A stretch of DNA of 61,104 bases from a virus, in the IMG/VR virus record IMGVR_UViG_3300030118_005363, positions 1 to 61,104 of that record, one strand, 5' to 3'. Positions 1 through 61,104 of this stretch are shown here, piece after piece. Below the pieces are notes generated by a model. It made no database searches, had not been told where the DNA came from, and was given only the letters and a program-made list of their open reading frames with translations. The translations under genes and the position numbers were made by a program. Each line of letters opens with the position of its first letter. Positions within the stretch are counted from its first letter, which is position 1.

Positions 1-139
1 GACTCTTTATGTTCTTCTTCATGCACCGATAACAAGTAACGGGCTGACGCAGAATCAACATTAGACCATATCATTTCGGATATTTCTTGGCGCAGTGCTT
101 CTGCAAAAGAGTTAATACAAATCTGAACACCAACACCGC
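1..139. repeat. Terminal direct repeat, left copy
   Basis: These 139 bases recur at 60966-61104 with one difference, G at 78 against A at 61043. The repeat lies inside one reading frame that continues across the join, so it marks circularity or terminal redundancy of the assembled molecule rather than a gene duplication. Confidence 0.97.
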
Positions 140-227
140 CGTATTCTTCAAGTTTTTGCGCAAGAAGTGTTGCAAGTGTGCTTTTACCAGTGCGCATTCT
201 GCCTGCGATACCAATAAGCAAGGTCAA
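1..227 (-). CDS. Deoxynucleoside monophosphate kinase-like P-loop protein, N-terminal part (continues at 60965)
   Basis: This is the 5' part of a gene that runs off the left edge and resumes at 60965-60572; joined, it encodes about 206 residues. A Walker A motif GIAGRMRTGKST lies at about residues 5-16, directly after the start. The likely start is the TTG at 227-225: it sits 7 nt behind a GGGAGGG ribosome-binding site and overlaps the TGA of the upstream gene. The family is inferred: viral P-loop kinases of this size phosphorylate dNMPs for DNA synthesis, but the acceptor base cannot be read from the sequence. It is the last long gene of the replication block once the ends are joined. Confidence 0.75.
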   Translation of the reverse strand, partial: MTLLIGIAGRMRTGKSTLATLLAQKLEEYGGVGVQICINSFAEALRQEISEMIWSNVDSASARYLLSVHEEEHKE

Positions 228-433
228 AGCCAACCCTCCCTTTTTTCAACAGTGGCTACAACCTTGCGACCTTTCAGTTTCAACCCATTAGGAAAACACT
301 TAGGGCATGTTTTCAACGCCATAGCCTGCGCATCAGTCATGTTAGGTCTATGCTCAACAGGTTCGCCACAAGCGTATCTTGGGTTTGAAGTATCATAATT
401 GTTAGTTCCTTTGTGAAGGTATCTTTCCGCCAT
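224..433 (-). CDS. Small protein with a possible zinc site (69 aa)
   Basis: Unrecognised small protein. It carries YACGEPVEHRP followed by TCPKC, giving C-x5-H and C-x2-C, which could bind one zinc ion. The frame is open further upstream (to 484), but the ATG at 433 is the first good start, with a weak AGAGGACAG about 20 nt before it. It overlaps the end of the upstream winged-helix gene only if the longer form is used. The last bases overlap the TTG start of the kinase gene, so the two are probably translationally coupled. Confidence 0.6.
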   Translation of the reverse strand: MAERYLHKGTNNYDTSNPRYACGEPVEHRPNMTDAQAMALKTCPKCFPNGLKLKGRKVVATVEKREGWL

Positions 434-458
434 GTTTGTAAGGAATATTACTGTCCTC

Positions 459-899
459 TTAAACCCCACGCCTCTCACAAACAAGACACACCTTCATTTC
501 CGGCATGTGCCTCATCTGCTTACACTTAGGACACCTTTGCGCATTTTCCTTCAATTCATTTGTCATACAGGAAAACGGCATTGTCAATTCAATATCTTCT
601 TCTCTTTGAATTAAATTCCTATCAACATCAAAAACCATATTGCGCACAGTAAGACCATTGCTTAACTCAATCTTCGTATGACCTATCTTGATTACTTGCG
701 CATTTTTACTAATCAAGGCCGCAAGGCTGGATTCGGAGGGAACATCACGGAACATACCTAACTCATGCAACGATTCTGCTACTTGTGAACGAGTCATACC
801 GCCTTCACTATGGAACAGGATGCGAACAATTGTTCTGCGCAGTCGTGAGTTATTCTTTGCCACTACACCGTATGCACAAACATAAGGTATTTTAATCAT
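459..899 (-). CDS. Winged-helix protein with C-terminal zinc ribbon (146 aa)
   Basis: The middle of the protein reads as a winged helix-turn-helix (residues about 20-70, with RRTIVRILFHSEGGMTRSQV as first helices and recognition region). The C-terminus has CPKCKQ...VCLVCERRG, a four-cysteine zinc ribbon. This combination suggests a DNA-binding regulator. The start is the ATG at 899, which overlaps the end of the upstream membrane-protein gene by 8 nt (ATGATTAA). Target unknown. Confidence 0.7.
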   Translation of the reverse strand: MIKIPYVCAYGVVAKNNSRLRRTIVRILFHSEGGMTRSQVAESLHELGMFRDVPSESSLAALISKNAQVIKIGHTKIELSNGLTVRNMVFDVDRNLIQREEDIELTMPFSCMTNELKENAQRCPKCKQMRHMPEMKVCLVCERRGV

Positions 900-1080
900 C
901 GCCCATTGCAAGGAACATTGACGCAGAAAAAGAGGAATCGTCGGTTGTCAGTATTGGTTGAGGGTTTTGCATTGCTTCTTTAGCCAAAGCCATGTAGTAA
1001 AACGGCGCAAATAGCGCATAGCAAAAATACCCATAAACAGGAGTTAAGAAAAATAGTAAGACTACAAATACATCTTCCAT
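892..1080 (-). CDS. Small membrane protein (62 aa)
   Basis: The N-terminal half, MEDVFVVLLFFLTPVYGYFC, is strongly hydrophobic and continues through YALFAPFYYMAL, giving one long or two short membrane segments. The C-terminal 25 residues are polar. Start ATG 1080 overlaps the upstream stop as TAATG. Function unknown; a cell-envelope role is possible. Confidence 0.6.
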   Translation of the reverse strand: MEDVFVVLLFFLTPVYGYFCYALFAPFYYMALAKEAMQNPQPILTTDDSSFSASMFLAMGDD

Positions 1081-1733
1081 TACAACCACCCATCTTCATT
1101 CTGCTGTTTTTTCTTGACACCTTTCGGGAGAGAATCTTTGTTGGTTTTGCGCAGTTTATTAGCAACGACTTCATCTTGTCTAACTATTGTTTCCCAATGT
1201 AAGTCATTGTTGCGCACACCAAAAGGTCTTGGGGTTTCGTCACTCTTTTTCTTCTTTGGGTATGACATTCTGCGTATTGGTTTGTGCGCATACGCAATCA
1301 TAGCATGTTGATAATCTTCGGGAACATTAGTGAAAGCCTTAGCCAGTGTGCGCCAAAGCGATATGTCTTTGTTGTTCTCTTTGAGGAAGGAAAGCATCAA
1401 CGGGATAGGCACTTTGGAACACTCGCCAAACGCTTTATTTCTATCACGCCATCTTAGTGTTGCGTCTATGTTCCGAGCATAGTCTTGTTTTTTGAATATA
1501 CCGTCATAAATAACTGCGTCGTTTTTCTTGATGTTTGGGGGATTCTCGCAAACAAAGACCATTCTGTGCGCAATGTAAGGCAACCAAGCAAGACATTCTT
1601 TTGCTTTAGGATTTCTTTCATGAACAATGACTGTCAAATCCTTTACTTGAGGGTTGCAAGAAACATAACCGCCCTCGACAAAATTGCCTTCACGGTATTT
1701 TTGCGCATCATGCGTGAAAATGAGAACGCCCAT
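1080..1733 (-). CDS. Conserved early protein, possibly clamp-loader related (217 aa)
   Basis: No confident family. The N-terminal half alternates strands and helices (LTVIVHERNPKAKECL, then MVFVCENPP). The C-terminal half is helical (VPIPLMLSFLKENNK, ISLWRTLAKAF). The arrangement loosely recalls delta-type clamp-loader partners, but no Walker motif or other diagnostic residue is present. The C-terminal 50 residues are lysine-rich. Start ATG 1733 is preceded by AGGTG and lies within the end of the upstream gene. A structure prediction would be needed to move beyond hypothetical. Confidence 0.7.
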   Translation of the reverse strand: MGVLIFTHDAQKYREGNFVEGGYVSCNPQVKDLTVIVHERNPKAKECLAWLPYIAHRMVFVCENPPNIKKNDAVIYDGIFKKQDYARNIDATLRWRDRNKAFGECSKVPIPLMLSFLKENNKDISLWRTLAKAFTNVPEDYQHAMIAYAHKPIRRMSYPKKKKSDETPRPFGVRNNDLHWETIVRQDEVVANKLRKTNKDSLPKGVKKKQQNEDGWL

Positions 1734-1971
1734 CCCAAACACCTGCTCGTCTATATTCTTTCACGCCGTTTTTTTTGCGCCCTTCAAGTGCGCCTTTGCT
1801 TTCAAGAATACGCAGGGCTTTTGCAACCGCATACACATTCATGTGCATGTGTGCTTGAGGCAACGCTCTAATTGCTCTTGGCAACAAGGCATCTGCGCTA
1901 AACCATTTATCGGTCTGTTCCCAATCTCCGATTGCTCGCTCAACCGCATGCTTTCTGTATGACTTGCTCAT
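1708..1971 (-). CDS. Winged-helix-like DNA-binding protein (87 aa)
   Basis: The region from about residue 25 (SADALLPRAIRALPQ) to residue 75 (EGRKKNGVKEYRR) has the helix-helix-wing pattern of a small winged helix, with a basic C-terminal wing. It is likely an early regulator, but the target is unknown. Its ATG overlaps the stop of the preceding 46-residue gene as ATGA, and its own end overlaps the next gene. Confidence 0.6.
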   Translation of the reverse strand: MSKSYRKHAVERAIGDWEQTDKWFSADALLPRAIRALPQAHMHMNVYAVAKALRILESKGALEGRKKNGVKEYRRAGVWDGRSHFHA

Positions 1972-2108
1972 AGTATTACCCCCAGTTCATCGTCGGCATA
2001 GCATTCTTGACATAGCCTTGCCTGTGTTGGATTTTCCATTGTTGCGGTAGTCAAGTAACTATCTTCAATGTCAATTTTAACCCCACACTTTTCACACGCA
2101 ACAATCAT
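1968..2108 (-). CDS. Zinc-ribbon microprotein (46 aa)
   Basis: Found by direct translation. The product starts MIVACEKCGVKI and ends with LCQECYADDELG, so two C-x2-C knuckles are separated by 29 residues: a minimal zinc ribbon. A GGAGGG ribosome-binding site sits 6 nt before the ATG, and both ends overlap neighbours by ATGA. This spacing supports a real gene. Such ribbons bind nucleic acid or protein; the partner is unknown. Confidence 0.75.
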   Translation of the reverse strand: MIVACEKCGVKIDIEDSYLTTATMENPTQARLCQECYADDELGVIL

Positions 2109-2332
2109 TTTTTACCCTCCTTCGCAAGAGTTTCAAGAACCCTCTCAAACTCGGCTCTTATGGCCGCATCAGAATGACACCAAAAGGAAATAGGATTATC
2201 TCTAAAGATTTCCCATTTGCGCATGTGGTAATCGTCAAATGGTTTGTTCGGGAAGAACCATTCCATAAACTCGTTAGCGTTTGTCCGACTGCTTATGAAT
2301 CGCATTGCGCCAAAGAAACTTTCTGCATTCAT
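2105..2332 (-). CDS. Hypothetical protein (75 aa)
   Basis: Unrecognised. The sequence is rich in aromatic residues (FMEWFFPNKPFDDYHMRKWEIF) with a lysine tail, and has no cysteine pair or membrane segment. Both ends overlap adjacent genes by 4 nt, which places it in the same translationally coupled chain. Confidence 0.6.
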   Translation of the reverse strand: MNAESFFGAMRFISSRTNANEFMEWFFPNKPFDDYHMRKWEIFRDNPISFWCHSDAAIRAEFERVLETLAKEGKK

Positions 2333-2547
2333 TGTGTCTGCCCCCAGTCACCTGCAACGACCAACAACGCTTCTTCTTGCGCCGTTCTTATGCGCAGGTA
2401 GCCGACTATGTTAGGGTCATCTTCAACATGGATGATGTTTGATATTCTTGCATGTCTTGTCACATGCTCAACATGGTTTGGAGTCCAGTCATCGTCACAA
2501 ACTACAACGCTTGTGAAATCTGTTACGCATTCAAGTCCTTTAGTCAT
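2329..2547 (-). CDS. Hypothetical protein (72 aa)
   Basis: Unrecognised small protein with alternating hydrophobic and acidic stretches (TSVVVCDDDW, ALLVVAGDWG), compatible with a small alpha/beta fold. It overlaps its neighbours by 4 nt at both ends. Confidence 0.6.
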   Translation of the reverse strand: MTKGLECVTDFTSVVVCDDDWTPNHVEHVTRHARISNIIHVEDDPNIVGYLRIRTAQEEALLVVAGDWGQTQ

Positions 2548-2705
2548 TCAATAACCTCCAACATTTTGACTGATTGTAGCGTGTAATTGCCTGCTTTCAA
2601 ATATCCTTGCACCCATGCAAACACATATTTGATTTCGCCGGTAACAATTTCATCATGCGACCAATTACCGTTTTCATCTGCAAATTTCATTTCAAACTTC
2701 GTCAT
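2544..2705 (-). CDS. Hypothetical protein (53 aa)
   Basis: Small protein beginning MTKFEMKFADENGNW, with a strand-rich pattern. A longer frame extends upstream, but two consecutive ATG codons at 2708 and 2705 overlap the end of the upstream gene and are the natural starts. No motif recognised. Confidence 0.55.
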   Translation of the reverse strand: MTKFEMKFADENGNWSHDEIVTGEIKYVFAWVQGYLKAGNYTLQSVKMLEVIE

Positions 2706-2988
2706 CATCTGATTCTTCCTCACACATTTTGATAAACGCATCGTTCATATAAACCCACCGGCTAAAACGCTTGAATTGATGCTCGCTTAGATTCCACATT
2801 TCCCTAACCACTGTTGCACTGACACGGTATCTGCCACTGAACCAACGCAGACCATCCGTTGTTAGCATTCCAACCAAGCCATCGTCAAACATTCTTTGCG
2901 CTATTTGAGGAAACTCCGATTCGGGAATTGGTCTTGCTATCAATTGGTTAAAGTGCGCACGCCACTTTACAGGCTCGCCTTCATTCAT
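2692..2988 (-). CDS. Hypothetical protein with helix-turn-helix-like segment (98 aa)
   Basis: Residues about 50-80 (GRYRVSATVVREMWNLSEHQFKR, split here around the turn) could form a helix-turn-helix. The tail is strongly acidic (EEESDDDEV). Its ATG overlaps the stop region of the upstream zinc-ribbon gene by 8 nt. Role unknown; DNA binding is only a possibility. Confidence 0.55.
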   Translation of the reverse strand: MNEGEPVKWRAHFNQLIARPIPESEFPQIAQRMFDDGLVGMLTTDGLRWFSGRYRVSATVVREMWNLSEHQFKRFSRWVYMNDAFIKMCEEESDDDEV

Positions 2989-3157
2989 CTGTAATCACCC
3001 TCATGTAACCACAATATACACGCTTGCCATCACGATAAATTCTATGTGAGTTGTATAAGACATTTGCAGTGTAGCCGCAAGTGTTGCATCTGCGCATTTG
3101 TCTTGATTTCATAGCGTAGCCGTAACCGCCCCTGTCTTTACCGTATGAAACACCCAT
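2981..3157 (-). CDS. Basic zinc-knuckle microprotein (58 aa)
   Basis: Found by direct translation. A glycine/tyrosine-rich N-terminus (YGKDRGGYGYA) is followed by a basic stretch RQMRRCNTCGYTANV and a later lone YCGY cysteine, giving at least three cysteines of a zinc knuckle. The ATG overlaps the TGA of the upstream gene (TGATG), and a GGGAGG lies 12 nt before it. A nucleic-acid-binding role is likely from charge, but unproven. Confidence 0.7.
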   Translation of the reverse strand: MGVSYGKDRGGYGYAMKSRQMRRCNTCGYTANVLYNSHRIYRDGKRVYCGYMRVITDE

Positions 3158-3783
3158 CAGTCAATTACCTCCCATTCAGTATCTTGAACATGAGTAGGGG
3201 ATTTCATTGCGCCGATGCGCATTTCGATTTGATTCAGCAATTTAGGTTCATTGCGCAAAGTATCAACGAGAATACCCATTACTCCATTTACTTGCTGATG
3301 CGCAAGTAGCATTTGGGAATCAACCCCTATTTCTTTCTTCAATGTGCCTATGAGTTTTATGTTAGTATTAGCCTGCGCAACAAGACGGGTAGCAGTGGAT
3401 AACCATTCAGCATCTATCCCATCCCTTGACTTCTGCGCTTCCCATTCATCGAGCCAGTTTGTTATTCTTGAAAACACATCTTCCGCCATATCAAGAGTAG
3501 TAATCGCTTCACTGCGAGCCTTTTCAACAGTTTCGGCTTCTTCGGGGTCATAGTCCATGTGCGCAGTCATGTGTTCTTCAACAATGCCTGCTTCCCAGTT
3601 ATTCTTTGCTTCAAGATAAGCGGTAGTGATTGCGCCATTAAAAATTTGTATCTCCCAATCCCGCCTATCCTTATGTGCGCATAGAGGGCATTCGGGTGAT
3701 TCAAGAACCCACTTCAAAGCCTCTATAATCATCGGGTCATCTTCATGCGCAAGTCTTTGTTCAATCAACCATTTACTTTTCAT
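3157..3783 (-). CDS. Zinc-motif helical protein, candidate terminase small subunit (208 aa)
   Basis: The N-terminal part has CPLCAHKDRRDWEIQIFNG followed by an EEHMTAHMDY segment: a C-x2-C...H-x3-H arrangement followed by long helices. The region AEWLSTATRLVAQANTNIKL is a classic amphipathic helix. This architecture (short Zn motif, recognition helix, helical oligomerisation segment) is seen in phage small terminase and related DNA-recognition proteins. The gene lies far from the large terminase at 20.0-21.5 kb, so the assignment is tentative. The ATG at 3783 follows AAGGTG by 7 nt. Confidence 0.6.
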   Translation of the reverse strand: MKSKWLIEQRLAHEDDPMIIEALKWVLESPECPLCAHKDRRDWEIQIFNGAITTAYLEAKNNWEAGIVEEHMTAHMDYDPEEAETVEKARSEAITTLDMAEDVFSRITNWLDEWEAQKSRDGIDAEWLSTATRLVAQANTNIKLIGTLKKEIGVDSQMLLAHQQVNGVMGILVDTLRNEPKLLNQIEMRIGAMKSPTHVQDTEWEVID

Positions 3784-4042
3784 CTGTTTCACCTTTGTAA
3801 TTGTAATCGTAAAAGAAAAAGTGCGTCTTATATTTGTTATTGCGCAAATCTTGTGTATCTGCCATGTAAGATTTGAACCTCTTGTCCTTTTTCATTTTTT
3901 GCGCCGCACTGTTTGCGCTCGGTGGGCTGTGCCTGTTGTCGGGAAGGTTCTCAATCAGCCAGTTAGCAGTGCGTGCTTCTCCGGTATCACGCAGTAAATC
4001 AGCCGCTTTATCAAGCCACTTCGCATATCTCTTTCTGCGCAT
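3773..4042 (-). CDS. Basic hypothetical protein (89 aa)
   Basis: Starts MRRKRYAKWLDKAADLLRDT and is rich in lysine and arginine throughout. The C-terminal segment (KTHFFFYDYNYKGE) is aromatic. A longer open frame reaches 4222, but this ATG lies 26 nt after the upstream stop and avoids a long overlap. Unrecognised; the charge suggests nucleic-acid contact. Confidence 0.5.
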   Translation of the reverse strand: MRRKRYAKWLDKAADLLRDTGEARTANWLIENLPDNRHSPPSANSAAQKMKKDKRFKSYMADTQDLRNNKYKTHFFFYDYNYKGETDEK

Positions 4043-4068
4043 ATTAGGTGGGTTAGGTTTATTGTGCC

Positions 4069-4350
4069 TCAAATTTCCACTTCCCTGTTCGCTAAATCCC
4101 AAACCCCGTCGCCTAAATGTTTGAATCTTTTTTCTGTGTCGTTTATCAGCGCAAAATACATTGCGGTGTGCATAGGTATTCCGCAACGCAGTTTTGTTCC
4201 TTTCTTTGTGGTTGCGCCACAAATCAAATCCTTCTTATGTAGTGCGCCTCTTTCTTTGAGCAAACGCTCGCAAGAATCGAGAAACGCTTTGTATTTTGTA
4301 ACATTGCCCGTTCTGCTACTTCTATAATGAACAACCTTATTCTTTTTCAT
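4069..4350 (-). CDS. Basic hypothetical protein (93 aa)
   Basis: Begins MKKNKVVHYRSSRTGNVTKY. It contains KKDLICGATTKKGTKLRCGIPM, a pair of cysteines 14 residues apart next to basic residues. The ATG at 4350 overlaps the end of the MCM-like ATPase gene by 14 nt. The conserved-looking HTAMYFALIND segment is helical. No family recognised. Confidence 0.55.
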   Translation of the reverse strand: MKKNKVVHYRSSRTGNVTKYKAFLDSCERLLKERGALHKKDLICGATTKKGTKLRCGIPMHTAMYFALINDTEKRFKHLGDGVWDLANREVEI

Positions 4351-5641
4351 GCGCCATAACCTCGTCAAACCCAAATCGGCACATAACACCTTTGCGCCCT
4401 CGCCCTGTTTTCTTAGGGGTATATTCTTTGAACCACGCCTGCCCCAACAAGTATTCCTCTATCCATCGCTTTGCGCTTTGGTAATCGTTGTTGGTAATCA
4501 AGCGAGCAATGTCTTTGAGCAGAACAGAACGGGGAACATCTTTGTTCCAAAATGTAGTCCGAATCAAGCGTATATCTTCATCGAGAACGGTTCTGCGCAT
4601 CTTCAAAGAAGATTCAAGAATTTCACGCAGTCTGTCGTCTAACTCGACCATAAGTAATTCTTTGTCCTCCCACTCTCCTTTCATCATTGTGTAACCGATT
4701 GCCAGTCTGCGAAATAAATCCGATTCAAAACTGCGCACTGTTTCTTGTAAGACCCACTTCTCAAAATCTTCACCAAACACAACCCCTTGTGGTTTTTTAT
4801 CCATGACCTTTTTCTGTCTTTCAATGAACCATTTGCGCAATTCTATCGAGTCTTGGATTAACTGCCTTCTTTTTGCAGGCTCAATACTTGCCTGCTTGTT
4901 CTGCGCATGCTTGTATAACATCTCCTTTTCGGGAGTCATTTCTATGTCTATGATAAAGAACCTACGGTCAAGACCGGACTCTAATTCAAACCGAGCAGGT
5001 TGTGTTCCCGCCCACATTGTCATGCGTGTGTTGTATTTCACCCAACCACTGCGCATTGATTTGTTCACCCTTCCGCTATCAAGCGATGTAAGCAATTGGT
5101 TCTTCATATCAACGCTATGGTCTTTGCGTGAAGCATCGGACATACTGCTAAATTCTTCAAAGCAAACAAATCCACCGCACATATACCGAGCAACGGGATT
5201 ACCCATGATTTCACCTTCTTCATTCACCGACCCAAACATACCTGCCTCCGTGATACTGTTTGCGCCGAACATGGTTCTGAAACCTGTTCCTTTCAAGGCA
5301 TCGTTGTTCCAAAGTAACCCAGTGTTTTCTGCGCAGAATAAATCAAGCAATACATTCTTCCCCGAACCTTTCTGTCCTCTCACTAAAATATTAATGCGTG
5401 TATCTGCAAGACGGGTAGCGGGTGTGTAAATAGGATAATCTGTGTGGCGCAAAGGACAAGGCTCAATCGTAAAAGCACCCTCCGAAGCAGTCAATGGGTC
5501 GAAATCGCACATACTGCATTTATTTACGGCATTGAATAGGTGTGCGCCTATACTGCACAAAAAGATAGGAACTTTGTCTTGCACATCAACCAAATAATTG
5601 TCATCGCAAAACTTCTGAACCCTATCAAATATATCCTTCAC
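4337..5641 (-). CDS. MCM-like AAA+ ATPase, candidate replicative helicase (434 aa)
   Basis: A cysteine-bearing N-terminal region (CSMC...PCPLRH, residues about 43-66) precedes an AAA+ core: Walker A VRGQKGSGKNVLL (about 87-99), Walker B FVCFEEFSSM (about 155-165), sensor 1 in MTMWAGTQP, and an arginine-finger-like GLDRRFF. The order and the EEF form of Walker B resemble MCM-family AAA+ cores. The C-terminal 100 residues look like a winged helix. With no DnaB or superfamily-3 helicase in the window, this is the best candidate to unwind viral DNA. It is shorter than cellular MCM (600 or more residues). GTG start overlaps the upstream stop (TAGTG) behind GGAGAGG. Confidence 0.72.
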   Translation of the reverse strand: MKDIFDRVQKFCDDNYLVDVQDKVPIFLCSIGAHLFNAVNKCSMCDFDPLTASEGAFTIEPCPLRHTDYPIYTPATRLADTRINILVRGQKGSGKNVLLDLFCAENTGLLWNNDALKGTGFRTMFGANSITEAGMFGSVNEEGEIMGNPVARYMCGGFVCFEEFSSMSDASRKDHSVDMKNQLLTSLDSGRVNKSMRSGWVKYNTRMTMWAGTQPARFELESGLDRRFFIIDIEMTPEKEMLYKHAQNKQASIEPAKRRQLIQDSIELRKWFIERQKKVMDKKPQGVVFGEDFEKWVLQETVRSFESDLFRRLAIGYTMMKGEWEDKELLMVELDDRLREILESSLKMRRTVLDEDIRLIRTTFWNKDVPRSVLLKDIARLITNNDYQSAKRWIEEYLLGQAWFKEYTPKKTGRGRKGVMCRFGFDEVMAHEKE

Positions 5642-5820
5642 TATTCTTCCTCTCCCATCACCGACTCGTATGCTTCTACTATGTTTTCAGCCTTCCATAA
5701 ATCATCTGCATTGACGCAACCATTCTTGATAAGTTCAAGTAATACCAATTCGGCATTACGCTCGCCAATACCTTCTTTGATTTTTTGTAAGTATTCCCAC
5801 GCTTTTATCTTTAGATTCAT
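5641..5820 (-). CDS. Small acidic helical protein (59 aa)
   Basis: Found by direct translation. The sequence MNLKIKAWEYLQKIKEG...ELVLLELIKNG is a helical pair with a loop, ending in acidic GEEE. It overlaps the gene before it by ATGA and the MCM-like ATPase by 1 nt, and could be a small partner of that ATPase. No family recognised. Confidence 0.65.
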   Translation of the reverse strand: MNLKIKAWEYLQKIKEGIGERNAELVLLELIKNGCVNADDLWKAENIVEAYESVMGEEE

Positions 5821-6626
5821 TGGAACATCGCCCCCGTATCAACAATCTGATTATCTTGTGTCGCACCGACCAATTCTTTCACCCGTTCTAATGCCTCCGT
5901 AGTAAATTCTGAATATAACTTTTGCGCCCTGTTAGCCGCCCCTCTCGGTATTTTGTAGCCGTCTTTGCGTAGCAAGTCGGTCATTTCCTTGAATAGTGCA
6001 GGTTCAACCGAAATCTTATCTGATAAGTAAGAGTCTGTTTTTTCGGGAGGCATTATGTAAATAGCCGCATCAACGCCTATCAAGTGCGCAATCTGTGGAC
6101 TCAACCAAGACCATAAGGCTTGTAGTGTTTCAACACAATCCTCTTTGCCTAAATCATCACCACGCACTACCACACATTCACTTGGCAAAGGCATTGGTTC
6201 AACAAAGAGTCTGTTAAGCGCAAATGTAGTAAGCACGCCTATGCGCTCAAGACTTTTGAATCGCATAACAATATCTCTCGCCGGAGGATAATTAAACAAC
6301 CATTCATTTCTTTGCGCATTCCCGCTATTGCTTATCACTGGCGGCGAGTTAATCATAGCGATTAGGGTTTCTTTGTATTGGAACAAAGGCCACATCGGAT
6401 TCTGTTCTGCTAACAACCTGTGAGGCTTCGTCAAAACATGCTTTGAAGTTATGTAGCCCACCTTTGATAATTCCTTTTCTGCCTGCGCTAACTCCACGCC
6501 TAACAATGTTGGGATATTGCTTGAATCATTTGTGTTGATGATTAGTAAGTGAGTTGCTGACTCCACCGTATTATGTGTGTAGAAGTCTGTTTCACCGATA
6601 GTTTTGAAGTTGTATTTTCCTTCCAT
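5817..6626 (-). CDS. Conserved hypothetical protein, first gene of the MCM-like unit (269 aa)
   Basis: No known domain identified. The protein is mixed alpha/beta with a hydrophobic THLLIINTNDS segment near residue 25 and an acidic middle (RGDDLGKEDCVETLQALW). It is the first gene after a GGGTTTATA promoter (6649-6659) with an operator-like palindrome between promoter and ATG, so it heads the transcript that includes the MCM-like ATPase and may be an accessory replication protein. Confidence 0.6.
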   Translation of the reverse strand: MEGKYNFKTIGETDFYTHNTVESATHLLIINTNDSSNIPTLLGVELAQAEKELSKVGYITSKHVLTKPHRLLAEQNPMWPLFQYKETLIAMINSPPVISNSGNAQRNEWLFNYPPARDIVMRFKSLERIGVLTTFALNRLFVEPMPLPSECVVVRGDDLGKEDCVETLQALWSWLSPQIAHLIGVDAAIYIMPPEKTDSYLSDKISVEPALFKEMTDLLRKDGYKIPRGAANRAQKLYSEFTTEALERVKELVGATQDNQIVDTGAMFQ

Positions 6627-6630
6627 GATG

Positions 6631-6644
6631 AACCCTAAAGGGTT
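6631..6644. promoter_or_regulatory. Operator-like palindrome
   Basis: AACCCT and AGGGTT are perfect 6 bp arms with a 2 bp spacer, placed between the TATA box at 6649-6659 and the ATG at 6626. The position would let a bound repressor block initiation. Confidence 0.4.
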
Positions 6645-6648
6645 TGTT

Positions 6649-6659
6649 GGTATAAACCC
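6649..6659 (-). promoter_or_regulatory. TATA promoter, GGGTTTATA type
   Basis: On the minus strand the sequence reads GGGTTTATACC, 23-33 nt before the ATG at 6626. It matches the motif that precedes several other first genes in this genome. Confidence 0.6.
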
Positions 6660-6850
6660 TCTTATTTATTTCAAGCCTTTTGAAAGAATTAAGAAAGAAT
6701 TAATCAAGCGACTGTTAGCAAATCGGCTTTATTTTTTCAATTCTTCTAAGGTGTGTAAGAATTATTCTAAAGGGGCGTTTAATTCTAAATGTCTAAGAAC
6801 AAATAAATTAATTGCGCAGGTAGCCTTGCAGTGCGCCGATTATTTTTTTC

Positions 6851-7687
6851 TTAATTCTTTATTGGAGGAAGAAAGAATAATCTTGATGTTCTGTTATGTT
6901 CAATTTCATCAACCTCTCGGAATAACATACCTGTCCTATCATTGCGCCATAATATACTTGCGCCAATCGGGTCATATCCTTTATCGCATAACTCATAGTG
7001 TGTTTGCGCAATACTACTAATAATTTCAGCAGGTTCGGTGCGCTTTACCGTAGCGTGAGGGCGATAGTCACCACCTTCCCCCGAACCTAAAACAATGCTT
7101 GAAATCAATACATCAGTTTCCATATCAAACGCTTTGCTTTCGCTCAAAGACTGCGCAATCACTAATCGGGGATAATCACCAACAACCAGTGAAGGTAGCC
7201 ACTTTATACCTACTCCGTAAATGCGCATGGGGAGATACAAGCAAATTGATTCGCCCCATGACTTCGGCGCAGTCAAGATTGTTTTTGGTTTGGTTTGCGC
7301 TTTAACAGATACCTGCGTGTAGCCATCAAACATATCGGTAGTGTTCGGTTCGGGCATATATGCGTGTGCGCACCTAAACGCAAGAATATGAATTTTTGAT
7401 TCATGGATGAAATCTTGTAGGTCTTGCGCAAAAGTCTGTTCATACACAAACTCGCCCTTCATACCTTGATTGACAATTCTCTTTGGCATGTTAGGTTGCA
7501 CTGCGTCAATTAAATCCCAAACTGCGCTTTTACCATCAACCGCAATCCGGTATTCACCCATGCGCAAGATAGCAAAGGGCTGAAACAAACGACGCTTACC
7601 TGCCCTTCTCCAACCAATAAATCGCTCGACAATAACATCTTGGGGGCGTGCTAAAATCCACTCGGCACAGTATCTAAACGGTTGCAT
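6851..7687 (-). CDS. Conserved hypothetical protein (278 aa)
   Basis: No family recognised. The N-terminal part has WRRAGKRRLFQPF, and later segments are strand-rich (ESICLYLPMRIYGVGIKW, VLISSIVLGSG). There are no cysteine clusters, P-loop or membrane segment. The gene stands apart from its upstream neighbour by 66 bp and ends at the AT-rich element. Start chosen at ATG 7687 over the TTG one codon earlier. Confidence 0.6.
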   Translation of the reverse strand: MQPFRYCAEWILARPQDVIVERFIGWRRAGKRRLFQPFAILRMGEYRIAVDGKSAVWDLIDAVQPNMPKRIVNQGMKGEFVYEQTFAQDLQDFIHESKIHILAFRCAHAYMPEPNTTDMFDGYTQVSVKAQTKPKTILTAPKSWGESICLYLPMRIYGVGIKWLPSLVVGDYPRLVIAQSLSESKAFDMETDVLISSIVLGSGEGGDYRPHATVKRTEPAEIISSIAQTHYELCDKGYDPIGASILWRNDRTGMLFREVDEIEHNRTSRLFFLPPIKN

Positions 7688-7753
7688 CAATTTAGAACAA
7701 GTGGCTTGTCCTTATGAACCTGCGTTATTCACATGAAGAATTAACGCATCAAA

Positions 7754-8284
7754 TCAAACTGGATATTCAATTCCATAAATCCAATCTTCTTTCCACCAAT
7801 GCGGGGCAGTCCGACCCTTGCGCCATTGCGCAAAGCGTGCTTTTTCTCCTTTGTAATACGCCCGATATGCGCTTACTGCGTCACCTTCAACCTTGTATTC
7901 GTCGGGCATACACTGCGCAAACTCGGTCAATTCCCCTTCGGGGATTCTGTCAGCCATCATGTAAAGATGCTCAATACCTTCTGCGCAAGCGTGAGTTTTT
8001 CCGAATCGCTTTTCGTATTCTTCGCAAAGCATTGCGGCGTGAAAGCAAGTCCAATAATAATTTTCTCTTGTTGCGCCGACCCAACGGGTTGCGGGGTGAT
8101 TGTGATAACCGCCCAAAAGCGGCGTTCCTTTCGATGTGAGGGGCATGTCTGCGTCTTGTGCGCCATGCCTGCGTTGAGAAGAACCAAGCATCTGAAAACA
8201 CTCCACAATTAATTTTGGAACATGCTTGTCGCAATATGACATGGCCGCATAAATTGGTGATTCGTCAAGGATAAATAGATTCAT
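7754..8284 (-). CDS. Cyanophage-type conserved protein of unknown function (176 aa)
   Basis: The N-terminus MNLFILDESPIYAAMSYCDK followed by HVPKLIVECFQML and later YHNHPATRWVGATRENYYW matches a pattern I recall from many marine phage proteins (MNIF.LD..P..AA..HCDKHV.K...E.AQ). Conserved His, Cys and Asp residues suggest an enzyme, but I do not know the reaction. The real start is ATG 8284, overlapping the upstream gene by ATGA; the frame is open to 8326. Confidence 0.65.
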   Translation of the reverse strand: MNLFILDESPIYAAMSYCDKHVPKLIVECFQMLGSSQRRHGAQDADMPLTSKGTPLLGGYHNHPATRWVGATRENYYWTCFHAAMLCEEYEKRFGKTHACAEGIEHLYMMADRIPEGELTEFAQCMPDEYKVEGDAVSAYRAYYKGEKARFAQWRKGRTAPHWWKEDWIYGIEYPV

Positions 8285-8457
8285 TCTAAAAACACTCCAT
8301 TCCATACTGCGCTGTAAAAATCGCATTCTTCATTGACACACTGATATATCCCGCCTTCCCTCTTGCGCACACACTTGGAACAATGAGGGCATCGCTTGCG
8401 TGGTTTGCGTGGCATACCCCGAACCAGTTTTGGTTCTCCTTCCCATACTTGGCGCAT
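8281..8457 (-). CDS. Zinc-ribbon microprotein (58 aa)
   Basis: Found by direct translation. A basic N-terminus (GMPRKPRKR) is followed by CPHCSKCVRKREGG and CVNEECDFYSAVW: a classical four-cysteine ribbon in which a tryptophan and aromatic residues follow the second knuckle. The ATG lies 1 nt after the upstream stop and the TGA overlaps the next ATG. A competing 61-codon frame over the same bases lacks this pattern. Confidence 0.75.
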   Translation of the reverse strand: MRQVWEGEPKLVRGMPRKPRKRCPHCSKCVRKREGGIYQCVNEECDFYSAVWNGVFLE

Positions 8458-8757
8458 TCAAATGTCCTCAATCATTTTCATTGCTTCTGTTGCTTCTGCT
8501 TGAAGTTTCTCAACCTCTTGCACAATCTCCCACATTTTTGCCTGCACTTCGGGGTCATCTGTGATGCGTGCCACTTCTGCGCATGTTCCGCATACACTGT
8601 GTAATGTGTTACTCAATGCCTTCAAAGCCCAGTCATGCGCTTTAGATAACTGCTCATACTTGACTATCGTTTCCTGTTGCGCATTCAATAAATTGGTTGC
8701 GCTCTTTATTGCGTTCTGCATTTTGTCTATTTCTTCACCTGTAATCATTTTGTTCAT
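8458..8757 (-). CDS. Coiled-coil protein (99 aa)
   Basis: Almost entirely helical with heptad-like spacing (EEIDKMQNAIKSATNLLNAQ and EIVQEVEKLQAEATEAMKMI). A central SVCGTCAEV supplies one C-x2-C pair, which could join two chains or bind zinc. Function unknown. Confidence 0.6.
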   Translation of the reverse strand: MNKMITGEEIDKMQNAIKSATNLLNAQQETIVKYEQLSKAHDWALKALSNTLHSVCGTCAEVARITDDPEVQAKMWEIVQEVEKLQAEATEAMKMIEDI

Positions 8758-9089
8758 ACTCCTTCTTTTGTTTGTTCAGCCAATGTTTGAATCAATTGCG
8801 TTAGGCGCATGTGCGCCATCATCATATCGCTCGCCGTCTTTGCGTCTTTGAACCAACCGATAACTTTCTGCGGCACGCTTTGCCAACCAAACGCCTGCAT
8901 AATCCGCACTTCAAGCACTAAGTCGTTGCATGAATCGCAACATCGAGCATGGTCAAGCATACTTGCGTCGCCTGTGTCATCTGCAACCAAAGGTTGCGCA
9001 TTGTGGCCTTGAGTCCAATAGACCTTGCCGTTACCATCTTTGTGTTCATCAATCTGTTTGTAGCACATTGAGCATATTTCCGCCATCAT
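8754..9089 (-). CDS. Phage-type zinc-finger protein (111 aa)
   Basis: MMAEICSMCYKQI is followed by WTQGHNAQPLVAD and ARCCDSCNDLV, the C-x2-C / GxNAxP / CC-x2-C pattern of small zinc proteins common in tailed phages. The C-terminal half is helical. The gene is the first after the promoter at 9122-9133, with AGGAGAGGT just before the paired ATG codons. Molecular role not known. Confidence 0.65.
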   Translation of the reverse strand: MMAEICSMCYKQIDEHKDGNGKVYWTQGHNAQPLVADDTGDASMLDHARCCDSCNDLVLEVRIMQAFGWQSVPQKVIGWFKDAKTASDMMMAHMRLTQLIQTLAEQTKEGV

Positions 9090-9121
9090 TACCTCTCCTG
9101 TATTCTTGCCTCTATGTTCAA

Positions 9122-9133
9122 GGATATAAACCC
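9122..9133 (-). promoter_or_regulatory. TATA promoter, GGGTTTATA type
   Basis: Minus strand GGGTTTATATCC, 33-44 nt before the ATG at 9089 and just after the stop of the upstream gene. A leader of roughly 10-15 nt would include the ribosome-binding site AGGAGAGGT. Confidence 0.7.
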
Positions 9134-9134
9134 T

Positions 9135-9851
9135 TCACCACTCCATCCCCTTTGTCGGGTCATCATCGTAGTCGCCTAACTCTAAGAGCGTGTCGTCAAT
9201 GTTCTTGCGCACATTTTCGGGTATCTCATCAAGAGATGATTGAAATGTTTCATGGTGAAATTTTGGGTCGTTGCCGTGAGCAATGCGCATTACTTCATTA
9301 ATTCTTCCTATCCAGCCATGCGGTAATATTGATTCGCAAATGAGCAAAGCCTCCCTTGTTCCAGTCCTGTGATGTGTGGGTGCGCCTTTGAGTGCAGGGT
9401 GCTTGGCGTGAACCTTTGAAATCAAATTGAACATAATTGCGTTGCGCCTTTCTTCTCTATTTTCTTCGGATTCTTCTGCGAGCATACTTATGCTTCTGCC
9501 TCCGTAGCCGTCATCGCCCCATGTGCGCAGAACATCAACCCATTCATCTGTGAACAAATCACTTGAGCCGTTCATGTGTTTTGCAAAATCTAAGTGCGCC
9601 TTAACAATATGAAACTCCATGCAAATTTCCCATGCATCAACCTCCGCTTTTGTCAAAATTTCCTCGCATTCAATCAACCTTGCCTGCGCCAGTTGCGCAG
9701 TGTAGTCATCAAGTTTTGAAAATGCACTTGTGTTATCCGCCTTCAAAAATCCTAAATCGGGATTCAGAATTAAGTGCGCATCAAAATAAGTTTGATAGAG
9801 AAAGCCTACTGCGTCACTTGCAGTCTTGATTGGTTTCTTCATTGATTCCAT
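9135..9851 (-). CDS. Acidic helical hypothetical protein (238 aa)
   Basis: Predominantly helical and acidic, with no recognised domain. Repeated Asp/Glu-rich stretches (AEESEENREERR, LLELGDYDDDPTKG) give it a strongly negative charge. The ATG at 9851 overlaps the upstream stop (TGATG). Such acidic early proteins sometimes mimic DNA, but nothing here proves it. Confidence 0.6.
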   Translation of the reverse strand: MESMKKPIKTASDAVGFLYQTYFDAHLILNPDLGFLKADNTSAFSKLDDYTAQLAQARLIECEEILTKAEVDAWEICMEFHIVKAHLDFAKHMNGSSDLFTDEWVDVLRTWGDDGYGGRSISMLAEESEENREERRNAIMFNLISKVHAKHPALKGAPTHHRTGTREALLICESILPHGWIGRINEVMRIAHGNDPKFHHETFQSSLDEIPENVRKNIDDTLLELGDYDDDPTKGMEW

Positions 9852-10303
9852 CACTGCCAACCCCCTTCATAGCATGGGTATTGATTCCATTCGGTTTCTG
9901 AATACTTCCATGTAGGCGCATAATCCGCTAAGAACGCAGACGCATAAGTTTGCATACCTCTCTCCATGTCGTTGCCTAACACATCTTCAAGCCATGACAT
10001 GCGAATATCGCAACCAAACCTCTTGTGCGCAAATACTGGAATATCTTCATCGTGAATCAAGAGCATTGCGTCAATGCGCTTGTCGCCGTTTTTTGTTGTG
10101 TGGATTGTTTCAACATTGCCTATGAATTTCAAATCATGCTTAATAGGCGCATACTCACGCACATAGGCATTGATTAAATCAATGTCCTGTTCAGTGCAGT
10201 GCGTTGCAGGTATTACAACAATTTGCGTAAAGTTTTCACTGCGCATATCGGTGTTATACCAAAGTCTATCATCATGCTCAAAAATTATTTTGTTGCTCAT
10301 CAT
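9851..10303 (-). CDS. Hypothetical protein (150 aa)
   Basis: Unrecognised alpha/beta protein: a central IQ-type strand run (FTQIVVIPATH, DAMLLIHDEDIPVF) alternates with helices. AAGGAGGAAGA lies directly before the paired ATG codons, which overlap the stop of the DUF3846-like gene. Confidence 0.6.
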   Translation of the reverse strand: MMSNKIIFEHDDRLWYNTDMRSENFTQIVVIPATHCTEQDIDLINAYVREYAPIKHDLKFIGNVETIHTTKNGDKRIDAMLLIHDEDIPVFAHKRFGCDIRMSWLEDVLGNDMERGMQTYASAFLADYAPTWKYSETEWNQYPCYEGGWQ

Positions 10304-10779
10304 TCTTCCTCCTTCATTTCATAGTTTGCGTCATCACATGCGCCGCTTGGAAATACCATGTGTGATACTTGCTTAATACCCATGACTAACAAGAGCATTT
10401 CTTCAATGGTTGTCGGTTGAGGTTCTTCGGGTATGCGCACATGAACAAGAACATTTCCGACAATCGGATAAGGCGCATCTTTAGCAGGCACTCCGAAAGC
10501 GGCGTATGTGCCAATTAAGTTTGGTTCTTCGCCGTAAATGCGCCCTTCTTCGTGCGCAATCACATCAATAATTTCCGCCATGACTAATCCGCCGCCGTCT
10601 ATGAATCCGCCGCCGTTTATGTTCGGCACTGGAAGTTTGACATTGCGCCCAAAAGTGCAATACTCAATCAGTCCACCGACTGCGCCCTGCATATCCTTGA
10701 GGGTAAGGTTTTCTTCGCCACCTTCTGCGATGATGGTCGGTCTGCTATTTGCTTCAATTTTTATCCATAATTCGGTCAT
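10300..10779 (-). CDS. DUF3846-like phage protein (159 aa)
   Basis: The segments LTLKDMQGAVGGLIEYC, DVIAHEEGRIYGEEPNLIGT and PIVGNVLV follow the DUF3846 pattern known from phage and plasmid proteins (LxxLQxxVGGxIE, then a NEEGKxxxxxxN-like box, then IVG). An unusual glycine run (NINGGGFIDGGG) sits between them. The function of the family is not established. Start ATG 10779 is 7 nt after AAGGAGG; the promoter lies at 10815-10826. Confidence 0.65.
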   Translation of the reverse strand: MTELWIKIEANSRPTIIAEGGEENLTLKDMQGAVGGLIEYCTFGRNVKLPVPNINGGGFIDGGGLVMAEIIDVIAHEEGRIYGEEPNLIGTYAAFGVPAKDAPYPIVGNVLVHVRIPEEPQPTTIEEMLLLVMGIKQVSHMVFPSGACDDANYEMKEEE

Positions 10780-10780
10780 T

Positions 10781-10972
10781 TCATTGCCTCCTTGATTCAA
10801 TGCTACTGGTTCGGGGATATAAACCCTGCCCCCGTTTCATAGTAATTCTCTCGTCTTTTCTGCGGTTCTTGTTAATCCACGCCACGCATGCCTTGAGTGT
10901 GCCTATGAACCTGCGCCCTTCGCCTTGTGCGCACCATTCTCGCTCTCTGTCTGCTGTGAATGCGTTGCTCAA
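10781..10972 (-). CDS. Basic hypothetical protein (63 aa)
   Basis: Short arginine/lysine-rich protein (TADREREWC, INKNRRKDERITMKR). The likely start is a TTG overlapping the upstream stop (TTGA), as in the kinase gene. Its last codons contain the TATA promoter of the next gene, so the promoter is embedded in coding sequence. Kept with moderate confidence because TTG starts are rare. Confidence 0.45.
   Translation of the reverse strand: MSNAFTADREREWCAQGEGRRFIGTLKACVAWINKNRRKDERITMKRGQGLYPRTSSIESRRQ
10815..10826 (-). promoter_or_regulatory. TATA promoter, GGGTTTATA type
   Basis: Minus strand GGGTTTATATCC, 36-47 nt before the ATG at 10779 of the DUF3846-like gene. Confidence 0.65.
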
Positions 10973-11166
10973 ATCTCCACCCCCAACTGTGCCATTCGGT
11001 CTTCGATTTCTTGAATCGCCTCTTGCACTTGCTCTTGCACTTGCGCAAGATTTTCTTGCAACTCCATGAGTGCGTGATGCGAAAACGCCATGTCCGCAGG
11101 CATTGCGAGTCTTTCGTCTGCATTGCGCAAAACTTCAATCCTGTCTTTCAACTCGTCAATACTCAT
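10969..11166 (-). CDS. Coiled-coil protein (65 aa)
   Basis: Highly helical (IDELKDRIEVLRNADERLAM and ENLAQVQEQVQEAIQEIEDR) with regular hydrophobic spacing, so it probably dimerises. No further motif. ATG 11166 overlaps the upstream stop by 4 nt. Confidence 0.6.
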   Translation of the reverse strand: MSIDELKDRIEVLRNADERLAMPADMAFSHHALMELQENLAQVQEQVQEAIQEIEDRMAQLGVEI

Positions 11167-11333
11167 GCGACCACCTGCCATGTGCCTTCATAGCCTATGT
11201 CGTTGATATAATGTTGAATTGATGCGCATGCGCAATCTATGCACACATTATACCCTAAGATATTCCATATTTTGATAGGGCAGTGTTTGTTTTTTGTGCA
11301 TATAACGCACTGTCTGTATTGTGTTCCATACAT
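11163..11333 (-). CDS. Zinc-binding microprotein (56 aa)
   Basis: MYGTQYRQCVICTKNKHCP is followed by GYNVCIDCACASIQHYI: cysteines in C-x2-C...C and C-x2-C-x-C groups, enough for one or two zinc ions. ATG 11333 overlaps the stop of the preceding zinc gene (TAATG). Confidence 0.65.
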   Translation of the reverse strand: MYGTQYRQCVICTKNKHCPIKIWNILGYNVCIDCACASIQHYINDIGYEGTWQVVA

Positions 11334-11497
11334 TATCTGTTCGCCTCCCATGTCTTTTCACCCAATCGTCTGCTCGCCACCTGTCTGCGCAATTGATACG
11401 CTCGGTTCATTGTGCGATAACATTCCACACAAACACCGAACATCTTTGAATGATAATCTCGCACATCGCAGTTTGGTTCTCCGCATCTTTCAGTCAT
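11333..11497 (-). CDS. Zinc-ribbon microprotein (54 aa)
   Basis: Found by direct translation. MTERCGEPNCDVRDYHSKMF leads into GVCVECYRTMNRAYQLRR: C-x4-C and C-x2-C knuckles with a basic C-terminal helix. A GGAGG lies 8 nt before the ATG. It is directly followed by a second zinc microprotein, so the two are made as a pair. Confidence 0.7.
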   Translation of the reverse strand: MTERCGEPNCDVRDYHSKMFGVCVECYRTMNRAYQLRRQVASRRLGEKTWEANR

Positions 11498-11715
11498 CTG
11501 CGCAACCTCCTTTGAATGATTGCGTCAAATTCTTCTTGCGTATTGACAACATACATTGCGTGGCTGATTTGCTTAGGGTGCAAATACTTCTTTGCGTATT
11601 CAACCGCTTCCATTCTTGCGACTGTTGAAGGTCTGTTCACTGTGCCGAATGAAAATATAGTATAATCTTCGCCTGCGCCAACATCAATAACATAAGCGGG
11701 AAATTGTGCCATCAT
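11494..11715 (-). CDS. Hypothetical protein (73 aa)
   Basis: Starts MMAQFPAYVIDVGAGEDYTI; an alpha/beta pattern with a basic C-terminus (IIQRRLRR). Two adjacent ATGs at 11715 and 11712 follow GGAGAGG. No family recognised. Confidence 0.6.
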   Translation of the reverse strand: MMAQFPAYVIDVGAGEDYTIFSFGTVNRPSTVARMEAVEYAKKYLHPKQISHAMYVVNTQEEFDAIIQRRLRR

Positions 11716-11999
11716 TCTTCCTCTCCTGTGTTTGGCTTGCGCACCCATAGCGCACCATCGCCGTTTCGCAGGCTGATGCAGTCAATTGTTGGGTGTGCAA
11801 GAATATGATAAACCCCAATGCGCCCATCGGGAAGGTGTGTTATGTATTGGTCTAAAACTGCGCACCACTCGCCGCCTAATTCTTCCGGCAGTCTGACAGT
11901 TTCGTAGTCTGTGGTTACGGCGATAGTGCCGTCGCCCATATCCACTGCGCCTGCGCCATCAGTCCAACCCGTAGGGTTTCCGAACATATCAGTGCGCAT
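11712..11999 (-). CDS. Hypothetical protein (95 aa)
   Basis: Beta-rich small protein (GDGTIAVTTDYETVRL, GRIGVYHILAHP), without cysteine pairs or membrane segments. ATG 11999 overlaps the upstream stop (TGATG) and the end overlaps the next gene. Confidence 0.6.
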   Translation of the reverse strand: MRTDMFGNPTGWTDGAGAVDMGDGTIAVTTDYETVRLPEELGGEWCAVLDQYITHLPDGRIGVYHILAHPTIDCISLRNGDGALWVRKPNTGEEE

Positions 12000-12505
12000 C
12001 AAAGACCCGCCTCCTTCATTGCGTCATTGACTACTTGGGCTATGTCACTGTCCGACATAACTTTGCGCTCGGTAGCCTTTGGCTTCCTGTGCATGTATGT
12101 GCGCTTTTTAGGCTTGAGGTCTGCGTCTTTGGAGGGCATTGCGCAAAAGTTGCACTCTCCGCCATCGAAGCCTGTGCGCTTGTTGCACCCACGACAAAAC
12201 TTGATATGAAAATCTTCACGCTTGACTGCACTACGCTTTGCACTTCCGCCTAAGTGTGCGGCGGTTGCGGCGGCGTTTGTCATCACTACGGTAATGTCGC
12301 CAGTCTTGCGCACATATACGCCTTTGCTGACCTCTTTCATTTCTGCGCCGGAAATCGGGCAGATACCGTTCACGGCTTTTTTGTTCATTGTTGCGTGCCA
12401 GTCTGACACGCCTCCATCCGGTCTGCGGCACAAGATACCAACGACGGCATCACCTGCTACGCAGTTCAGTTTGTATGGCTCATAATCTTGGGGTATGTTC
12501 AACAT
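11999..12505 (-). CDS. Protein with C-terminal zinc ribbon (168 aa)
   Basis: The N-terminal 95 residues are beta-rich. The C-terminus carries FCRGCNKRTGFDGGECNFC, a compact ribbon, followed by a basic linker (KPKKRTYMHRKPKATERK) and a final helix. It is the first gene after the promoter at 12543-12553, with AAGGAGG before the ATG. Probably a nucleic-acid-binding protein. Confidence 0.65.
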   Translation of the reverse strand: MLNIPQDYEPYKLNCVAGDAVVGILCRRPDGGVSDWHATMNKKAVNGICPISGAEMKEVSKGVYVRKTGDITVVMTNAAATAAHLGGSAKRSAVKREDFHIKFCRGCNKRTGFDGGECNFCAMPSKDADLKPKKRTYMHRKPKATERKVMSDSDIAQVVNDAMKEAGL

Positions 12506-12542
12506 TTTTTGCTTCCTCCTTGTTTAACCTCAAATGGTTCGG

Positions 12543-12553
12543 GGTTATAACCC
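12543..12553 (-). promoter_or_regulatory. TATA promoter, palindromic variant
   Basis: Minus strand GGGTTATAACC, 38-48 nt before the ATG at 12505. Unlike the other copies it is nearly perfectly symmetrical (GGTTATAACC). Confidence 0.55.
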
Positions 12554-12554
12554 T

Positions 12555-13217
12555 TTAGGCATTTCCTCCGCTTTTGACCTTCTTTATGGCCGTCTTGACT
12601 TGCTCGGCGGTCAAGGGCAACCCTTCACCCGCATACTGTGCAAGTGCGTCAATATTTACAGTCCAACGGAAGCGTGACCGTAGCGCATGAACAAGGAACG
12701 CCAATTCTTCATAGGCTCTTTGACCTTGTTCGGTCATACGGTTCACTTTCGCCATGTGCGCCCTCGCCTTATAGCCGCCGCCATACTTGAGCGTGCGCCC
12801 CATGTGCTTGACTTGGTGGCATCTCGGACACAAAACGATTATGCGCTCAAGAGTTTGAACACAGTTCACATCATCATAAGTCCAAACCTCATGCGCCTCT
12901 ACTGCATGTTTGCGCCCTTGATTCAAACCGGAATCTCCACAAATCTCGCATACATTACCCGCTTTTGCATAGCAGTGCTTGCGCAGTTTATCCCACTGGG
13001 ATTTTGTCAGCATACTGCGCAGGTTTGAACCCCATGTTCCACTCGGCACTAACTCAATTGTGAGTTTAGGTTTCAACAATTCTGCGTGCGCCGTTGCCAT
13101 AGCAACGGTTGTTTCGTATCGTTCTTCTGCCTCGCATGATGCGCACACAGGAACGCCACCGATTTCAGCACCTTTCAAATCTGCGGGTGCGCCACAAGGA
13201 CAAGTCCACGCAGTCAT
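12555..13217 (-). CDS. HNH endonuclease with N-terminal zinc ribbon (220 aa)
   Basis: The N-terminus TCPCGAPADLK...PVCASCE is a zinc ribbon. The HNH core spans about residues 80-145: CEICGDSG, then VEAHEVWTYDD (catalytic His), then LCPRCHQVKHMGRT. The two C-x2-C pairs inside the core hold the structural zinc. The C-terminal 60 residues are helical. HNH proteins nick or cut DNA; in tailed phages they act in packaging or as homing nucleases. Position among early genes and lack of an interrupted host gene favour a viral early function. Confidence 0.8.
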   Translation of the reverse strand: MTAWTCPCGAPADLKGAEIGGVPVCASCEAEERYETTVAMATAHAELLKPKLTIELVPSGTWGSNLRSMLTKSQWDKLRKHCYAKAGNVCEICGDSGLNQGRKHAVEAHEVWTYDDVNCVQTLERIIVLCPRCHQVKHMGRTLKYGGGYKARAHMAKVNRMTEQGQRAYEELAFLVHALRSRFRWTVNIDALAQYAGEGLPLTAEQVKTAIKKVKSGGNA

Positions 13218-13489
13218 TCAATCGCCGCCTCTAAAGTGGTTATTGCGCTCTCTAAAGCAGTATGCGCCTCATCTAACTCGCTTTCTGCTTCTTCAAGTGC
13301 CTGCGCAGATTCCTCTAACGCCTCTCCCATAGGAGAGGATTCAAGCCCACGCTCGCAGATGTTGTCAAATTTTTCTGATTCATGCGCCGCATAATGACCG
13401 ACCCAATCTCTCAATTCTTCAATTTCTGAAAGCATCTCTTGCAGTCTGCCTAATTTTTGCGCAATTTGTTTTCTATCTTTTTGGTTCAT
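13214..13489 (-). CDS. Acidic coiled-coil protein (91 aa)
   Basis: A long helical protein with heptads (KLGRLQEMLSEIEELRDWVG, ALEEAESELDEAHTALESAI), strongly acidic in the second half. No other motif. Overlaps both neighbours by 4 nt. Confidence 0.6.
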   Translation of the reverse strand: MNQKDRKQIAQKLGRLQEMLSEIEELRDWVGHYAAHESEKFDNICERGLESSPMGEALEESAQALEEAESELDEAHTALESAITTLEAAIE

Positions 13490-14037
13490 TCTTCTTCGCC
13501 TCCGTTGTTCAATGCTACCATAACCTGCTCATAAAGGTCATGGTCTGAAATGGTGGTTTCGGGTTGCTTGCAATCGCATACACCCTCGCCAAATCCTTCT
13601 ATGAAGGAACGGAATTGATATTCATTGAACGGCGCAAACAATAGCATTTCACCGAACAACCTAAGCAAGCCTTGCGTTTCTGCGCTCTTGCCTAAGTCTG
13701 ACATGAAAGACGCTCTTGCCGTGTGAACATCGGGCAGTAAGTCCAACGCTCTTTGCTTAGACCATTGCATGTGCGCCATTCGGCAATCACCAGTGCAAAC
13801 CGGCTTATTTGCGCACACATGGGTATCAAAGGCTTCGCCTTGCACAGATAGCGCAGGGGCGATAGGTTGCACATAATCCAAGATTGAAGTTTGAACAGTA
13901 GTGGCAGGGGGTGCGGGATTATTTTCGGAGGGTGAGCAACCCGCCGCCCCGACTGCCTTTTTGAATGCAAATTCCATAAATGACGCATACGCCCATAGGA
14001 CTGCGCCGATGATGAATAGGCCGAGTATGATATTCAT
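13486..14037 (-). CDS. Membrane-anchored protein (183 aa)
   Basis: The N-terminus MNIILGLFIIGAVLWAYASF is a signal anchor. After GCSPSENNPAPPATT, a proline-rich linker, the rest carries several cysteines (HVCANKPVCTGDC, GVCDC) that could form disulfides or a metal site outside the membrane. The start ATG 14037 lies 1 nt past the upstream TGA, and the last ATG-proximal bases overlap the coiled-coil gene. Confidence 0.6.
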   Translation of the reverse strand: MNIILGLFIIGAVLWAYASFMEFAFKKAVGAAGCSPSENNPAPPATTVQTSILDYVQPIAPALSVQGEAFDTHVCANKPVCTGDCRMAHMQWSKQRALDLLPDVHTARASFMSDLGKSAETQGLLRLFGEMLLFAPFNEYQFRSFIEGFGEGVCDCKQPETTISDHDLYEQVMVALNNGGEEE

Positions 14038-14038
14038 T

Positions 14039-14509
14039 TCAAATCGCCTCCCATGAAATTTCATCTTCCTCAACCTTCTTGAAAAGAAGCCATGTGCCTT
14101 CTAAACGCTTGACCCAATAACCGGATGCCTTTATCTCCGCTTTGCGTGTGCGCCATTGTTCCCAAAATGTTTCATTGCAATTTCCATACCATGTTGTGCG
14201 CTTTTTGCTCATCTTCATTTCAATGCCGAAGATTTCAAACTTGGTATAGACTGGGCGTGGTTCGGGGTGAACCTCTAAGGTTGCGCCGTCTAAACGGGTT
14301 AATTTTTCTTGAGCAAAAGTGACCGCTTTTTGAACGGCATCTTCTTCCTTGTGCGCAAGGTTCTGAATAAAGTGGCAGTAGTGCGACTTTGCGCCATTGG
14401 ATTTGATAGACTTTACCTCAAGGTAAAGGGTGTAAAATTGCTCTTTTTCACCTGTGCGGCACACATGCAAGATGGCTTCACGGCGAACAGTTTTGATTGT
14501 TGCGCTCAT
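14039..14509 (-). CDS. Hypothetical protein (156 aa)
   Basis: Mixed alpha/beta protein without a recognised domain: EAILHVCRTGEKEQFYTLYL near the N-terminus and a WYGNCNETFWEQWRTRKAEI segment later. Tryptophan-rich C-terminus. ATG overlaps the upstream stop by 4 nt. Confidence 0.6.
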   Translation of the reverse strand: MSATIKTVRREAILHVCRTGEKEQFYTLYLEVKSIKSNGAKSHYCHFIQNLAHKEEDAVQKAVTFAQEKLTRLDGATLEVHPEPRPVYTKFEIFGIEMKMSKKRTTWYGNCNETFWEQWRTRKAEIKASGYWVKRLEGTWLLFKKVEEDEISWEAI

Positions 14510-14751
14510 TCCTGTGCGCCCCCTGCAATGATTACTTCTTCACCGATTTTGACTTCAAAGACCATCGGCAAAAGGCCGACCTCAACGGTTTGACTTATCA
14601 ACCAGTCTTGAAACGACTCGGCGGTATTGATTTCAACGGGCATAATTGCCACCATAAAACCAATTTCATTTGTTTCGCAGTGCATCGTTTTCGCAGTGAA
14701 AACCGGCACTACATCAGCAGGCTCAATATTCGGATTTTGTGCTTCCTCCAT
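14506..14751 (-). CDS. Hypothetical protein, first gene of the 14.75-12.55 kb unit (81 aa)
   Basis: Short beta-rich acidic protein (EIGFMVAIMPVEIN, LPMVFEVKIGEEVIIAGG). The frame is open to 14814, but ATG 14751 sits 22 nt behind the TATA promoter at 14773-14784, which suggests an almost leaderless mRNA. No family recognised. Confidence 0.6.
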   Translation of the reverse strand: MEEAQNPNIEPADVVPVFTAKTMHCETNEIGFMVAIMPVEINTAESFQDWLISQTVEVGLLPMVFEVKIGEEVIIAGGAQE

Positions 14752-14772
14752 GCTACACCCCAACCATTCAAG

Positions 14773-14784
14773 GGATATAAACCC
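14773..14784 (-). promoter_or_regulatory. TATA promoter, GGGTTTATA type
   Basis: Minus strand GGGTTTATATCC, 22-33 nt before the ATG at 14751. Confidence 0.65.
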
Positions 14785-14837
14785 CATACCCAAAATGCAC
14801 CACCGAACCCCCATTATGCGAGTAATTAATTTAATGC

Positions 14838-14882
14838 GTGCTGTGTGTGTGCGTGTGCCTCATGTGTGTATGTGTGTGCGTA
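14838..14882. repeat. GT-rich low-complexity tract
   Basis: Repeated TGTG/TGCG units over about 45 bp on the plus strand. It lies between the promoter of the early gene unit and the repeat-bearing region. Confidence 0.8.
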
Positions 14883-15108
14883 GGCGCAGGCTCGGCGGGA
14901 GGCAAAATAAATCTTAGAGTTTCTTTGCGCATATAGGCAGGCAAAAAGGAAACTTTTGCGTAGAACATTGTTTGGAACGACGCACTGCGCTGAACCTTTC
15001 GGCTTTGTCTGCATGGCTTGCGCTGAATCCGAATCAATCAGAATTTTTGCTGATTTGCAAAAATCAAAAACTGCGCAGATTGCGCCGATTCAAAAAAATA
15101 AAAAAAAT

Positions 15109-15150
15109 CGCACCGTTTGGCCTTTCAGTGGGCTGTTTAGACACGGTGCG
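15109..15150. repeat. Hairpin with an array-repeat copy in its loop
   Basis: CGCACCGT (15109-15116) and ACGGTGCG (15143-15150) are perfect 8 bp inverted arms. The 26 nt loop holds GGCCTTTCAGT...GTTTAG (15119-15140), a variant of the array repeat. Confidence 0.6.
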
Positions 15151-15210
15151 CACATCTAAACTCAAGCCGTTTTTTTCTTATTTCTGCCCTCCTTTTTTCT
15201 TCCGAATTGT

Positions 15211-15231
15211 CTTTCAGTCTATCGTTTAGCC
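15211..15231 (+). repeat. Array-repeat copy downstream of the VWA-like gene
   Basis: CTTTCAGTCTATCGTTTAGC matches the best copies of the 18.4-19.9 kb array over its full length. It lies 2 nt from the stop codon of the VWA-like gene (15233). Confidence 0.8.
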
Positions 15232-15232
15232 C

Positions 15233-16189
15233 TCAAAGGTATGGCTTCAAACAGTCCATCAATGCTTTGATTGCGTTTTGCAATTCACGGTCAAAATTGT
15301 TGCTTCGTGGCACTGCCCTTAGGATTGCAAAATCATTGACTGCGGGCAACATTGCTTGAATTATTGCGACATCTCTATCATTTGCAGTCCTTGAAGAACC
15401 TTGACCGTTCCTTGATGCGCCGTCATTTTGATAATCATTCATTGCGAAAATCGCATTACGGAAAGCCCATGATGATGTAGCGTTAAGTATTGTTGATTGA
15501 CTCATATTTTGACCGGCCTTCTTGATGCGAACCACTGAACAAGTCGCCCTTTCGCCGCTTGAATAACAGTTAGCCGACTTAGTGTAACCATACAATTCAA
15601 CGCAGTAACCCAATTTTTCAAGCACTTCAACGGCGATACCGGCAACAATTGAACGAATGCTCAATATGTCTGATTGAATATCAGCAAGCGCATTTATTTG
15701 AACTCCAATGCCTATTATTGGACTGTTTGTGGGTTCTTCTTTGAGTCTGCGCATAAATTTTCGGCGGCCTGCGAAGATTCTATCGAGGTTCAAATCTCCT
15801 TGAATTTGATTCCATTCGTAATCTTCAACAAGAATTTCTCTAATGGCTTTCGGTAATGCGTTTTGCACTGCGCTCTTGACCTTCTCGGCAGGTCTTGAGG
15901 GGTGGCTTAAAAATTGGTTGTATAAATCCGCATTTGTCTTAACCTTCTTCTGAACCTCTTTAGGAACGCCTGCCCAATTCATTGAGTATGGTTTGTGTGT
16001 TGCGTTTGGTTGGTTGGATAAGTGTTTAATTTGGGTCAATACTGAATCACAATAGGTCATTTTAGCAAAGCCCTCAATTGAGCGAGTCCAATAACCTGCA
16101 ATTGGGTTACAGTCAGTGGTTTTATGCTCATATACTCGCAATGTTTCACTGTTTCCATTTACTTCAATTTCAATTTGTTTTTTCGGCAT
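15233..16189 (-). CDS. VWA-like protein partnered with a MoxR-type ATPase (318 aa)
   Basis: The region from about residue 165 (INALADIQSDILSIRSIVAG) through IAVEVLEKLGYCVELYGYTK has the strand-helix-strand pattern of the VWA-like domains that tailed phages encode next to MoxR ATPases; I recall the phage family as DUF7192-like. The classical MIDAS DxSxS motif is not obvious, so metal binding is uncertain. Residues 130-150 are basic (GRRKFMRRLK). A strong GGAGGTGAG ribosome-binding site precedes the ATG. The adjacent upstream MoxR-like gene (86 bp apart) makes a two-gene chaperone-like module, in which the ATPase remodels a target chosen by the VWA partner; the target is unknown. Confidence 0.6.
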   Translation of the reverse strand: MPKKQIEIEVNGNSETLRVYEHKTTDCNPIAGYWTRSIEGFAKMTYCDSVLTQIKHLSNQPNATHKPYSMNWAGVPKEVQKKVKTNADLYNQFLSHPSRPAEKVKSAVQNALPKAIREILVEDYEWNQIQGDLNLDRIFAGRRKFMRRLKEEPTNSPIIGIGVQINALADIQSDILSIRSIVAGIAVEVLEKLGYCVELYGYTKSANCYSSGERATCSVVRIKKAGQNMSQSTILNATSSWAFRNAIFAMNDYQNDGASRNGQGSSRTANDRDVAIIQAMLPAVNDFAILRAVPRSNNFDRELQNAIKALMDCLKPYL

Positions 16190-16250
16190 TTTTTCTCACC
16201 TCCGTTTGTAATACTGCGCTGATATTGTCGAGATTCAAAGAGTCCGTCAT
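16170..16250 (-). CDS. Possible 26-residue leader peptide before the VWA-like gene
   Basis: An ATG at 16250 with TTGAGG before it opens a 26-codon frame (MTDSLNLDNISAVLQTEVRK and six more residues) that ends 20 nt inside the VWA-like gene. It spans that gene's ribosome-binding site, so its translation could influence the next start. It may be chance. Confidence 0.25.
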   Translation of the reverse strand: MTDSLNLDNISAVLQTEVRKNAEKTN

Positions 16251-16275
16251 TCAATACCTCAATGCGCAGTTTTAT

Positions 16276-18288
16276 TCAGACTGCACCCCACATATTTTCA
16301 TCAGTGAAGTCAAGTTCAATTTCTTCGCCGTAACCCATTTTCATTGCGTTTTCTTCGCCCCATTGAACGCACAAATTGCGCAAAGCCCAATCCTCACTTG
16401 CACCGGCGGCGACATGCTCGGCGGCTGATGCAATGGCACGGTATGAAATTACAACCCTTGAAATTTCATGCTCATTTGCAAGTCTGCGCACTTCTCTGAA
16501 TTTATCAGCAAAGGCAACAGAACCGGCGACGGCGTTTTCAATGGCCTTTGAATAATCAATCTTCACAAATTGACCGGCGAACCTGTCAAGCGTTGCAGAG
16601 TCTTGAGTATTGGCGGCGTTATACTTGGGGTCTGAACCTTGACCCATTGTATTTGCAGTGCCGACAAATACGGTTGAAGAATGGCGCAGAATTTTTTCGC
16701 CTTTCGGAGTATAGAAAAATCCGTTTGCAAGGACTGCATTCAATGCGCTCAATGTTGAAGGGTGTAGTCTGTCAATTTCATCAAGAACAATGAGGCCACC
16801 GTTCTCAAACACCGGTGCAATTGCGCCTTTGATGTAATCCCATTCGCCTGCCGGTCTGCCCGAACCATCATCAAAGAAGCGAGGCGATTCACGACCAATC
16901 AATTCTTGACTCTGCAAATCTTTGTTGCATGATAATATGAACATATTTTTCGCTTCGCTTGGCTTCTTCAATCCATGTGATTTCCAATAGCCTGCGCCGA
17001 TTAGAGCATTGAATAATTGCTCACAAATGCGAGTTTTACCCGTTCCGGCATCGCCATGTAGGTATAGATTATTCATTGCACCACTGCGCACTATTCGCCA
17101 CATCAATTCAGACATTTTCTCATGAACAATACCCTTGATTTTCAAGGCCGGTTTTGAACCGGATTTGACATGAAGAATTGTAGGTTTTCCGATTGAATTT
17201 AGTTTCTCATCTATGCCCTTCTTGATGGCTTCAAATTGCGCAGAGTGTGCAGACATTTGTTCACCGATAACTTGAGCGAGTGCCTCACTGTTCAAATTCC
17301 ACTGTTCAAGTGAAACCTTTGTAGCAATTTGGCGCACTAAATCCTCATCAACGCCGCCGCCGACAATATCTCTAATCGCTTTCAGTGCGTCTTTTTCTTG
17401 CACTTTTGGCGCAGTCGGCTCAAGGTCAATCGAGATTTTCTTTGTCATTGTTGCAACAGGTGAAACAGGCTCGACAGGTTGCGTTTTTGGTGGCGTTGGT
17501 ATCGGCTCTGAACCTATGTATTCAGTTTTCATAATTTCAGACTCGGCGCAGGATTGACAAACCGGCTTATTCTGTTTGCCATAAAGAGGCAACATAACCA
17601 TATATTCGCCTTTGTATATCTCAATATGGCATGATTTGCAGGTTTTTGGTGCAGGTTTGGAGTATTTTCGCACCGTAAAACCTGCGTCTTTGTAGGCTTG
17701 CAAGCCTGTTGGGGTTGGTTGCCTCTTAGCCATCAAACTCATTCCAAATAGGCCACTGTTCAACAATTTAGGCATGAAAATCCATGCAATCAAGGCGGAT
17801 AATCCCACAATCGCAAGTGTAAACGCTATACTGCGTGCCACTTCAACGGTTTCATTGTTGGGTTTTCCAGACATTTGAAGAAGTCCCTCATCAATGTTGC
17901 AATCGGCGCATAATCCATTACTGAAATGTGGCGCAGTGTTGCATTCAGACTCTTGACAAATCGGGCAAATGCTCAATTCATCATCAAGATATAGCGGCGC
18001 AGTGTCCTTTTTACCCTTGAATAATAGGGTTCTTAGAATTGCACCTTTGAGGTTTTTACGCCTTGAGGCTAATTCTAAACGGTGGACTGCACGCTTAAAC
18101 GCATGTCGTGAAACATGGTTCATTGATTGAGGCATGAGCCTCTTATCTTGCTCGCAGTGTGTCATTTGTTCGGTCATTGAGTCAGCGTCAGACTCCTTGC
18201 TTATGGTTTCCAAATCCATTGAGGCAGGTGCTAAAAGGCACACTGCGACAACGAACAACATTTTTGTTATGTTTGTTTGTGTTAGCAT
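16276..18288 (-). CDS. Membrane-anchored MoxR-type AAA+ ATPase with zinc ribbons (670 aa)
   Basis: Order of parts: a signal-like N-terminus (MLTQTNITKMLFVVAVCLLA), a zinc ribbon CPICQESEC...GLCADC (about residues 105-130), a membrane helix IAFTLAIVGLSALIAWIF (about 155-172), a second ribbon CKSCHIEI...PVCQSC (about 215-245), a variable linker, then an AAA_5/MoxR core. The core has Walker A LHGDAGTGKTRI (near residue 410), Walker B GLIVLDEID (near 490), sensor VFVGTANT, and an ATLDRFAG arginine finger. The frame is open to 18567; ATG 18288 is chosen because GGTGAG precedes it and the TATA promoter lies 32-43 nt upstream. MoxR ATPases normally lack membrane anchors, so this form is unusual. It works with the VWA-like protein downstream. 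Confidence 0.75.
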   Translation of the reverse strand: MLTQTNITKMLFVVAVCLLAPASMDLETISKESDADSMTEQMTHCEQDKRLMPQSMNHVSRHAFKRAVHRLELASRRKNLKGAILRTLLFKGKKDTAPLYLDDELSICPICQESECNTAPHFSNGLCADCNIDEGLLQMSGKPNNETVEVARSIAFTLAIVGLSALIAWIFMPKLLNSGLFGMSLMAKRQPTPTGLQAYKDAGFTVRKYSKPAPKTCKSCHIEIYKGEYMVMLPLYGKQNKPVCQSCAESEIMKTEYIGSEPIPTPPKTQPVEPVSPVATMTKKISIDLEPTAPKVQEKDALKAIRDIVGGGVDEDLVRQIATKVSLEQWNLNSEALAQVIGEQMSAHSAQFEAIKKGIDEKLNSIGKPTILHVKSGSKPALKIKGIVHEKMSELMWRIVRSGAMNNLYLHGDAGTGKTRICEQLFNALIGAGYWKSHGLKKPSEAKNMFILSCNKDLQSQELIGRESPRFFDDGSGRPAGEWDYIKGAIAPVFENGGLIVLDEIDRLHPSTLSALNAVLANGFFYTPKGEKILRHSSTVFVGTANTMGQGSDPKYNAANTQDSATLDRFAGQFVKIDYSKAIENAVAGSVAFADKFREVRRLANEHEISRVVISYRAIASAAEHVAAGASEDWALRNLCVQWGEENAMKMGYGEEIELDFTDENMWGAV

Positions 18289-18319
18289 TTTGCTCACCGA
18301 TTGATTAAACATAGGTTCA

Positions 18320-18331
18320 GGATATAAACCC
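18320..18331 (-). promoter_or_regulatory. TATA promoter, GGGTTTATA type, of the MoxR-VWA unit
   Basis: Minus strand GGGTTTATATCC, 32-43 nt before the ATG at 18288. It lies directly beside the repeat array. Confidence 0.7.
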
Positions 18332-18350
18332 CCAACATCAGACCGAAAAA

Positions 18351-19879
18351 CCGTTGCACTGAAAGCCAATAGGCTCGCAGTGTGCCTCGATGCAAGAAGG
18401 GGTTTGATTGATATATTATATCTTGACGCACCACGGTTTTGATTTTTGCTCGGCGCATTTTCAAAACAGGCTCGCAGTCCATCGTTTTTGATGCAGTGCA
18501 ACGATTTCAAAAGGTGTCGGCTCAAAGTCGGCGCAGACCGAAAATTAATAGCGGCGCAGTCTATCATTCAGAAATTGCGCAGGCTTTCAGTATAACGGTT
18601 TTGTCAAACAGCCTTGCAGTCTATCGTTTAGACTAAGGCGCAGATTTTGAACAGGCTTTCAGTATAGCGTTTTTCTCTTATAGATTCTGAAAATGGCCGG
18701 ACTCAAGGCCGGACAGAAAAACGGCCAAAACAGGCTTTCAGTCCATCATTTAGAGTCAAAGGCGCAGAATTATTAATCGGCTCGCAGTCTATCGTTTAGC
18801 CATTTTTGTGATTTCTGAAAATCCTAAACGGCGCACTGCAAAGGTGTAGTTTCTGCACCGATGGCAAAATAGCGGCGCAGTCTATCGTTTAGGTCTTTTC
18901 ATCCGATTTCAAGACCATTTGCCAAAGTCCGAAAACCGGAAATTTACGGCGCAGGCTTTCAGTCCATCGTTTAGAATCCGTAAAAGGGTCACTGCTCTAC
19001 ACTGCAACCATTGGTTAAGTAGCGGCGATGAGCCAAAATGAGGGCAGGCTCGCAGTATATCGTTTATGTCCGGTAAATGTCAAGCCGGTAGGGGTCATCG
19101 GTCACGCAGTCCATCGAATACGGCGCAGTGCATCGAATAGGGTTTTGAGCAAAAGGCTCGGCGGCTTCGCAGTCCATCGTTCAGAGGGCTTTTTTTCAAC
19201 CCATTTACCGGAAACCGGAAACTCAAACAGAAAACGCAGTCCATCGGTTTTGCTCGGAAATTTTCAGAACGGCGCAAATCAATGATGCAACAAGGCGAGA
19301 TATGAACACTGCGAGCCTGTTTTTCGGCGCAAAAATCCATCAGACAAAATCAAAACCGTTGCACTGAAAAAGTGAGAATTGGTTCATTTTGCTCATTTTG
19401 CTCAATTTCCATAAATGCGCAGTTTGAAACCGTATTCCGGTAAATAGGGCATTGATATTTGAAATAATATGTTCACAATCAAGAACGGTAGGCTCGCAGT
19501 CTATCGGTTTGAGGTCACTGGAAACCTGTTGCTCAATGTCTGATAATTTGAAAAATGGCTTGCAGTATAACGGTTATGGGGTCGGTAGGCTCGCAGTCAA
19601 GCGTTTAGACAATCGGCGCAAAAACTCCAACCATAACAAATATCAACAAATTTCCGTCACAAAATGATTCTATGTTAATCGGTTAAGGTTGCCCTAAATT
19701 TTTTATTTTGCGCAGAATAGTGGGGGGATAGGCTCGCAGTGCCACATTCAGAAAAAAAATATGGCCGATTTTTTAGTGCCATTATGCTCAAATTAATAGT
19801 AAATCGTTAATTGTTATTAAATGCGCATTCAGAAATCATTCGGCGCAGACCAAAACAGGCTTGCAGTGCAACGGTTTTG
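18351..19879 (+). repeat. Array of about 20 degenerate 20-22 bp repeats, core GGCTCGCAGTCTATCGTTTA
   Basis: Forward copies begin near 18371, 18469, 18551, 18582, 18611, 18653, 18733, 18779, 18872, 18954, 19047, 19102, 19121, 19162, 19232, 19491, 19558, 19588, 19731 and 19858. Reverse copies lie at 18351-18367, 19305-19319 and 19351-19371. Spacing is irregular (19 to about 140 bp). The left half GGCT(C/T)(G/T)CAGT and the right half CG(T/G)TTTAG are most constant; the four bases between vary (CTAT, CCAT, ATAA, GCAA). Pair 18351/18371 is head to head. Irregular spacing and one dominant orientation argue for protein-binding sites rather than CRISPR. Confidence 0.85.
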
Positions 19880-19990
19880 AAAAATCAAACGGTCAAAAAA
19901 TAGTGCGCAATAATGCGCCAAAAACTGCGCATACTGGCGGCGGCACACACGCCAACCACCGCAAAAAATTATCCGTATTTTTTTCAAATT

Positions 19991-20004
19991 GGGCTTATAA
20001 ACCT
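19991..20004 (-). promoter_or_regulatory. Candidate TATA promoter directed into the repeat array
   Basis: Minus strand AGGTTTATAAGCCC resembles the GGGTTTATA promoters but no gene follows it for 1.7 kb. It lies immediately after the terminator-like end of the terminase gene, so transcription from here would yield an RNA crossing the array. Confidence 0.35.
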
Positions 20005-20026
20005 AAAAAAACGGCACAAACCGTTT
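20003..20026 (-). terminator. Hairpin plus T-tract at the end of the terminase gene
   Basis: On the minus strand AAACGG (20026-20021) pairs with CCGTTT (20014-20009) across a 6 nt loop and is followed by seven consecutive T (20010-20004). It overlaps the final codons of the terminase gene. T-tracts terminate archaeal transcription; a hairpin is not required there but is present. Confidence 0.5.
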
Positions 20027-21496
20027 ATTTCTTGTAATTCTTTTAGATTTTTTACCCGCAGACCACTTTGACGCATCTAATGACCCTCCAACGACTGCTA
20101 AACCAGTGTTTTGAGCCGATTTTACTTGGTCTATGGCATGTGCAAGTGCCATTACAGTGTCATTATGCTTGCCTTTGTCTGTTATGTCGCCGTTTTTCCA
20201 TACATGCGACTCTAACTCGTCAAGTAGTATGCTCATAACACGCCTTGTTTCATCGTTGCCGTATGGTATAATGACTTTTTCTTGTTCAAACCACACTCTA
20301 AGACGATTTAACAATCCTTGCTTCAAAGTTTTGTTAGATACCTTGCTCATTTGCAAATTTAGAGTAAGACCCTTTTGGTTGATTAGTGATTGATACAAAG
20401 ATTGGAAACCTGCGCTTTCAAATGCAAATACTGGGTGCTTGTATGCGTCATCAAAGTCTTTAATTACTTTAATTTGTTTAGCAGGCGGGAAATCATTGCG
20501 TCGCCACATATTTACAATATGAACATTGCCGTCTTTGTCTTGCCTAAGCACAATTGCAACAGTATAGTCTTGTCCGATACCATGTGAAGGGTCAAATCCA
20601 ACAATGTAATCGCCGTCATGTAGTTTTTGTTTTTGCAATATTCTATCCATGTCAAGATTTTTGCGAGTAAGTGTTTGTGGAAATACTGCGCTATCATCAT
20701 CAACAACCATACAAAGATACTCTTGCGCAAATGCTAACTCACCAATAGCCTCTCTTTGTTCAAGTAAAAACTCAAGAGGGCGTTCATCAGCCCAAAGACA
20801 AACAGGTTTTACATTGTCGGGGTCATTGCGCCATTCATCATAATTAACAATTGCACCTTTCTGCCATGTTTCCCATGCGTCATTACCTAACATTTCAGTA
20901 TGGTAAAGGTCATTCATACTCATAGGTGTGCCAACACAAAACAAACTGGTCTTAGGTGATAGCATAGGTGTAAGTTTTTTTCTAAACCATTGCTGATATA
21001 CTTCATAGGACATATCATTTTGGTCGTCAATAATATCATCAAGAGCAATTGCGGCGGGGTGTTCACCACGAATACCCGAACCAACCGATGTAGCCTTAAT
21101 CCATGCCCCATTTGTCAAACGCAATTCAAATCTGTTGCCTTTTGTCAAATCAACCTTTTTAGATAATTCGGGGTGTCTTTTTAAATCTTGGCGTATTTCT
21201 TCTAAACGATTCATTGCAAGGTCTTTATTTGCAGAAAATAACCAAATAGTGAAAGGTTTGCCTCGCCACTTTTCAAAAAGTAGCATGTGTAATAACTTTA
21301 CACGAAGCGTTGTGGACTTAGAGTGGTCACGAGGCGCAATAATACAAACACGGTGAACTTGTTTTCCTTCATTGTTTCCATACAAGTCAAGCCATTCTTG
21401 AATATGGTTGCCCCATTTGTAACCTAACCATTCATAAAAATGGCGTATATCATAACGACTACGCTCAAGATGAAAGGTTGTCATTAAACGAACCAT
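20003..21496 (-). CDS. terL: Terminase large subunit (497 aa)
   Basis: The packaging motor ATPase-nuclease. The ATPase domain shows a Walker A variant APRDHSKSTT (residues 54-63) and Walker B AIALDDIIDD (near 150) followed by motif III-like LFCVGTP. The RNase H-type nuclease domain shows GFDPSHG (near 295), a central FAFESAG and a C-terminal HNDTVMALAHA. It acts at the portal to move DNA into the prohead and cut it. The frame is open to 21505, but ATG 21496 lies 8 nt after AGGAG. It is transcribed divergently from the portal gene, together with a small gene and a metallophosphoesterase. Confidence 0.93.
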   Translation of the reverse strand: MVRLMTTFHLERSRYDIRHFYEWLGYKWGNHIQEWLDLYGNNEGKQVHRVCIIAPRDHSKSTTLRVKLLHMLLFEKWRGKPFTIWLFSANKDLAMNRLEEIRQDLKRHPELSKKVDLTKGNRFELRLTNGAWIKATSVGSGIRGEHPAAIALDDIIDDQNDMSYEVYQQWFRKKLTPMLSPKTSLFCVGTPMSMNDLYHTEMLGNDAWETWQKGAIVNYDEWRNDPDNVKPVCLWADERPLEFLLEQREAIGELAFAQEYLCMVVDDDSAVFPQTLTRKNLDMDRILQKQKLHDGDYIVGFDPSHGIGQDYTVAIVLRQDKDGNVHIVNMWRRNDFPPAKQIKVIKDFDDAYKHPVFAFESAGFQSLYQSLINQKGLTLNLQMSKVSNKTLKQGLLNRLRVWFEQEKVIIPYGNDETRRVMSILLDELESHVWKNGDITDKGKHNDTVMALAHAIDQVKSAQNTGLAVVGGSLDASKWSAGKKSKRITRNKRFVPFF

Positions 21497-21683
21497 CGTC
21501 ACCACTCCTATGAAAAATCGGGAAGCCGCAATACTCGGCTAAAGCATAGGCTAATGACTCGACTTCATTTCTGTCAAGCATTATACCTACAACCATTTCT
21601 TCTGAAAATAAATTAATAGCAATATAATCTTCGCCCATGTCAGCGATACGCAATTGTCTATCGGGGCTAATCCATATAGGCAT
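21465..21683 (-). CDS. Hypothetical protein between phosphoesterase and terminase (72 aa)
   Basis: Small alpha/beta protein (MPIWISPDRQLRIADMGEDY, then VVGIMLDRNEVESLAYALAE). GGAAGGAATGCAG precedes the ATG at 21683. It overlaps both neighbours. No family recognised; linkage to the terminase suggests a packaging or head role, without proof. Confidence 0.55.
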   Translation of the reverse strand: MPIWISPDRQLRIADMGEDYIAINLFSEEMVVGIMLDRNEVESLAYALAEYCGFPIFHRSGDDGSFNDNLSS

Positions 21684-22890
21684 CTGCATTCCTTCCATTT
21701 AACGAGTTAAGTAGTCTTAGTCCATGTCGTAAGTCTGTAAATGCCTGTATATCTCTTGTTTCTGAATCAAGAATAACCATAGGTGATGTTGGGCGTTCTC
21801 TTGGGAATCCACACATTTCACCAAAACTGTCAATAGTTTTATATGCGCCGGGTCTAATAGACCAACGCTCAACCGCATGACGAGTAAATGGAACAACAGA
21901 TGGTGTATGATGATGGCCTATTACCCCAATATCAAAATCACACTCTCCATCATCCCACATTTTCTTAATTACACGGCTTGGGTCAAGATTTGAGTTACCC
22001 CTTCGCTTATGTCTAATTGACAAATGATAAGGAATATTACCATGAATAACTTTGAGGTTTAACTCATACGGATGATACAAAACTCCCCTGTCTTGAGCAA
22101 GACGCTTTAGTGGGTCATAATCTGTTGCGCCCGCAGTCCAAAGGTCATGATTCCCCGCAACAATAGCCATAAGTGAAGTAGGAGTCATGTTAATGTAATG
22201 TTCACATAACTGCCACTGGATAGAAGGCGGAATTGGTGCTTTCATTGCAGGTCGGGGCTTGTCAATCATAAAGTTATCAATATAGTCACCTGCATGTATA
22301 ACATAGCAATCGGGGTGTGCTTCTATTTGTTCTGTGTCACGGCGTAACCTTTCATGGTCACAAAAGGGATTACCTATGTGTTGGTCACTTTGAAATGCAA
22401 TACCAATATAGCGAGCAGGGTTTTTCATGTGGAAAACCGCCCAACGAGCATCTTCGTTAGCAAGAATAGCGGCTTTTGACCGTTCTTCAATAGCACCCCA
22501 AAGACTTTCACCTGTTGATGCAGACTTTTTTAGATGCTCAACAATAAAATGTGGTGTTTCTGTTTGTTTAACTGCTTCACGCTCATACGCACGCCTAACT
22601 CTATTTTCCCAACCAACCTTTGATATTTCGGGAAATCGTTTTGCCATAATCATTGCTAACTGATTCATGTTACCATCAAACTCTAAAGGTATTTGTGCAT
22701 TATAGTCAATAATTTCAATTGTTGGAAATATATCGGGTTCATGTTGCTTTAGCATACGCAAACGCCAACGGTGTGCTTCTGCATCTATTTCAGACATAAC
22801 AGTAGCCATGTGTCTTGCAAATTTAGCCATATTACCATCATAGTGAGAAATTTCTGCTCGGACTGTATCTATGTAGTCATCATTGCTCAT
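21667..22890 (-). CDS. Calcineurin-like metallophosphoesterase (407 aa)
   Basis: The catalytic domain has the family's metal ligands in order: SDQHIG (near residue 170), GDYIDN (near 205), GNHD (near 240), and a C-terminal IGHHHTP (near 340). The N-terminal 150 residues are helical with two short repeats resembling helix-turn-helix units (FARHMATVMSEIDAEAHRWR; LAMIMAKRFPEISKVGWENR). Members hydrolyse phosphoesters including nucleic acids and nucleotides; the substrate here is unknown. It precedes the terminase gene and shares its transcript. An ATG start is supported by the candidate TATA box TTAATATAC 13-23 nt upstream. Confidence 0.85.
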   Translation of the reverse strand: MSNDDYIDTVRAEISHYDGNMAKFARHMATVMSEIDAEAHRWRLRMLKQHEPDIFPTIEIIDYNAQIPLEFDGNMNQLAMIMAKRFPEISKVGWENRVRRAYEREAVKQTETPHFIVEHLKKSASTGESLWGAIEERSKAAILANEDARWAVFHMKNPARYIGIAFQSDQHIGNPFCDHERLRRDTEQIEAHPDCYVIHAGDYIDNFMIDKPRPAMKAPIPPSIQWQLCEHYINMTPTSLMAIVAGNHDLWTAGATDYDPLKRLAQDRGVLYHPYELNLKVIHGNIPYHLSIRHKRRGNSNLDPSRVIKKMWDDGECDFDIGVIGHHHTPSVVPFTRHAVERWSIRPGAYKTIDSFGEMCGFPRERPTSPMVILDSETRDIQAFTDLRHGLRLLNSLNGRNADAYMD

Positions 22891-22971
22891 GGTTTGTGCT
22901 TGTGTATATTAACACTTAAATGCTTGGTATAATTAATTCTTTTTTACTTATAGAAAAAATTAAGAAAAAAT

Positions 22972-22993
22972 AAACCGTGTTACTGAAAGCCTG
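22972..22993 (-). repeat. Isolated array-repeat copy
   Basis: On the minus strand it reads CAGGCTTTCAGT then AACACGGTTT, matching the right- and left-half consensus of the 18.4-19.9 kb array. It sits beside the shared AT-rich element, as does the copy at 6822-6841. Confidence 0.6.
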
Positions 22994-23008
22994 TTGTTGT
23001 TATTATTT

Positions 23009-23032
23009 TATTTGTTCTTAGATATTTAGAAT
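23009..23032 (-). repeat. AT-rich element shared with 6782-6805
   Basis: The reverse complement matches 6782-6805 at 23 of 24 positions (ATTCTAAAT, one change, then CTAAGAACAAATA). Flanking similarity extends the pair to roughly 120 bp in each place. Confidence 0.75.
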
Positions 23033-23318
23033 AAAAGGCGCATTATTCTGTAAGAATAATTTTTACATACCTAAAGAATAAAAAAAAGAATAAACAGAAA
23101 TCGTAATACTCAAGCCCATTTATTTTTTCTCAATTTTTTCTTTCGCCTTGAAAGAATAAATAATGCGACTAAAATCCACCAAATTATTTCAATAACTACT
23201 AAAACAACGCCGCCTTTTGTTACAGCCGCCGGAATATCCATAAATCACACAGTCTTTGTCTGACTTTTTATTCTTTTTCGGGCATACCTTGATAAAGCAA
23301 ACCTTCATAACACACAAC

Positions 23319-24731
23319 ATGGCTCGGATTCCTTTCTTTGGTGAAATCGGAAAAAAGAAAAAAACCGATGAACCAAAAGCAGTTACATTCACAAATGATG
23401 AAATGCGATACAATGTCGGACACCGTTCACCATTTCAAATGATTGCAGGTTTGAGCGACATAGTAAATGAAACAAACAAACTGCGTGATGACTCAAATTT
23501 TAACAATGATTTTTACTTATTTGATGAAATGCTAAAACTTGACCCCGAATTGAACGGCGCAGTGCGTGCAGTATCTTTAACTGCTAATAATTATACAATA
23601 AATTGGCGTTCTGCAAAAAATGCTCGCATACGCAACGCCCTGCAAGGCTTGATTAATAATATTGACTTTGACGACATACTAATCAATTCTATGCGCAACC
23701 TTATGGTTTATGGAAATGATGTAAATAAATTGGTTGGAACAAGCCGTGAAGGTATAACTGATGTGCAAAACTTGCCTGTTGCGCAAATAACAATACTTGA
23801 TGACAGAAATAGAACTGCAACCGCAGATGAAAATACACCTGTTATAGCGGCACAAAGATATTTTTTGCGTGAAGGCGAAACAACCATGCAAGAGTTTCCC
23901 GCAGATGAAATTCTTCATGTGCGCATGGATTATAGAAGCAATTGGTTCACCGACAATGAAAACCGTGTAACCTATGGTCTTTGGGGTTCTTCTCGATTTA
24001 CTGCTTTGAAACAGGCTATCAGAGCAAAGTATAACAGTATGAATAACAGAATTGCACTTGAAGATGCAATGACAAAGCAATATATTACAATTGATATGGA
24101 AGCGGTCAAGCACATACAAAATCCCGATGAGCAAAGAGAGCGTTTGCTTTTCATAATGAATCAAGTAATTAGCACAATGGAGTCCTTGAGAGGCGACCAA
24201 GTGCCTATTTTTCCCGACTATGTAAAAATACAACACATAGACCAAAGAACTGCGTTGCCCGACAGTGGCGCATTCCTTGATAATGTAAATGCAGACATTG
24301 CCGCAGTATTACAAGTGCCACGAACTGCCGCAGGTCAAGAGAAGGGTAGCACTTTTGCGGCATCATATACTGCAAACCTTTGGGCGAGCAATGCAATAAG
24401 ACGCATACAAAGCATTCTAAAACAATCAGTAATGGAGTTATTTTCTGCGCACTTGAATTTGTTAAAGATAAATCATGTAAAGTCAGACTTGCCGGACTTA
24501 ATCTTTGAGCCTGTTGATGAAGAAACACGACTTGACAAAATGCGCAGGGCATCTTTAGGTTACTCTAACGGAGTTTTGTCATTGAATCAAGCCCTTGAGA
24601 TTGTAGCATTACCTATTGAAGAAGGTGGCGATGTGCGCAAAGACGCACCAGTAAGCACTGAAACGCCCGAAGAAGAACCTGTTGAGGAAAGAGATGAAGA
24701 TGAGGACATGCCAAGAGAAGGTGAAATGTAG
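23319..24731 (+). CDS. Portal protein (470 aa)
   Basis: The dodecameric ring at the packaging vertex. The sequence shows the helical clip/stem pattern of tailed-virus portals: an N-terminal head-binding part, FDEMLKLDPELNGAVRAVSL, the YGNDVNKLV wing, then LLFIMNQVISTM and a long stem helix, ending in a highly acidic tail (EEEPVEERDEDEDMPREGEM). Length and position next to the divergent terminase gene and just before protease and capsid genes agree with a portal. The frame is open from 23256; the ATG at 23319 (MARIPFFGEIG) gives the natural start. No clear ribosome-binding site, so a leaderless late mRNA is possible. Confidence 0.85.
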   Translation: MARIPFFGEIGKKKKTDEPKAVTFTNDEMRYNVGHRSPFQMIAGLSDIVNETNKLRDDSNFNNDFYLFDEMLKLDPELNGAVRAVSLTANNYTINWRSAKNARIRNALQGLINNIDFDDILINSMRNLMVYGNDVNKLVGTSREGITDVQNLPVAQITILDDRNRTATADENTPVIAAQRYFLREGETTMQEFPADEILHVRMDYRSNWFTDNENRVTYGLWGSSRFTALKQAIRAKYNSMNNRIALEDAMTKQYITIDMEAVKHIQNPDEQRERLLFIMNQVISTMESLRGDQVPIFPDYVKIQHIDQRTALPDSGAFLDNVNADIAAVLQVPRTAAGQEKGSTFAASYTANLWASNAIRRIQSILKQSVMELFSAHLNLLKINHVKSDLPDLIFEPVDEETRLDKMRRASLGYSNGVLSLNQALEIVALPIEEGGDVRKDAPVSTETPEEEPVEERDEDEDMPREGEM

Positions 24732-24976
24732 TGTCGGATGATGTTTTAGAATTTAGAGTTGAAAGTCTTGAAGAAGATGTAAAAGACTTGAAAGCCCTTT
24801 CTGCGCAGATAGTAAAGGCGCAAACTAAAACAGACCAAAGACTTGCCGGACTTGAAGGTGAACTGCGCATACAAAATGAAGTTTTACAACAAGGCTTTGA
24901 TTTATTGAAAAAAGTCATAATGGCAGGCATTGGAGTAATTAGTATTGTTATAACTGGTTCTTCTGTAATGATTTAA
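24731..24976 (+). CDS. Coiled-coil protein with C-terminal membrane anchor (81 aa)
   Basis: An N-terminal heptad region (VESLEEDVKDLKALSAQIVK) is followed by VIMAGIGVISIVITGSSVMI, a membrane helix at the very end. This layout resembles XhlA-type lysis accessory proteins of phages. GTG start overlaps the portal stop (TAGTG). A role in lysis is inferred from topology alone. Confidence 0.6.
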   Translation: MSDDVLEFRVESLEEDVKDLKALSAQIVKAQTKTDQRLAGLEGELRIQNEVLQQGFDLLKKVIMAGIGVISIVITGSSVMI

Positions 24977-25014
24977 CAATATCATTAAAAAACACAACAT
25001 TACTCGTTTTACAC

Positions 25015-25425
25015 ATGGGTAGCGGTAAAGCAACATCATTCAATGACCGCATGATAAAGCGCACAGTAATACCTGCTATTTATCTTTGGCTTCTTGCTTG
25101 CGGCGCAGTAGTTGGTATGGGTATATGGAAACCCGATGTAGTTTTGATGAATCTTGATGGTTTTATTGCTTTGATTGCAATTATTGGTGGAACTGCCGCA
25201 CCTGCACTACAAACTGTTTTGCGTATGTGGGAATCAGAACAAACTCAAGAAGTTGATAATATTCCTACTGAACTAAAACACAAAAGAGAATTAGCATCAG
25301 AAATGGAAAAGCATAAAATGGAGTTAGAAAAACTTGCTCAAGAGCATGAACAAAAAATACAAACACTTGAACAAGCACACCAACATGCAATATGCAGTAA
25401 GCCAAAATCAAAGAAAGGGGCATGA
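25015..25425 (+). CDS. Two-helix membrane protein with coiled-coil tail, holin-like (136 aa)
   Basis: Two hydrophobic segments (AIYLWLLACGAVVGMGIW and GFIALIAIIGGTAAPALQTV) are followed by a long charged coiled coil (ELASEMEKHKMELEKLAQEH) and a lysine tail. Size and topology fit a holin, and it follows another membrane protein, so the two may form a lysis pair. No endolysin was recognised in the window. Confidence 0.55.
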   Translation: MGSGKATSFNDRMIKRTVIPAIYLWLLACGAVVGMGIWKPDVVLMNLDGFIALIAIIGGTAAPALQTVLRMWESEQTQEVDNIPTELKHKRELASEMEKHKMELEKLAQEHEQKIQTLEQAHQHAICSKPKSKKGA

Positions 25426-25429
25426 TTAA

Positions 25430-27829
25430 ATGCCCGACCCTCAACCAAATGAAAATCGTAATGATTTTATGGATAGGTGCATGGGTGATGATAAAATGAG
25501 AAATGAATTTGAAAATCCAGCACAAAGAGCCGCAGTATGCAATTCATACTTTGAAGGTAAAAAAGCCGATACTGTTGAGGCTTTACAATATGGAAGGCCG
25601 GGAAAAAATGACCCACGAAAGACACCTGCTAAACCAAGTGAGCGCAGAAAGGGTTCAAAGAAAAATAAACCGGGTTCTGCTAAAAAACCTAACAAATCAA
25701 TTAGCATGAGCAAATCAACAGAAGCACGCATTCGCAAATTGATGACAGAACATAACAAAAAGGTTGCAAAAAAAGGCAAAGGGTCAAAAGCAAGCATGGG
25801 AAGGCTAAAGTCAGTGTTTAGAAGGGGTGCAGGTGCATTTTCTCGTTCACACGCACCTAACATGAGCAGAACTGGTTGGGGAATAGCAAGAGTCAAAGCA
25901 TTTTTGTATCTTTTGCGCAATGGCCGACCAAGTAACCCAAATTACAAACAAGATAATGATTTACTTCCTAAATCTCATCCAAGAGCAAAAAAAGCAGATG
26001 AAGATTATGAGGACTGGGATGGGGTTGAGTTTGAAGGCGCAGAATATCAAGGGCGCAAAGTTACACTTAACAAACCGTTCAGAACTCCAAAAGAAAAGAA
26101 AAAGTTTGCAGTATATGTTCAAAATCCCGCAGGTAAAGTAGTTATTGTTAGATTTGGCGACCCTAACATGGAAATTAAGCGTGACGACCCAAAACGACGC
26201 AAAGCATTCCGTGATAGGCATAGTTGTGATGAGAAGAAAGATAAGACTACTCCGGGTTACTGGTCTTGTAAAATGTGGGAAAAAGGAAAATCTGTAACAG
26301 ATTATACCAGTAGCGAGTTTAATAAAACAGACGAAAGTGTAACAGAAGTCATGGGCGGTTGTGGTTGCGGTTGTAGCGGTGATTCCGTTGAAGCCAAGAT
26401 GATTAGAAAAGATGTATTTGATAATCCAGCAGAAGCCATGAGAAGGGCTAAAGAAATGGGATGCGATGAAATTCACTCACATGAAGAAGATGGTCAAACA
26501 GTCTTTATGCCATGCAAAACTCATAATGAATATATGCAAAAAAATGAAGGAAAGGATATTCCTAAGAAAGAACAAGAAGTCGAAGGTTATGGTAGTGGCG
26601 GCGGAAGCGGCGGCAGTTATGGTCGTTCTTCTTGCAGAACAGGTTATAAAATGCAAAATGGAAAATGTGTAAAGGCTACATTCCAAATAGATATTGACAT
26701 AAATGTTGATGATATGGTTTTGCAAGCAACAACAGGTGAATATATTGTTGCAATATCGGGTGTTGCATTCCATGATGGCATTAACAGAAATGGTTGGGAA
26801 ATAACAAGAGCAGGCGCAGACCTTGCAGTATCACAAATGATAGGTGCAGACTTAACCTTAAATCATCCTACTTCTGAAAATGGTCGCTTTAAGAGAAATA
26901 TGAATGGCGGTGTTGATGAAGCAGTAGTTGGATTTGTCACAGAAGCATCCGTTGTTGATAAATTCAATGGCGATTGGGAAGTTAGATTCAAAGCAGAAGT
27001 TCACAGAAAAGAGTTGTTTGAGGCTCTTGAATCCGGTCTTTGGCTAAGACAAGGCTATGGAGTATCTATTGGTGGTAGTGGCATTCCCGATAAAATGGCA
27101 GAAGCAGAAGATGGCAAAATGATTATGACATTTGAAAGCGATTTCCAATTCGACCATCTTGCAATTGTGCATAGACCTGCATACAACGGCGCAAAAATTG
27201 AAAGCGTTGAAAGAGTAAAATTAGCAGAATCCGCAGAATCCTTTAATAATCATATAGATTCTGTTCCAACCATCGCAACGGAGAGAAACCCAATGTCAGA
27301 AGAAATTGTAGCATCCGAAGAAATCAGCGAAGAAGTTATTGAAACTCCTATCGCAGAAGAATCCACTATTGACTATTCCGCAGAAATTGAGGCTCTAAAG
27401 GCTTCACTTGCAGAAAAAGAAAAAGAACTAAACTCAATCAAGGCCGCAGAAGAAGCAAAAGCCGAAGAAGCACGCCTTGCACTTGTTAAGAAAGCAAGTG
27501 ATATGGGAATTGCAGGTATTGATGCACTTCCTTCTGAAACTCTTGAGTCAATCATTGCTTCCTTTGAGGCAAAGACTGCAACAGAAGAAGTTGTTGAAAT
27601 GACACCTGTTGCAAGCAGTGTTGAGGCATCCGAAACACCTGCAACCCCTGCATCAACAGAAGTTGTTGCAAACTATCTTAACAGAAAGAAACTTGAAACT
27701 CCTGTCGGTATTTATGCAAAGGCATACAACGCATGGGCTAAGGCTTGGAATCAAACCTTGTCTGCCGCAGAAAAAGACCGTATGGGTGCTAAAACTTTTG
27801 AAGAATTAAAAGAACAAAACATGATTTAA
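25430..27829 (+). CDS. Multidomain prohead protein: phage domains fused to a DUF2213-like protease and scaffold (799 aa)
   Basis: Parts in order: MPDPQPNENRNDFMDRCMGD, a short cysteine segment; a basic domain with GRLKSVFRRGAGAFSRSHAP and NDLLPKSHP (about residues 120-185, DUF5824-like); a RRKAFRDRHSCDE...YWSCKMW box (about 260-285, DUF5872-like); a glycine/cysteine linker; a domain at about 425-600 with GVAFHDGINRNGWEI, LNHPTSENG, GYGVSIGG and FDHLAIVHRPAYNGA, similar to DUF2213-type capsid maturation proteases; then an acidic coiled coil (about 640-690) like a scaffold. In other marine phages these parts are often separate genes. The catalytic residues are inferred. It lies between portal and capsid genes, where protease and scaffold belong. 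Confidence 0.7.
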   Translation: MPDPQPNENRNDFMDRCMGDDKMRNEFENPAQRAAVCNSYFEGKKADTVEALQYGRPGKNDPRKTPAKPSERRKGSKKNKPGSAKKPNKSISMSKSTEARIRKLMTEHNKKVAKKGKGSKASMGRLKSVFRRGAGAFSRSHAPNMSRTGWGIARVKAFLYLLRNGRPSNPNYKQDNDLLPKSHPRAKKADEDYEDWDGVEFEGAEYQGRKVTLNKPFRTPKEKKKFAVYVQNPAGKVVIVRFGDPNMEIKRDDPKRRKAFRDRHSCDEKKDKTTPGYWSCKMWEKGKSVTDYTSSEFNKTDESVTEVMGGCGCGCSGDSVEAKMIRKDVFDNPAEAMRRAKEMGCDEIHSHEEDGQTVFMPCKTHNEYMQKNEGKDIPKKEQEVEGYGSGGGSGGSYGRSSCRTGYKMQNGKCVKATFQIDIDINVDDMVLQATTGEYIVAISGVAFHDGINRNGWEITRAGADLAVSQMIGADLTLNHPTSENGRFKRNMNGGVDEAVVGFVTEASVVDKFNGDWEVRFKAEVHRKELFEALESGLWLRQGYGVSIGGSGIPDKMAEAEDGKMIMTFESDFQFDHLAIVHRPAYNGAKIESVERVKLAESAESFNNHIDSVPTIATERNPMSEEIVASEEISEEVIETPIAEESTIDYSAEIEALKASLAEKEKELNSIKAAEEAKAEEARLALVKKASDMGIAGIDALPSETLESIIASFEAKTATEEVVEMTPVASSVEASETPATPASTEVVANYLNRKKLETPVGIYAKAYNAWAKAWNQTLSAAEKDRMGAKTFEELKEQNMI

Positions 27830-27840
27830 GGTGATTAAAA

Positions 27841-28272
27841 ATGGTAGTATTGAATAACCCACGAACAGGAACAATGAAAAGCGGTGTAACTTCTGCTGAT
27901 AAAGCAGGGCTATGCCTACACTTAGACGGCACAGGAACTTGGGAAGTCTGCACAGAAGATGATGTAGTCTTGGCAGTTACCGCAGACGAGCAAGAGAGAG
28001 ATATAAACGGCTTGGTAGCAGGCGGCAGTGTATCTTACTACACAATGAACGGAGTCTTGATGATTGCTTCAAAGGCTTCTCAAGAATACACTACTGGACT
28101 TGCAGTTTTCGCAACCGCAGGTGGGCTTGTAACAGATTCAGACGACAAAGGCGGCCATGAGGCAGGCGGCGGTGCAAAGAAAGTTGGTATTTATGTAGGA
28201 ACAGGAGTCACAACCGGCTCGGCTGATGGTGACTTAATTCCAGTTGATACATCATTTGCGGCAAAGGCTTGA
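27841..28272 (+). CDS. Capsid decoration protein, DUF2190-like (143 aa)
   Basis: All-beta, glycine/threonine-rich protein placed directly before the major capsid gene. Segments VLAVTADEQERDINGLVAGG and KKVGIYVGTGVTTGSADGDL fit small head-decoration proteins that cement the capsid surface. Assigned by position and composition. Confidence 0.65.
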   Translation: MVVLNNPRTGTMKSGVTSADKAGLCLHLDGTGTWEVCTEDDVVLAVTADEQERDINGLVAGGSVSYYTMNGVLMIASKASQEYTTGLAVFATAGGLVTDSDDKGGHEAGGGAKKVGIYVGTGVTTGSADGDLIPVDTSFAAKA

Positions 28273-28300
28273 GATTAAAAAAATATAGGAGATGAATAAG

Positions 28301-29209
28301 ATGAACAATACATTAGAAGAAATACTAACAGTTGAAGCGGCGACAGGACAATTCGGACAGGCTGATGCAGTCCTTGAACAAACGCTAAGAGATTTTATTG
28401 AATTACAATCAACCACAATCGCAGTCGGAACACAAGTTGTTGGTGTCCGTTCAGTGCCATACCTTGAATTTACATGGTATTCCGGTGCAGAAGGAACATT
28501 TACCTATCCTCTTGCTGACAATGCAGTTACAGACCCAACAAAGGTTGGAACTGCATCTTACTCGGTTCACTTGAAGAAAGGACAAGGCCGATGTATCTTC
28601 CTTGACTCCACACTACTTCGTGGTGAAACCTTTGAGAACATGGATAGACAACAAATGGCTATTGTCCGAAACAGGGCATCAGTTATAGACAACCTAATTA
28701 TATCTGCTCTTATTGATGGTGCAGGTCAAACCGTAACAGTAAGCGGTGGTGCAGAATGGGATAGCGGAAGCGGCGATGCAGAAGCAAACATTCTTGATGC
28801 TATGGATAAAATCTTTACCAATGGCCGTGTGTCCGGTGACGAAGCAGTTGCTATTATCTTGCCAACCACTGCAAGAAAGACTTTGATGGCTACTACCCTT
28901 TACGGAAATGTCGTTGAATCACTTGCTGATAACTTGTCAAGAAAGATGAACATTACCTTCTATTACAGTCGTGATGCACTTCTTGAGGACACTGCTCTTG
29001 TCCTAATTCCGGGCGCAGAAACCGCCGAGTTTTTGCAATACAACGGTGATGGATTCCAAGAAACTGAATTGACTCGTATTCCGGGCGTTGGTTTTGACTG
29101 GATGCTAACTGGCTACATGGCTTGTGTTGTTCACGAACACCAAGATACCCAAGCGGCAGGCAGTGGAAAGAACGATAGAATCTGTAAGATTACAAACATT
29201 ACCGCTTGA
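28301..29209 (+). CDS. Major capsid protein, HK97-type (302 aa)
   Basis: Builds the icosahedral shell. The sequence has the expected length and order: an N-terminal helix, an E-loop region (VPYLEFTWYSGAEGTFTYPL), the spine helix with NRASVIDNLIISALIDGAG, an A-domain segment VAIILPTTARKTLMATTLYG, and a C-terminal strand set ending in VVHEHQDTQAAG. Two ATGs are possible; 28301 is 9 nt after GGAG, whereas 28292 touches it. Position after protease/scaffold and decoration genes supports the call. Confidence 0.85.
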   Translation: MNNTLEEILTVEAATGQFGQADAVLEQTLRDFIELQSTTIAVGTQVVGVRSVPYLEFTWYSGAEGTFTYPLADNAVTDPTKVGTASYSVHLKKGQGRCIFLDSTLLRGETFENMDRQQMAIVRNRASVIDNLIISALIDGAGQTVTVSGGAEWDSGSGDAEANILDAMDKIFTNGRVSGDEAVAIILPTTARKTLMATTLYGNVVESLADNLSRKMNITFYYSRDALLEDTALVLIPGAETAEFLQYNGDGFQETELTRIPGVGFDWMLTGYMACVVHEHQDTQAAGSGKNDRICKITNITA

Positions 29210-29227
29210 GGTTAGGCGGTGATTTAG

Positions 29228-29461
29228 TTGTCTAACAGAAGCGAGTTTTTGTGCGCATACGCCTCTCGTTGGTTAGGTCGTGCTTTGACAGAAGAAGAAG
29301 CCGAATTAGTTTCTGCTGAAACAAGCAGAAGAAAGGTTCAAACTCTTTGCGAAGGCTTTAATGCCAAACCAAAGAAAAAATCTTCTAAACCTAAAAAGTC
29401 TGTATCGAAAGATAAAGACATTGAGGCAGTTGTAAAGGAGGAATCTAAGAATGAAGAATAA
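29228..29461 (+). CDS. Small lysine-rich virion-operon protein (77 aa)
   Basis: An N-terminal helical half (FLCAYASRWLGRALTEEEAE) is followed by a lysine/serine-rich tail (KPKKKSSKPKKSVSKDKDIE). A TTG start is indicated by the frame. The next gene has the same type of tail. Possibly a head-tail or DNA-contacting virion component. Confidence 0.5.
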   Translation: MSNRSEFLCAYASRWLGRALTEEEAELVSAETSRRKVQTLCEGFNAKPKKKSSKPKKSVSKDKDIEAVVKEESKNEE

Positions 29462-29882
29462 AGCCGCAGTCGCTAAGGCTTTAAAAGAAAAGGGCTTACC
29501 ACTTCCCGAAGAAGATTCTTTCGATGCAATGATGCACCGATTAAATACATGGGAAACTTCAAGAGGTTTTTTATTTAGAAGAATTAAGTCACGATTTTAT
29601 GCTTCTCAAAAATTACCTGTTGATATTCCTTTTGGAACAGTAGTATTTGTGCCTGCAAGTGAATTTGCCCGTAAAATTATGAAAACTGGCGCAATGTTCC
29701 CATTAGGTCGTGCAGAATATAATCCTAAAGTTCACACACTTATTGATGTTCCTAAAACCGAAGTTTATTCAGAACCAAAAGTTGAAAAGCCAAAGGCTAA
29801 AAAGGCTACACCAAAGAAGAAAAGCAGTGCAAAGGTGAAAAAGAGTGGCAATAACAAATCCAACAGTAAGTCAAATTCGTGA
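29451..29882 (+). CDS. Virion-operon protein with lysine-rich tail (143 aa)
   Basis: Folded N-terminal 100 residues (EDSFDAMMHRLNTWETSRGF, PFGTVVFVPASEFARKI) then a long Lys/Pro/Ser tail (KPKAKKATPKKKSSAKVKK). AAAGGAGG precedes the ATG. The tail resembles that of the preceding gene and could contact DNA or the capsid interior. Confidence 0.55.
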   Translation: MKNKAAVAKALKEKGLPLPEEDSFDAMMHRLNTWETSRGFLFRRIKSRFYASQKLPVDIPFGTVVFVPASEFARKIMKTGAMFPLGRAEYNPKVHTLIDVPKTEVYSEPKVEKPKAKKATPKKKSSAKVKKSGNNKSNSKSNS

Positions 29883-30234
29883 TTTGCTCAACAGACCGAG
29901 AGGACTGAATGACGCAACAATAAGCGAATATATTACTATGCGCAGTGCGCAAGTAAGTCGTATGCGCAGAACTACACTTTATGGTGTTTCAAGTGCAGTC
30001 ACAGACACAGAATGCGAATCAGCAATCAAAATGCTTGTTTGTGTTGATTGTTTAAGAGTAATGATTGATACTATCCCTATGTATTTTCCCGAAGCCGAGC
30101 AAAGAAGAACAGACATACGGCTTTCTCAACAAATGAAATCATTTGAAAAACATGCTGATGAATTGCTCAAGGCTATAAGCGAAGCAGAATCTTCTGCGTT
30201 TGTAATTAATAGTAGCAATAGTCGGCAGGTGTGA
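29845..30234 (+). CDS. Head-tail adaptor-like helical protein (129 aa)
   Basis: Helical protein (VSQIRDLLNRPRGLNDATIS, then AIKMLVCVDCLRVMIDTI) placed after the capsid genes, where gp6-like connectors usually lie. GTG start with AAGGTG upstream; it overlaps the preceding gene by 38 nt. The match is by position and helicity only. Confidence 0.5.
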   Translation: MAITNPTVSQIRDLLNRPRGLNDATISEYITMRSAQVSRMRRTTLYGVSSAVTDTECESAIKMLVCVDCLRVMIDTIPMYFPEAEQRRTDIRLSQQMKSFEKHADELLKAISEAESSAFVINSSNSRQV

Positions 30235-30236
30235 TA

Positions 30237-32459
30237 ATGCCTTCATACACATGGGTTGGGAGTGTAAGCGGAGATGCAAGCAATGCTAATAATTGGAATC
30301 CAGTAGGTGTGCCTGCAAGTGGCGATACTGCAATTTTTGATGCTACAAGCACACAAAACTGCGTATGGAATATATCTGTTGTTGGTGATATTGAAATAGA
30401 TTCAGCATTTCCAAACTTGCTTGATATGTCGGTAAATGCGGAAATAGAAACTGGTTTATCTTGCGCAAAAGAAAATTGTATTGCTTCAACAAATAATAAT
30501 ACCGTAATTCAATTTACTGGAACACCTTTATTTACAAATAATTACATTGGATATAAATGCGCAAATATGTTCGCTGATATAACGGCAAGAAATAATATTT
30601 TATTTCAATTCAGCCACCCTCTTATCCCTATGCAACTAACAGGTGGTGTTTATCCACATTGTCATTTTGTTAAAGGTTTTAGAACACAATACTTTGCGCC
30701 GCCAACAGGCGGAACACAATATAGATTAAATTTTATGAGTATAGTTATTGCAGGAGGTTCAGTAAGTCCAATGTCATCAACACCGTCTGCTGATGATAGA
30801 TTGATGGAATTTATTATTGATTCATCAACCAACCATAATACTTCTACTGGAAGTAGTCAATTAACTATTACAAGTTCGACATTAGGCACTTTTAATGGTG
30901 GTTTTGGAACATGGACTTTTCAAGGAAGTTCAAGTGGTTTTCAAATGCCTGTTACTGGAAATAATTTTTATAATGGATTTATTTTTAAATTTGAAAATAT
31001 GATTCTTGACTCAAGCGCAGTAGGAACACCTGCGTTAGCAAAAATGCCTTATGGCTGTATTCTTGCTTTGACAAACTTAACCATTAACATAGGCGTAATA
31101 TTGATGGGTGCTTCTCAAGGTTCAATAATACATCTTGTAAATAGACCAACAATACAAGGGACATGGGCGTTTTTTGCTATTGCAGATGGTATTTATTTTA
31201 CAAATAAAACTTATACATTAGCAGTTCCACACGGAGGAACAGGATTACAAACTGTTGCCACAGGTGCTATTTTATTTGGTCAAGATTTTCAAAAATTAGG
31301 GACAGACGGTGCTTTTACATATACTGGGAATACACTTACTTTAGGTAGTGGTGGTATTCAATTTTCAGATGGAACAACACAAACTACTGCCGCAACAGGC
31401 GGAGGCGGAGGCGGAGGAATAGGTGTAAATATTCAAGATGAAGGCGTAGCATTGACTACTACGGCTACTACTCTTAACTTTGTTGATGATGTAATTCCTG
31501 TTCAAACTGTTCCAACCACACAAGGATTATGTGTTCAAGCAACAGGCACAGGTGCAGTTAAAACAATTACTATTGATGGCTCAAAAGTTAGAGCAAGTGC
31601 AACAGATACATTGCCAACCTATCTTGATGCAAAATTGCAAGCAGGCGCAAACATAAGTATTACTCCCGATACTTCTGCCGCCGCAACAACAGGACACGCA
31701 TTTACATTTGCGGCAGACAATAATAAAGTAAAAATATCTTCGGCAGACACAACAGAAAATTTCTTAGAAAGTAAATTAGTTGCAGGTTCTAACATTACTC
31801 TTACTAAACAAAATGCAGGTGCAAATGAAACAATTCAAATTTCATCAACAGGTGGGGGCGGTGGCGGTGGCGGTGGTTATCCATTGTTTAAACATGACCA
31901 ATTGCCTTCAACACATGGTTTTTCACCGTTTAGATTGTTAGTTGATGGAGATACAATAGAGTTAGGAGTGTCAAGTGGTGGCGTTGATAATACAGATGTG
32001 TCAGTATTTACTCCTACTAACGATGAAAACGCAGATGCTTTTATTGAAGTTAGTGCGATAGGCGATGTATCACAAAATACAGGTCGTGAGTATATTTTTT
32101 ATGGTCAAGGTCGTAGAGGTCTTGAAACTGTTTATTCAACAAATAATATTAGTGCTTCGGGTTATCCTATTGTTTTTGTTCAAAGTATGTCGCAAGTAAT
32201 TTTGCCACCTAACCCATTTGGTTTTACTTTGACTAATTTACAAATATTTCCCGGTGACGGATTAAACAATGTTAGAGTTCTTGATGCAGGCGAGCATACT
32301 GTTTTACTTGGTGGCGAGCCTATTTTTGACCCCGAAAATCCCGACCCTCCTGACCCCGGAGAACCACAGACTGTAAGGGTATTGCTTATTGTTGATTATC
32401 AATTGCTTGATGATGGAAGGGGAAGATTTTTCCCAAATTATAGATTAAAGAGAGGATAA
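30237..32459 (+). CDS. Fibre/adhesin-like virion protein (740 aa)
   Basis: The N-terminal 330 residues are beta-rich with repeated Thr/Ser/Asn (a beta-helix-like pattern). Near residue 335 a VPHGGTGLQTVATGAILFG box of the kind common in phage fibres is followed by a strand-rich part ending GIQFSDGTTQTTAATGGGGG. A second glycine run separates a C-terminal beta domain with a proline-rich PENPDPPDPGEP segment. AGGTG lies before ATG 30237. Its place inside the head-to-tail interval, not at the end of the tail module, is unusual; it may be a head-decorating fibre or a receptor-binding protein. Confidence 0.7.
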   Translation: MPSYTWVGSVSGDASNANNWNPVGVPASGDTAIFDATSTQNCVWNISVVGDIEIDSAFPNLLDMSVNAEIETGLSCAKENCIASTNNNTVIQFTGTPLFTNNYIGYKCANMFADITARNNILFQFSHPLIPMQLTGGVYPHCHFVKGFRTQYFAPPTGGTQYRLNFMSIVIAGGSVSPMSSTPSADDRLMEFIIDSSTNHNTSTGSSQLTITSSTLGTFNGGFGTWTFQGSSSGFQMPVTGNNFYNGFIFKFENMILDSSAVGTPALAKMPYGCILALTNLTINIGVILMGASQGSIIHLVNRPTIQGTWAFFAIADGIYFTNKTYTLAVPHGGTGLQTVATGAILFGQDFQKLGTDGAFTYTGNTLTLGSGGIQFSDGTTQTTAATGGGGGGGIGVNIQDEGVALTTTATTLNFVDDVIPVQTVPTTQGLCVQATGTGAVKTITIDGSKVRASATDTLPTYLDAKLQAGANISITPDTSAAATTGHAFTFAADNNKVKISSADTTENFLESKLVAGSNITLTKQNAGANETIQISSTGGGGGGGGGYPLFKHDQLPSTHGFSPFRLLVDGDTIELGVSSGGVDNTDVSVFTPTNDENADAFIEVSAIGDVSQNTGREYIFYGQGRRGLETVYSTNNISASGYPIVFVQSMSQVILPPNPFGFTLTNLQIFPGDGLNNVRVLDAGEHTVLLGGEPIFDPENPDPPDPGEPQTVRVLLIVDYQLLDDGRGRFFPNYRLKRG

Positions 32460-32461
32460 TA

Positions 32462-32629
32462 ATGCGAAAAGGAAAAATTGTATATGTGCCACCGGAAAAG
32501 TGTTACACTAACATAAACATTGAAGAAACACCACACGGCTACCGTCTATATAGGGAGGGCGAAGCCCGTCACTTTGCAATAGTGCCATTATCAAAAGCAG
32601 TAGTTGTAGAATACAAAGAAAATAGGTGA
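32462..32629 (+). CDS. Hypothetical small protein (55 aa)
   Basis: Found by direct translation: MRKGKIVYVPPEKCYTNINI through VPLSKAVVVEYKENR, a beta-rich small protein. The ATG follows the fibre gene stop by 2 nt and the stop lies 5 nt before the next ATG. No family recognised. Confidence 0.6.
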   Translation: MRKGKIVYVPPEKCYTNINIEETPHGYRLYREGEARHFAIVPLSKAVVVEYKENR

Positions 32630-32634
32630 ATAAA

Positions 32635-32946
32635 ATGGATATAGAAACATTAGGAATTATAGGCGCAATAGGATTGTTCGGTGCAGGTCTTGCATTTAAG
32701 TATTGGAATAAAATAAAACCAAAACTTGATGCCGCACTTGCAGATGGTCAATTGACACTTGAAGAAGCAATGTCATTAGCAGAAGATGCAAAAGAAATTG
32801 TTGAAGAAGTAAAATCATTGCCTTCATACAGTAAAATGAAGCGTATGCGCAAATCAGAAATTATGAACTTGTGCGCAGAATATAATATTGATACCGAAGG
32901 AACAAAAGACCAGTTAATAGAAAAACTTAAAGAAGCGGTGAAGTAA
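32635..32946 (+). CDS. Membrane-anchored SAP-domain protein (103 aa)
   Basis: The N-terminal IETLGIIGAIGLFGAGLAF is a membrane helix; a central amphipathic acidic segment follows; the C-terminus MRKSEIMNLCAEYNIDTEGT-KDQLIEKLKEAV is a SAP-type helix-turn-helix-like fold that binds DNA or RNA in other proteins. AGGTG precedes ATG 32635. A membrane-tethered nucleic-acid-binding protein inside the virion operon is unusual. Confidence 0.6.
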   Translation: MDIETLGIIGAIGLFGAGLAFKYWNKIKPKLDAALADGQLTLEEAMSLAEDAKEIVEEVKSLPSYSKMKRMRKSEIMNLCAEYNIDTEGTKDQLIEKLKEAVK

Positions 32947-32947
32947 A

Positions 32948-33478
32948 ATGGTATATTATTGTAGTGTTGCTGATGTTGGTTCAAGATTAGGTCTTGATTC
33001 TGCGCAAAGAGATAGAGCGCAGTCAAGAATAATAAGACACATTAGACAAACCACAATTTACATAGACCAAACATTTTTGCAATATGGTCGTGATGAACCA
33101 AGTCGTGAAACTGCGCAAACTACTTTGAACGGCGCAGTATCAGCAGGTGCTACAACAATTACACTAACAAGTGTAACAGGCTTTGCAAGCGCAGGTTCGG
33201 GAAATATTGATGGAGATTCTTTTACATGGACTGGTATATCCACTAATGACTTAACAGGCGTTACTGGAATTAGTGCAGACCATTTAAGCGGTGTTGTTGT
33301 TGAACAAGGTGAATTTGCGCATATTGTGCGTGAAATTTGCGCAGATTTAGCGGCGGCTTCATATCTTGAAGATGAAGGCACACATCAAACTGGCGCAGAT
33401 GGTGGTTTAAGAGGCCAAACTTTGCGTGATAGAGGAAACCATTGTTTAACAGTCCTGTGTCATTTAGGCAGGGCGTGA
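32948..33478 (+). CDS. Head-tail connector-like protein with inserted beta domain (176 aa)
   Basis: Flanking helical parts (VADVGSRLGLDSAQRDRAQS and EFAHIVREICADLAAASYLE) surround a beta-rich insertion (AGATTITLTSVTGFASAGSG). Tailed-virus connectors of the gp6 type have this helical frame. Position just before the tail-completion gene agrees. Confidence 0.55.
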   Translation: MVYYCSVADVGSRLGLDSAQRDRAQSRIIRHIRQTTIYIDQTFLQYGRDEPSRETAQTTLNGAVSAGATTITLTSVTGFASAGSGNIDGDSFTWTGISTNDLTGVTGISADHLSGVVVEQGEFAHIVREICADLAAASYLEDEGTHQTGADGGLRGQTLRDRGNHCLTVLCHLGRA

Positions 33479-33484
33479 TTATGA

Positions 33485-34204
33485 ATGAGTTTTACTGCTA
33501 ACGCAAGAGGCACTTATTCCGACATTAAAGTTGTAATGAATGATGTAGGATTGCGACGAGCATTAAGAATGTTAGGTAAAACAGGAGAAGATAACTTAGA
33601 TGGTTTTCTAAAGTTAATAACACAAGAACAAGTTGCTATAATGCAAAAAGAATTAAAGTCAAAAGCAGGTGCTTTGGCAAATGTTCGTGTGCCTTCGCCT
33701 AAAGGTTTGCCTTTTGCTAAATCAAAAAATATTTATGTAAAAGTTGCTGATGCTTTGAAAATTCATAAAATGAAAAAAATGGAATACAAAGTGCATACTG
33801 GTGAATCTATACAACAAGCAGAACGGGGTGTTTTAGGACAAAGAGGCGGAAAAATTGCGCACATTGTAGCAAAAGGTATGAACCCTTTTAGATATGGTAA
33901 TTTACCACCACTTGTTATGTCAAGCACACGATGGTATAAGAAAACTGGTGTTGCAGGTTGGATTACCACAGGTATGAAAATGAAGCGCACGCATCCGGGT
34001 TTTAAAGATACACTTGATTTTATTGGACTAATAGAAAAAAGAGTAGCAAAAGAGTTTGAATCAAAAGTTGATAGCGCAATAGTAGCGGCAGGTATAGCCG
34101 CAGGTTTTAGCACAACAGAATCATTAGGTATGGGTAGAAGTGCTGTTGGTGGAAAAGTAGCAACATCAACAGGTGGAACAGGAATAATGAGCGCAAGGAA
34201 GTGA
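33485..34204 (+). CDS. Tail-completion/minor tail protein, HK97 gp10-like (239 aa)
   Basis: Resembles HK97 gp10-type proteins in having a helical N-terminus (LITQEQVAIMQKELKSKAGA), a beta core with KIHKMKKMEYKVHTGES, and a C-terminal helix with small residues. It lies between connector and tail-terminator genes, the usual site. The 20 C-terminal residues are Gly/Thr-rich and probably disordered. Moderate confidence. Confidence 0.5.
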   Translation: MSFTANARGTYSDIKVVMNDVGLRRALRMLGKTGEDNLDGFLKLITQEQVAIMQKELKSKAGALANVRVPSPKGLPFAKSKNIYVKVADALKIHKMKKMEYKVHTGESIQQAERGVLGQRGGKIAHIVAKGMNPFRYGNLPPLVMSSTRWYKKTGVAGWITTGMKMKRTHPGFKDTLDFIGLIEKRVAKEFESKVDSAIVAAGIAAGFSTTESLGMGRSAVGGKVATSTGGTGIMSARK

Positions 34205-34209
34205 AATAA

Positions 34210-35307
34210 ATGGGAATATCAAAGCAATCAGATTATTGGACTGCAAGATTAAATGGTAATGACCCAACAAGCCCTGTTGGTGATATGAATGTAGCATGGA
34301 CTTTAAATGCAGGCGTAAATGGTGATGGTGTTTCACAAGATGGGTATTGGCGTATATCATCAAGTGGTGGCGGTCAGTTTTGGAAACAAACCGTTGCTGA
34401 TAATGATAATGATTTGACTTTGATGTGTGCTATCCATATTGAATCTGTTCCTAATAATGGTGAAGTCATCATGGCTTTGGATAACGGAAGTCATAGAGTT
34501 GAAGTTCATAGTAATGGTGGTTTCGACAAGTTGAAACTCGTTGGTGCTACTACAACAACCAGTAATGACCTTGACCTCGCTATGAATGAACAAGAACCTG
34601 TTCCCTGCATCTTGCGTTTGACTTTGAGTAGTAGTGGCGTTGCTCGTTTGTATATGAGAGAGATAATAGAAGATGATGATGCACAACAACATTATCTTGA
34701 AGTTTCTGCGCAAAGCAGTAGTGCGCAAGGTGCTTTTTTTGGAACAACAAGCGGCACTGTTGATTTTTATTCTGTTTATTTTACCCCTCATGGTGCATAC
34801 TCTCCCGATGAAATGGATATGTCAGATTTTATTTCGCACAGTCTTTTGCGCACAGGAATGAAAGTTGTAGAAGTTTTGAAAAATTCAAACAGGTTGTTTT
34901 TAAAAACTCATGTCAAGGCAAGTGGTGTTAGGTATGGTTATGATTTATCAAGTAATAGTATGATTAATAGATTCCCGACTCCAAGCGTGCATGTAATGGT
35001 TCAAAAGTCCGAGTCACCGGAGTTTTTAACTTTAGCCGGAACACGCACAGACCAAAGATATGATGTTGTTATTTTTGTTACTACTAAAGGAACAAATTAT
35101 GAAAATTCTTATCGTTTAGGAACAAGCATTCTTGGTGAAGTATTTGATGAGTTATACACAAAAACAGGTTTAGAATCGGGTGTTGATAGTTTAATTTCAT
35201 ACGATGCAAGATTTGATACAAAAGTTGATGATGACGAAGTAGTTTGCATACATTCTTTGACATTAACATACATGAAAAAGATACGCATGTTTTTACGAGA
35301 AGCATAG
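34210..35307 (+). CDS. Tail terminator-like protein with N-terminal lectin-like domain (365 aa)
   Basis: Residues 1-195 are beta-rich, of concanavalin/LamG-like appearance (LTLMCAIHIESVPNNGEVIM, HRVEVHSNGGFDKL, CILRLTLSSSGVARLYM). The rest (about 210-365) is alpha/beta (LRTGMKVVEVLKNSNRLFLK, RYDVVIFVTT, LGTSILGEVFDELY) and fits a tail terminator by length and position before the tube gene. The fusion of a carbohydrate-binding-like domain to a neck protein would be uncommon. Inference from pattern and position. Confidence 0.5.
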   Translation: MGISKQSDYWTARLNGNDPTSPVGDMNVAWTLNAGVNGDGVSQDGYWRISSSGGGQFWKQTVADNDNDLTLMCAIHIESVPNNGEVIMALDNGSHRVEVHSNGGFDKLKLVGATTTTSNDLDLAMNEQEPVPCILRLTLSSSGVARLYMREIIEDDDAQQHYLEVSAQSSSAQGAFFGTTSGTVDFYSVYFTPHGAYSPDEMDMSDFISHSLLRTGMKVVEVLKNSNRLFLKTHVKASGVRYGYDLSSNSMINRFPTPSVHVMVQKSESPEFLTLAGTRTDQRYDVVIFVTTKGTNYENSYRLGTSILGEVFDELYTKTGLESGVDSLISYDARFDTKVDDDEVVCIHSLTLTYMKKIRMFLREA

Positions 35308-35318
35308 GGTTATAATCC
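35307..35318 (+). promoter_or_regulatory. TATA promoter of the tail tube gene
   Basis: Plus strand GGGTTATAATCC starts at the stop codon of the preceding gene and lies 46-57 nt before ATG 35364. It matches the minus-strand promoter family. Confidence 0.6.
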
Positions 35319-35363
35319 TTTTAAGGACAATCTTCATAAACCATACATCGCCTCATTTTGAAC

Positions 35364-36431
35364 ATGGCAAGTAATCATTCCGCAAGATATGTAGCGGCAG
35401 GTAAAGAATCAACATACAATTCACCAGTGGCATACAGTGCTTATGGTGAAGTTGAATCTGAATCATTCCAACAATCTTATGATGTATTAAAAAGAAATGA
35501 TATGAATTATTATGGTGCGGCAAAAGCAATTGTTAGCAAAAAAATTGCAGAAGGTTCAATTAGCATGGCTTTGCAACCCGATAAATTTACACTTATGATG
35601 CTTCATGGTATTATGGGTCAAGATGCCCCTTCAAGTGATGGAGGTTCTTCACCAACCACAGACGAAAGAACATTTACTGAACACTCCATTTCCAGTAATG
35701 TTGATTTACCTTCTTACACTTTTAGAGTTGGTCGTGACAACCATGAGCATATATTTGCAGGTCAAGTTATTGAATCAATTAGCGTTTCTGCAAGTATTGG
35801 AGAATATGCTATGATGACAGTTAATACTGTTGGCGCAAGTCAAAATTCTTCAACAGCCGCACTAAACAGTGGACACCCAACATACACTAAAGATGCGGCG
35901 CACTTTTCTAAAATCTTTGTTGATTTTGAAGGAACGGCATCAAATTCAGACCACTCTTTACTTGTTCAAAGTGTTGATTTTGAAGTAAAAACAAATCGTG
36001 ATATGGATAACTCATACTCATTAGGTGATGAAACTTGTGTGCGTGCGCCTCCAAGAACTTTAAGAGAAATTAGTGGTTCTTTGACTTTCCATAAGTCTGT
36101 TTTATCAACCGATACAAGTTCTAACAATGAACCGCACTTTGATGAATTGATGGGGGCAACAAGCGCAAATGGTCAAGCACTTTTCCATCCTGCGGCGACC
36201 ACACCTGCACTTTCAGTATTATTTGAAGTTGATGGTGATAATTTCATTAGATTTGACTTTGCAAAAATACACTTTGAAATGCCCGAAACTTCTGTATCGG
36301 GTCGTGATACTCAAACAATGACTGTAAATTTCCATGCACTGTATGATTTAGACAATTCGCTTGGAAATTCAAAAGAAATGATGAGAATTGTTTGCAAAAG
36401 CGAAGATGGTTTAGCAGATTATGATGCGTGA
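35364..36431 (+). CDS. Major tail (tube) protein (355 aa)
   Basis: Starts MASNHSARYVAAGKESTYNS; the protein is beta-rich with a mid-region SFQQSYDVLKRNDMNYYG, a KKIAEGSISMALQP segment and strands such as QVIESISVSASIGEYAMMTV, DFEVKTNRDMDNSYSLGDE and LREISGSLTFHKSVL that match the phage tail tube barrel. It has its own TATA promoter, consistent with high expression. Positioned before the tail chaperone and tape measure genes, as in siphoviruses. Confidence 0.75.
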   Translation: MASNHSARYVAAGKESTYNSPVAYSAYGEVESESFQQSYDVLKRNDMNYYGAAKAIVSKKIAEGSISMALQPDKFTLMMLHGIMGQDAPSSDGGSSPTTDERTFTEHSISSNVDLPSYTFRVGRDNHEHIFAGQVIESISVSASIGEYAMMTVNTVGASQNSSTAALNSGHPTYTKDAAHFSKIFVDFEGTASNSDHSLLVQSVDFEVKTNRDMDNSYSLGDETCVRAPPRTLREISGSLTFHKSVLSTDTSSNNEPHFDELMGATSANGQALFHPAATTPALSVLFEVDGDNFIRFDFAKIHFEMPETSVSGRDTQTMTVNFHALYDLDNSLGNSKEMMRIVCKSEDGLADYDA

Positions 36432-36445
36432 TAGGTGGTGCTTAG

Positions 36446-36637
36446 ATGAGCCACGAAATCACTGATAAAACTAAACTACGAACAGCAGTAGTTTATGGAA
36501 ATCAATTAACAATTCATGCTTCAATACAAACTGGTTTGCAGGCACTTGCAAACGGTGACAAAGTTATTGATATTAGCGTAGTAAGAAAAAGCGTTGGTAA
36601 TCAATTTGTAGCAATAATTAGTTATGAGTTAGCATGA
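36446..36637 (+). CDS. Hypothetical small protein (63 aa)
   Basis: Short beta-rich protein (TAVVYGNQLTIHASIQTGLQ, VISVVRKSVGNQFVAIISYE, with an interruption) between the tail tube and chaperone genes. AGGTGG precedes the ATG. No family recognised. Confidence 0.55.
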   Translation: MSHEITDKTKLRTAVVYGNQLTIHASIQTGLQALANGDKVIDISVVRKSVGNQFVAIISYELA

Positions 36638-36674
36638 TAGTAAAGTATAGTATAGAAAAGAGAAGTGACAAAAT

Positions 36675-37025
36675 ATGCCAGTATTGAAAAAAGAAATAGA
36701 ATTAGCAGACGGACAAAAAATATGGGTTAGACAAGCCTCCGGTATGGAAAAACTACCCATTGAAAATAAACAAGCATCGGTATTTAGAAAGTGCAAGCAC
36801 TTTGGTAATGACCCTACTAAATGGACTGATGACCAAAGCGAAGAATTTGCGCAGTTACTTGATGATGCAGGCGCAGGTATTGCAGACCAAATACAAGCGT
36901 GGATTCCAAACTGTGTTATTGAACCAGTTGGATTTGACATTAATATCTTGACTTCGGAAGAAATACGCACACTTCTAAACTTTGTGCGTGGAGATACTTT
37001 GGAGGGCGCAATCCCTTTGGGATAA
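36675..37025 (+). CDS. Tail assembly chaperone, upstream part (G-like, 116 aa)
   Basis: The short form of the tail chaperone. The sequence begins MPVLKKEIELADGQKIWVRQ and is alpha/beta with an acidic DDQSEEFAQLLDDAGAGIAD helix. It lies between tube and tape measure genes. Its last codons contain the slippery heptamer CCCTTTG at 37013-37019; a -1 shift joins it to the downstream frame to give a 211-residue form. Confidence 0.75.
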   Translation: MPVLKKEIELADGQKIWVRQASGMEKLPIENKQASVFRKCKHFGNDPTKWTDDQSEEFAQLLDDAGAGIADQIQAWIPNCVIEPVGFDINILTSEEIRTLLNFVRGDTLEGAIPLG

Positions 37026-37309
37026 TCCATAAAGTTTTGCCTTCATTATGTAGCACATTTAAAGGACAATTACCACATGAATTATACCTAAAATACAATG
37101 AGGAAAATGGCTACGAAAGAATGCAATTCGATATGGAGGTCGCAAGAGAAATAAGTGAAAGAATCACTGAACAACACGAAGCGGCTAAGTCGGGTAGAAA
37201 AAGTTCGGCGGATGCTCGCAGTGCAGTAGCACGCCGAAACCAAAGGCGAGCAGAAAGAATCGAGGGGAAAGAGTTAAGCGACATGATAGGAAAATGGGCG
37301 AGTGAGTAA
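36675..37309 (+). CDS. Tail assembly chaperone, -1 frameshift product (G-GT-like, about 211 aa)
   Basis: The second frame (open upstream of 37037) reads ...NPFGIIHKVLPSLCSTFKGQ after the slip and ends with a basic helical tail (RNQRRAERIEGKELSDMIGK). Read alone it would need a TTG at 37037 without a ribosome-binding site, so fusion is the better reading. In lambda-like phages the G-GT form recruits the tape measure and tube proteins. The fused product joins codons 1-114 of the upstream frame to the downstream frame. Confidence 0.7.
37013..37019 (+). promoter_or_regulatory. -1 ribosomal frameshift site, CCCTTTG
   Basis: In the upstream frame the bases fall as C CCT TTG, the X XXY YYZ form; slipping one base back pairs CCC and TTT. 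The upstream frame stops two codons later (TAA 37023-37025). Confidence 0.65.
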
Positions 37310-37310
37310 A

Positions 37311-40300
37311 ATGGCAAGAGCAGGTGCGGCAAGAGTCTTTTTTGATGTTGTCGGAACATTTCAAGCCACAAAACTAATTGCTGATTCTAAGTCTGCCGCA
37401 ACAGTTCAAACTGCAATTTTTATGGATGCCGCCGCTAATATTGCGGATTCATTTGATGAAATGGCTACTGCTGTTCTTGAGTCTGTTGGAGAAATAATGG
37501 ACTCGTTTTTTGAGTTTGAAAAACAATTAACAAGAGTTGAAAAGTTTTATGGTGATTCCGGCGGTGTTGATAGATTCGCAGAAGCCTCTATCAGACTTGG
37601 TGAAGGATTTGCGTTTAGTGGTGAGCAAGCACTACAAGCAAGCGCAAAAACTGCGCAGTTGAAACAGGTTCTTGAATCTCAAGAAGCAATTATTGAAGCC
37701 ACAAGAGGCGGTCTTTTGATGGCCGCAGTTGGTGAAATGGAAACTGAAATGGGTATGAATCGTCTTATCCAGTTAGCGCAACAGACTGGGTTTATGATGG
37801 GTAATTTAACAAAGGCGCAGTATGATGCGCTCGGCGCAGAAGAACAAGCAAATGTTGTGCGTGCAAATACAATGCGTGTATTAGACCAGTTAAACACCGT
37901 TGAAAACACATCGGTTGCTACAATGGAAGATATTACTTTTGTTCTTAACCAGTTTTCTGCGCAGGCAAATATTGCAGGTGAGTCTATTGGTGAAATGGCC
38001 GCTATGTCGGCATTATTGCTTGAAACTGGTGAAGAAGTAAGCAGGGCGGGAACAGGTCTGCGTATGATTTATCAGCGTATTGGTAATGCAAATACAGAAG
38101 CAGTAAAAACACTTCAAGAATTAATGGGTGGTGTTGATGCTTCCGTAATTACGCAAATGAAATTTTCTGATATTCTTAAAGAAATTGCGCCTGCGTATGA
38201 AAATATGACTGCTGAACAAAAGCGTAATCTTGCAGTAGCAATTGCGGGTTCAAGACATTATGTAAAATTCTTAAAAATAATGGAAAACCAAGACCGTTTA
38301 TTAGAATTACAAACAAGCGCATATCACGGTGCATACGGTGCTATTGATGAATTTAATATAAGAACTAATAAGGCATTTTTTGAAATGGAACAATTGCAAG
38401 CAATGACTACAAACTTGCGTGTTGAAATAGGAGATAATCTTTCAGACGCATATTTCCAAGCAGAAGCCGCTACATTTCATTTTTTAAATGCAGTATTAAA
38501 AGTAAATGAAACCACAATTGGCGGCAACATAATGGATAGCGTCATAATTATGTCGGGTCTATATCAAAATCTTATTGCGCCGTTTGCAAATGTTGGTTTT
38601 CAATTAATGAATATGGTTATTGCATTTAGGACTTTATCAGCAGTGCAAGCACAATTAAATCCCGATGCTATTCTACAAAGAAATAATCATATTGCATTGG
38701 CTAATTCCGCAAAGGTTGCAAGTAGTGCATATAATGAATTTTCATCAACATATCAAGTAAATATAGATAGGAATAGAGCAAAAACGACTGCCTTTGGTCA
38801 AATTCTTGTTGATTCAAGAGTTAAATTAAGTATGATGGGTGAACAATTGCGTTTAGCATCTGCCGCACATCAAAATGCCGCAGGTCATCTTGAAGGACAT
38901 GCCCGACTAAATGAAAGATTAGCAAGAGGTGAAAAAGCACGCTTTGTATTACACAAACAAACAAGAGAAAGAATAGTCGCAGATAGCGATGCTATGAAAT
39001 TTCAACAAGTAAGGTTAGACGCAACTGCAAAAACAATAGAAAATTTAAATATGAAAATAAGAGAGCAAGTAGGGCTTCAAATTCAATTTGGCGCACTAAA
39101 TGCTCAAGCAGGTCGTGCCGCAAATTTTTACAATGCTATAATGGCTAAAGGTTTGCCAACCGTTGTTGCAAATGCGCAAGCACATAGAGATTTAGTTAAT
39201 GCAAGAAATCAAGAAGCGTCGGCACTAAGAGAGTCGCACATGGTTTTGATTCCTTTAACTGCCGCAGAACAAAAGCAAGCAACAATAGCAATTCAAAGAA
39301 AAAATGATATGATACAAGAATTGCAATTAGAAAATGGTCTTATACGCAGTAAGCAATTGCGCAATCAAATTGAAAAAGGAGAAACAGACCCTATTTTAGC
39401 AAATCAACTTGTGAATAATGAAAAGAAAATTCAACAAATGCAAAGAGAAAATGTTGAATTAGAAAGAGGCATAATGTCATCAAAGCAAGCCAATGCCGCC
39501 GCAAAAGCAGAAATTGCTACAAATTCAATGGCTACAATGAGCCTTAGACAAAAAACAATCGCATACGCTCAAGCGGCAGGTGCAGGTTTTAAATTAGGTG
39601 TTACTACAAAAAATGTAAATAGAGCATTAATGCCTATGACTATGATACTGCCGTTTGTAACAGATGGTGCAGAAAGTATGAAATTTATGATGGCTGGAAT
39701 GGCGGCAATCATGGCAGTTAAGGTTGTCAATTCACTTAGAGCAACAAACTTTCAGTTAAGCAAAACAGTAATGCTTCAAGCCGCAGTTAGCGGTGGAACA
39801 AGCCTTGTTGTTGCAGGTCTTGCTTTATTTGCTTCAAAAATGTTATTAGACCAATTTATAGGTGATGATTTCTTAGGTAGTCCACTTGAAAATTTAAATG
39901 AATTTAATGATGGTCTTATGACCGCAGAAGGTCAATTATCTGCTTTAGTCGGTTCATCAGAAGCAATACTTGCAGGTGTTGTTGATAAATCAATGGCTGA
40001 ATTAAAAAATTCACCCGCAGAAATGGCTCAAGCAATCAGAGATATTAATGGTGAAATAATAAGATTAGAAACTGCGCAAACAGGATTAGAAGAAGATAGC
40101 GCACTATATAATCAAATAGAAGCACAGAAAAATGCCGCAGAAGCCGCCGCAGAAAATTTACAATTAGTAGCAGATGAAAGAGAAAGACTTGCATTAATTG
40201 ATGCAAAATTAGCAGGTCAAAGTGCTAACAAAGCAGGTCAAGTTTATGGTATCGAAACTGAAATTGAATACTATCTTGACAATAGCGGCAATGAATTATC

Positions 40301-40796
40301 ACAAGCAATTATGGGTCGTGTTAAGTTGTTTGAAAAAGATAGAGAATACTTCCTTGAGTATAGAGATTTAGAAGGTAAATTTATTAGTGAATCATTTGAT
40401 AAAAAAGCAGATGCTTTAGATAGAGAACAAGAATTGCGCATAGCGTTTAGCGAAGAAGGTTTGAAATCACAAAAACATTATCTTGATTTGATGTTTGCGC
40501 AAGAAGAAGAAGCGGCAGAAGCAAGTCTTGATTTATTTACAGAAACAAATGAACAAGCAATGGGTGAAATGTTTAAGTTTGCAAATGCAAGAGAAGAATT
40601 ATTCTTCGGCCAACGCCAAAACTTTACAGGCGCACTATACAAACAAGTATCGCAGGGTGGTATTGAAAACCTATTGCACAAAACAGAAATTATTCAAACA
40701 AATGTCTTTAACGGCATGACACTTCCCGAAATGGTTAGTCAAGTAGCAGATGGAGTAGTAGCGGAGTTAAACAATAGGGGAGTAATGAGCAGATGA
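37311..40796 (+). CDS. Tail tape measure protein (1,161 aa)
   Basis: Long helical protein that sets tail length. The N-terminal 350 residues resemble the TP901-type tape measure core (DSFFEFEKQLTRVEKFYGDS, LAQQTGFMMGNLTKAQYDAL, EDITFVLNQFSAQANIAGES, MAAMSALLLETGEEVSRAG-TGLRMIYQRIG). The centre is coiled coil with several hydrophobic helices (about residues 780-860, MPMTMILPFVTDG, AAVSGGTSLVVAGLALFASK). By the usual rule of about 0.15 nm per residue the tail would be about 170 nm. Start ATG 37311; the end overlaps the next gene by 4 nt. Confidence 0.88.
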   Translation: MARAGAARVFFDVVGTFQATKLIADSKSAATVQTAIFMDAAANIADSFDEMATAVLESVGEIMDSFFEFEKQLTRVEKFYGDSGGVDRFAEASIRLGEGFAFSGEQALQASAKTAQLKQVLESQEAIIEATRGGLLMAAVGEMETEMGMNRLIQLAQQTGFMMGNLTKAQYDALGAEEQANVVRANTMRVLDQLNTVENTSVATMEDITFVLNQFSAQANIAGESIGEMAAMSALLLETGEEVSRAGTGLRMIYQRIGNANTEAVKTLQELMGGVDASVITQMKFSDILKEIAPAYENMTAEQKRNLAVAIAGSRHYVKFLKIMENQDRLLELQTSAYHGAYGAIDEFNIRTNKAFFEMEQLQAMTTNLRVEIGDNLSDAYFQAEAATFHFLNAVLKVNETTIGGNIMDSVIIMSGLYQNLIAPFANVGFQLMNMVIAFRTLSAVQAQLNPDAILQRNNHIALANSAKVASSAYNEFSSTYQVNIDRNRAKTTAFGQILVDSRVKLSMMGEQLRLASAAHQNAAGHLEGHARLNERLARGEKARFVLHKQTRERIVADSDAMKFQQVRLDATAKTIENLNMKIREQVGLQIQFGALNAQAGRAANFYNAIMAKGLPTVVANAQAHRDLVNARNQEASALRESHMVLIPLTAAEQKQATIAIQRKNDMIQELQLENGLIRSKQLRNQIEKGETDPILANQLVNNEKKIQQMQRENVELERGIMSSKQANAAAKAEIATNSMATMSLRQKTIAYAQAAGAGFKLGVTTKNVNRALMPMTMILPFVTDGAESMKFMMAGMAAIMAVKVVNSLRATNFQLSKTVMLQAAVSGGTSLVVAGLALFASKMLLDQFIGDDFLGSPLENLNEFNDGLMTAEGQLSALVGSSEAILAGVVDKSMAELKNSPAEMAQAIRDINGEIIRLETAQTGLEEDSALYNQIEAQKNAAEAAAENLQLVADERERLALIDAKLAGQSANKAGQVYGIETEIEYYLDNSGNELSQAIMGRVKLFEKDREYFLEYRDLEGKFISESFDKKADALDREQELRIAFSEEGLKSQKHYLDLMFAQEEEAAEASLDLFTETNEQAMGEMFKFANAREELFFGQRQNFTGALYKQVSQGGIENLLHKTEIIQTNVFNGMTLPEMVSQVADGVVAELNNRGVMSR

Positions 40797-43700
40797 AAAC
40801 AGTTAATTTTAACAATACTTTTTGGCTTAGTGGTTATTTTGATGACTTTCATAAGCCAGTTGGCGTTGCTGATGATAAAAATAGTGGCGCAACAAGAACG
40901 CATGACCACACTATAACGCACTTTGGTAGTATTTTAGGAGGCAACAATCCTTTTAATCCACGATTCAAACATTCATACTATGACCGTTTGCGCAGTGGTA
41001 GTTATCATGATGGAATGACGGGAGGATTCGGAACTGGCATTAGTGATAAGGCAATGATTTTTACTACTACTCTTGATAATAGATTAACTATGAATCGTGG
41101 TATTCATGAATGGATTACTGTTGATAATCAAAATTCAGATGGTCAATTTACAGAAAATCAAACATATTTATTTGCGCCTAATTCATTGTGCGCAAATAGA
41201 CAAAGATGGAACGGCGTAGGCAATGAAGGTTATTTAAGATTTAATAATGCGCATGATACTCAAGGACATTATTATGCGCCAACAGGAACAATAGACCCTT
41301 ATTATGGAGGAAGCAATGTATTTACGCCAAGAACTAATTTAGGTTTTAGTGGCGCAAATAGAAACCATCAAGGCGGCATGACAAGAATAATACAGGAAGT
41401 TCCAAATGCAACACAAATTCATACTCATTTTGCAGGTATCTATACCGGAGAACAGGCTCAAGCGGCATTAGACCACAGTTTAACAAGACCACAAAAATAT
41501 CTTCATAATATTACTTCTCCTTCCGGTCAAAATTTTATGATTAATTCGTTATATGATGATAGAACCGCTACTGGAACAAAGCGTTTGCTTAGTTATGACG
41601 GCGCACTAAGATTGCGTGGTTTAGGTGAAATGTTTCATCTGCGCATTGCTACACATAAAATTGGAGATTGGGATTTTTCACATTACATACTTAAAATTGG
41701 TTACAAAGATTCAACAACATACGATACTACGGCTGATGATTTTGCCGATAATTCTTGCATTGCAACACTTCTTCTTACAGGTGCAACATTAGGTATTGGT
41801 AATCTTGATAAATGGGATGGTAATACAGAATCAGCATATAATGCAGACGAAATATGGACTGATATATTTCTTCAATTTGATTTTAATGCTGGTGTTTGGG
41901 CGGCATACGCAAATGATGACACAACAGCATTTCAAAATGGTTTGATAAACCCAAGTGTAGATATGGCTACCGCAAAGGGTTGGAGTCTTGATGCAGAATG
42001 GCTTACCAATGGCTCGGAATCTTGTGTTGTTCTCGATACTTTGATTGATAGAGCAGGTGTAATTTTACCTCTCAATTGGCGAAATGGCGGTGTTTCATTT
42101 CCACCTCCTATTGAAGCACTAAATTTTACTTCGGGAATTGACAAAGTATCAACGCTTAGTGTTTGTATTCTTGATGATATGAACGAATATTCTTTGTCTG
42201 CTTTAACAACAGGTAGTAGTGCAAGTGAATGGCGATTACTTATGATGAATAGTGATGAGTCAAGAGTTCTTTGGTCGGGTTTTATAGATGGTGTGCAACA
42301 TTCACAAGATAAGCATGGTAATCTTTTAAAAACTACTATTGATGCAAGAGATTCATTAGGAACACTTGATAGAATACTTCCAGTATGGGAAACAGGTCAA
42401 AATGCACATACTTCTCTTAATCAACATATATCAATGGATGCCATAAATACAAAACGAAACTTTGAAACTGCGCAGATTTTAAGCACAATGTTATTTGGCG
42501 CAAATCAATTAATAGTATCAGAAAATACATTAGGTTTCAATGCCTTTAATGTTGGAGTAGGCGGAACAGTAGATGACACATTTATTGCAGACCCTAATTC
42601 AAGAACACGCAAATTTTCTGGTCAATCAATTCAAATGTATATTGGCGAGGATGAATACGGTGCAAATGAAATAGAAAAAGAATGGGAAGGAGGAAATAAT
42701 AATTTTTTTGGACTTCTTGATGTTATAGGTTTGCAAAAAGTAGGTTCTAACTGGGCTATATTTGTTGAGTATGACCCCGATATTGACGGACAACCTACTT
42801 TTGCTAATCTTTACGATAGTTCGGCTACAATAACAAGTCATAGAGGAATTGGTGTAGGAGATTCAATTGAATTAAAAGGAACAAACGGTAGTGGTGCAGG
42901 TTATGATGGCTCATATACTGTTAGCGCACTAACTGTTTTGCGCAGGGTTCAAAGAAATCAAGGCGGTTCGACTGCATATAGAAATGTTAATACTAAAAAA
43001 TATGTTGTTAGAATAGATACAACCACTACTTACAATGGTTCTGCTGATGAAAATTTAGAAATTTCTGCTGTAAGCAGACATTATACTAACGGCAATACAT
43101 CATATAGCACAGTTTTAACTTCAACAGGCAAACAAGAAATAGATTATGCGAATAATTTTAACGATAATAAAACAGAATTTCCAATATCACTAACTATTGA
43201 AACTTCTTCTGCGCATAATTTAGAAGTAGGAGATTGGATTATGATACCTAATGGTGTTTCATCAAATGTATATTTTTGTGAACCTTTTCAAGTTATAGGT
43301 GTAATTAGTTCAACAAAAATTCATACAGTAGCACCCTATGACGCTATCGGTGCTTCGACAGTAGGTTTTGCCTCTTTGTCTATTCCTCTTGTTAAAATGT
43401 CAGTTTATGACGCAAACCCTAACGCTATTGAAAATAGACCTGCAAAAGTAAAGCCAGTTATTTACAAATCCAGTATATTGACTAATTCGCTTTTGCGCAG
43501 ATATATGCACAGAACAATTCATGCTCGTTGGCTAAGAGATTTGCCTCTATCCCCTTATTTCCGAGCGCAGTTTGGTGTTATTGATGCTATTCCTCATTGG
43601 CGCACAGGACATAAAACTGCATTACAATATATGTTTAGTCCAAATCAAATGGATGCAGGCATAGGTTCAGTTAGTGCAGGGTTTAATGAAATCAATCCCG

Positions 43701-46700
43701 ATGGTTCAGTTATGAATTGGAGAGGTTTAGATGCAACATATCATGCTTCTAATCCTATAACTCCTACAACAACAGAATTGCACTTTGATGACCCCGCAAT
43801 GTGGTATTATATCAAAGTAAATAATATGGAAGATGACGGAATTATTCTTGAATTGCTCGACAAAGATACTCTTGATTCTCAATATGTTATTGGAAATGTT
43901 GTTAGTAATCCTCTTGGCGAAGCAGATTTAAGTTGGGATTCAGCAACAGATACATTTACTGTTACTGGTCTTGCAGGTAATATAAATAAAGGAGATATTG
44001 TAATACATGAAGGATTCCGTGATTTTGACCTTAATGGCGTGTTTAGAATACATCAAATGCAAGGTAGCACTGCTTACAGGGCTGAAAGAGTTACTTTTGA
44101 ACCAATGATTGATGAATTTGCTTATGTGCGCAGTAAATTTCAAGGTGGTTCTCAATGGTCTGCCGGTTCTGCGCATTATTTTGATGACCCCGATGCAATA
44201 AAAATTAACACAAAAGAAATAGAATTTACTCCGTTTTATCAGTTATTTAGCCCGAATCAAATACCTATAAGCCAAACAACGGGAACGCCTACCGTTGGAG
44301 GAAAAATAAGATATAATAAAATTATTATTAGCGGTATAAAAGGTATTAAAAAGACTTATGACCCCGATAGAACAATTGTTAGTCTGCGCAAAATTGATGA
44401 AAGCAATGGCTATAAGCATTGTTATGTTCTTTGGGCTGATATGCGCAATGACGGAACGGCAAATGCAGACGGCGGTTTGCGCAAACAAGATTTTGGAATG
44501 ATTTTACCGACAACGGAAAATTATAAAATTAATGTTTGTATTGCAGACCAGTTTGACGAAAACGGAAATCCCGATGTTTTTACTTCTTTAAAAATAGGCG
44601 AAGAAGTTGATTTGTGGCAATTCGATGCAACCGCAGAACCATATTACGGTGTTGCATGGTCTGCTTTGAATGGCGGTAGCGATTATGAACCTCTTGATGA
44701 TAGATACCATAACTGGAAAGATAAGGGAGGGTCGTTTATTATTATTGATGCTTCACGATTTTACAATCTAAATACTATGGCTACTGGTGGCAGAAGTGGC
44801 TACTCAAGCGGTGGTCTTGTGGACTTTGGGGATTATGTGCTTGCTACTAAAGGATTTCCCTATCTTACTGATGCTTATTACAAAGCAGGTATTGCTTCAT
44901 ACAGAAATACACAAACTATCAATTATACTACCCCACCAACGGCTTTTGTAGGGATTAGTGCGCACAAAAACTCTCTTTATATGCTAAATGATAAAACAAT
45001 ATTAGTTTCTGATATTGCTTTAGGCGCACAGAATATTGACATAGACGACCACACTTTGTTTAACACAAGTGGCACAGGCGCAATAATTTGTCAAACGGGA
45101 GAAAACCGTTCACAGGAGGATTTAATTTATTACTTTTCATGGACTGGTAAAACAACCACTGCAACAGGAGATAGATTAACAGGCGTGTATATTACTTCTA
45201 TTCCGGCTGAACAGATAACAGATATTGAAACAATTAATACAATTCTTGAATCAGAAAAAGAAAATCTAATTGCTACATCTTCAACGGTTGGTTCAAGGGC
45301 AAATATTACCTTAAAAGACCCCGATGATGAAACTTCAACAGGTGTTTTTAAGAAAGTATTAGTTTTCAATACACCGTCTGCGGTATTCCCACTGCGCCTT
45401 TCTGTAAATATTGAAGGAATAATTAAGTCAAAAAACACAGGAACATATTATGTGCATGATAAAATGCGCAGTATGTTTTCTCTTTCTTGCGCAGACACAT
45501 GGGCTACAAACACATCGCTTCCTTGTGTGTATCATATTCCTAAGACAAGACAAATGCCTAAAGAAATTGGTAGCGCAGATACAGATTCATTCGGTTCAAC
45601 ATTTGATGCTAAAAACACTACTATTCTTAATATGGCAAATGAAATAGTTGCAAAAGACGGCAATGGCGACACACACCAAACTACTTTTAATTATTTGATG
45701 GATAGAGATAACATAATGACAATAAGGCAAAAAATACCAAGCGGTATTGCTTTGAATAGAAATAATATGCTAAATTCAAAAATGTCATCAAGACTTGGTT
45801 CACAAATAACAAATGTGCGTGTTTATTACAATGGAAACTCAAACTTTGTTGATTTCCCCGAACCAGTATCGGGAACACCGACCCGTTGGCGCACATTGAA
45901 TTATGAAAATGTGTTTAGTCGTGATGAAGCAATGGCACTTGCAAAACAAGAGTTTTTGCGTGAAAGAGATGCGCAGGTTTCAATCAGCGCAGAAATACTA
46001 CTTACGGGAACACAAAAAAGCAAAATGCTTGACGGTGGTAGGTATGGTTATGTTCAAGATGCTTTTATCAGAAACTATCACTATGATAGATTTTCAAATG
46101 CGTCATGGACTAATATTTTTGGTGGCTTCCGGTATAGTGGTATTCAAGATTATAGGCACAGCAACAATGTTAGATTTAAACACAATACAAACCCTGCCGA
46201 AATTCTATTACAAGCAAAGGATAACTACCCATCAGACCCAACAGGAATTTTAGGAAAAACAGTTATCACCGACCCTTCTGCTTTTGATTTCTCCGCAAAC
46301 GGAATACATATTAGAAAAAGTAAATTTGGTTTTGAGTCCACATTTGATATTGGTTCTGCGGGTCAAGTTAGATATGGTAGTGGGTTATTAGGCACTTTAC
46401 AGGCAGGTTTTAATTCAATACCAAACGCAGGCGACACTGATAGATTAACAATTTTTTGCGATGCCGGATTCACGCCGCCGCCAACAAATCAAAACGGAGT
46501 ATCAATAATTCATGTTGATACTTTTGGTAGGTCAAGGGGTTATCCAACATACGCAACAAAGAGCCTAAGTCAATGCGTAAAAGTCATGTATGTCGAAAAA
46601 GATATGCCTTATGTTAGTGAAACTACTGGCAATGAATTGCGTTTGGGAATCACTATTGATGGTGGAAAAACTTCTCCCACTTCGGGCTTTGCGCAACAAC

Positions 46701-48157
46701 CTCCCGATGAAAGCACCACATTTAGACTGCATGTAATTGACCCAGTATTTGATGAATTACCAAGCGGTTCTTTACCGCCGGAATATGACGCTACAACAGG
46801 ATATGCTTCAAGTGTGCAGATAATCGGCAACGGTATGTATCGTGTGCAAGTGCCGACGCAATACTCATCGGAAGCAAGACACATAACTTTTGATGTGGAT
46901 TATGATTATTTGATGGGAATAGTGCGCAGAATGAATAGCGACATTGAGCCACTTCTACTGCAACAGTCTGAAATAGGAAACAACGGAAACTTATTTGGAA
47001 CAACATATCCCGACATAAACAAAAATGAGCATAGCGCATTTCCATTGGGTATATCCGTTGATGGGTTTGCAGGTGTTCAAGCAGAAGAAATTGTGCGCAG
47101 ATATTATTATGCGCCAAGAATAAAAATCGTTGATGATTTGATTTATCAGCCTGCTACAACACTAACTTTTACTGATACACACATTGATTTGACTTCTGAA
47201 ACGCTACACATCAGCGATATTACTTGGAAAAAGAACCACCAAGAGATTGATACCGTGTCTTTGAATCTTGAGCGCATTGCAAAACATTACAGTTATGGCT
47301 TCGCAGGTCTATTCAAGAGTATTACGGAAGGAGGCGGTAGTCCTAACAAACCACCAAGACCTACACCGCCTCCCCCAACGATACCGCCTGTGCCTGTTGT
47401 GCCTCCTTTAGGCGGCGGTGGTTTCATTAGACCTATTGGTGATTTATTTAGTAAAGCAAGGGGCGCAGACTCAAGCACGCACGGGTTTGCCGGTCTATCA
47501 GCAAACTTACTCGGCTCAAGTGATTATAGGGGATTGAAAGGAAAAGCAAACTTCGCAAACGATGTTGGTTTAGCGACGGGTAGTTTTGGAGTGATAGGTC
47601 AAAATAGACCGTCTGCTTCATTATCTAACGATAGAGATATTGATGGAATCGAATCTTCTATGATGGCGAGCGAAGGAACAAGCACACAAACTGCTGACGG
47701 TTTCATACTCGGCGGTATCATTGACGCAGACGCAGGCGCACAAGGAGAAACGCATAGCAACAGTATCAATGTGCGTGTGCCTAATGATATAAGCGAAGGC
47801 GGGTTTGTTAGCGTTGATGCAGTAGTTACATTCGGTGGCGATACTTCAAGCATTGCAGAATTAGCAACGACAATACTTTGCGCAGAAACAAGCGACCAAT
47901 TCACACAGACTACGAGAATACAAGGAAATACACTCGATGGCGAAACCCTAAGACGCACAGTAAATCTTGTCAATCCAGTCGCTATCAACGGTTCAAATGT
48001 GGCGGGGAATACAATAAAGGTAACAATATCAAGAAGCCCTGCGCAGGGTCAAGATAATGCAGGGTTTTCTTCTGTTGTTATCCATTCAATATCGGTAAAA
48101 ATGCGAAGATACAGTAATAGCGGAAATGCTCAAAGTAATAACTTCAAGCCTTATTGA
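40793..48157 (+). CDS. Giant tail hub/tip protein (2,454 aa)
   Basis: The largest gene, directly after the tape measure. The N-terminal 400 residues are beta-rich with LamG-like segments. From about residue 445 a part with ALNFTSGIDKVSTLSVCILD, VLWSGFIDGV and TTIDARDSLG resembles phage tail hub barrels. Another hub-like stretch near 1,705-1,760 reads RDEAMALAKQEFLRERDAQ...DAFIRNYHYDRF. Near residue 2,186 a proline-rich spacer (PNKPPRPTPPPPTIPPVP) leads to a C-terminal beta domain (VDAVVTFGGDTSS...). It probably combines hub, distal tail and central fibre functions that other phages split over several genes. Residue positions are approximate. Confidence 0.75.
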   Translation: MKTVNFNNTFWLSGYFDDFHKPVGVADDKNSGATRTHDHTITHFGSILGGNNPFNPRFKHSYYDRLRSGSYHDGMTGGFGTGISDKAMIFTTTLDNRLTMNRGIHEWITVDNQNSDGQFTENQTYLFAPNSLCANRQRWNGVGNEGYLRFNNAHDTQGHYYAPTGTIDPYYGGSNVFTPRTNLGFSGANRNHQGGMTRIIQEVPNATQIHTHFAGIYTGEQAQAALDHSLTRPQKYLHNITSPSGQNFMINSLYDDRTATGTKRLLSYDGALRLRGLGEMFHLRIATHKIGDWDFSHYILKIGYKDSTTYDTTADDFADNSCIATLLLTGATLGIGNLDKWDGNTESAYNADEIWTDIFLQFDFNAGVWAAYANDDTTAFQNGLINPSVDMATAKGWSLDAEWLTNGSESCVVLDTLIDRAGVILPLNWRNGGVSFPPPIEALNFTSGIDKVSTLSVCILDDMNEYSLSALTTGSSASEWRLLMMNSDESRVLWSGFIDGVQHSQDKHGNLLKTTIDARDSLGTLDRILPVWETGQNAHTSLNQHISMDAINTKRNFETAQILSTMLFGANQLIVSENTLGFNAFNVGVGGTVDDTFIADPNSRTRKFSGQSIQMYIGEDEYGANEIEKEWEGGNNNFFGLLDVIGLQKVGSNWAIFVEYDPDIDGQPTFANLYDSSATITSHRGIGVGDSIELKGTNGSGAGYDGSYTVSALTVLRRVQRNQGGSTAYRNVNTKKYVVRIDTTTTYNGSADENLEISAVSRHYTNGNTSYSTVLTSTGKQEIDYANNFNDNKTEFPISLTIETSSAHNLEVGDWIMIPNGVSSNVYFCEPFQVIGVISSTKIHTVAPYDAIGASTVGFASLSIPLVKMSVYDANPNAIENRPAKVKPVIYKSSILTNSLLRRYMHRTIHARWLRDLPLSPYFRAQFGVIDAIPHWRTGHKTALQYMFSPNQMDAGIGSVSAGFNEINPDGSVMNWRGLDATYHASNPITPTTTELHFDDPAMWYYIKVNNMEDDGIILELLDKDTLDSQYVIGNVVSNPLGEADLSWDSATDTFTVTGLAGNINKGDIVIHEGFRDFDLNGVFRIHQMQGSTAYRAERVTFEPMIDEFAYVRSKFQGGSQWSAGSAHYFDDPDAIKINTKEIEFTPFYQLFSPNQIPISQTTGTPTVGGKIRYNKIIISGIKGIKKTYDPDRTIVSLRKIDESNGYKHCYVLWADMRNDGTANADGGLRKQDFGMILPTTENYKINVCIADQFDENGNPDVFTSLKIGEEVDLWQFDATAEPYYGVAWSALNGGSDYEPLDDRYHNWKDKGGSFIIIDASRFYNLNTMATGGRSGYSSGGLVDFGDYVLATKGFPYLTDAYYKAGIASYRNTQTINYTTPPTAFVGISAHKNSLYMLNDKTILVSDIALGAQNIDIDDHTLFNTSGTGAIICQTGENRSQEDLIYYFSWTGKTTTATGDRLTGVYITSIPAEQITDIETINTILESEKENLIATSSTVGSRANITLKDPDDETSTGVFKKVLVFNTPSAVFPLRLSVNIEGIIKSKNTGTYYVHDKMRSMFSLSCADTWATNTSLPCVYHIPKTRQMPKEIGSADTDSFGSTFDAKNTTILNMANEIVAKDGNGDTHQTTFNYLMDRDNIMTIRQKIPSGIALNRNNMLNSKMSSRLGSQITNVRVYYNGNSNFVDFPEPVSGTPTRWRTLNYENVFSRDEAMALAKQEFLRERDAQVSISAEILLTGTQKSKMLDGGRYGYVQDAFIRNYHYDRFSNASWTNIFGGFRYSGIQDYRHSNNVRFKHNTNPAEILLQAKDNYPSDPTGILGKTVITDPSAFDFSANGIHIRKSKFGFESTFDIGSAGQVRYGSGLLGTLQAGFNSIPNAGDTDRLTIFCDAGFTPPPTNQNGVSIIHVDTFGRSRGYPTYATKSLSQCVKVMYVEKDMPYVSETTGNELRLGITIDGGKTSPTSGFAQQPPDESTTFRLHVIDPVFDELPSGSLPPEYDATTGYASSVQIIGNGMYRVQVPTQYSSEARHITFDVDYDYLMGIVRRMNSDIEPLLLQQSEIGNNGNLFGTTYPDINKNEHSAFPLGISVDGFAGVQAEEIVRRYYYAPRIKIVDDLIYQPATTLTFTDTHIDLTSETLHISDITWKKNHQEIDTVSLNLERIAKHYSYGFAGLFKSITEGGGSPNKPPRPTPPPPTIPPVPVVPPLGGGGFIRPIGDLFSKARGADSSTHGFAGLSANLLGSSDYRGLKGKANFANDVGLATGSFGVIGQNRPSASLSNDRDIDGIESSMMASEGTSTQTADGFILGGIIDADAGAQGETHSNSINVRVPNDISEGGFVSVDAVVTFGGDTSSIAELATTILCAETSDQFTQTTRIQGNTLDGETLRRTVNLVNPVAINGSNVAGNTIKVTISRSPAQGQDNAGFSSVVIHSISVKMRRYSNSGNAQSNNFKPY

Positions 48158-48161
48158 AGTG

Positions 48162-48234
48162 GTGCGGGAGAGCAGATGAGGAAAAGAAGCAAAAGAACCA
48201 AAACACATTTAGAATTGAGGTTGCTCTCCCGCAC
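48162..48234. terminator. Inverted repeat between convergent units
   Basis: GTGCGGGAGAGCA (48162-48174) and TGCTCTCCCGCAC (48222-48234) are perfect 13 bp arms around a 47 nt loop, located between the plus-strand virion operon and the minus-strand replication unit. It may separate the two transcripts or stabilise their ends. It lacks a flanking T-tract. Confidence 0.55.
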
Positions 48235-48253
48235 GCAATCTATCCTTGCTTAA
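48176..48253 (+). CDS. Possible basic micropeptide (25 aa)
   Basis: An ATG with GGGAGAG 3 nt upstream opens a 25-codon frame (MRKRSKRTKTHLELRLLSRT plus five) that covers the loop and right arm of the inverted repeat. Very basic. It may be chance. Confidence 0.25.
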   Translation: MRKRSKRTKTHLELRLLSRTQSILA

Positions 48254-48258
48254 ACTCT

Positions 48259-48963
48259 CTAATAAACCCACTGCTTGCGTAAGTCTTTCAATCGTCGTGC
48301 TATTGTTCTACCCACACCCTTAATCTTCATCAAATCCTTCTGTGTAGTCTTTGCCTTGAGCAATTCCGGTAGCGAACCATACTGCTTCATTATATCAATT
48401 GCAATCGGTTCTGTAATTCCTTGAATAGAACAAAGCGCACGCAGTCGTGGGTCATCGGGAGGTTGATTTTTAGGCACTGGTCTAAATTTACCACGCATTG
48501 CGCTGTTCATATTGAGAATAGCAAGCCATTCAACAAACTCATCCATGTCACTAAACTCGATTAGGCGAACCTTTGGGAATTGAGAGTATAGTGTCATCTT
48601 AAATGACTTGATGACTCTTTGTTGGCGCAATACTTCTCTTGCCACTTCCTGTCTTTTCGGTTTGCGCCCTTTGAAATAAGGTTTGAGTGTAGTGTTATAC
48701 ACTGCAAGTATGGGGTATTCAACCGCTTCGCATAATTCTGCTAACTGATGTTTGATTGTGCGCCCATTACGCCCGATGCCGAGAATGCTACGGTATAAAT
48801 CGTTGATTTCTTTAGCCTCTATTCCGTAATCGCCTATGATGTAATCACCTGTGCGCAGTCTTTTGACTACACACTGCCCCTTCGGGTCTGTTTTGCGATT
48901 TCCTACTTTGACAAACAAACGATGAAGAAGTTTTTCGTTCTCCCTGTCGTCTGCCGTTATCAT
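48259..48963 (-). CDS. XPF/ERCC4-type nuclease with helix-hairpin-helix domain (234 aa)
   Basis: Structure-specific DNA nuclease. The catalytic part shows TADDRE (residues 3-8), then GDY...GIEAKEINDLYRSI (near 40-60), which fits the GDx(n)ERKx3D motif with A in place of R. The C-terminal 60 residues contain two helix-hairpin-helix units (LCSIQGITEPIAIDIMKQYG and LMKIKGVGRTIARRLKDL). The family cleaves branched DNA such as flaps and forks; here it would process replication or recombination intermediates. It is the last gene of the minus-strand unit. Confidence 0.85.
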   Translation of the reverse strand: MITADDRENEKLLHRLFVKVGNRKTDPKGQCVVKRLRTGDYIIGDYGIEAKEINDLYRSILGIGRNGRTIKHQLAELCEAVEYPILAVYNTTLKPYFKGRKPKRQEVAREVLRQQRVIKSFKMTLYSQFPKVRLIEFSDMDEFVEWLAILNMNSAMRGKFRPVPKNQPPDDPRLRALCSIQGITEPIAIDIMKQYGSLPELLKAKTTQKDLMKIKGVGRTIARRLKDLRKQWVY

Positions 48964-48984
48964 CGGCTACCTTGTGCGCAGAAC

Positions 48985-49000
48985 GGGTATTTAAGCAGGG
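48985..49000 (-). promoter_or_regulatory. Candidate TATA box of the nuclease gene
   Basis: Minus strand CCCTGCTTAAATACCC, 22-37 nt before ATG 48963. It deviates from the GGGTTTATA family but has a good TTAAATA. Confidence 0.4.
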
Positions 49001-49003
49001 GTT

Positions 49004-49207
49004 TCAGTAAAGTGGACTTTCTGCTAAAGGTTCGTTCAAAACCCAACGCAAACTTTTGATTACACCACGCAAAGCGTTATAGTTTCTTATCGCCCTGCGC
49101 ATTTCTGTTTGGTCTGCGTAACTTCTATCAGTCAAAATTTGAAGCCATCTATCTCTTAACTTAGATGCTTCTTTCAGCATATCTCGTATTTCGTTATCAT
49201 CTTTCAC
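49004..49207 (-). CDS. Hypothetical helical protein (67 aa)
   Basis: Charged helical protein (EIRDMLKEASKLRDRWLQIL, EMRRAIRNYNALRGVIKSLR). A GTG at 49207 gives the shortest overlap with the primase gene (stop at 49197); the frame is open further upstream. Unrecognised; adjacency suggests a replication accessory. Confidence 0.5.
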   Translation of the reverse strand: MKDDNEIRDMLKEASKLRDRWLQILTDRSYADQTEMRRAIRNYNALRGVIKSLRWVLNEPLAESPLY

Positions 49208-50138
49208 AGAACCAACACCCTTTACCGTTGCACAAGTTATGTTTTTTATACCATAGTGGGGAAGGCGCATGTTCGTATTTGCGCACTGCACCCGCTACAT
49301 ACTTTCTTGTTATCGCCTCGTTGTAGTCTTGCCAATCAAGACCTTCTATGAACAAGCATATTTGGTCTGTTATTTCATGGTTTTCTTCGTCTGACAATGC
49401 AGAAGGTGATGCGTAAAACGCTAACTGTCTGCGCATTTCTTGAACAAGTGCTACTCGGACATGATGTGGTGGGTTGCTAACTTGTATCGCTCTTTCAAGA
49501 CAAGTCGGTAGTGCGCAGACACCATCAACAACACCCATTGATTTGCCTTCACCAACAAACGCAGTCTGTTTGCGCACAGGCATTGGATTGTCTTTAGCCC
49601 ACTTTACCAAATCAAAGCAATCATTTTCCGCAAAAGTGCCTTGAAACGGACACAAATGTTTGTATTCCGGTAATGGTTTTACAGGAATAGGAAAATCGAA
49701 AGGGTTGTCTGCAAACTCTTGCGCAGGGATTGAAACCGCCCACCTACCACGCTTGGGGTTGTATGTTCCCGATACTCTTGTTAGTTTTTCGGGATAACCG
49801 ACTCCATCAAGACTACTCAATCCTTCTGCCATCTTCCTTTGGTAACGGTCAAGATGTAAAGCCCATTCTCGGCCTCTTACGGGGCGTTTGAAGCATTGGT
49901 GGATATGAAACCCCCTGCCAGTCGCTACAAGCCTCACAACGCCGCTTAAACGATGAATTAGAGCAGAAACATCGGCCTTTACTTCTTCCATAGTGAAATC
50001 GTCGTTCATATCGAAATCCCACCATGCTCTATCCATGACGGCAGAATCGTAATTTCCTGCTTCATCAAAAGAAAATAGCGAAGTGTAAATCGAAGTCTTG
50101 CCGTTTAGTCTGCGCACATACTCAACAAAGTCTTGCAT
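49197..50138 (-). CDS. Archaeo-eukaryotic primase, PriS-type with PriL-like C-terminus (313 aa)
   Basis: The catalytic part has WWDFDMND (DxD metal ligands, about residues 39-46), GRGFHIH (about 74-80, His of the sxH motif) and LTRVSGTYNPKRGRWAVSIP (basic nucleotide-binding strand, about 120-140). The C-terminal third has CALPTCLERA, QICLF and HNLCNGKGCWFCER: cysteines suited to the iron-sulfur cluster of the large primase subunit. This looks like a PriS-PriL fusion in one chain, making RNA or DNA primers for the viral polymerase. The frame is open to 50198; ATG 50138 fits the family's N-terminus (MQDFVEYVRRLNG). Confidence 0.78.
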   Translation of the reverse strand: MQDFVEYVRRLNGKTSIYTSLFSFDEAGNYDSAVMDRAWWDFDMNDDFTMEEVKADVSALIHRLSGVVRLVATGRGFHIHQCFKRPVRGREWALHLDRYQRKMAEGLSSLDGVGYPEKLTRVSGTYNPKRGRWAVSIPAQEFADNPFDFPIPVKPLPEYKHLCPFQGTFAENDCFDLVKWAKDNPMPVRKQTAFVGEGKSMGVVDGVCALPTCLERAIQVSNPPHHVRVALVQEMRRQLAFYASPSALSDEENHEITDQICLFIEGLDWQDYNEAITRKYVAGAVRKYEHAPSPLWYKKHNLCNGKGCWFCER

Positions 50139-50204
50139 GTTATAACAAAAGGTTCTTTTCAAACCCACTTGTCGAGGGAAGTGTAGCATACAAATCAACC
50201 GAAA

Positions 50205-50357
50205 TTAACTGTCCTTAATAACCTCACGGTGGCCGCAAAACTTGCATATAGCGATTCTCTCATTTCCAGTTTCAATGTCACCAGTCAATAGAATCATAGG
50301 TTTGCCTTGCTCGTTACTAACTGTCATTTCACCATCACATTCTGCGCAAATAATCAT
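50205..50357 (-). CDS. Zinc-ribbon microprotein (50 aa)
   Basis: Found by direct translation: MIICAECDGEMTVSNEQGK through IAICKFCGHREVIKDS, a textbook four-cysteine ribbon. Its ATG overlaps the stop of the methyltransferase gene (ATGA). It sits between methyltransferase and primase genes and may assist either. Confidence 0.75.
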   Translation of the reverse strand: MIICAECDGEMTVSNEQGKPMILLTGDIETGNERIAICKFCGHREVIKDS

Positions 50358-51205
50358 AACCATTCAGCCTCCGAATCAATACCATACTCTTTTTTTACTT
50401 CAAGTATTCTTTTCTGCGCAATAGATATGTATTTCTCGTTTAACTCGCAGATAATACTCTTTCTCCCGTTCATCATAGCAACAACGGCAGTCGTTCCAGA
50501 ACCACCAAAGGGGTCTATCACAGTGCCTCCAAACGGACAACCTGCAAGGACACAAGGCTCAATCAATTCGGGAGGGAATACTGCGAAGTGTGCTTCGGGG
50601 TATGCTTTAGTGGCGACAGACCAAACACTGCGCTTTCTGCGCAAATCAAAAGAAAAATTCTTACTTCTTTTGAACAAATCATTGTCGTTTCTATCACCGT
50701 TAATACCGTTTGACCTTGAGCCATTTTGATAATTTTTCCGATTAGGGTTAGCAACGGGTTCTTGAATCGCCTCCCAATCAAAATAATACTTTGTCTTTTT
50801 GCTCAAAAGGAAAATATGCTCATGGGATTGAACGCACCTATCCTTTACGGGTTCGGGCATACATGCGGTTTTGTTCCAAATTATATCTTGTCTTACCAAC
50901 CAACCGTCTTTTTGTAGCGCAATAGCAAGTTTGTGAGGTATCATAAGAAGTTTTTTGTTTTTGTATGTATCGCCTATGTTCAGCCAAACAGTGCCGTTGT
51001 CTTTGAGTATTCTGCGCACTTCTCTAAATATCTCAACCATCTTTTCAATATATTCTTCGGGGGTTTCTTCTGCGCCGATTTGACCCTCAATGCCGTAATC
51101 TCTCAAAGAATAATAAGGCGGCGATGTTATGCAACACTGAACATGCTTATCGGGCATCTTCTTCATCAAATCTAAACAATCACCTTCAAGAATTTGATTC
51201 ACCAT
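50354..51205 (-). CDS. DNA methyltransferase, beta class (N6-adenine or N4-cytosine) (283 aa)
   Basis: Motif IV TSPPYYSLRDYG is at about residues 28-39, and motif I DPFGGSGTTAVVAM near 234-247; this order (IV before I) defines the beta class. SPPY occurs in N4-cytosine and some N6-adenine enzymes, so the base is undecided. Between them lie GQIGAEETPEEYIEKMVEIF and VWLNIGDTY, typical of this phage-common subgroup, then the variable target-recognition region. There is no partner restriction gene, so it is an orphan that may protect viral DNA from host restriction. TGCGC over-representation suggests a candidate target, but this is speculation. Confidence 0.85.
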   Translation of the reverse strand: MVNQILEGDCLDLMKKMPDKHVQCCITSPPYYSLRDYGIEGQIGAEETPEEYIEKMVEIFREVRRILKDNGTVWLNIGDTYKNKKLLMIPHKLAIALQKDGWLVRQDIIWNKTACMPEPVKDRCVQSHEHIFLLSKKTKYYFDWEAIQEPVANPNRKNYQNGSRSNGINGDRNDNDLFKRSKNFSFDLRRKRSVWSVATKAYPEAHFAVFPPELIEPCVLAGCPFGGTVIDPFGGSGTTAVVAMMNGRKSIICELNEKYISIAQKRILEVKKEYGIDSEAEWL

Positions 51206-52050
51206 TCAACCCCCGTCAATTCTGCTTCACACTGCGCCGCAAAGTCGCACCATTGAGGGCAAAAATAATCAGACCATGACATAGGACTTTGATGCGCCTT
51301 CAACCCCTCGACTGCTTTATCAAGTGCCTTTAGAAATGCGTTATGACTGCGCTGATTAACCTTTTCCACAATAAGTATTCCCTTTTCTTTACCAAGCATA
51401 ACTTGCCTCTTGGAGTCATTGACCATTTTCATTACAAAATCTAAGTTATCACAGTCCGGCGCAAGATAAGCGAAGTGCGTGATTGGTCGAGTTTCACCCA
51501 TCAATCTAAGCATGTGCGCATAATAGCATAACTCCCTGCGTGTGCGAGATAATTTACCATCATTCATGTTTCCTGTTTTTAACTCATAAATACAAAGACC
51601 GCCTTCGGGGTGTTCAAGCACTGCATCAATCAAACCAACAAGAACAACATCACGCTCGGCATCATACACCGCACGATATTCTTCATACTCTATCGGTTTA
51701 AAGTTTTCAAGACCCCATAAATCAATCCGTTGTTGCTCAAGATTTACTAACTCATCTATCCCTTCTTCGTGGACTTCAACGGGAATCAACGGCGCAAGTG
51801 TGCTTTGTCCTTCCCAGTTATCATAAAGAACTTCAAGCCCAGTATGTATTCTTGAACCTCTTTCCATTTCGGGAGTAGCAGGCATTCTCATATCTTTGAG
51901 GATAACCTTCTGATACCAAAACTGTCTTGCGCACTTTGAATATGTCATAAAAGACGACTTACTCAATTTGAGTATCTTGCCTTCTTCTGTCGGGTCATAA
52001 CTTGAATTGGCTTTCAATTCTTCAATTGACATTTCGGAAGGGTCTTTCAT
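51199..52050 (-). CDS. Cas4/RecB-type nuclease with Fe-S cysteines (283 aa)
   Basis: A PD-(D/E)xK nuclease: VGLIDAVLE supplies the Asp and CIYELKTGN the ExK (near residues 130-160). One cysteine in YSKCARQFWYQ (near 40) and three in FCPQWCDFAAQC (near the C-terminus) form the Fe-S arrangement of Cas4 and AddB-type enzymes. Conserved QxxxY-like helix ELCYYAHMLRLM follows. Such nucleases act as 5'-to-3' exonucleases on single-stranded DNA in viral recombination. ATG 52050 overlaps the upstream stop (ATGA); a longer frame exists. No CRISPR locus is near. Confidence 0.82.
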   Translation of the reverse strand: MKDPSEMSIEELKANSSYDPTEEGKILKLSKSSFMTYSKCARQFWYQKVILKDMRMPATPEMERGSRIHTGLEVLYDNWEGQSTLAPLIPVEVHEEGIDELVNLEQQRIDLWGLENFKPIEYEEYRAVYDAERDVVLVGLIDAVLEHPEGGLCIYELKTGNMNDGKLSRTRRELCYYAHMLRLMGETRPITHFAYLAPDCDNLDFVMKMVNDSKRQVMLGKEKGILIVEKVNQRSHNAFLKALDKAVEGLKAHQSPMSWSDYFCPQWCDFAAQCEAELTGVEW

Positions 52051-52331
52051 TCTTCTTCGCCACCTGCTATGTCTTTTTGACAAGCGGGGCAAATAGTTGG
52101 TATTTCAATCCCTTCAAGCAAAGGAGTATTCACTGTAAATTCACAATGCACGCATGTTTTAGAGTCAAGCATACCTTGCTTGTCAAGCATACGGATAACT
52201 ACCATATTGAGTTTATCTATTTCGTGAAAACATACCCTAAGCATTTGATTCTGTTGCTCAATCATTTCATTTTGAGCATCAACCAAATTTTTGATTTGCT
52301 TCGTTGTCGGCTTCTTAGCATCTCTCGCCAT
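52047..52331 (-). CDS. Coiled-coil zinc-ribbon protein (94 aa)
   Basis: A helical, glutamine-rich N-terminal half (LVDAQNEMIEQQNQMLRVCF) is followed by CVHCEFTVNTP...TICPACQKD, a four-cysteine ribbon. Start is uncertain: ATG 52331 lies 24 nt from the TATA box (leaderless), while an upstream ATG at 52346 has GGAAG before it. It directly follows the polymerase gene. Confidence 0.65.
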   Translation of the reverse strand: MARDAKKPTTKQIKNLVDAQNEMIEQQNQMLRVCFHEIDKLNMVVIRMLDKQGMLDSKTCVHCEFTVNTPLLEGIEIPTICPACQKDIAGGEEE

Positions 52332-52354
52332 AAATATACCACGCATACTTCTTC

Positions 52355-52363
52355 CTATAAACC
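52355..52363 (-). promoter_or_regulatory. TATA promoter, GGGTTTATA type
   Basis: Minus strand GGGTTTATA, 24-32 nt before ATG 52331, close to the end of the polymerase gene. It would allow independent expression of the Cas4-like nuclease and methyltransferase unit. Confidence 0.6.
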
Positions 52364-52369
52364 CATTGC

Positions 52370-54595
52370 TCACAGCCATTGCATAGTGTCTGCGCCGTTG
52401 AGGGCATTTTCAAGAGTAATGACATTCCAACCCATGACCTCATAGTAAGGTAAAACTTTATTGTAAATGAACCGTTCAGCGATATGACGATAGCCGATTT
52501 GCGCAATGCCTTCGATTTCCGAAGGGTCATCAAATGCAATATATGCGCCGTTATCATCAAGTGTCGTCAAGAAGTAGTCGTCTTTGCGGTAGCCTTTTCC
52601 TAAGTGGGTGTTAGCCCAATGCGCACCTGCTCTCGCTTCTCCGAGAGTAGTGTATTGGTTTAGATTTTTACTTAACTTTGCCTTGATGCACAAATCTGCA
52701 ATCGGAATTTGTTTGCGCACAACACTGCGCAGTAAATCTTCAATTGAAGAAGTGATTTCGCTTTCAGTTTTATGTTGCAAAATTCCTGTAATCACGGAAG
52801 ATAGCGCAGTCTTACAAGCCTTCGGTAATCTGCCCTGCTTCATTTCAATGCCCTTGACATAGATTTGCGCAGGATGGAAAACACCATCAGTCCATGACAC
52901 ACTGCCTGCGTAGCGGTTCTTAGCCATGATTAGGAAAGTATCACACCACTTTTCAAACTCGGTTTCGATAGGACTCATGCGCTGATTAACTACGCCTAAT
53001 AATTGAAGTCCTTTTTCGGGAGAATCAACATCGCACATGATAGAATCGGTGTGTCCGTAGCGCACTGTGCAACCTAACTCATTTGCAATATCACGCAGTC
53101 TGAAAAGTGTTTGGCGGGAAGTGTATGTTATTGCCGCCGCAATATCGGGATGATAGAAGCCACACTTTGAGTCACCTGCTACCCCATACATAGATGCGAC
53201 AAGGGATTTTGTTGCGTATTGTAATGCGTCATACCTCTTGCGCTCTTTTTCTGTCGGCGCAGATTTCATCTGTTCCTTGTATTTGTTGCGCAGAACAGTC
53301 ATGTTATCCATCTGTCTGCCAAGCAAACCAGTTTTGTGTTTATGGAACATGACACCGTTGCCGCAATCAAAGCCTCCGCCGAGAGTAGTCCAACAAATGT
53401 TATGCAGTTTCACATTACTGTGATACATCGCTTTAATATCCATGATTCCTATGTTTCTATACACACCAACAACGGGGTCTTGAATATCTGCGCCTGTGTA
53501 GTCCACCTTCTCAAACTGTGGCTTGCTTGGTATTTGTTGGTGAAACTCTCTATCACGCAATGCGAGAATCGGAAAAATCTTGCTAACATAAGGCGTAGTG
53601 CGTATGTCACACTGAACAATGTGCTGAATCGCAGTGAAATAGTCAAGTGCGCCAACCAAGTCATCTAATTTAGGCAAAAGGCGCACATCTTGCATTGCGT
53701 AGTCAAGATATGTTCCGAAGTCGTTGTAATAAGTGTCGTGTCCGTCTTTTAACTCAACCTTTGTTTCACCCAAACAATATTCTGAAACTGCGCCTAATCC
53801 CATCGAAGGCAATTGTCCGTTCTTCAAAGTCCATAACTTCTTGAAAGCAATCATCAAATCTATTGTGTTGTAGCCTGCAATCGGTTGCGCCCATTCCCCG
53901 AAGTCATAGCGCACTTTGCGCATAGGGGATAAAGAGCGAATATCAAGTTTATTTGCTTTGAAACGCTTGAACAATTGTTGGCAGTCTGCATTGACTACAT
54001 TCCAACCTGTCAGTATGTCGGGGTCTTTTCTGCGCATAAACTGGGCGAAGTATTGTAGCAATGACTTTTCATCTTTGAACATTTTAATTGGTCTTTCGCC
54101 TTTGCATATCTGCAACCCTTCGGGGTGTTCTTTACATTCAACATGGTCGTAAAGACCACTTTCATATTCGGGGTGATGCGCCAATACAAACTCGCCTTCA
54201 AAGGAATCATGTATGACGATGATTGTTATTTCGCCACTTTCGGTTTTCCATTCCATGTCAAAGAACCATGTCCTGTGTTCATACATCGGGATATTGACAT
54301 TGTGTTCAACAAGAACCCTGTTAGTATGCGCAATGTTAGCCTCCCATGTGCGCATCTTTTTTGCGGTGGCTGAAAGGTCGTCGGTAGTTTGGAAAACAAC
54401 CCTGCGTAGTTTCTCTCCGTAAAGTCCTTCATAACCCTCATCGGGCAACACTGCGAAGGGAGGGGTCAATTTACCTATGTCACTTTCCTCAACATAACAA
54501 AAAGGACTGCAAGAGTATTTGCTTTCGGCACGCTTGCCATCTGCGGTTCGCCATCGAACCACTATGTCATTCTTCTTCGCTCTTTCCACTATCAA
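52370..54595 (-). CDS. polB: Family B DNA polymerase with exonuclease domain (741 aa)
   Basis: Replicative polymerase. Exo I FDMEWK (about residues 112-117), Exo II LTGWNVVNAD, Exo III YAMQDVRLL show an intact 3'-5' proofreading domain. Polymerase motifs: A as DIKAMYHSN (near 388), B as TKSLVASMYG (near 465), C as YGHTDS (near 513-518), then the KG box IYVKGIEMKQGR. In motif C the first Asp of the usual YGDTDS is His, but the catalytic Asp remains. A TTG start at 54595 follows GGAGG by 7 nt; the TATA box lies 36-45 nt upstream inside the preceding gene. It is on the shorter side for family B polymerases. Confidence 0.93.
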   Translation of the reverse strand: MIVERAKKNDIVVRWRTADGKRAESKYSCSPFCYVEESDIGKLTPPFAVLPDEGYEGLYGEKLRRVVFQTTDDLSATAKKMRTWEANIAHTNRVLVEHNVNIPMYEHRTWFFDMEWKTESGEITIIVIHDSFEGEFVLAHHPEYESGLYDHVECKEHPEGLQICKGERPIKMFKDEKSLLQYFAQFMRRKDPDILTGWNVVNADCQQLFKRFKANKLDIRSLSPMRKVRYDFGEWAQPIAGYNTIDLMIAFKKLWTLKNGQLPSMGLGAVSEYCLGETKVELKDGHDTYYNDFGTYLDYAMQDVRLLPKLDDLVGALDYFTAIQHIVQCDIRTTPYVSKIFPILALRDREFHQQIPSKPQFEKVDYTGADIQDPVVGVYRNIGIMDIKAMYHSNVKLHNICWTTLGGGFDCGNGVMFHKHKTGLLGRQMDNMTVLRNKYKEQMKSAPTEKERKRYDALQYATKSLVASMYGVAGDSKCGFYHPDIAAAITYTSRQTLFRLRDIANELGCTVRYGHTDSIMCDVDSPEKGLQLLGVVNQRMSPIETEFEKWCDTFLIMAKNRYAGSVSWTDGVFHPAQIYVKGIEMKQGRLPKACKTALSSVITGILQHKTESEITSSIEDLLRSVVRKQIPIADLCIKAKLSKNLNQYTTLGEARAGAHWANTHLGKGYRKDDYFLTTLDDNGAYIAFDDPSEIEGIAQIGYRHIAERFIYNKVLPYYEVMGWNVITLENALNGADTMQWL

Positions 54596-55046
54596 AGTCA
54601 AGCCTCCAAATATTATGATGTGCTATGTCGTTATAAACCCATTTATGCAGACAGTCTTTTACATCATCAAAGGACTTGACTTTCTTGTAGCCAAGAGAGG
54701 CAACAACGCTTTCAAGGCGAGTCATCTTGATATTTTCCAAAGGGTTTAGAATTGCTATTTTTGGAATAGGTAGTAAAGATTGATTTCTTTCACGCAACAA
54801 GTGCTTGTGTAGTCCTTTACTGCGCCATTCTTTGCGCACATAGGTATTACCAACAAACACGCAGTCGCCAATCACCAATGAGCCTGTGTATGCTATGGCT
54901 TGATTATCCTTCGATGTATCAATCAGAACCCAAAACTCCATGTCGTCATAGAAAGCGGGGTAGCCTTTTTCCGATGCTCTTTGCAACGGTGAACCCCATA
55001 GAACCTCAAGCGATTCGTGCTTATCTACAACAACAGTGTTAATCAT
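54567..55046 (-). CDS. GNAT-family acetyltransferase-like protein (159 aa)
   Basis: The pattern GSLVIGDCVFVGNTYVRKEW followed by RSKGLHKHLLRERNQ matches GNAT strands 4-5 and the acetyl-CoA pyrophosphate loop (R/QxxGxG/A region, here RSKGLH). The rest fits an alpha/beta fold. The substrate is unknown; protein, tRNA or base modification are all possible. ATG 55046 overlaps the upstream stop (ATGA); a longer frame exists to 55127. The end overlaps the polymerase start and contains its promoter. Confidence 0.65.
   Translation of the reverse strand: MINTVVVDKHESLEVLWGSPLQRASEKGYPAFYDDMEFWVLIDTSKDNQAIAYTGSLVIGDCVFVGNTYVRKEWRSKGLHKHLLRERNQSLLPIPKIAILNPLENIKMTRLESVVASLGYKKVKSFDDVKDCLHKWVYNDIAHHNIWRLDFDSGKSEEE
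54631..54640 (-). promoter_or_regulatory. TATA promoter, GGGTTTATA type, of the polymerase
   Basis: Minus strand GGGTTTATAA, 36-45 nt before the TTG at 54595, inside the acetyltransferase-like gene. Confidence 0.6.
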
Positions 55047-55351
55047 CTTTTGCGCCCACCAGTATTTCTTGTTTCTATACCGTGAGTCTTTAGCCATTTG
55101 AAGATAGTCATTGGTGAAACTGCGCATTGTTTTGCAATGTCAGCCATGCTTCTATCCTTCTTGACATATTCTTCAATGAGCCACGATTCATTGCGGTATG
55201 TCTTTTTAGAATCTAATTCGTGCGTTATGTGCGCCATGACATAATGCGGCTCTCCGCAATCAAGACACACGGACTTCTGCCCTTCGCCGTTCTCTATTTC
55301 TATATTCAGTATCGTTTCACATTCTGCGCATTTGTAATTTATCGTTATCAT
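55043..55351 (-). CDS. Zinc-ribbon plus helix-turn-helix protein (102 aa)
   Basis: N-terminal ribbon KCAECETILN...SVCLDCGEPHY (residues 8-35), then LIEEYVKKDRSMADIAKQCA-VSPMTIFKWLKTHG, a clear helix-turn-helix of the type seen in homing-endonuclease and resolvase-like DNA-binding tails, and a basic end (RNTGGRKR). A DNA-binding regulator is likely. Confidence 0.7.
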   Translation of the reverse strand: MITINYKCAECETILNIEIENGEGQKSVCLDCGEPHYVMAHITHELDSKKTYRNESWLIEEYVKKDRSMADIAKQCAVSPMTIFKWLKTHGIETRNTGGRKR

Positions 55352-55352
55352 T

Positions 55353-55724
55353 TTACTTCATCCTTATGTATTCATACGGCGCACTATTATTTCGCTTATA
55401 CCGTTTGATAAACCCCCATCGTTCCATAACAATCATCAAACCTCCTATGTGGTTTGCGGTTACGGCATTTTGGGGAATCATAATTTTATTCATTCTATGT
55501 GCGACCACTGTTGAGTTAAGACTCTCGCCTATCTTCATCTGATACTGTATTGTAGCCAGTAGCGCAATCTTCCTGTTGAATTTGCGCATAGACATTACTT
55601 CGCCGCATATAGCAAGGAGTTCATCAACCTCGTCTTGCGACAGTTTTTCAAATGAACGACTGCGCAAAGTCCGAGCAAAGTTAGGCTCGTTTTTTATCTT
55701 CTCTTGAATATTAATTGGTGGCAT
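55353..55724 (-). CDS. Winged-helix protein (123 aa)
   Basis: The C-terminal 60 residues (LNSTVVAHRMNKIMIPQNAV ... VMERWGFIKRYKRNNSAPYE) form a winged helix with a wing and aromatic tail; the N-terminal part is helical. GGGAGTC lies 7 nt before the ATG at 55724. Probably a transcription regulator located immediately after the clamp gene. Confidence 0.6.
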   Translation of the reverse strand: MPPINIQEKIKNEPNFARTLRSRSFEKLSQDEVDELLAICGEVMSMRKFNRKIALLATIQYQMKIGESLNSTVVAHRMNKIMIPQNAVTANHIGGLMIVMERWGFIKRYKRNNSAPYEYIRMK

Positions 55725-56550
55725 GAACAGACTCCCTTTGGAAAACACAACCGCCCTCAAAGGATAGTCGCAAAGACATGCCTCCGCCATGTGGTGTTAA
55801 GTCAAAGAAGGATAGTATGACCTCTCCCTCGACTGTGCGCAGAACATTATCTAAACCCCCTGCAATCGGATATAACTTGGATTCATGGCTTGGGGAGGAA
55901 GGAGTCATCACCAAAACAGTTTCGGTCTTGCCCTTGCCTTCTGCGCCAACAACCAAATGAAGATATTTATTGCGCAAAAAGAAAGAATAATTCTCAACCT
56001 TCTGTCCGTTCATAGAACCACTTTCGATAGCAGAACAAAGAAGGTCTGCGCCGATATGGGATTTGAAAGATTCGGGAACAACATCGCCGTTCTTCAAAGT
56101 GTAGCCGTTAGGATTCTGTTCTATTGTGTGTTCATAACGCATCTTGCTATCTTCACACCATTCAGTAATTGTCTTTTTGGTATGCGAAAACGCTTGTGCT
56201 TGACTACTACTTTGTAGCGTAGTTTGCTTTGTCGCAGAATTAATTTTTAGTTTGTCGTCTTTGTGGTTTAGAGCAATCAAACCGGAGTGTTTTGATAGTG
56301 CGCCGAGCAACAATGAAATGTCGGCTACTGGCACTGTTCCTTCGTCGTCTTTGTTCATAATGTCTGCGCTGAAACAAGATATGCTTGAAGTGCCGTCACG
56401 CACTATGTTAAATGTGCGCACTTCACCGTTGCCGATGTAAAGGATTGTTCCTTTGACTTGCGGAATCATTTTTCCGTTTATGTTAGCCATTCTTTGTGTC
56501 CTTTTTAGAAGGGTCACTAAATCTTGTTTCTGTATCTCGACTCTCGCCAT
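55711..56550 (-). CDS. Sliding-clamp (PCNA)-like protein (279 aa)
   Basis: The overall strand-helix repetition with IPQVKGTILYIGNGEVRTFN, VADISLLLGALSKHSGLIAL and KDDKLKINSATKQTTL agrees with the two-domain DNA clamp fold, and length (about 250-280) fits. Near the end, GGLDNVLRTVEGEVILSFFD resembles the last strands of a clamp. It is diverged, so the call rests on pattern plus context: clamp loader, polymerase and RecA-like genes surround it. The start at ATG 56550 lies 22 nt behind the TATA box (leaderless). Confidence 0.68.
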   Translation of the reverse strand: MARVEIQKQDLVTLLKRTQRMANINGKMIPQVKGTILYIGNGEVRTFNIVRDGTSSISCFSADIMNKDDEGTVPVADISLLLGALSKHSGLIALNHKDDKLKINSATKQTTLQSSSQAQAFSHTKKTITEWCEDSKMRYEHTIEQNPNGYTLKNGDVVPESFKSHIGADLLCSAIESGSMNGQKVENYSFFLRNKYLHLVVGAEGKGKTETVLVMTPSSPSHESKLYPIAGGLDNVLRTVEGEVILSFFDLTPHGGGMSLRLSFEGGCVFQRESVHATN

Positions 56551-56571
56551 GATAAACCATACTCCTATGCA

Positions 56572-56582
56572 GTTATAAACCT
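56572..56582 (-). promoter_or_regulatory. TATA promoter of the clamp gene
   Basis: Minus strand AGGTTTATAAC, 22-32 nt before ATG 56550, at the end of the preceding gene. Confidence 0.6.
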
Positions 56583-56833
56583 CACGACTCAATAATTTCA
56601 ATCACTTGTCCTTTTTGATTTTTCATTTTGTTTAGTATTCTTTCACACTGCGCACAATGCGGGTATTTGTCTTTAGCATTCAAAGGAACATTTTCATGTT
56701 TCCCTACTGACGGGAAGCCACGACAAAGAAGGTATGAATATTTGCCATCGGGCGTGCATTCAACCGCATAGTGCAGTCTTGCTGAACGCCCTTGCATCTG
56801 AACAAGTTTAATCTTCTTAGGCTTCTGCGCCAA
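56582..56833 (-). CDS. Small zinc-binding protein (83 aa)
   Basis: Basic N-terminus (QKPKKIKLVQMQGRSAR) followed by LLCRGFPSVGKHENVP and YPHCAQCERILNKM: C-x9-H and C-x2-C suggest one zinc site. Between clamp and RecA-like genes; function unknown. Confidence 0.6.
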   Translation of the reverse strand: MAQKPKKIKLVQMQGRSARLHYAVECTPDGKYSYLLCRGFPSVGKHENVPLNAKDKYPHCAQCERILNKMKNQKGQVIEIIES

Positions 56834-56837
56834 TCAA

Positions 56838-57794
56838 TCAGCCCCAAGTCAAGAAGGGCAGGCCGTTCCAAACGACTTCGCCATCCTTGACTGACAGGAC
56901 TGTGTGCGTAGTGCCTAAATGTTCTTGGTTAAACCCTTTCATTTCTTCAATTGAGCATCGGATTTCCCATGCGCCGTCATCGAGGCTTGCGTCGGGCTTT
57001 ACACCTGCCGCAAGGTCGCCTTTCTTAGTGTAGCGAGTAAGCCATAACTGCTGACTGAAAAGGCGCATTGTTCCCTTTTCCCATTCCGGTTCTTCACCAA
57101 TCTTCATAAGACCCTTTTGACCGTTGCCAATATCTGCAAACTGCTTCTTGTCCTTCAAGTGGAAGGTGAAAAACACTGCATCAACAGGCAATTGGTGGCC
57201 TCTATTGGCAATATCACGGAACAATTGATTGCGAATACGCCATTCCGCTTGATTGAATTTGTCACCATCTTCGACATTTACAGGGTTTTTTGAACGGTTC
57301 ATTAGAACATCAGTCATAGCATGTTCACACCACTTCAAGAAACTGCTCATACCGTCAAAGATTACTGCGCCTACTTCGCCGTCACGACACTTCTGCGCAA
57401 CAATATTGATGAAATGCCCCATCTTGTCAATAAGCGCAGTATAGTTTGTTGAATTATCTTCGTTGAAGATTGTGTCATCTAACTCATCATAAAGAGGAAT
57501 GACAACAACATTCTCATCATCGGGATAGTTTGCCGCAACAGTTTGGGTTGCGCTGTTATCAACATCGAAGATGATTATTTGCTTGTCTGCGCCGACATGA
57601 TTTCTTGCAAGGTCAATCGCAAGACCAGTTTTTGCAGTATTCTCTTTACCGACCATAGCCATGCGGATAACTTGTGTGCGCTCACGCTTTCTGTTAAACA
57701 ATTCTGCGTAGTGCGCCCTCATATCACGCTTTTCGACTTTAGGTTCTTCTGCCTTATCTGCCTTCTTCTTTGCGTTAGCCCATGCGTTTGCCAT
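56838..57794 (-). CDS. RecA-fold ATPase, Sak4/RadA-like (318 aa)
   Basis: Core shows a P-loop MVGKENTAKTGLAID (near residues 46-60; AKT where GKT is usual), Walker B-like VGAVIFDGMSSFL (near 140), and a strand VDAVFFTFHLKDKKQ (near 205). This matches the compact RecA-like ATPases of phages (Sak4/AAA_24) that anneal or exchange strands, often with an SSB partner. The putative ssDNA-binding protein is encoded directly before it. The N-terminal 40 residues are basic. ATG 57794 with GGATGG upstream. Confidence 0.7.
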   Translation of the reverse strand: MANAWANAKKKADKAEEPKVEKRDMRAHYAELFNRKRERTQVIRMAMVGKENTAKTGLAIDLARNHVGADKQIIIFDVDNSATQTVAANYPDDENVVVIPLYDELDDTIFNEDNSTNYTALIDKMGHFINIVAQKCRDGEVGAVIFDGMSSFLKWCEHAMTDVLMNRSKNPVNVEDGDKFNQAEWRIRNQLFRDIANRGHQLPVDAVFFTFHLKDKKQFADIGNGQKGLMKIGEEPEWEKGTMRLFSQQLWLTRYTKKGDLAAGVKPDASLDDGAWEIRCSIEEMKGFNQEHLGTTHTVLSVKDGEVVWNGLPFLTWG

Positions 57795-57799
57795 CTGTT

Positions 57800-59038
57800 T
57801 CACCATCCTAAGTCTGCGCCTTCTTCTGCGCCGTTTTCATCTTCTGATACTTCAACGCCTTCAACGGAATCCATGACCCACCAACCGCTTACGCTCATAC
57901 GAGGCATGCCAGTCGTTTTGTCAATCCAACCGCCACCGACTGCGACAACCAATGAGCCGACTGCGAAATCAACCTTTGATTCTTCTTCTTTTGAAACCCA
58001 TAGGTCAATAGGCGCAATAGGAGAAGTAATGTCAAGGTCTGCAAGTGTTATGATGTAACCGCCTTGTTCTCTTGGGTCAATGTGCGCTACTTCAAGAGGT
58101 AGTGCGCAAAGAGCATCCCACTTTTCCTTGTCTGTCAGTGTTGAAAGCCAACCTTCAATGTCTGCAAGACCAGTCAAAGGTGTAGCACCGACTAAATCTT
58201 TGAGCAATCCGTCGCCGCCGTTGTCAAATGGCGCACTATCATACATACTGATTAGCGAATCATCTTGGCTGAATACGGAAACGCCGGACTTAGTGTAACC
58301 AACATCGCCAGTTTTACCGAGTTTGACCGGAAGGCGACCAGTGATAAATGTCGGGTGAATAGTCTTTGCATCTTCACCGTTGAAGCGAACCTTAATCGGT
58401 CTGATAGTCTTGTTGTCTGCACTGTTACCTAAGAATACGCAATCACGCATTGGTTCACTTTGCGCACGATAACGGCCATATCTGTAATTAGGGCTACCGG
58501 AAGGCCATGTCGGGGATGATTTGTCAGCAATCATAACGAATAAGCCTGTTCCATCTTCCAAATCCATCGCCGCTTTAGGCAGGGAATCAACATGCTTTTC
58601 TGCGCAAGCCACTTCAAAGGGTTGTTTAGCCTCAAGGGTTGGGTTGTGCGTATATGTGTAGCCGCCATTGACGGAATCGTGAACAAATAATGCGCAAACA
58701 CCTTGAGAAACCAGTGCTTTGCGAGCATCTTCGTCAAGCCCTCTTAACTGAACCTTCATGTTTTCATATTGGCGTGCCGCAATGTCTTTTGTGCGTGGAA
58801 CGCTAACAAACATGCCTTCAATGTTTTCGCAACCACTGCGAGCAAGTCTTGCAGTAATAACTCTCATTTCAGCCGCCGCCATTCTTAGGCACTTCATGTC
58901 AATATCCTCTTGGGATAGACCATTTGCTGATAGGTTTGCACTGTTAGCCGCAAGCACGCTTTCATGCTTTGCAAGCAGTGTTTCAACAGGGCATCCAACA
59001 TTCTTTGCTACTCTTTCGATAATCTTTTCATCAACCAT
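57800..59038 (-). CDS. Putative ssDNA-binding (RPA-like) protein (412 aa)
   Basis: The C-terminal region has a beta-rich, OB-fold-like stretch (VDFAVGSLVVAVGGGWIDKT, MSVSGWWVMDSVE) and ends with a strongly acidic tail closing on Trp (SEDENGAEEGADLGW), as many SSB proteins do to bind partners. The N-terminal part is helical. It is translated just before the RecA-like ATPase, and it follows the clamp-loader unit, as expected for replication. The assignment is inferred, because no diagnostic motif exists in this family. Own promoter at 59079-59089; CCGGAG precedes the ATG. Confidence 0.55.
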   Translation of the reverse strand: MVDEKIIERVAKNVGCPVETLLAKHESVLAANSANLSANGLSQEDIDMKCLRMAAAEMRVITARLARSGCENIEGMFVSVPRTKDIAARQYENMKVQLRGLDEDARKALVSQGVCALFVHDSVNGGYTYTHNPTLEAKQPFEVACAEKHVDSLPKAAMDLEDGTGLFVMIADKSSPTWPSGSPNYRYGRYRAQSEPMRDCVFLGNSADNKTIRPIKVRFNGEDAKTIHPTFITGRLPVKLGKTGDVGYTKSGVSVFSQDDSLISMYDSAPFDNGGDGLLKDLVGATPLTGLADIEGWLSTLTDKEKWDALCALPLEVAHIDPREQGGYIITLADLDITSPIAPIDLWVSKEEESKVDFAVGSLVVAVGGGWIDKTTGMPRMSVSGWWVMDSVEGVEVSEDENGAEEGADLGW

Positions 59039-59078
59039 TTTTTCATTCTCCGGTGTATTTTGTCCTTAGTGTGCTATC

Positions 59079-59089
59079 CATATAAACCC
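59079..59089 (-). promoter_or_regulatory. TATA promoter, GGGTTTATA type
   Basis: Minus strand GGGTTTATATG, 41-51 nt before ATG 59038, just past the clamp-loader stop. Confidence 0.7.
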
Positions 59090-59094
59090 AGTGG

Positions 59095-59982
59095 TTAGAG
59101 CGTTAGCATTCGGGTGAAATCCCATCTAACGATGTTCTCATCAACGCCATTTACTAAATCACGCTCACTAACTATGGCCGCCTCGACCACTTTAGCAACC
59201 GCATTTGGGTTTGTTGGATTATTTACTGCGTAGTCAAATACTGTGCGCACTACGCTACGCATATTCGTATTACCGAGCATTTTTACTGCTTGTTCCAAAG
59301 ACTTCTCGGTTGAAGCAAGGCGCAAAAATCTGCGTGCATCGAAATCTCCACCAATAGATTCTAAGTAACGCCATGCGTTATCATTATCCATCCCGCATAC
59401 TGCTTGTAATGCGCCTATCGCATTGCGCAAATCGCCAGTGTGAATATTGCAAATGAAATCAATCTCTTTTTCAACGGCATACCCTTCATGGCATGCAATC
59501 GAATGTAGGTAGTCTTTCATGTCTTGTTTTGCATGGGGTGCAAATGTGCGCACTTGGCAACGGGATTGTAGCCACTGCGACACTTTGCTCAAATCATTAC
59601 AAGTTAAGATAAAATATGCGTCTGATGTTTCGATGACACCTTTTAGTGCGCTTTGCGCCGCAGGGGTCAATTGGTCTGCCTCATCAAGAAGAATAATTGT
59701 TTGCTTGTAGCCGTTCTGCGCAAGAGGAATCAAATCATCTTCGACAAACTCAATACCTCTCGTTCTTTTAGATGAAGCATTGAAGGTGTGCAAAGTGTAG
59801 CCCAAACTATGCGCAAGAATAGTCGCCAGTGTAGTTTTACCTGTGCCTGCGCCGATTGAATAAAATAGAAAGTGTTGCATAGGCGCATCTCCTTCAATTA
59901 TTCTGCATATTTCTTGCACAATGGTTCTTTGACCGACAAAATTATCTATGGTCTTTGGTCTATACTTTTCCCACCAAATCAT
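59095..59982 (-). CDS. Clamp-loader small subunit, RFC-S-like (295 aa)
   Basis: Loads the sliding clamp. N-terminus WWEKYRPKTIDNFVGQ is the RFC box; Walker A is SIGAGTGKTTLA (about residues 42-53), Walker B ILLDEADQL (near 97), sensor 1 YFILTCNDLS and the SRC motif LQSRCQV (near 140) are intact. The C-terminal helical collar is present and shorter than in cellular homologues. No second AAA+ RFC gene was found, so the loader may be a homopentamer or use a host or unrecognised partner. Confidence 0.92.
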   Translation of the reverse strand: MIWWEKYRPKTIDNFVGQRTIVQEICRIIEGDAPMQHFLFYSIGAGTGKTTLATILAHSLGYTLHTFNASSKRTRGIEFVEDDLIPLAQNGYKQTIILLDEADQLTPAAQSALKGVIETSDAYFILTCNDLSKVSQWLQSRCQVRTFAPHAKQDMKDYLHSIACHEGYAVEKEIDFICNIHTGDLRNAIGALQAVCGMDNDNAWRYLESIGGDFDARRFLRLASTEKSLEQAVKMLGNTNMRSVVRTVFDYAVNNPTNPNAVAKVVEAAIVSERDLVNGVDENIVRWDFTRMLTL

Positions 59983-60146
59983 CTCATCATCTCCAATTCA
60001 TCTCTATAATAATCTGCCATTTCGATTAGAAATAATTCATTTGCGCAGTCCTTGCATAACTGCTTTGGTTCTGATGCAAACGCATCTGCGCACATCATGC
60101 AAAGCAATCCTTTCTTTTTCAAGATGTATTTGACAATGCGCATCAT
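59979..60146 (-). CDS. Zinc-ribbon microprotein (55 aa)
   Basis: Found by direct translation: MMRIVKYILKKKGLLCMMCA then LCKDCANELFLIEMADYYRD. Two C-x2-C pairs 12 residues apart form a small treble-clef-like ribbon. Overlaps the clamp-loader start (ATGA) and the upstream stop (TGATG). Confidence 0.75.
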   Translation of the reverse strand: MMRIVKYILKKKGLLCMMCADAFASEPKQLCKDCANELFLIEMADYYRDELEMMR

Positions 60147-60451
60147 CAGCAACCCACCATGTCATCATTCTTCTCCTGTGCTTCGTAGTAAGATTCTAAT
60201 TGCGCATCCTTGTATGATTGATACGCCGCATCTTCCGCATCAGCCCTTGCTTCTTCTTCGTCATACCACTCATATTTGTCGTAGGCTAATTCTCTCACCC
60301 AGTCCAATAAAATTTCTGAACCCTTTTGCGTATCATCATGCAACAATTCGCATAGCAAATCAAGTAATTCTTCTGTATCAACATGGAATTTTATCATATC
60401 CCAAGCACTATCGAAACTGCATTCAGCCGCTATCTCATCTGCGTAGGTCAT
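60146..60451 (-). CDS. Acidic helical protein (101 aa)
   Basis: Very acidic (EELLDLLCELLHDDTQKG, EWYDEEEARADAEDAAYQSY), fully helical and without metal motifs. Its charge is typical of DNA-mimic proteins, which makes an inhibitory role possible; nothing else supports it. Confidence 0.55.
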   Translation of the reverse strand: MTYADEIAAECSFDSAWDMIKFHVDTEELLDLLCELLHDDTQKGSEILLDWVRELAYDKYEWYDEEEARADAEDAAYQSYKDAQLESYYEAQEKNDDMVGC

Positions 60452-60455
60452 TCTT

Positions 60456-60575
60456 TTACTCTCCTATAAACTCACCATAGTAAGGCATTTGCGCAATTTT
60501 TTCATACGCTTCTTTTGGACTTAGATGTGGAAAATGCAATTTCCAAATCTGATTTAGAGTCATTCTTTTTCTCAT
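60456..60575 (-). CDS. Microprotein (39 aa)
   Basis: Found by direct translation: MRKRMTLNQIWKLHFPHLSP through AQMPYYGEFIGE. The ATG overlaps the kinase stop (ATGA). It has a basic start and a helical core; function unknown. Confidence 0.55.
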   Translation of the reverse strand: MRKRMTLNQIWKLHFPHLSPKEAYEKIAQMPYYGEFIGE

Positions 60576-61104
60576 TCTTCTTCGCCCCCTACCATTTCCT
60601 CAACAAACGGCCAAATCGCTTTTATCATTCCTAAAGGCGACATGCCGCTTGTATCAAGAGTTAAAACTCGGTATGGTTTGCGCATTTCTTCTTGCGACGG
60701 TCTGCTCATTGCATTTTCCGAGTAATGCTCAAGTCTATCCGGCTTTGCGCCTCTATCATACAGAACATTTGTGTTAGCCCTTAGTCGGATAAGAATACCT
60801 CCGTTACGCAAAATGTAATCTGCTTCGTTTGAATGGCGCACATCATCAATTATAGTAAAATCACAACCCCTGCGCTTGACTGCTTTAGAAAGAGCATCCA
60901 CCCAATAATCCATGTGTATTATGTCACGCTTTGCTTGCCCCCACGCCTGCAACAAGGGTCTTATGGACTCTTTATGTTCTTCTTCATGCACCGATAACAA
61001 GTAACGGGCTGACGCAGAATCAACATTAGACCATATCATTTCAGATATTTCTTGGCGCAGTGCTTCTGCAAAAGAGTTAATACAAATCTGAACACCAACA
61101 CCGC
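60572..61104 (-). CDS. Deoxynucleoside monophosphate kinase-like P-loop protein, main part (truncated at the window end)
   Basis: Most of the kinase gene whose start lies at the left end (1-227). Within this part FTIIDDVRHSNEADYILRNG is the conserved strand-loop with a DD-x-R motif as in phage T4-like dNMP kinases, RLRANTNVLYDRGA resembles the lid region, and PYRVLTLDTSG the C-terminal strand. The stop at 60574-60572 overlaps the next ATG. Together with the left end it gives about 206 residues. It would balance dNTP supply during replication. Confidence 0.75.
   Translation of the reverse strand, partial: GVGVQICINSFAEALRQEISEMIWSNVDSASARYLLSVHEEEHKESIRPLLQAWGQAKRDIIHMDYWVDALSKAVKRRGCDFTIIDDVRHSNEADYILRNGGILIRLRANTNVLYDRGAKPDRLEHYSENAMSRPSQEEMRKPYRVLTLDTSGMSPLGMIKAIWPFVEEMVGGEEE
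60966..61104. repeat. Terminal direct repeat, right copy
   Basis: Identical to 1-139 except A at 61043 where the left copy has G at 78. Length exceeds a typical assembly k-mer, and the kinase frame runs through it unbroken. Confidence 0.97.

Follow-up and report, generated by a model that had tools for sequence, protein, structure and literature searches.

An array of 25-bp repeats beside the large terminase gene of a marine, probably archaeal virus: a candidate replication origin

The one large gene-free stretch of an uncultured marine, probably archaeal virus carries an array of 25-bp repeats that occurs at the same locus in about ten related genomes. Its sites bear a footprint of selection, and its location resembles that of an origin. 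We read it, with about even confidence, as an iteron-like array where an initiator binds the viral replication origin. Replication of these uncultured viruses of marine archaea has been given as 'unknown' or only 'predicted' (PMC13108676, PMC12999244), and no report of an origin was found in the literature. The 25-bp word, present in two virus groups and many genomes, provides an origin (or control) element that can be tested; it could serve as bait for the protein that binds it and perhaps as a signature linking viruses to hosts. No report of the motif was found in papers on these viruses, which, with partial coverage of the literature, is weak evidence of novelty.

The virus and the repeat array

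The window, i.e. the whole stretch of 61,104 nucleotides analysed, represents a tailed virus of ~61 kb as a circular map that is nearly complete; G001, the closest relative, has a 123-bp exact end repeat, is collinear with the window and bridges its ends. Genes point leftward at 1-22.9 kb and 48.2-61.1 kb and rightward at 23.3-48.2 kb, and they encode PolB, an RFC-like AAA protein and an XPF-like nuclease. The genome looks lytic. The probable host order is Poseidoniales, because motif copies occur there, the replication genes are of archaeal type and the gene content is similar to that of magroviruses, for which CobS/CobT and an ERCC4 nuclease have been reported (PMC10160649). Searching 319 Poseidoniales genomes with the large terminase (TerL) gave a single match (28%). 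In a phage collection, TerL and PolB found nothing but matches below 60% identity, and the conserved structural-module protein at 28292-29209 had no match.

Downstream of the array, the ORF of the AAA_5 protein has 763 aa but shows homology only from residue 94 on, placing the true start at ~18288. Between this start and the TerL stop at 20003 no conserved ORF was found, in agreement with an earlier note on this DNA that had described a region of 1.7 kb with no gene. A protein-coding function of the gap was rejected in view of the missing ORF, and a known RNA in view of the missing Rfam family match. The AAA_5 protein is only 37% identical to its G001 counterpart, although array and TerL are close, and judging from the sequences its gene likely marks a recombination border beside the array.

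The motif spans ~25 bp (ACAGGCTCGCAGT-NNNN-CGTTTAGg). About twenty degenerate repeats had been noted earlier, with motif discovery on related viral genomes proposed as a check, and a PWM fitted on seven related gaps indeed recovered the array: 20 forward and 5 reverse sites at 18291-20002, against a mean of 0.07 in dinucleotide-shuffled sequence (Table 1). The 14-letter pattern GCAGTNNANCGNTT, allowing at most one mismatch, has 28 matches in the window (4.2 expected; 0 of 100 shuffles reach 28), and 20 of them lie between 18349 and 19876. Weaker copies outside the gap (3499, 6820, 14669, 15206, 17818, 18074) fall in neighbouring genes and one other gap. Constant half sites around a variable centre, another early observation, were confirmed: the CAGT core is 97-99% and the CG 84-95% constant, and the 4 bp between them vary. 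Position 15 is A in 68 of 88 forward but 13 of 38 reverse sites (p 6e-6, related genomes pooled). The near-uniform orientation first described applies to the window (20:5 forward to reverse) but not to every relative (16:12 in G002), and the spacing, given as 19-140 bp, is irregular as stated but slightly wider in range (19-260 bp between adjacent forward copies). Same-strand neighbour spacings concentrate at 29-33 and 40-51 bp, and spacing favours helical turns (p 0.003 for the best period, ~11 bp, uncorrected for the number of periods tried). The array is not of the CRISPR type, which has identical repeats at constant spacing.

Table 1. Features of the array region and related genes (window coordinates)
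Feature	Position	Strand	PWM score	Remark
Candidate array binder	1708..1971	-		87-aa winged-helix protein; correlative only
AAA_5 (CobS-like) protein	16276..18288	-		downstream of array; by homology
Gene-free gap with array	18289..20002			1.7 kb; TerL to AAA_5 gene
Motif site	18346..18370	-	22.6	
Motif site	18466..18490	+	35.0	best in window
Weak motif site	18485..18509	+		PWM
Motif site	18548..18572	+	22.5	
Motif site	18579..18603	+	25.5	
Motif site	18608..18632	+	33.1	
Motif site	18651..18675	+	25.9	
Motif site	18730..18754	+	28.4	
Motif site	18776..18800	+	29.6	
Motif site	18823..18847	-	23.8	
Motif site	18869..18893	+	30.7	
Motif site	18951..18975	+	30.9	
Motif site	19044..19068	+	31.9	
Motif site	19098..19122	+	20.5	
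Motif site	19117..19141	+	20.6	overlaps 19098..19122
Motif site	19161..19185	+	24.8	
Weak motif site	19228..19252	+		PWM
Motif half-site	19296..19320	-	16.7	
Motif site	19351..19375	-	17.5	
Motif site	19488..19512	+	31.2	
Motif site	19554..19578	+	25.1	
Motif site	19585..19609	+	27.6	
AGGGCAACC element	19687..19695	-		also in same gap of G006-G010, L012
Motif site	19728..19752	+	23.4	
AT-rich segment	19780..19840			77% AT; possible unwinding element
Motif site	19855..19879	+	31.3	last
~95-bp block beside TerL stop	19915..20010			conserved in all array genomes, partly in hairpin clade
TerL, large terminase	20003..21505	-		Terminase_6C match below cut-off

Conservation and distribution of the motif

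In the alignment of the window with G001, 20 of 20 well-scoring sites are in register, and identity is 87% within the motif versus 73% in the spacers. Substitutions pooled over five genome pairs affect G3, CAGT and CG at 0-5% and the flanks at 15-30%, a contrast somewhat inflated by choosing the sites by PWM score, which favours conserved positions. Such comparisons support the view that the array is cis-acting DNA under selection. The best conserved portion of the gap is the block of 95 bp beside the TerL stop.

The earlier note had held that relatives lacking the repeats at this locus would argue against a cis-acting array, and the outcome depends on distance. Where TerL is 78-97% identical the array is kept, occupying the main gene-free gap in every one of these genomes. 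In G008-G010 (TerL 72-74%) the motif is absent from the sequenced part and hairpins occupy the locus instead; farther off (TerL 51-61%) usually 1-4 strong copies occur, mostly non-coding and mostly in a large gap, with four in G346 (TerL 61%). Strong copies, two per genome, are also present in two viruses with larger genomes, 95 and 83 kb in size, whose PolB and TerL are ~25% identical. Of the strong copies outside the window, 16 of 20 are non-coding (2.5 expected). A virus represented by two loci (L103:2516-2600, L117:1165-1249), with no detectable homology to window proteins within the locus examined, has three tandem copies at exactly 30-bp steps.

Among 84,980 cellular species genomes the motif scan gave nine matches, four of them in Poseidoniales and those all intergenic. 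Motif forms in 194 Poseidoniales genomes exceed the reversed control about fourfold, and 23 of the 39 distinct matches in this order are coding, many owing to shared codons. By our estimate, ~8 viral and ~4 cellular single matches of the degenerate pattern would arise by chance; since some single matches are thus expected, only multi-copy or TerL-family cases were relied on. In three Poseidoniales genomes (L132, L151, L157) the motif lies downstream of the same small gene, and in two (L084, L156) downstream of hutI.

Location, candidate proteins and the origin reading

In complete or near-complete genomes the best copy usually occupies a large gap free of genes close to where transcription diverges; this is mostly on the PolB arm, with or without TerL there. 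The window clade has its array within a same-strand gene run, 3 kb from the transcription switch. GC skew around 18-20 kb, suggested earlier as a check, has its minimum not in the array but 4.5 kb away, at the switch. In array genomes, the minimum lies 2-5 kb from the array and the best copy ~29 kb from the skew maximum, the skew being confounded with gene direction. Across ten lineage representatives the best copy is nearer to the minimum than chance (mean 0.11 versus 0.25 of genome length, p ~0.0006), but as skew also follows gene direction this distance is support and not proof. Exceptions are G342, G343 and G344, whose best copy is removed from the minimum by 0.19-0.27 of the genome; that of the first two lies in coding sequence. 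The cleanest case is G011, because it was retrieved by TerL and not by the motif. Its strongest copy scores 27.7 and is the only one above 20 (0.025 copies scoring at least 18 expected genome-wide), and it lies inside a 1.7 kb gap 8 kb from TerL; this separation favours an origin over a packaging site. In five array genomes an AT peak (68-82%) occurs 190-240 bp from the TerL stop; it is not at that place in L059.

With iteron-type origins of plasmids and phages the array shares several direct, non-palindromic repeats of ~20-25 bp, above chance in a non-coding region, and repeats kept as sites across relatives (sites picked by PWM score), and perhaps an AT-rich stretch beside them. It differs in its irregular spacing, both orientations, more copies and no recognised initiator gene, and distant relatives have only one to four copies. 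Like the archaeal ORB arrays bound by Orc1/Cdc6 it consists of asymmetric boxes (~22 bp in ORB) that have a CAGT...CG core and lie in intergenic DNA of an origin, here a candidate one. However, as remarked earlier, the motif is not the ORB consensus (CTTCCAGTGGAAACGAAAGGGGT, PMC4153887; common motif TCCA[CG]T[TG]GAAA..., PMC4164010): the sequence is different and without a G-run, and at up to one mismatch the consensus has no match in the window gap and one isolated 1-mismatch match in that of G005. No Orc1/Cdc6 match was found among the window genes scanned. The host Orc1/Cdc6 as a binder through an orc1-adjacent ORB was rejected, as the motif is absent beside the orc1/cdc6 genes of the presumed host, although no ORB of the host itself turned up, either.

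Of two viral regulators proposed earlier as binders, the protein at 55043-55351 is not an obvious regulator, its HTH segment matching HNH-endonuclease families, and that at 459-899 by eye resembles a winged helix with a zinc ribbon but has no significant Pfam or PHROG match. A candidate array binder, by correlation, is the small protein at 1708-1971. Its winged helix is confidently predicted (pLDDT 85), with weak fold matches to Fur, MecI, RTP and TubR. Those complete array genomes that were checked (G001, G003, G005, G015) have it, as does multi-copy G346, but not G011 or G014. Since it fails to explain single copies in genomes without it, the binder may also be a shared factor or one of the host. 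By eye, the protein at 4337-5641 appears AAA+ helicase-like (Walker A GxKGSGK, FEE, GLDRRF in the alignment consensus) and had no convincing profile match; profile searches with four replication-arm proteins gave no convincing solved relative.

In the proposed mechanism, each ~25-bp copy would bind one sequence-specific protein contacting GGCT.GCAGT and CGTTTA and ignoring the 4 bp between. The ~25 copies over 1.5 kb, which favour spacings of ~30-33 and ~43-44 bp, would gather many molecules into a single nucleoprotein structure. This structure may melt the AT-rich DNA next to it, near TerL, and bring in the viral AAA+ helicase-like protein, PolB and the RFC-like loader. Forks from the array would follow the direction of most genes until they met near 48 kb, and distant relatives may use the same mechanism with one to few copies. 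An origin is supported by the array far above chance, the selected sites, the gap position, the proximity to the skew minimum, the AT-rich peak at similar distance from TerL, the helical-turn spacing and the genes for PolB and the RFC-like and XPF-like proteins. The distance of the window's own skew minimum, the G342-G344 exceptions, the hairpin clade without the motif and the weaker intragenic copies weaken it. The initial proposal of a cis-acting locus of a viral DNA-binding protein, most likely the origin, is borne out as to a selected cis-acting array at a conserved locus with origin-like location; a viral binder and a replication start are what we infer.

Alternative functions and repeat turnover

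Tentatively, one factor, perhaps host-encoded, might read the same 25-bp word in several distant Poseidoniales virus groups and in the host. The word would then serve all these viruses as an origin or control element, with expansion to ~25 copies in one clade and an array of regularly spaced perfect hairpins taking its place in a sister clade. An unlikely alternative is a transcription-control region, in which a regulator from virus or host would use the motif as operator or enhancer to switch between early and late transcription, and arrays would act cooperatively near the divergent switch. Copies near this switch in many genomes, a copy just upstream of a TATA-like box in L055 and L061, and the sparse intergenic copies in Poseidoniales genomes would fit. 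However, the array of the window clade lies inside a same-strand gene run away from the switch, orientation and distance to starts vary, and 20 or more sites over 1.5 kb far exceed a usual promoter.

A packaging-initiation (pac) site read by the small terminase, for which the conserved CxxC protein at 3157-3783 (predicted structure poor, pLDDT 68) might be a candidate, is quite improbable. As in headful-packaging phages, the array adjoins a terminase gene in the window clade; the motif lies ~0.1-3.3 kb downstream of TerL in many relatives, and two copies stand close to the terminase genes of L115, whose terminase is a different one. This association is not constant, since G011, G341, G342 and G345 have the gap with the motif on the arm opposite TerL, ~8-11 kb away from it, which counts against packaging. 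Moreover, contigs end at unrelated places, G001 is circular, and a pac site does not need 20 or more copies.

We consider a partition, nucleoid-organising or protein-titrating (decoy) array very unlikely. Many same-oriented sites and a winged-helix candidate with TubR among its structural neighbours recall tubC/parS-type centromeres, but no motor NTPase (ParA/TubZ/ParM) or integrase was clear among the genes in Pfam and PHROG scans (the sole match in the motor-NTPase scan was a weak one to CbiA at 56838-57806, E 0.01), and there is no sign of lysogeny or a plasmid state; a decoy would need neither preserved site spacing nor a conserved single copy in distant relatives. A repeat RNA or a functionless by-product of a mutational or mobile-element process deserves hardly any credence, for although repeat words that differ between lineages at this locus point to fast turnover, the sites are in register and more conserved than the spacers, the substitution footprint disfavours it, both orientations occur and an Rfam match is missing.

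In the sister clade (G008-G010), 32-43 hairpins are spread over the gap that follows TerL and a portion of the adjoining gene, several of them of 13-14 bp with 3-4 nt loops, ~50 bp apart. Dense arrays of perfect hairpins downstream of TerL, partly coding, are located at L018:9470-11427, L019:5400-7221 and L020:8815-11081, with compensatory stem changes at homologous positions: between L018 and L019, 29 pairs have both partners changed yet remain paired (35 broken), and between L018 and L020, 60 (60 broken). Such a swap of repeat type at one locus would suit the study of cis-element turnover. Further repeat words occur in gaps of other relatives, too; those at L055:4020-4200, L061:2760-2940 and L068:5990-6250 have their own short words, e.g. 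AAAATGAAACCAAGTGT and TTAGTCGG, besides single motif copies.
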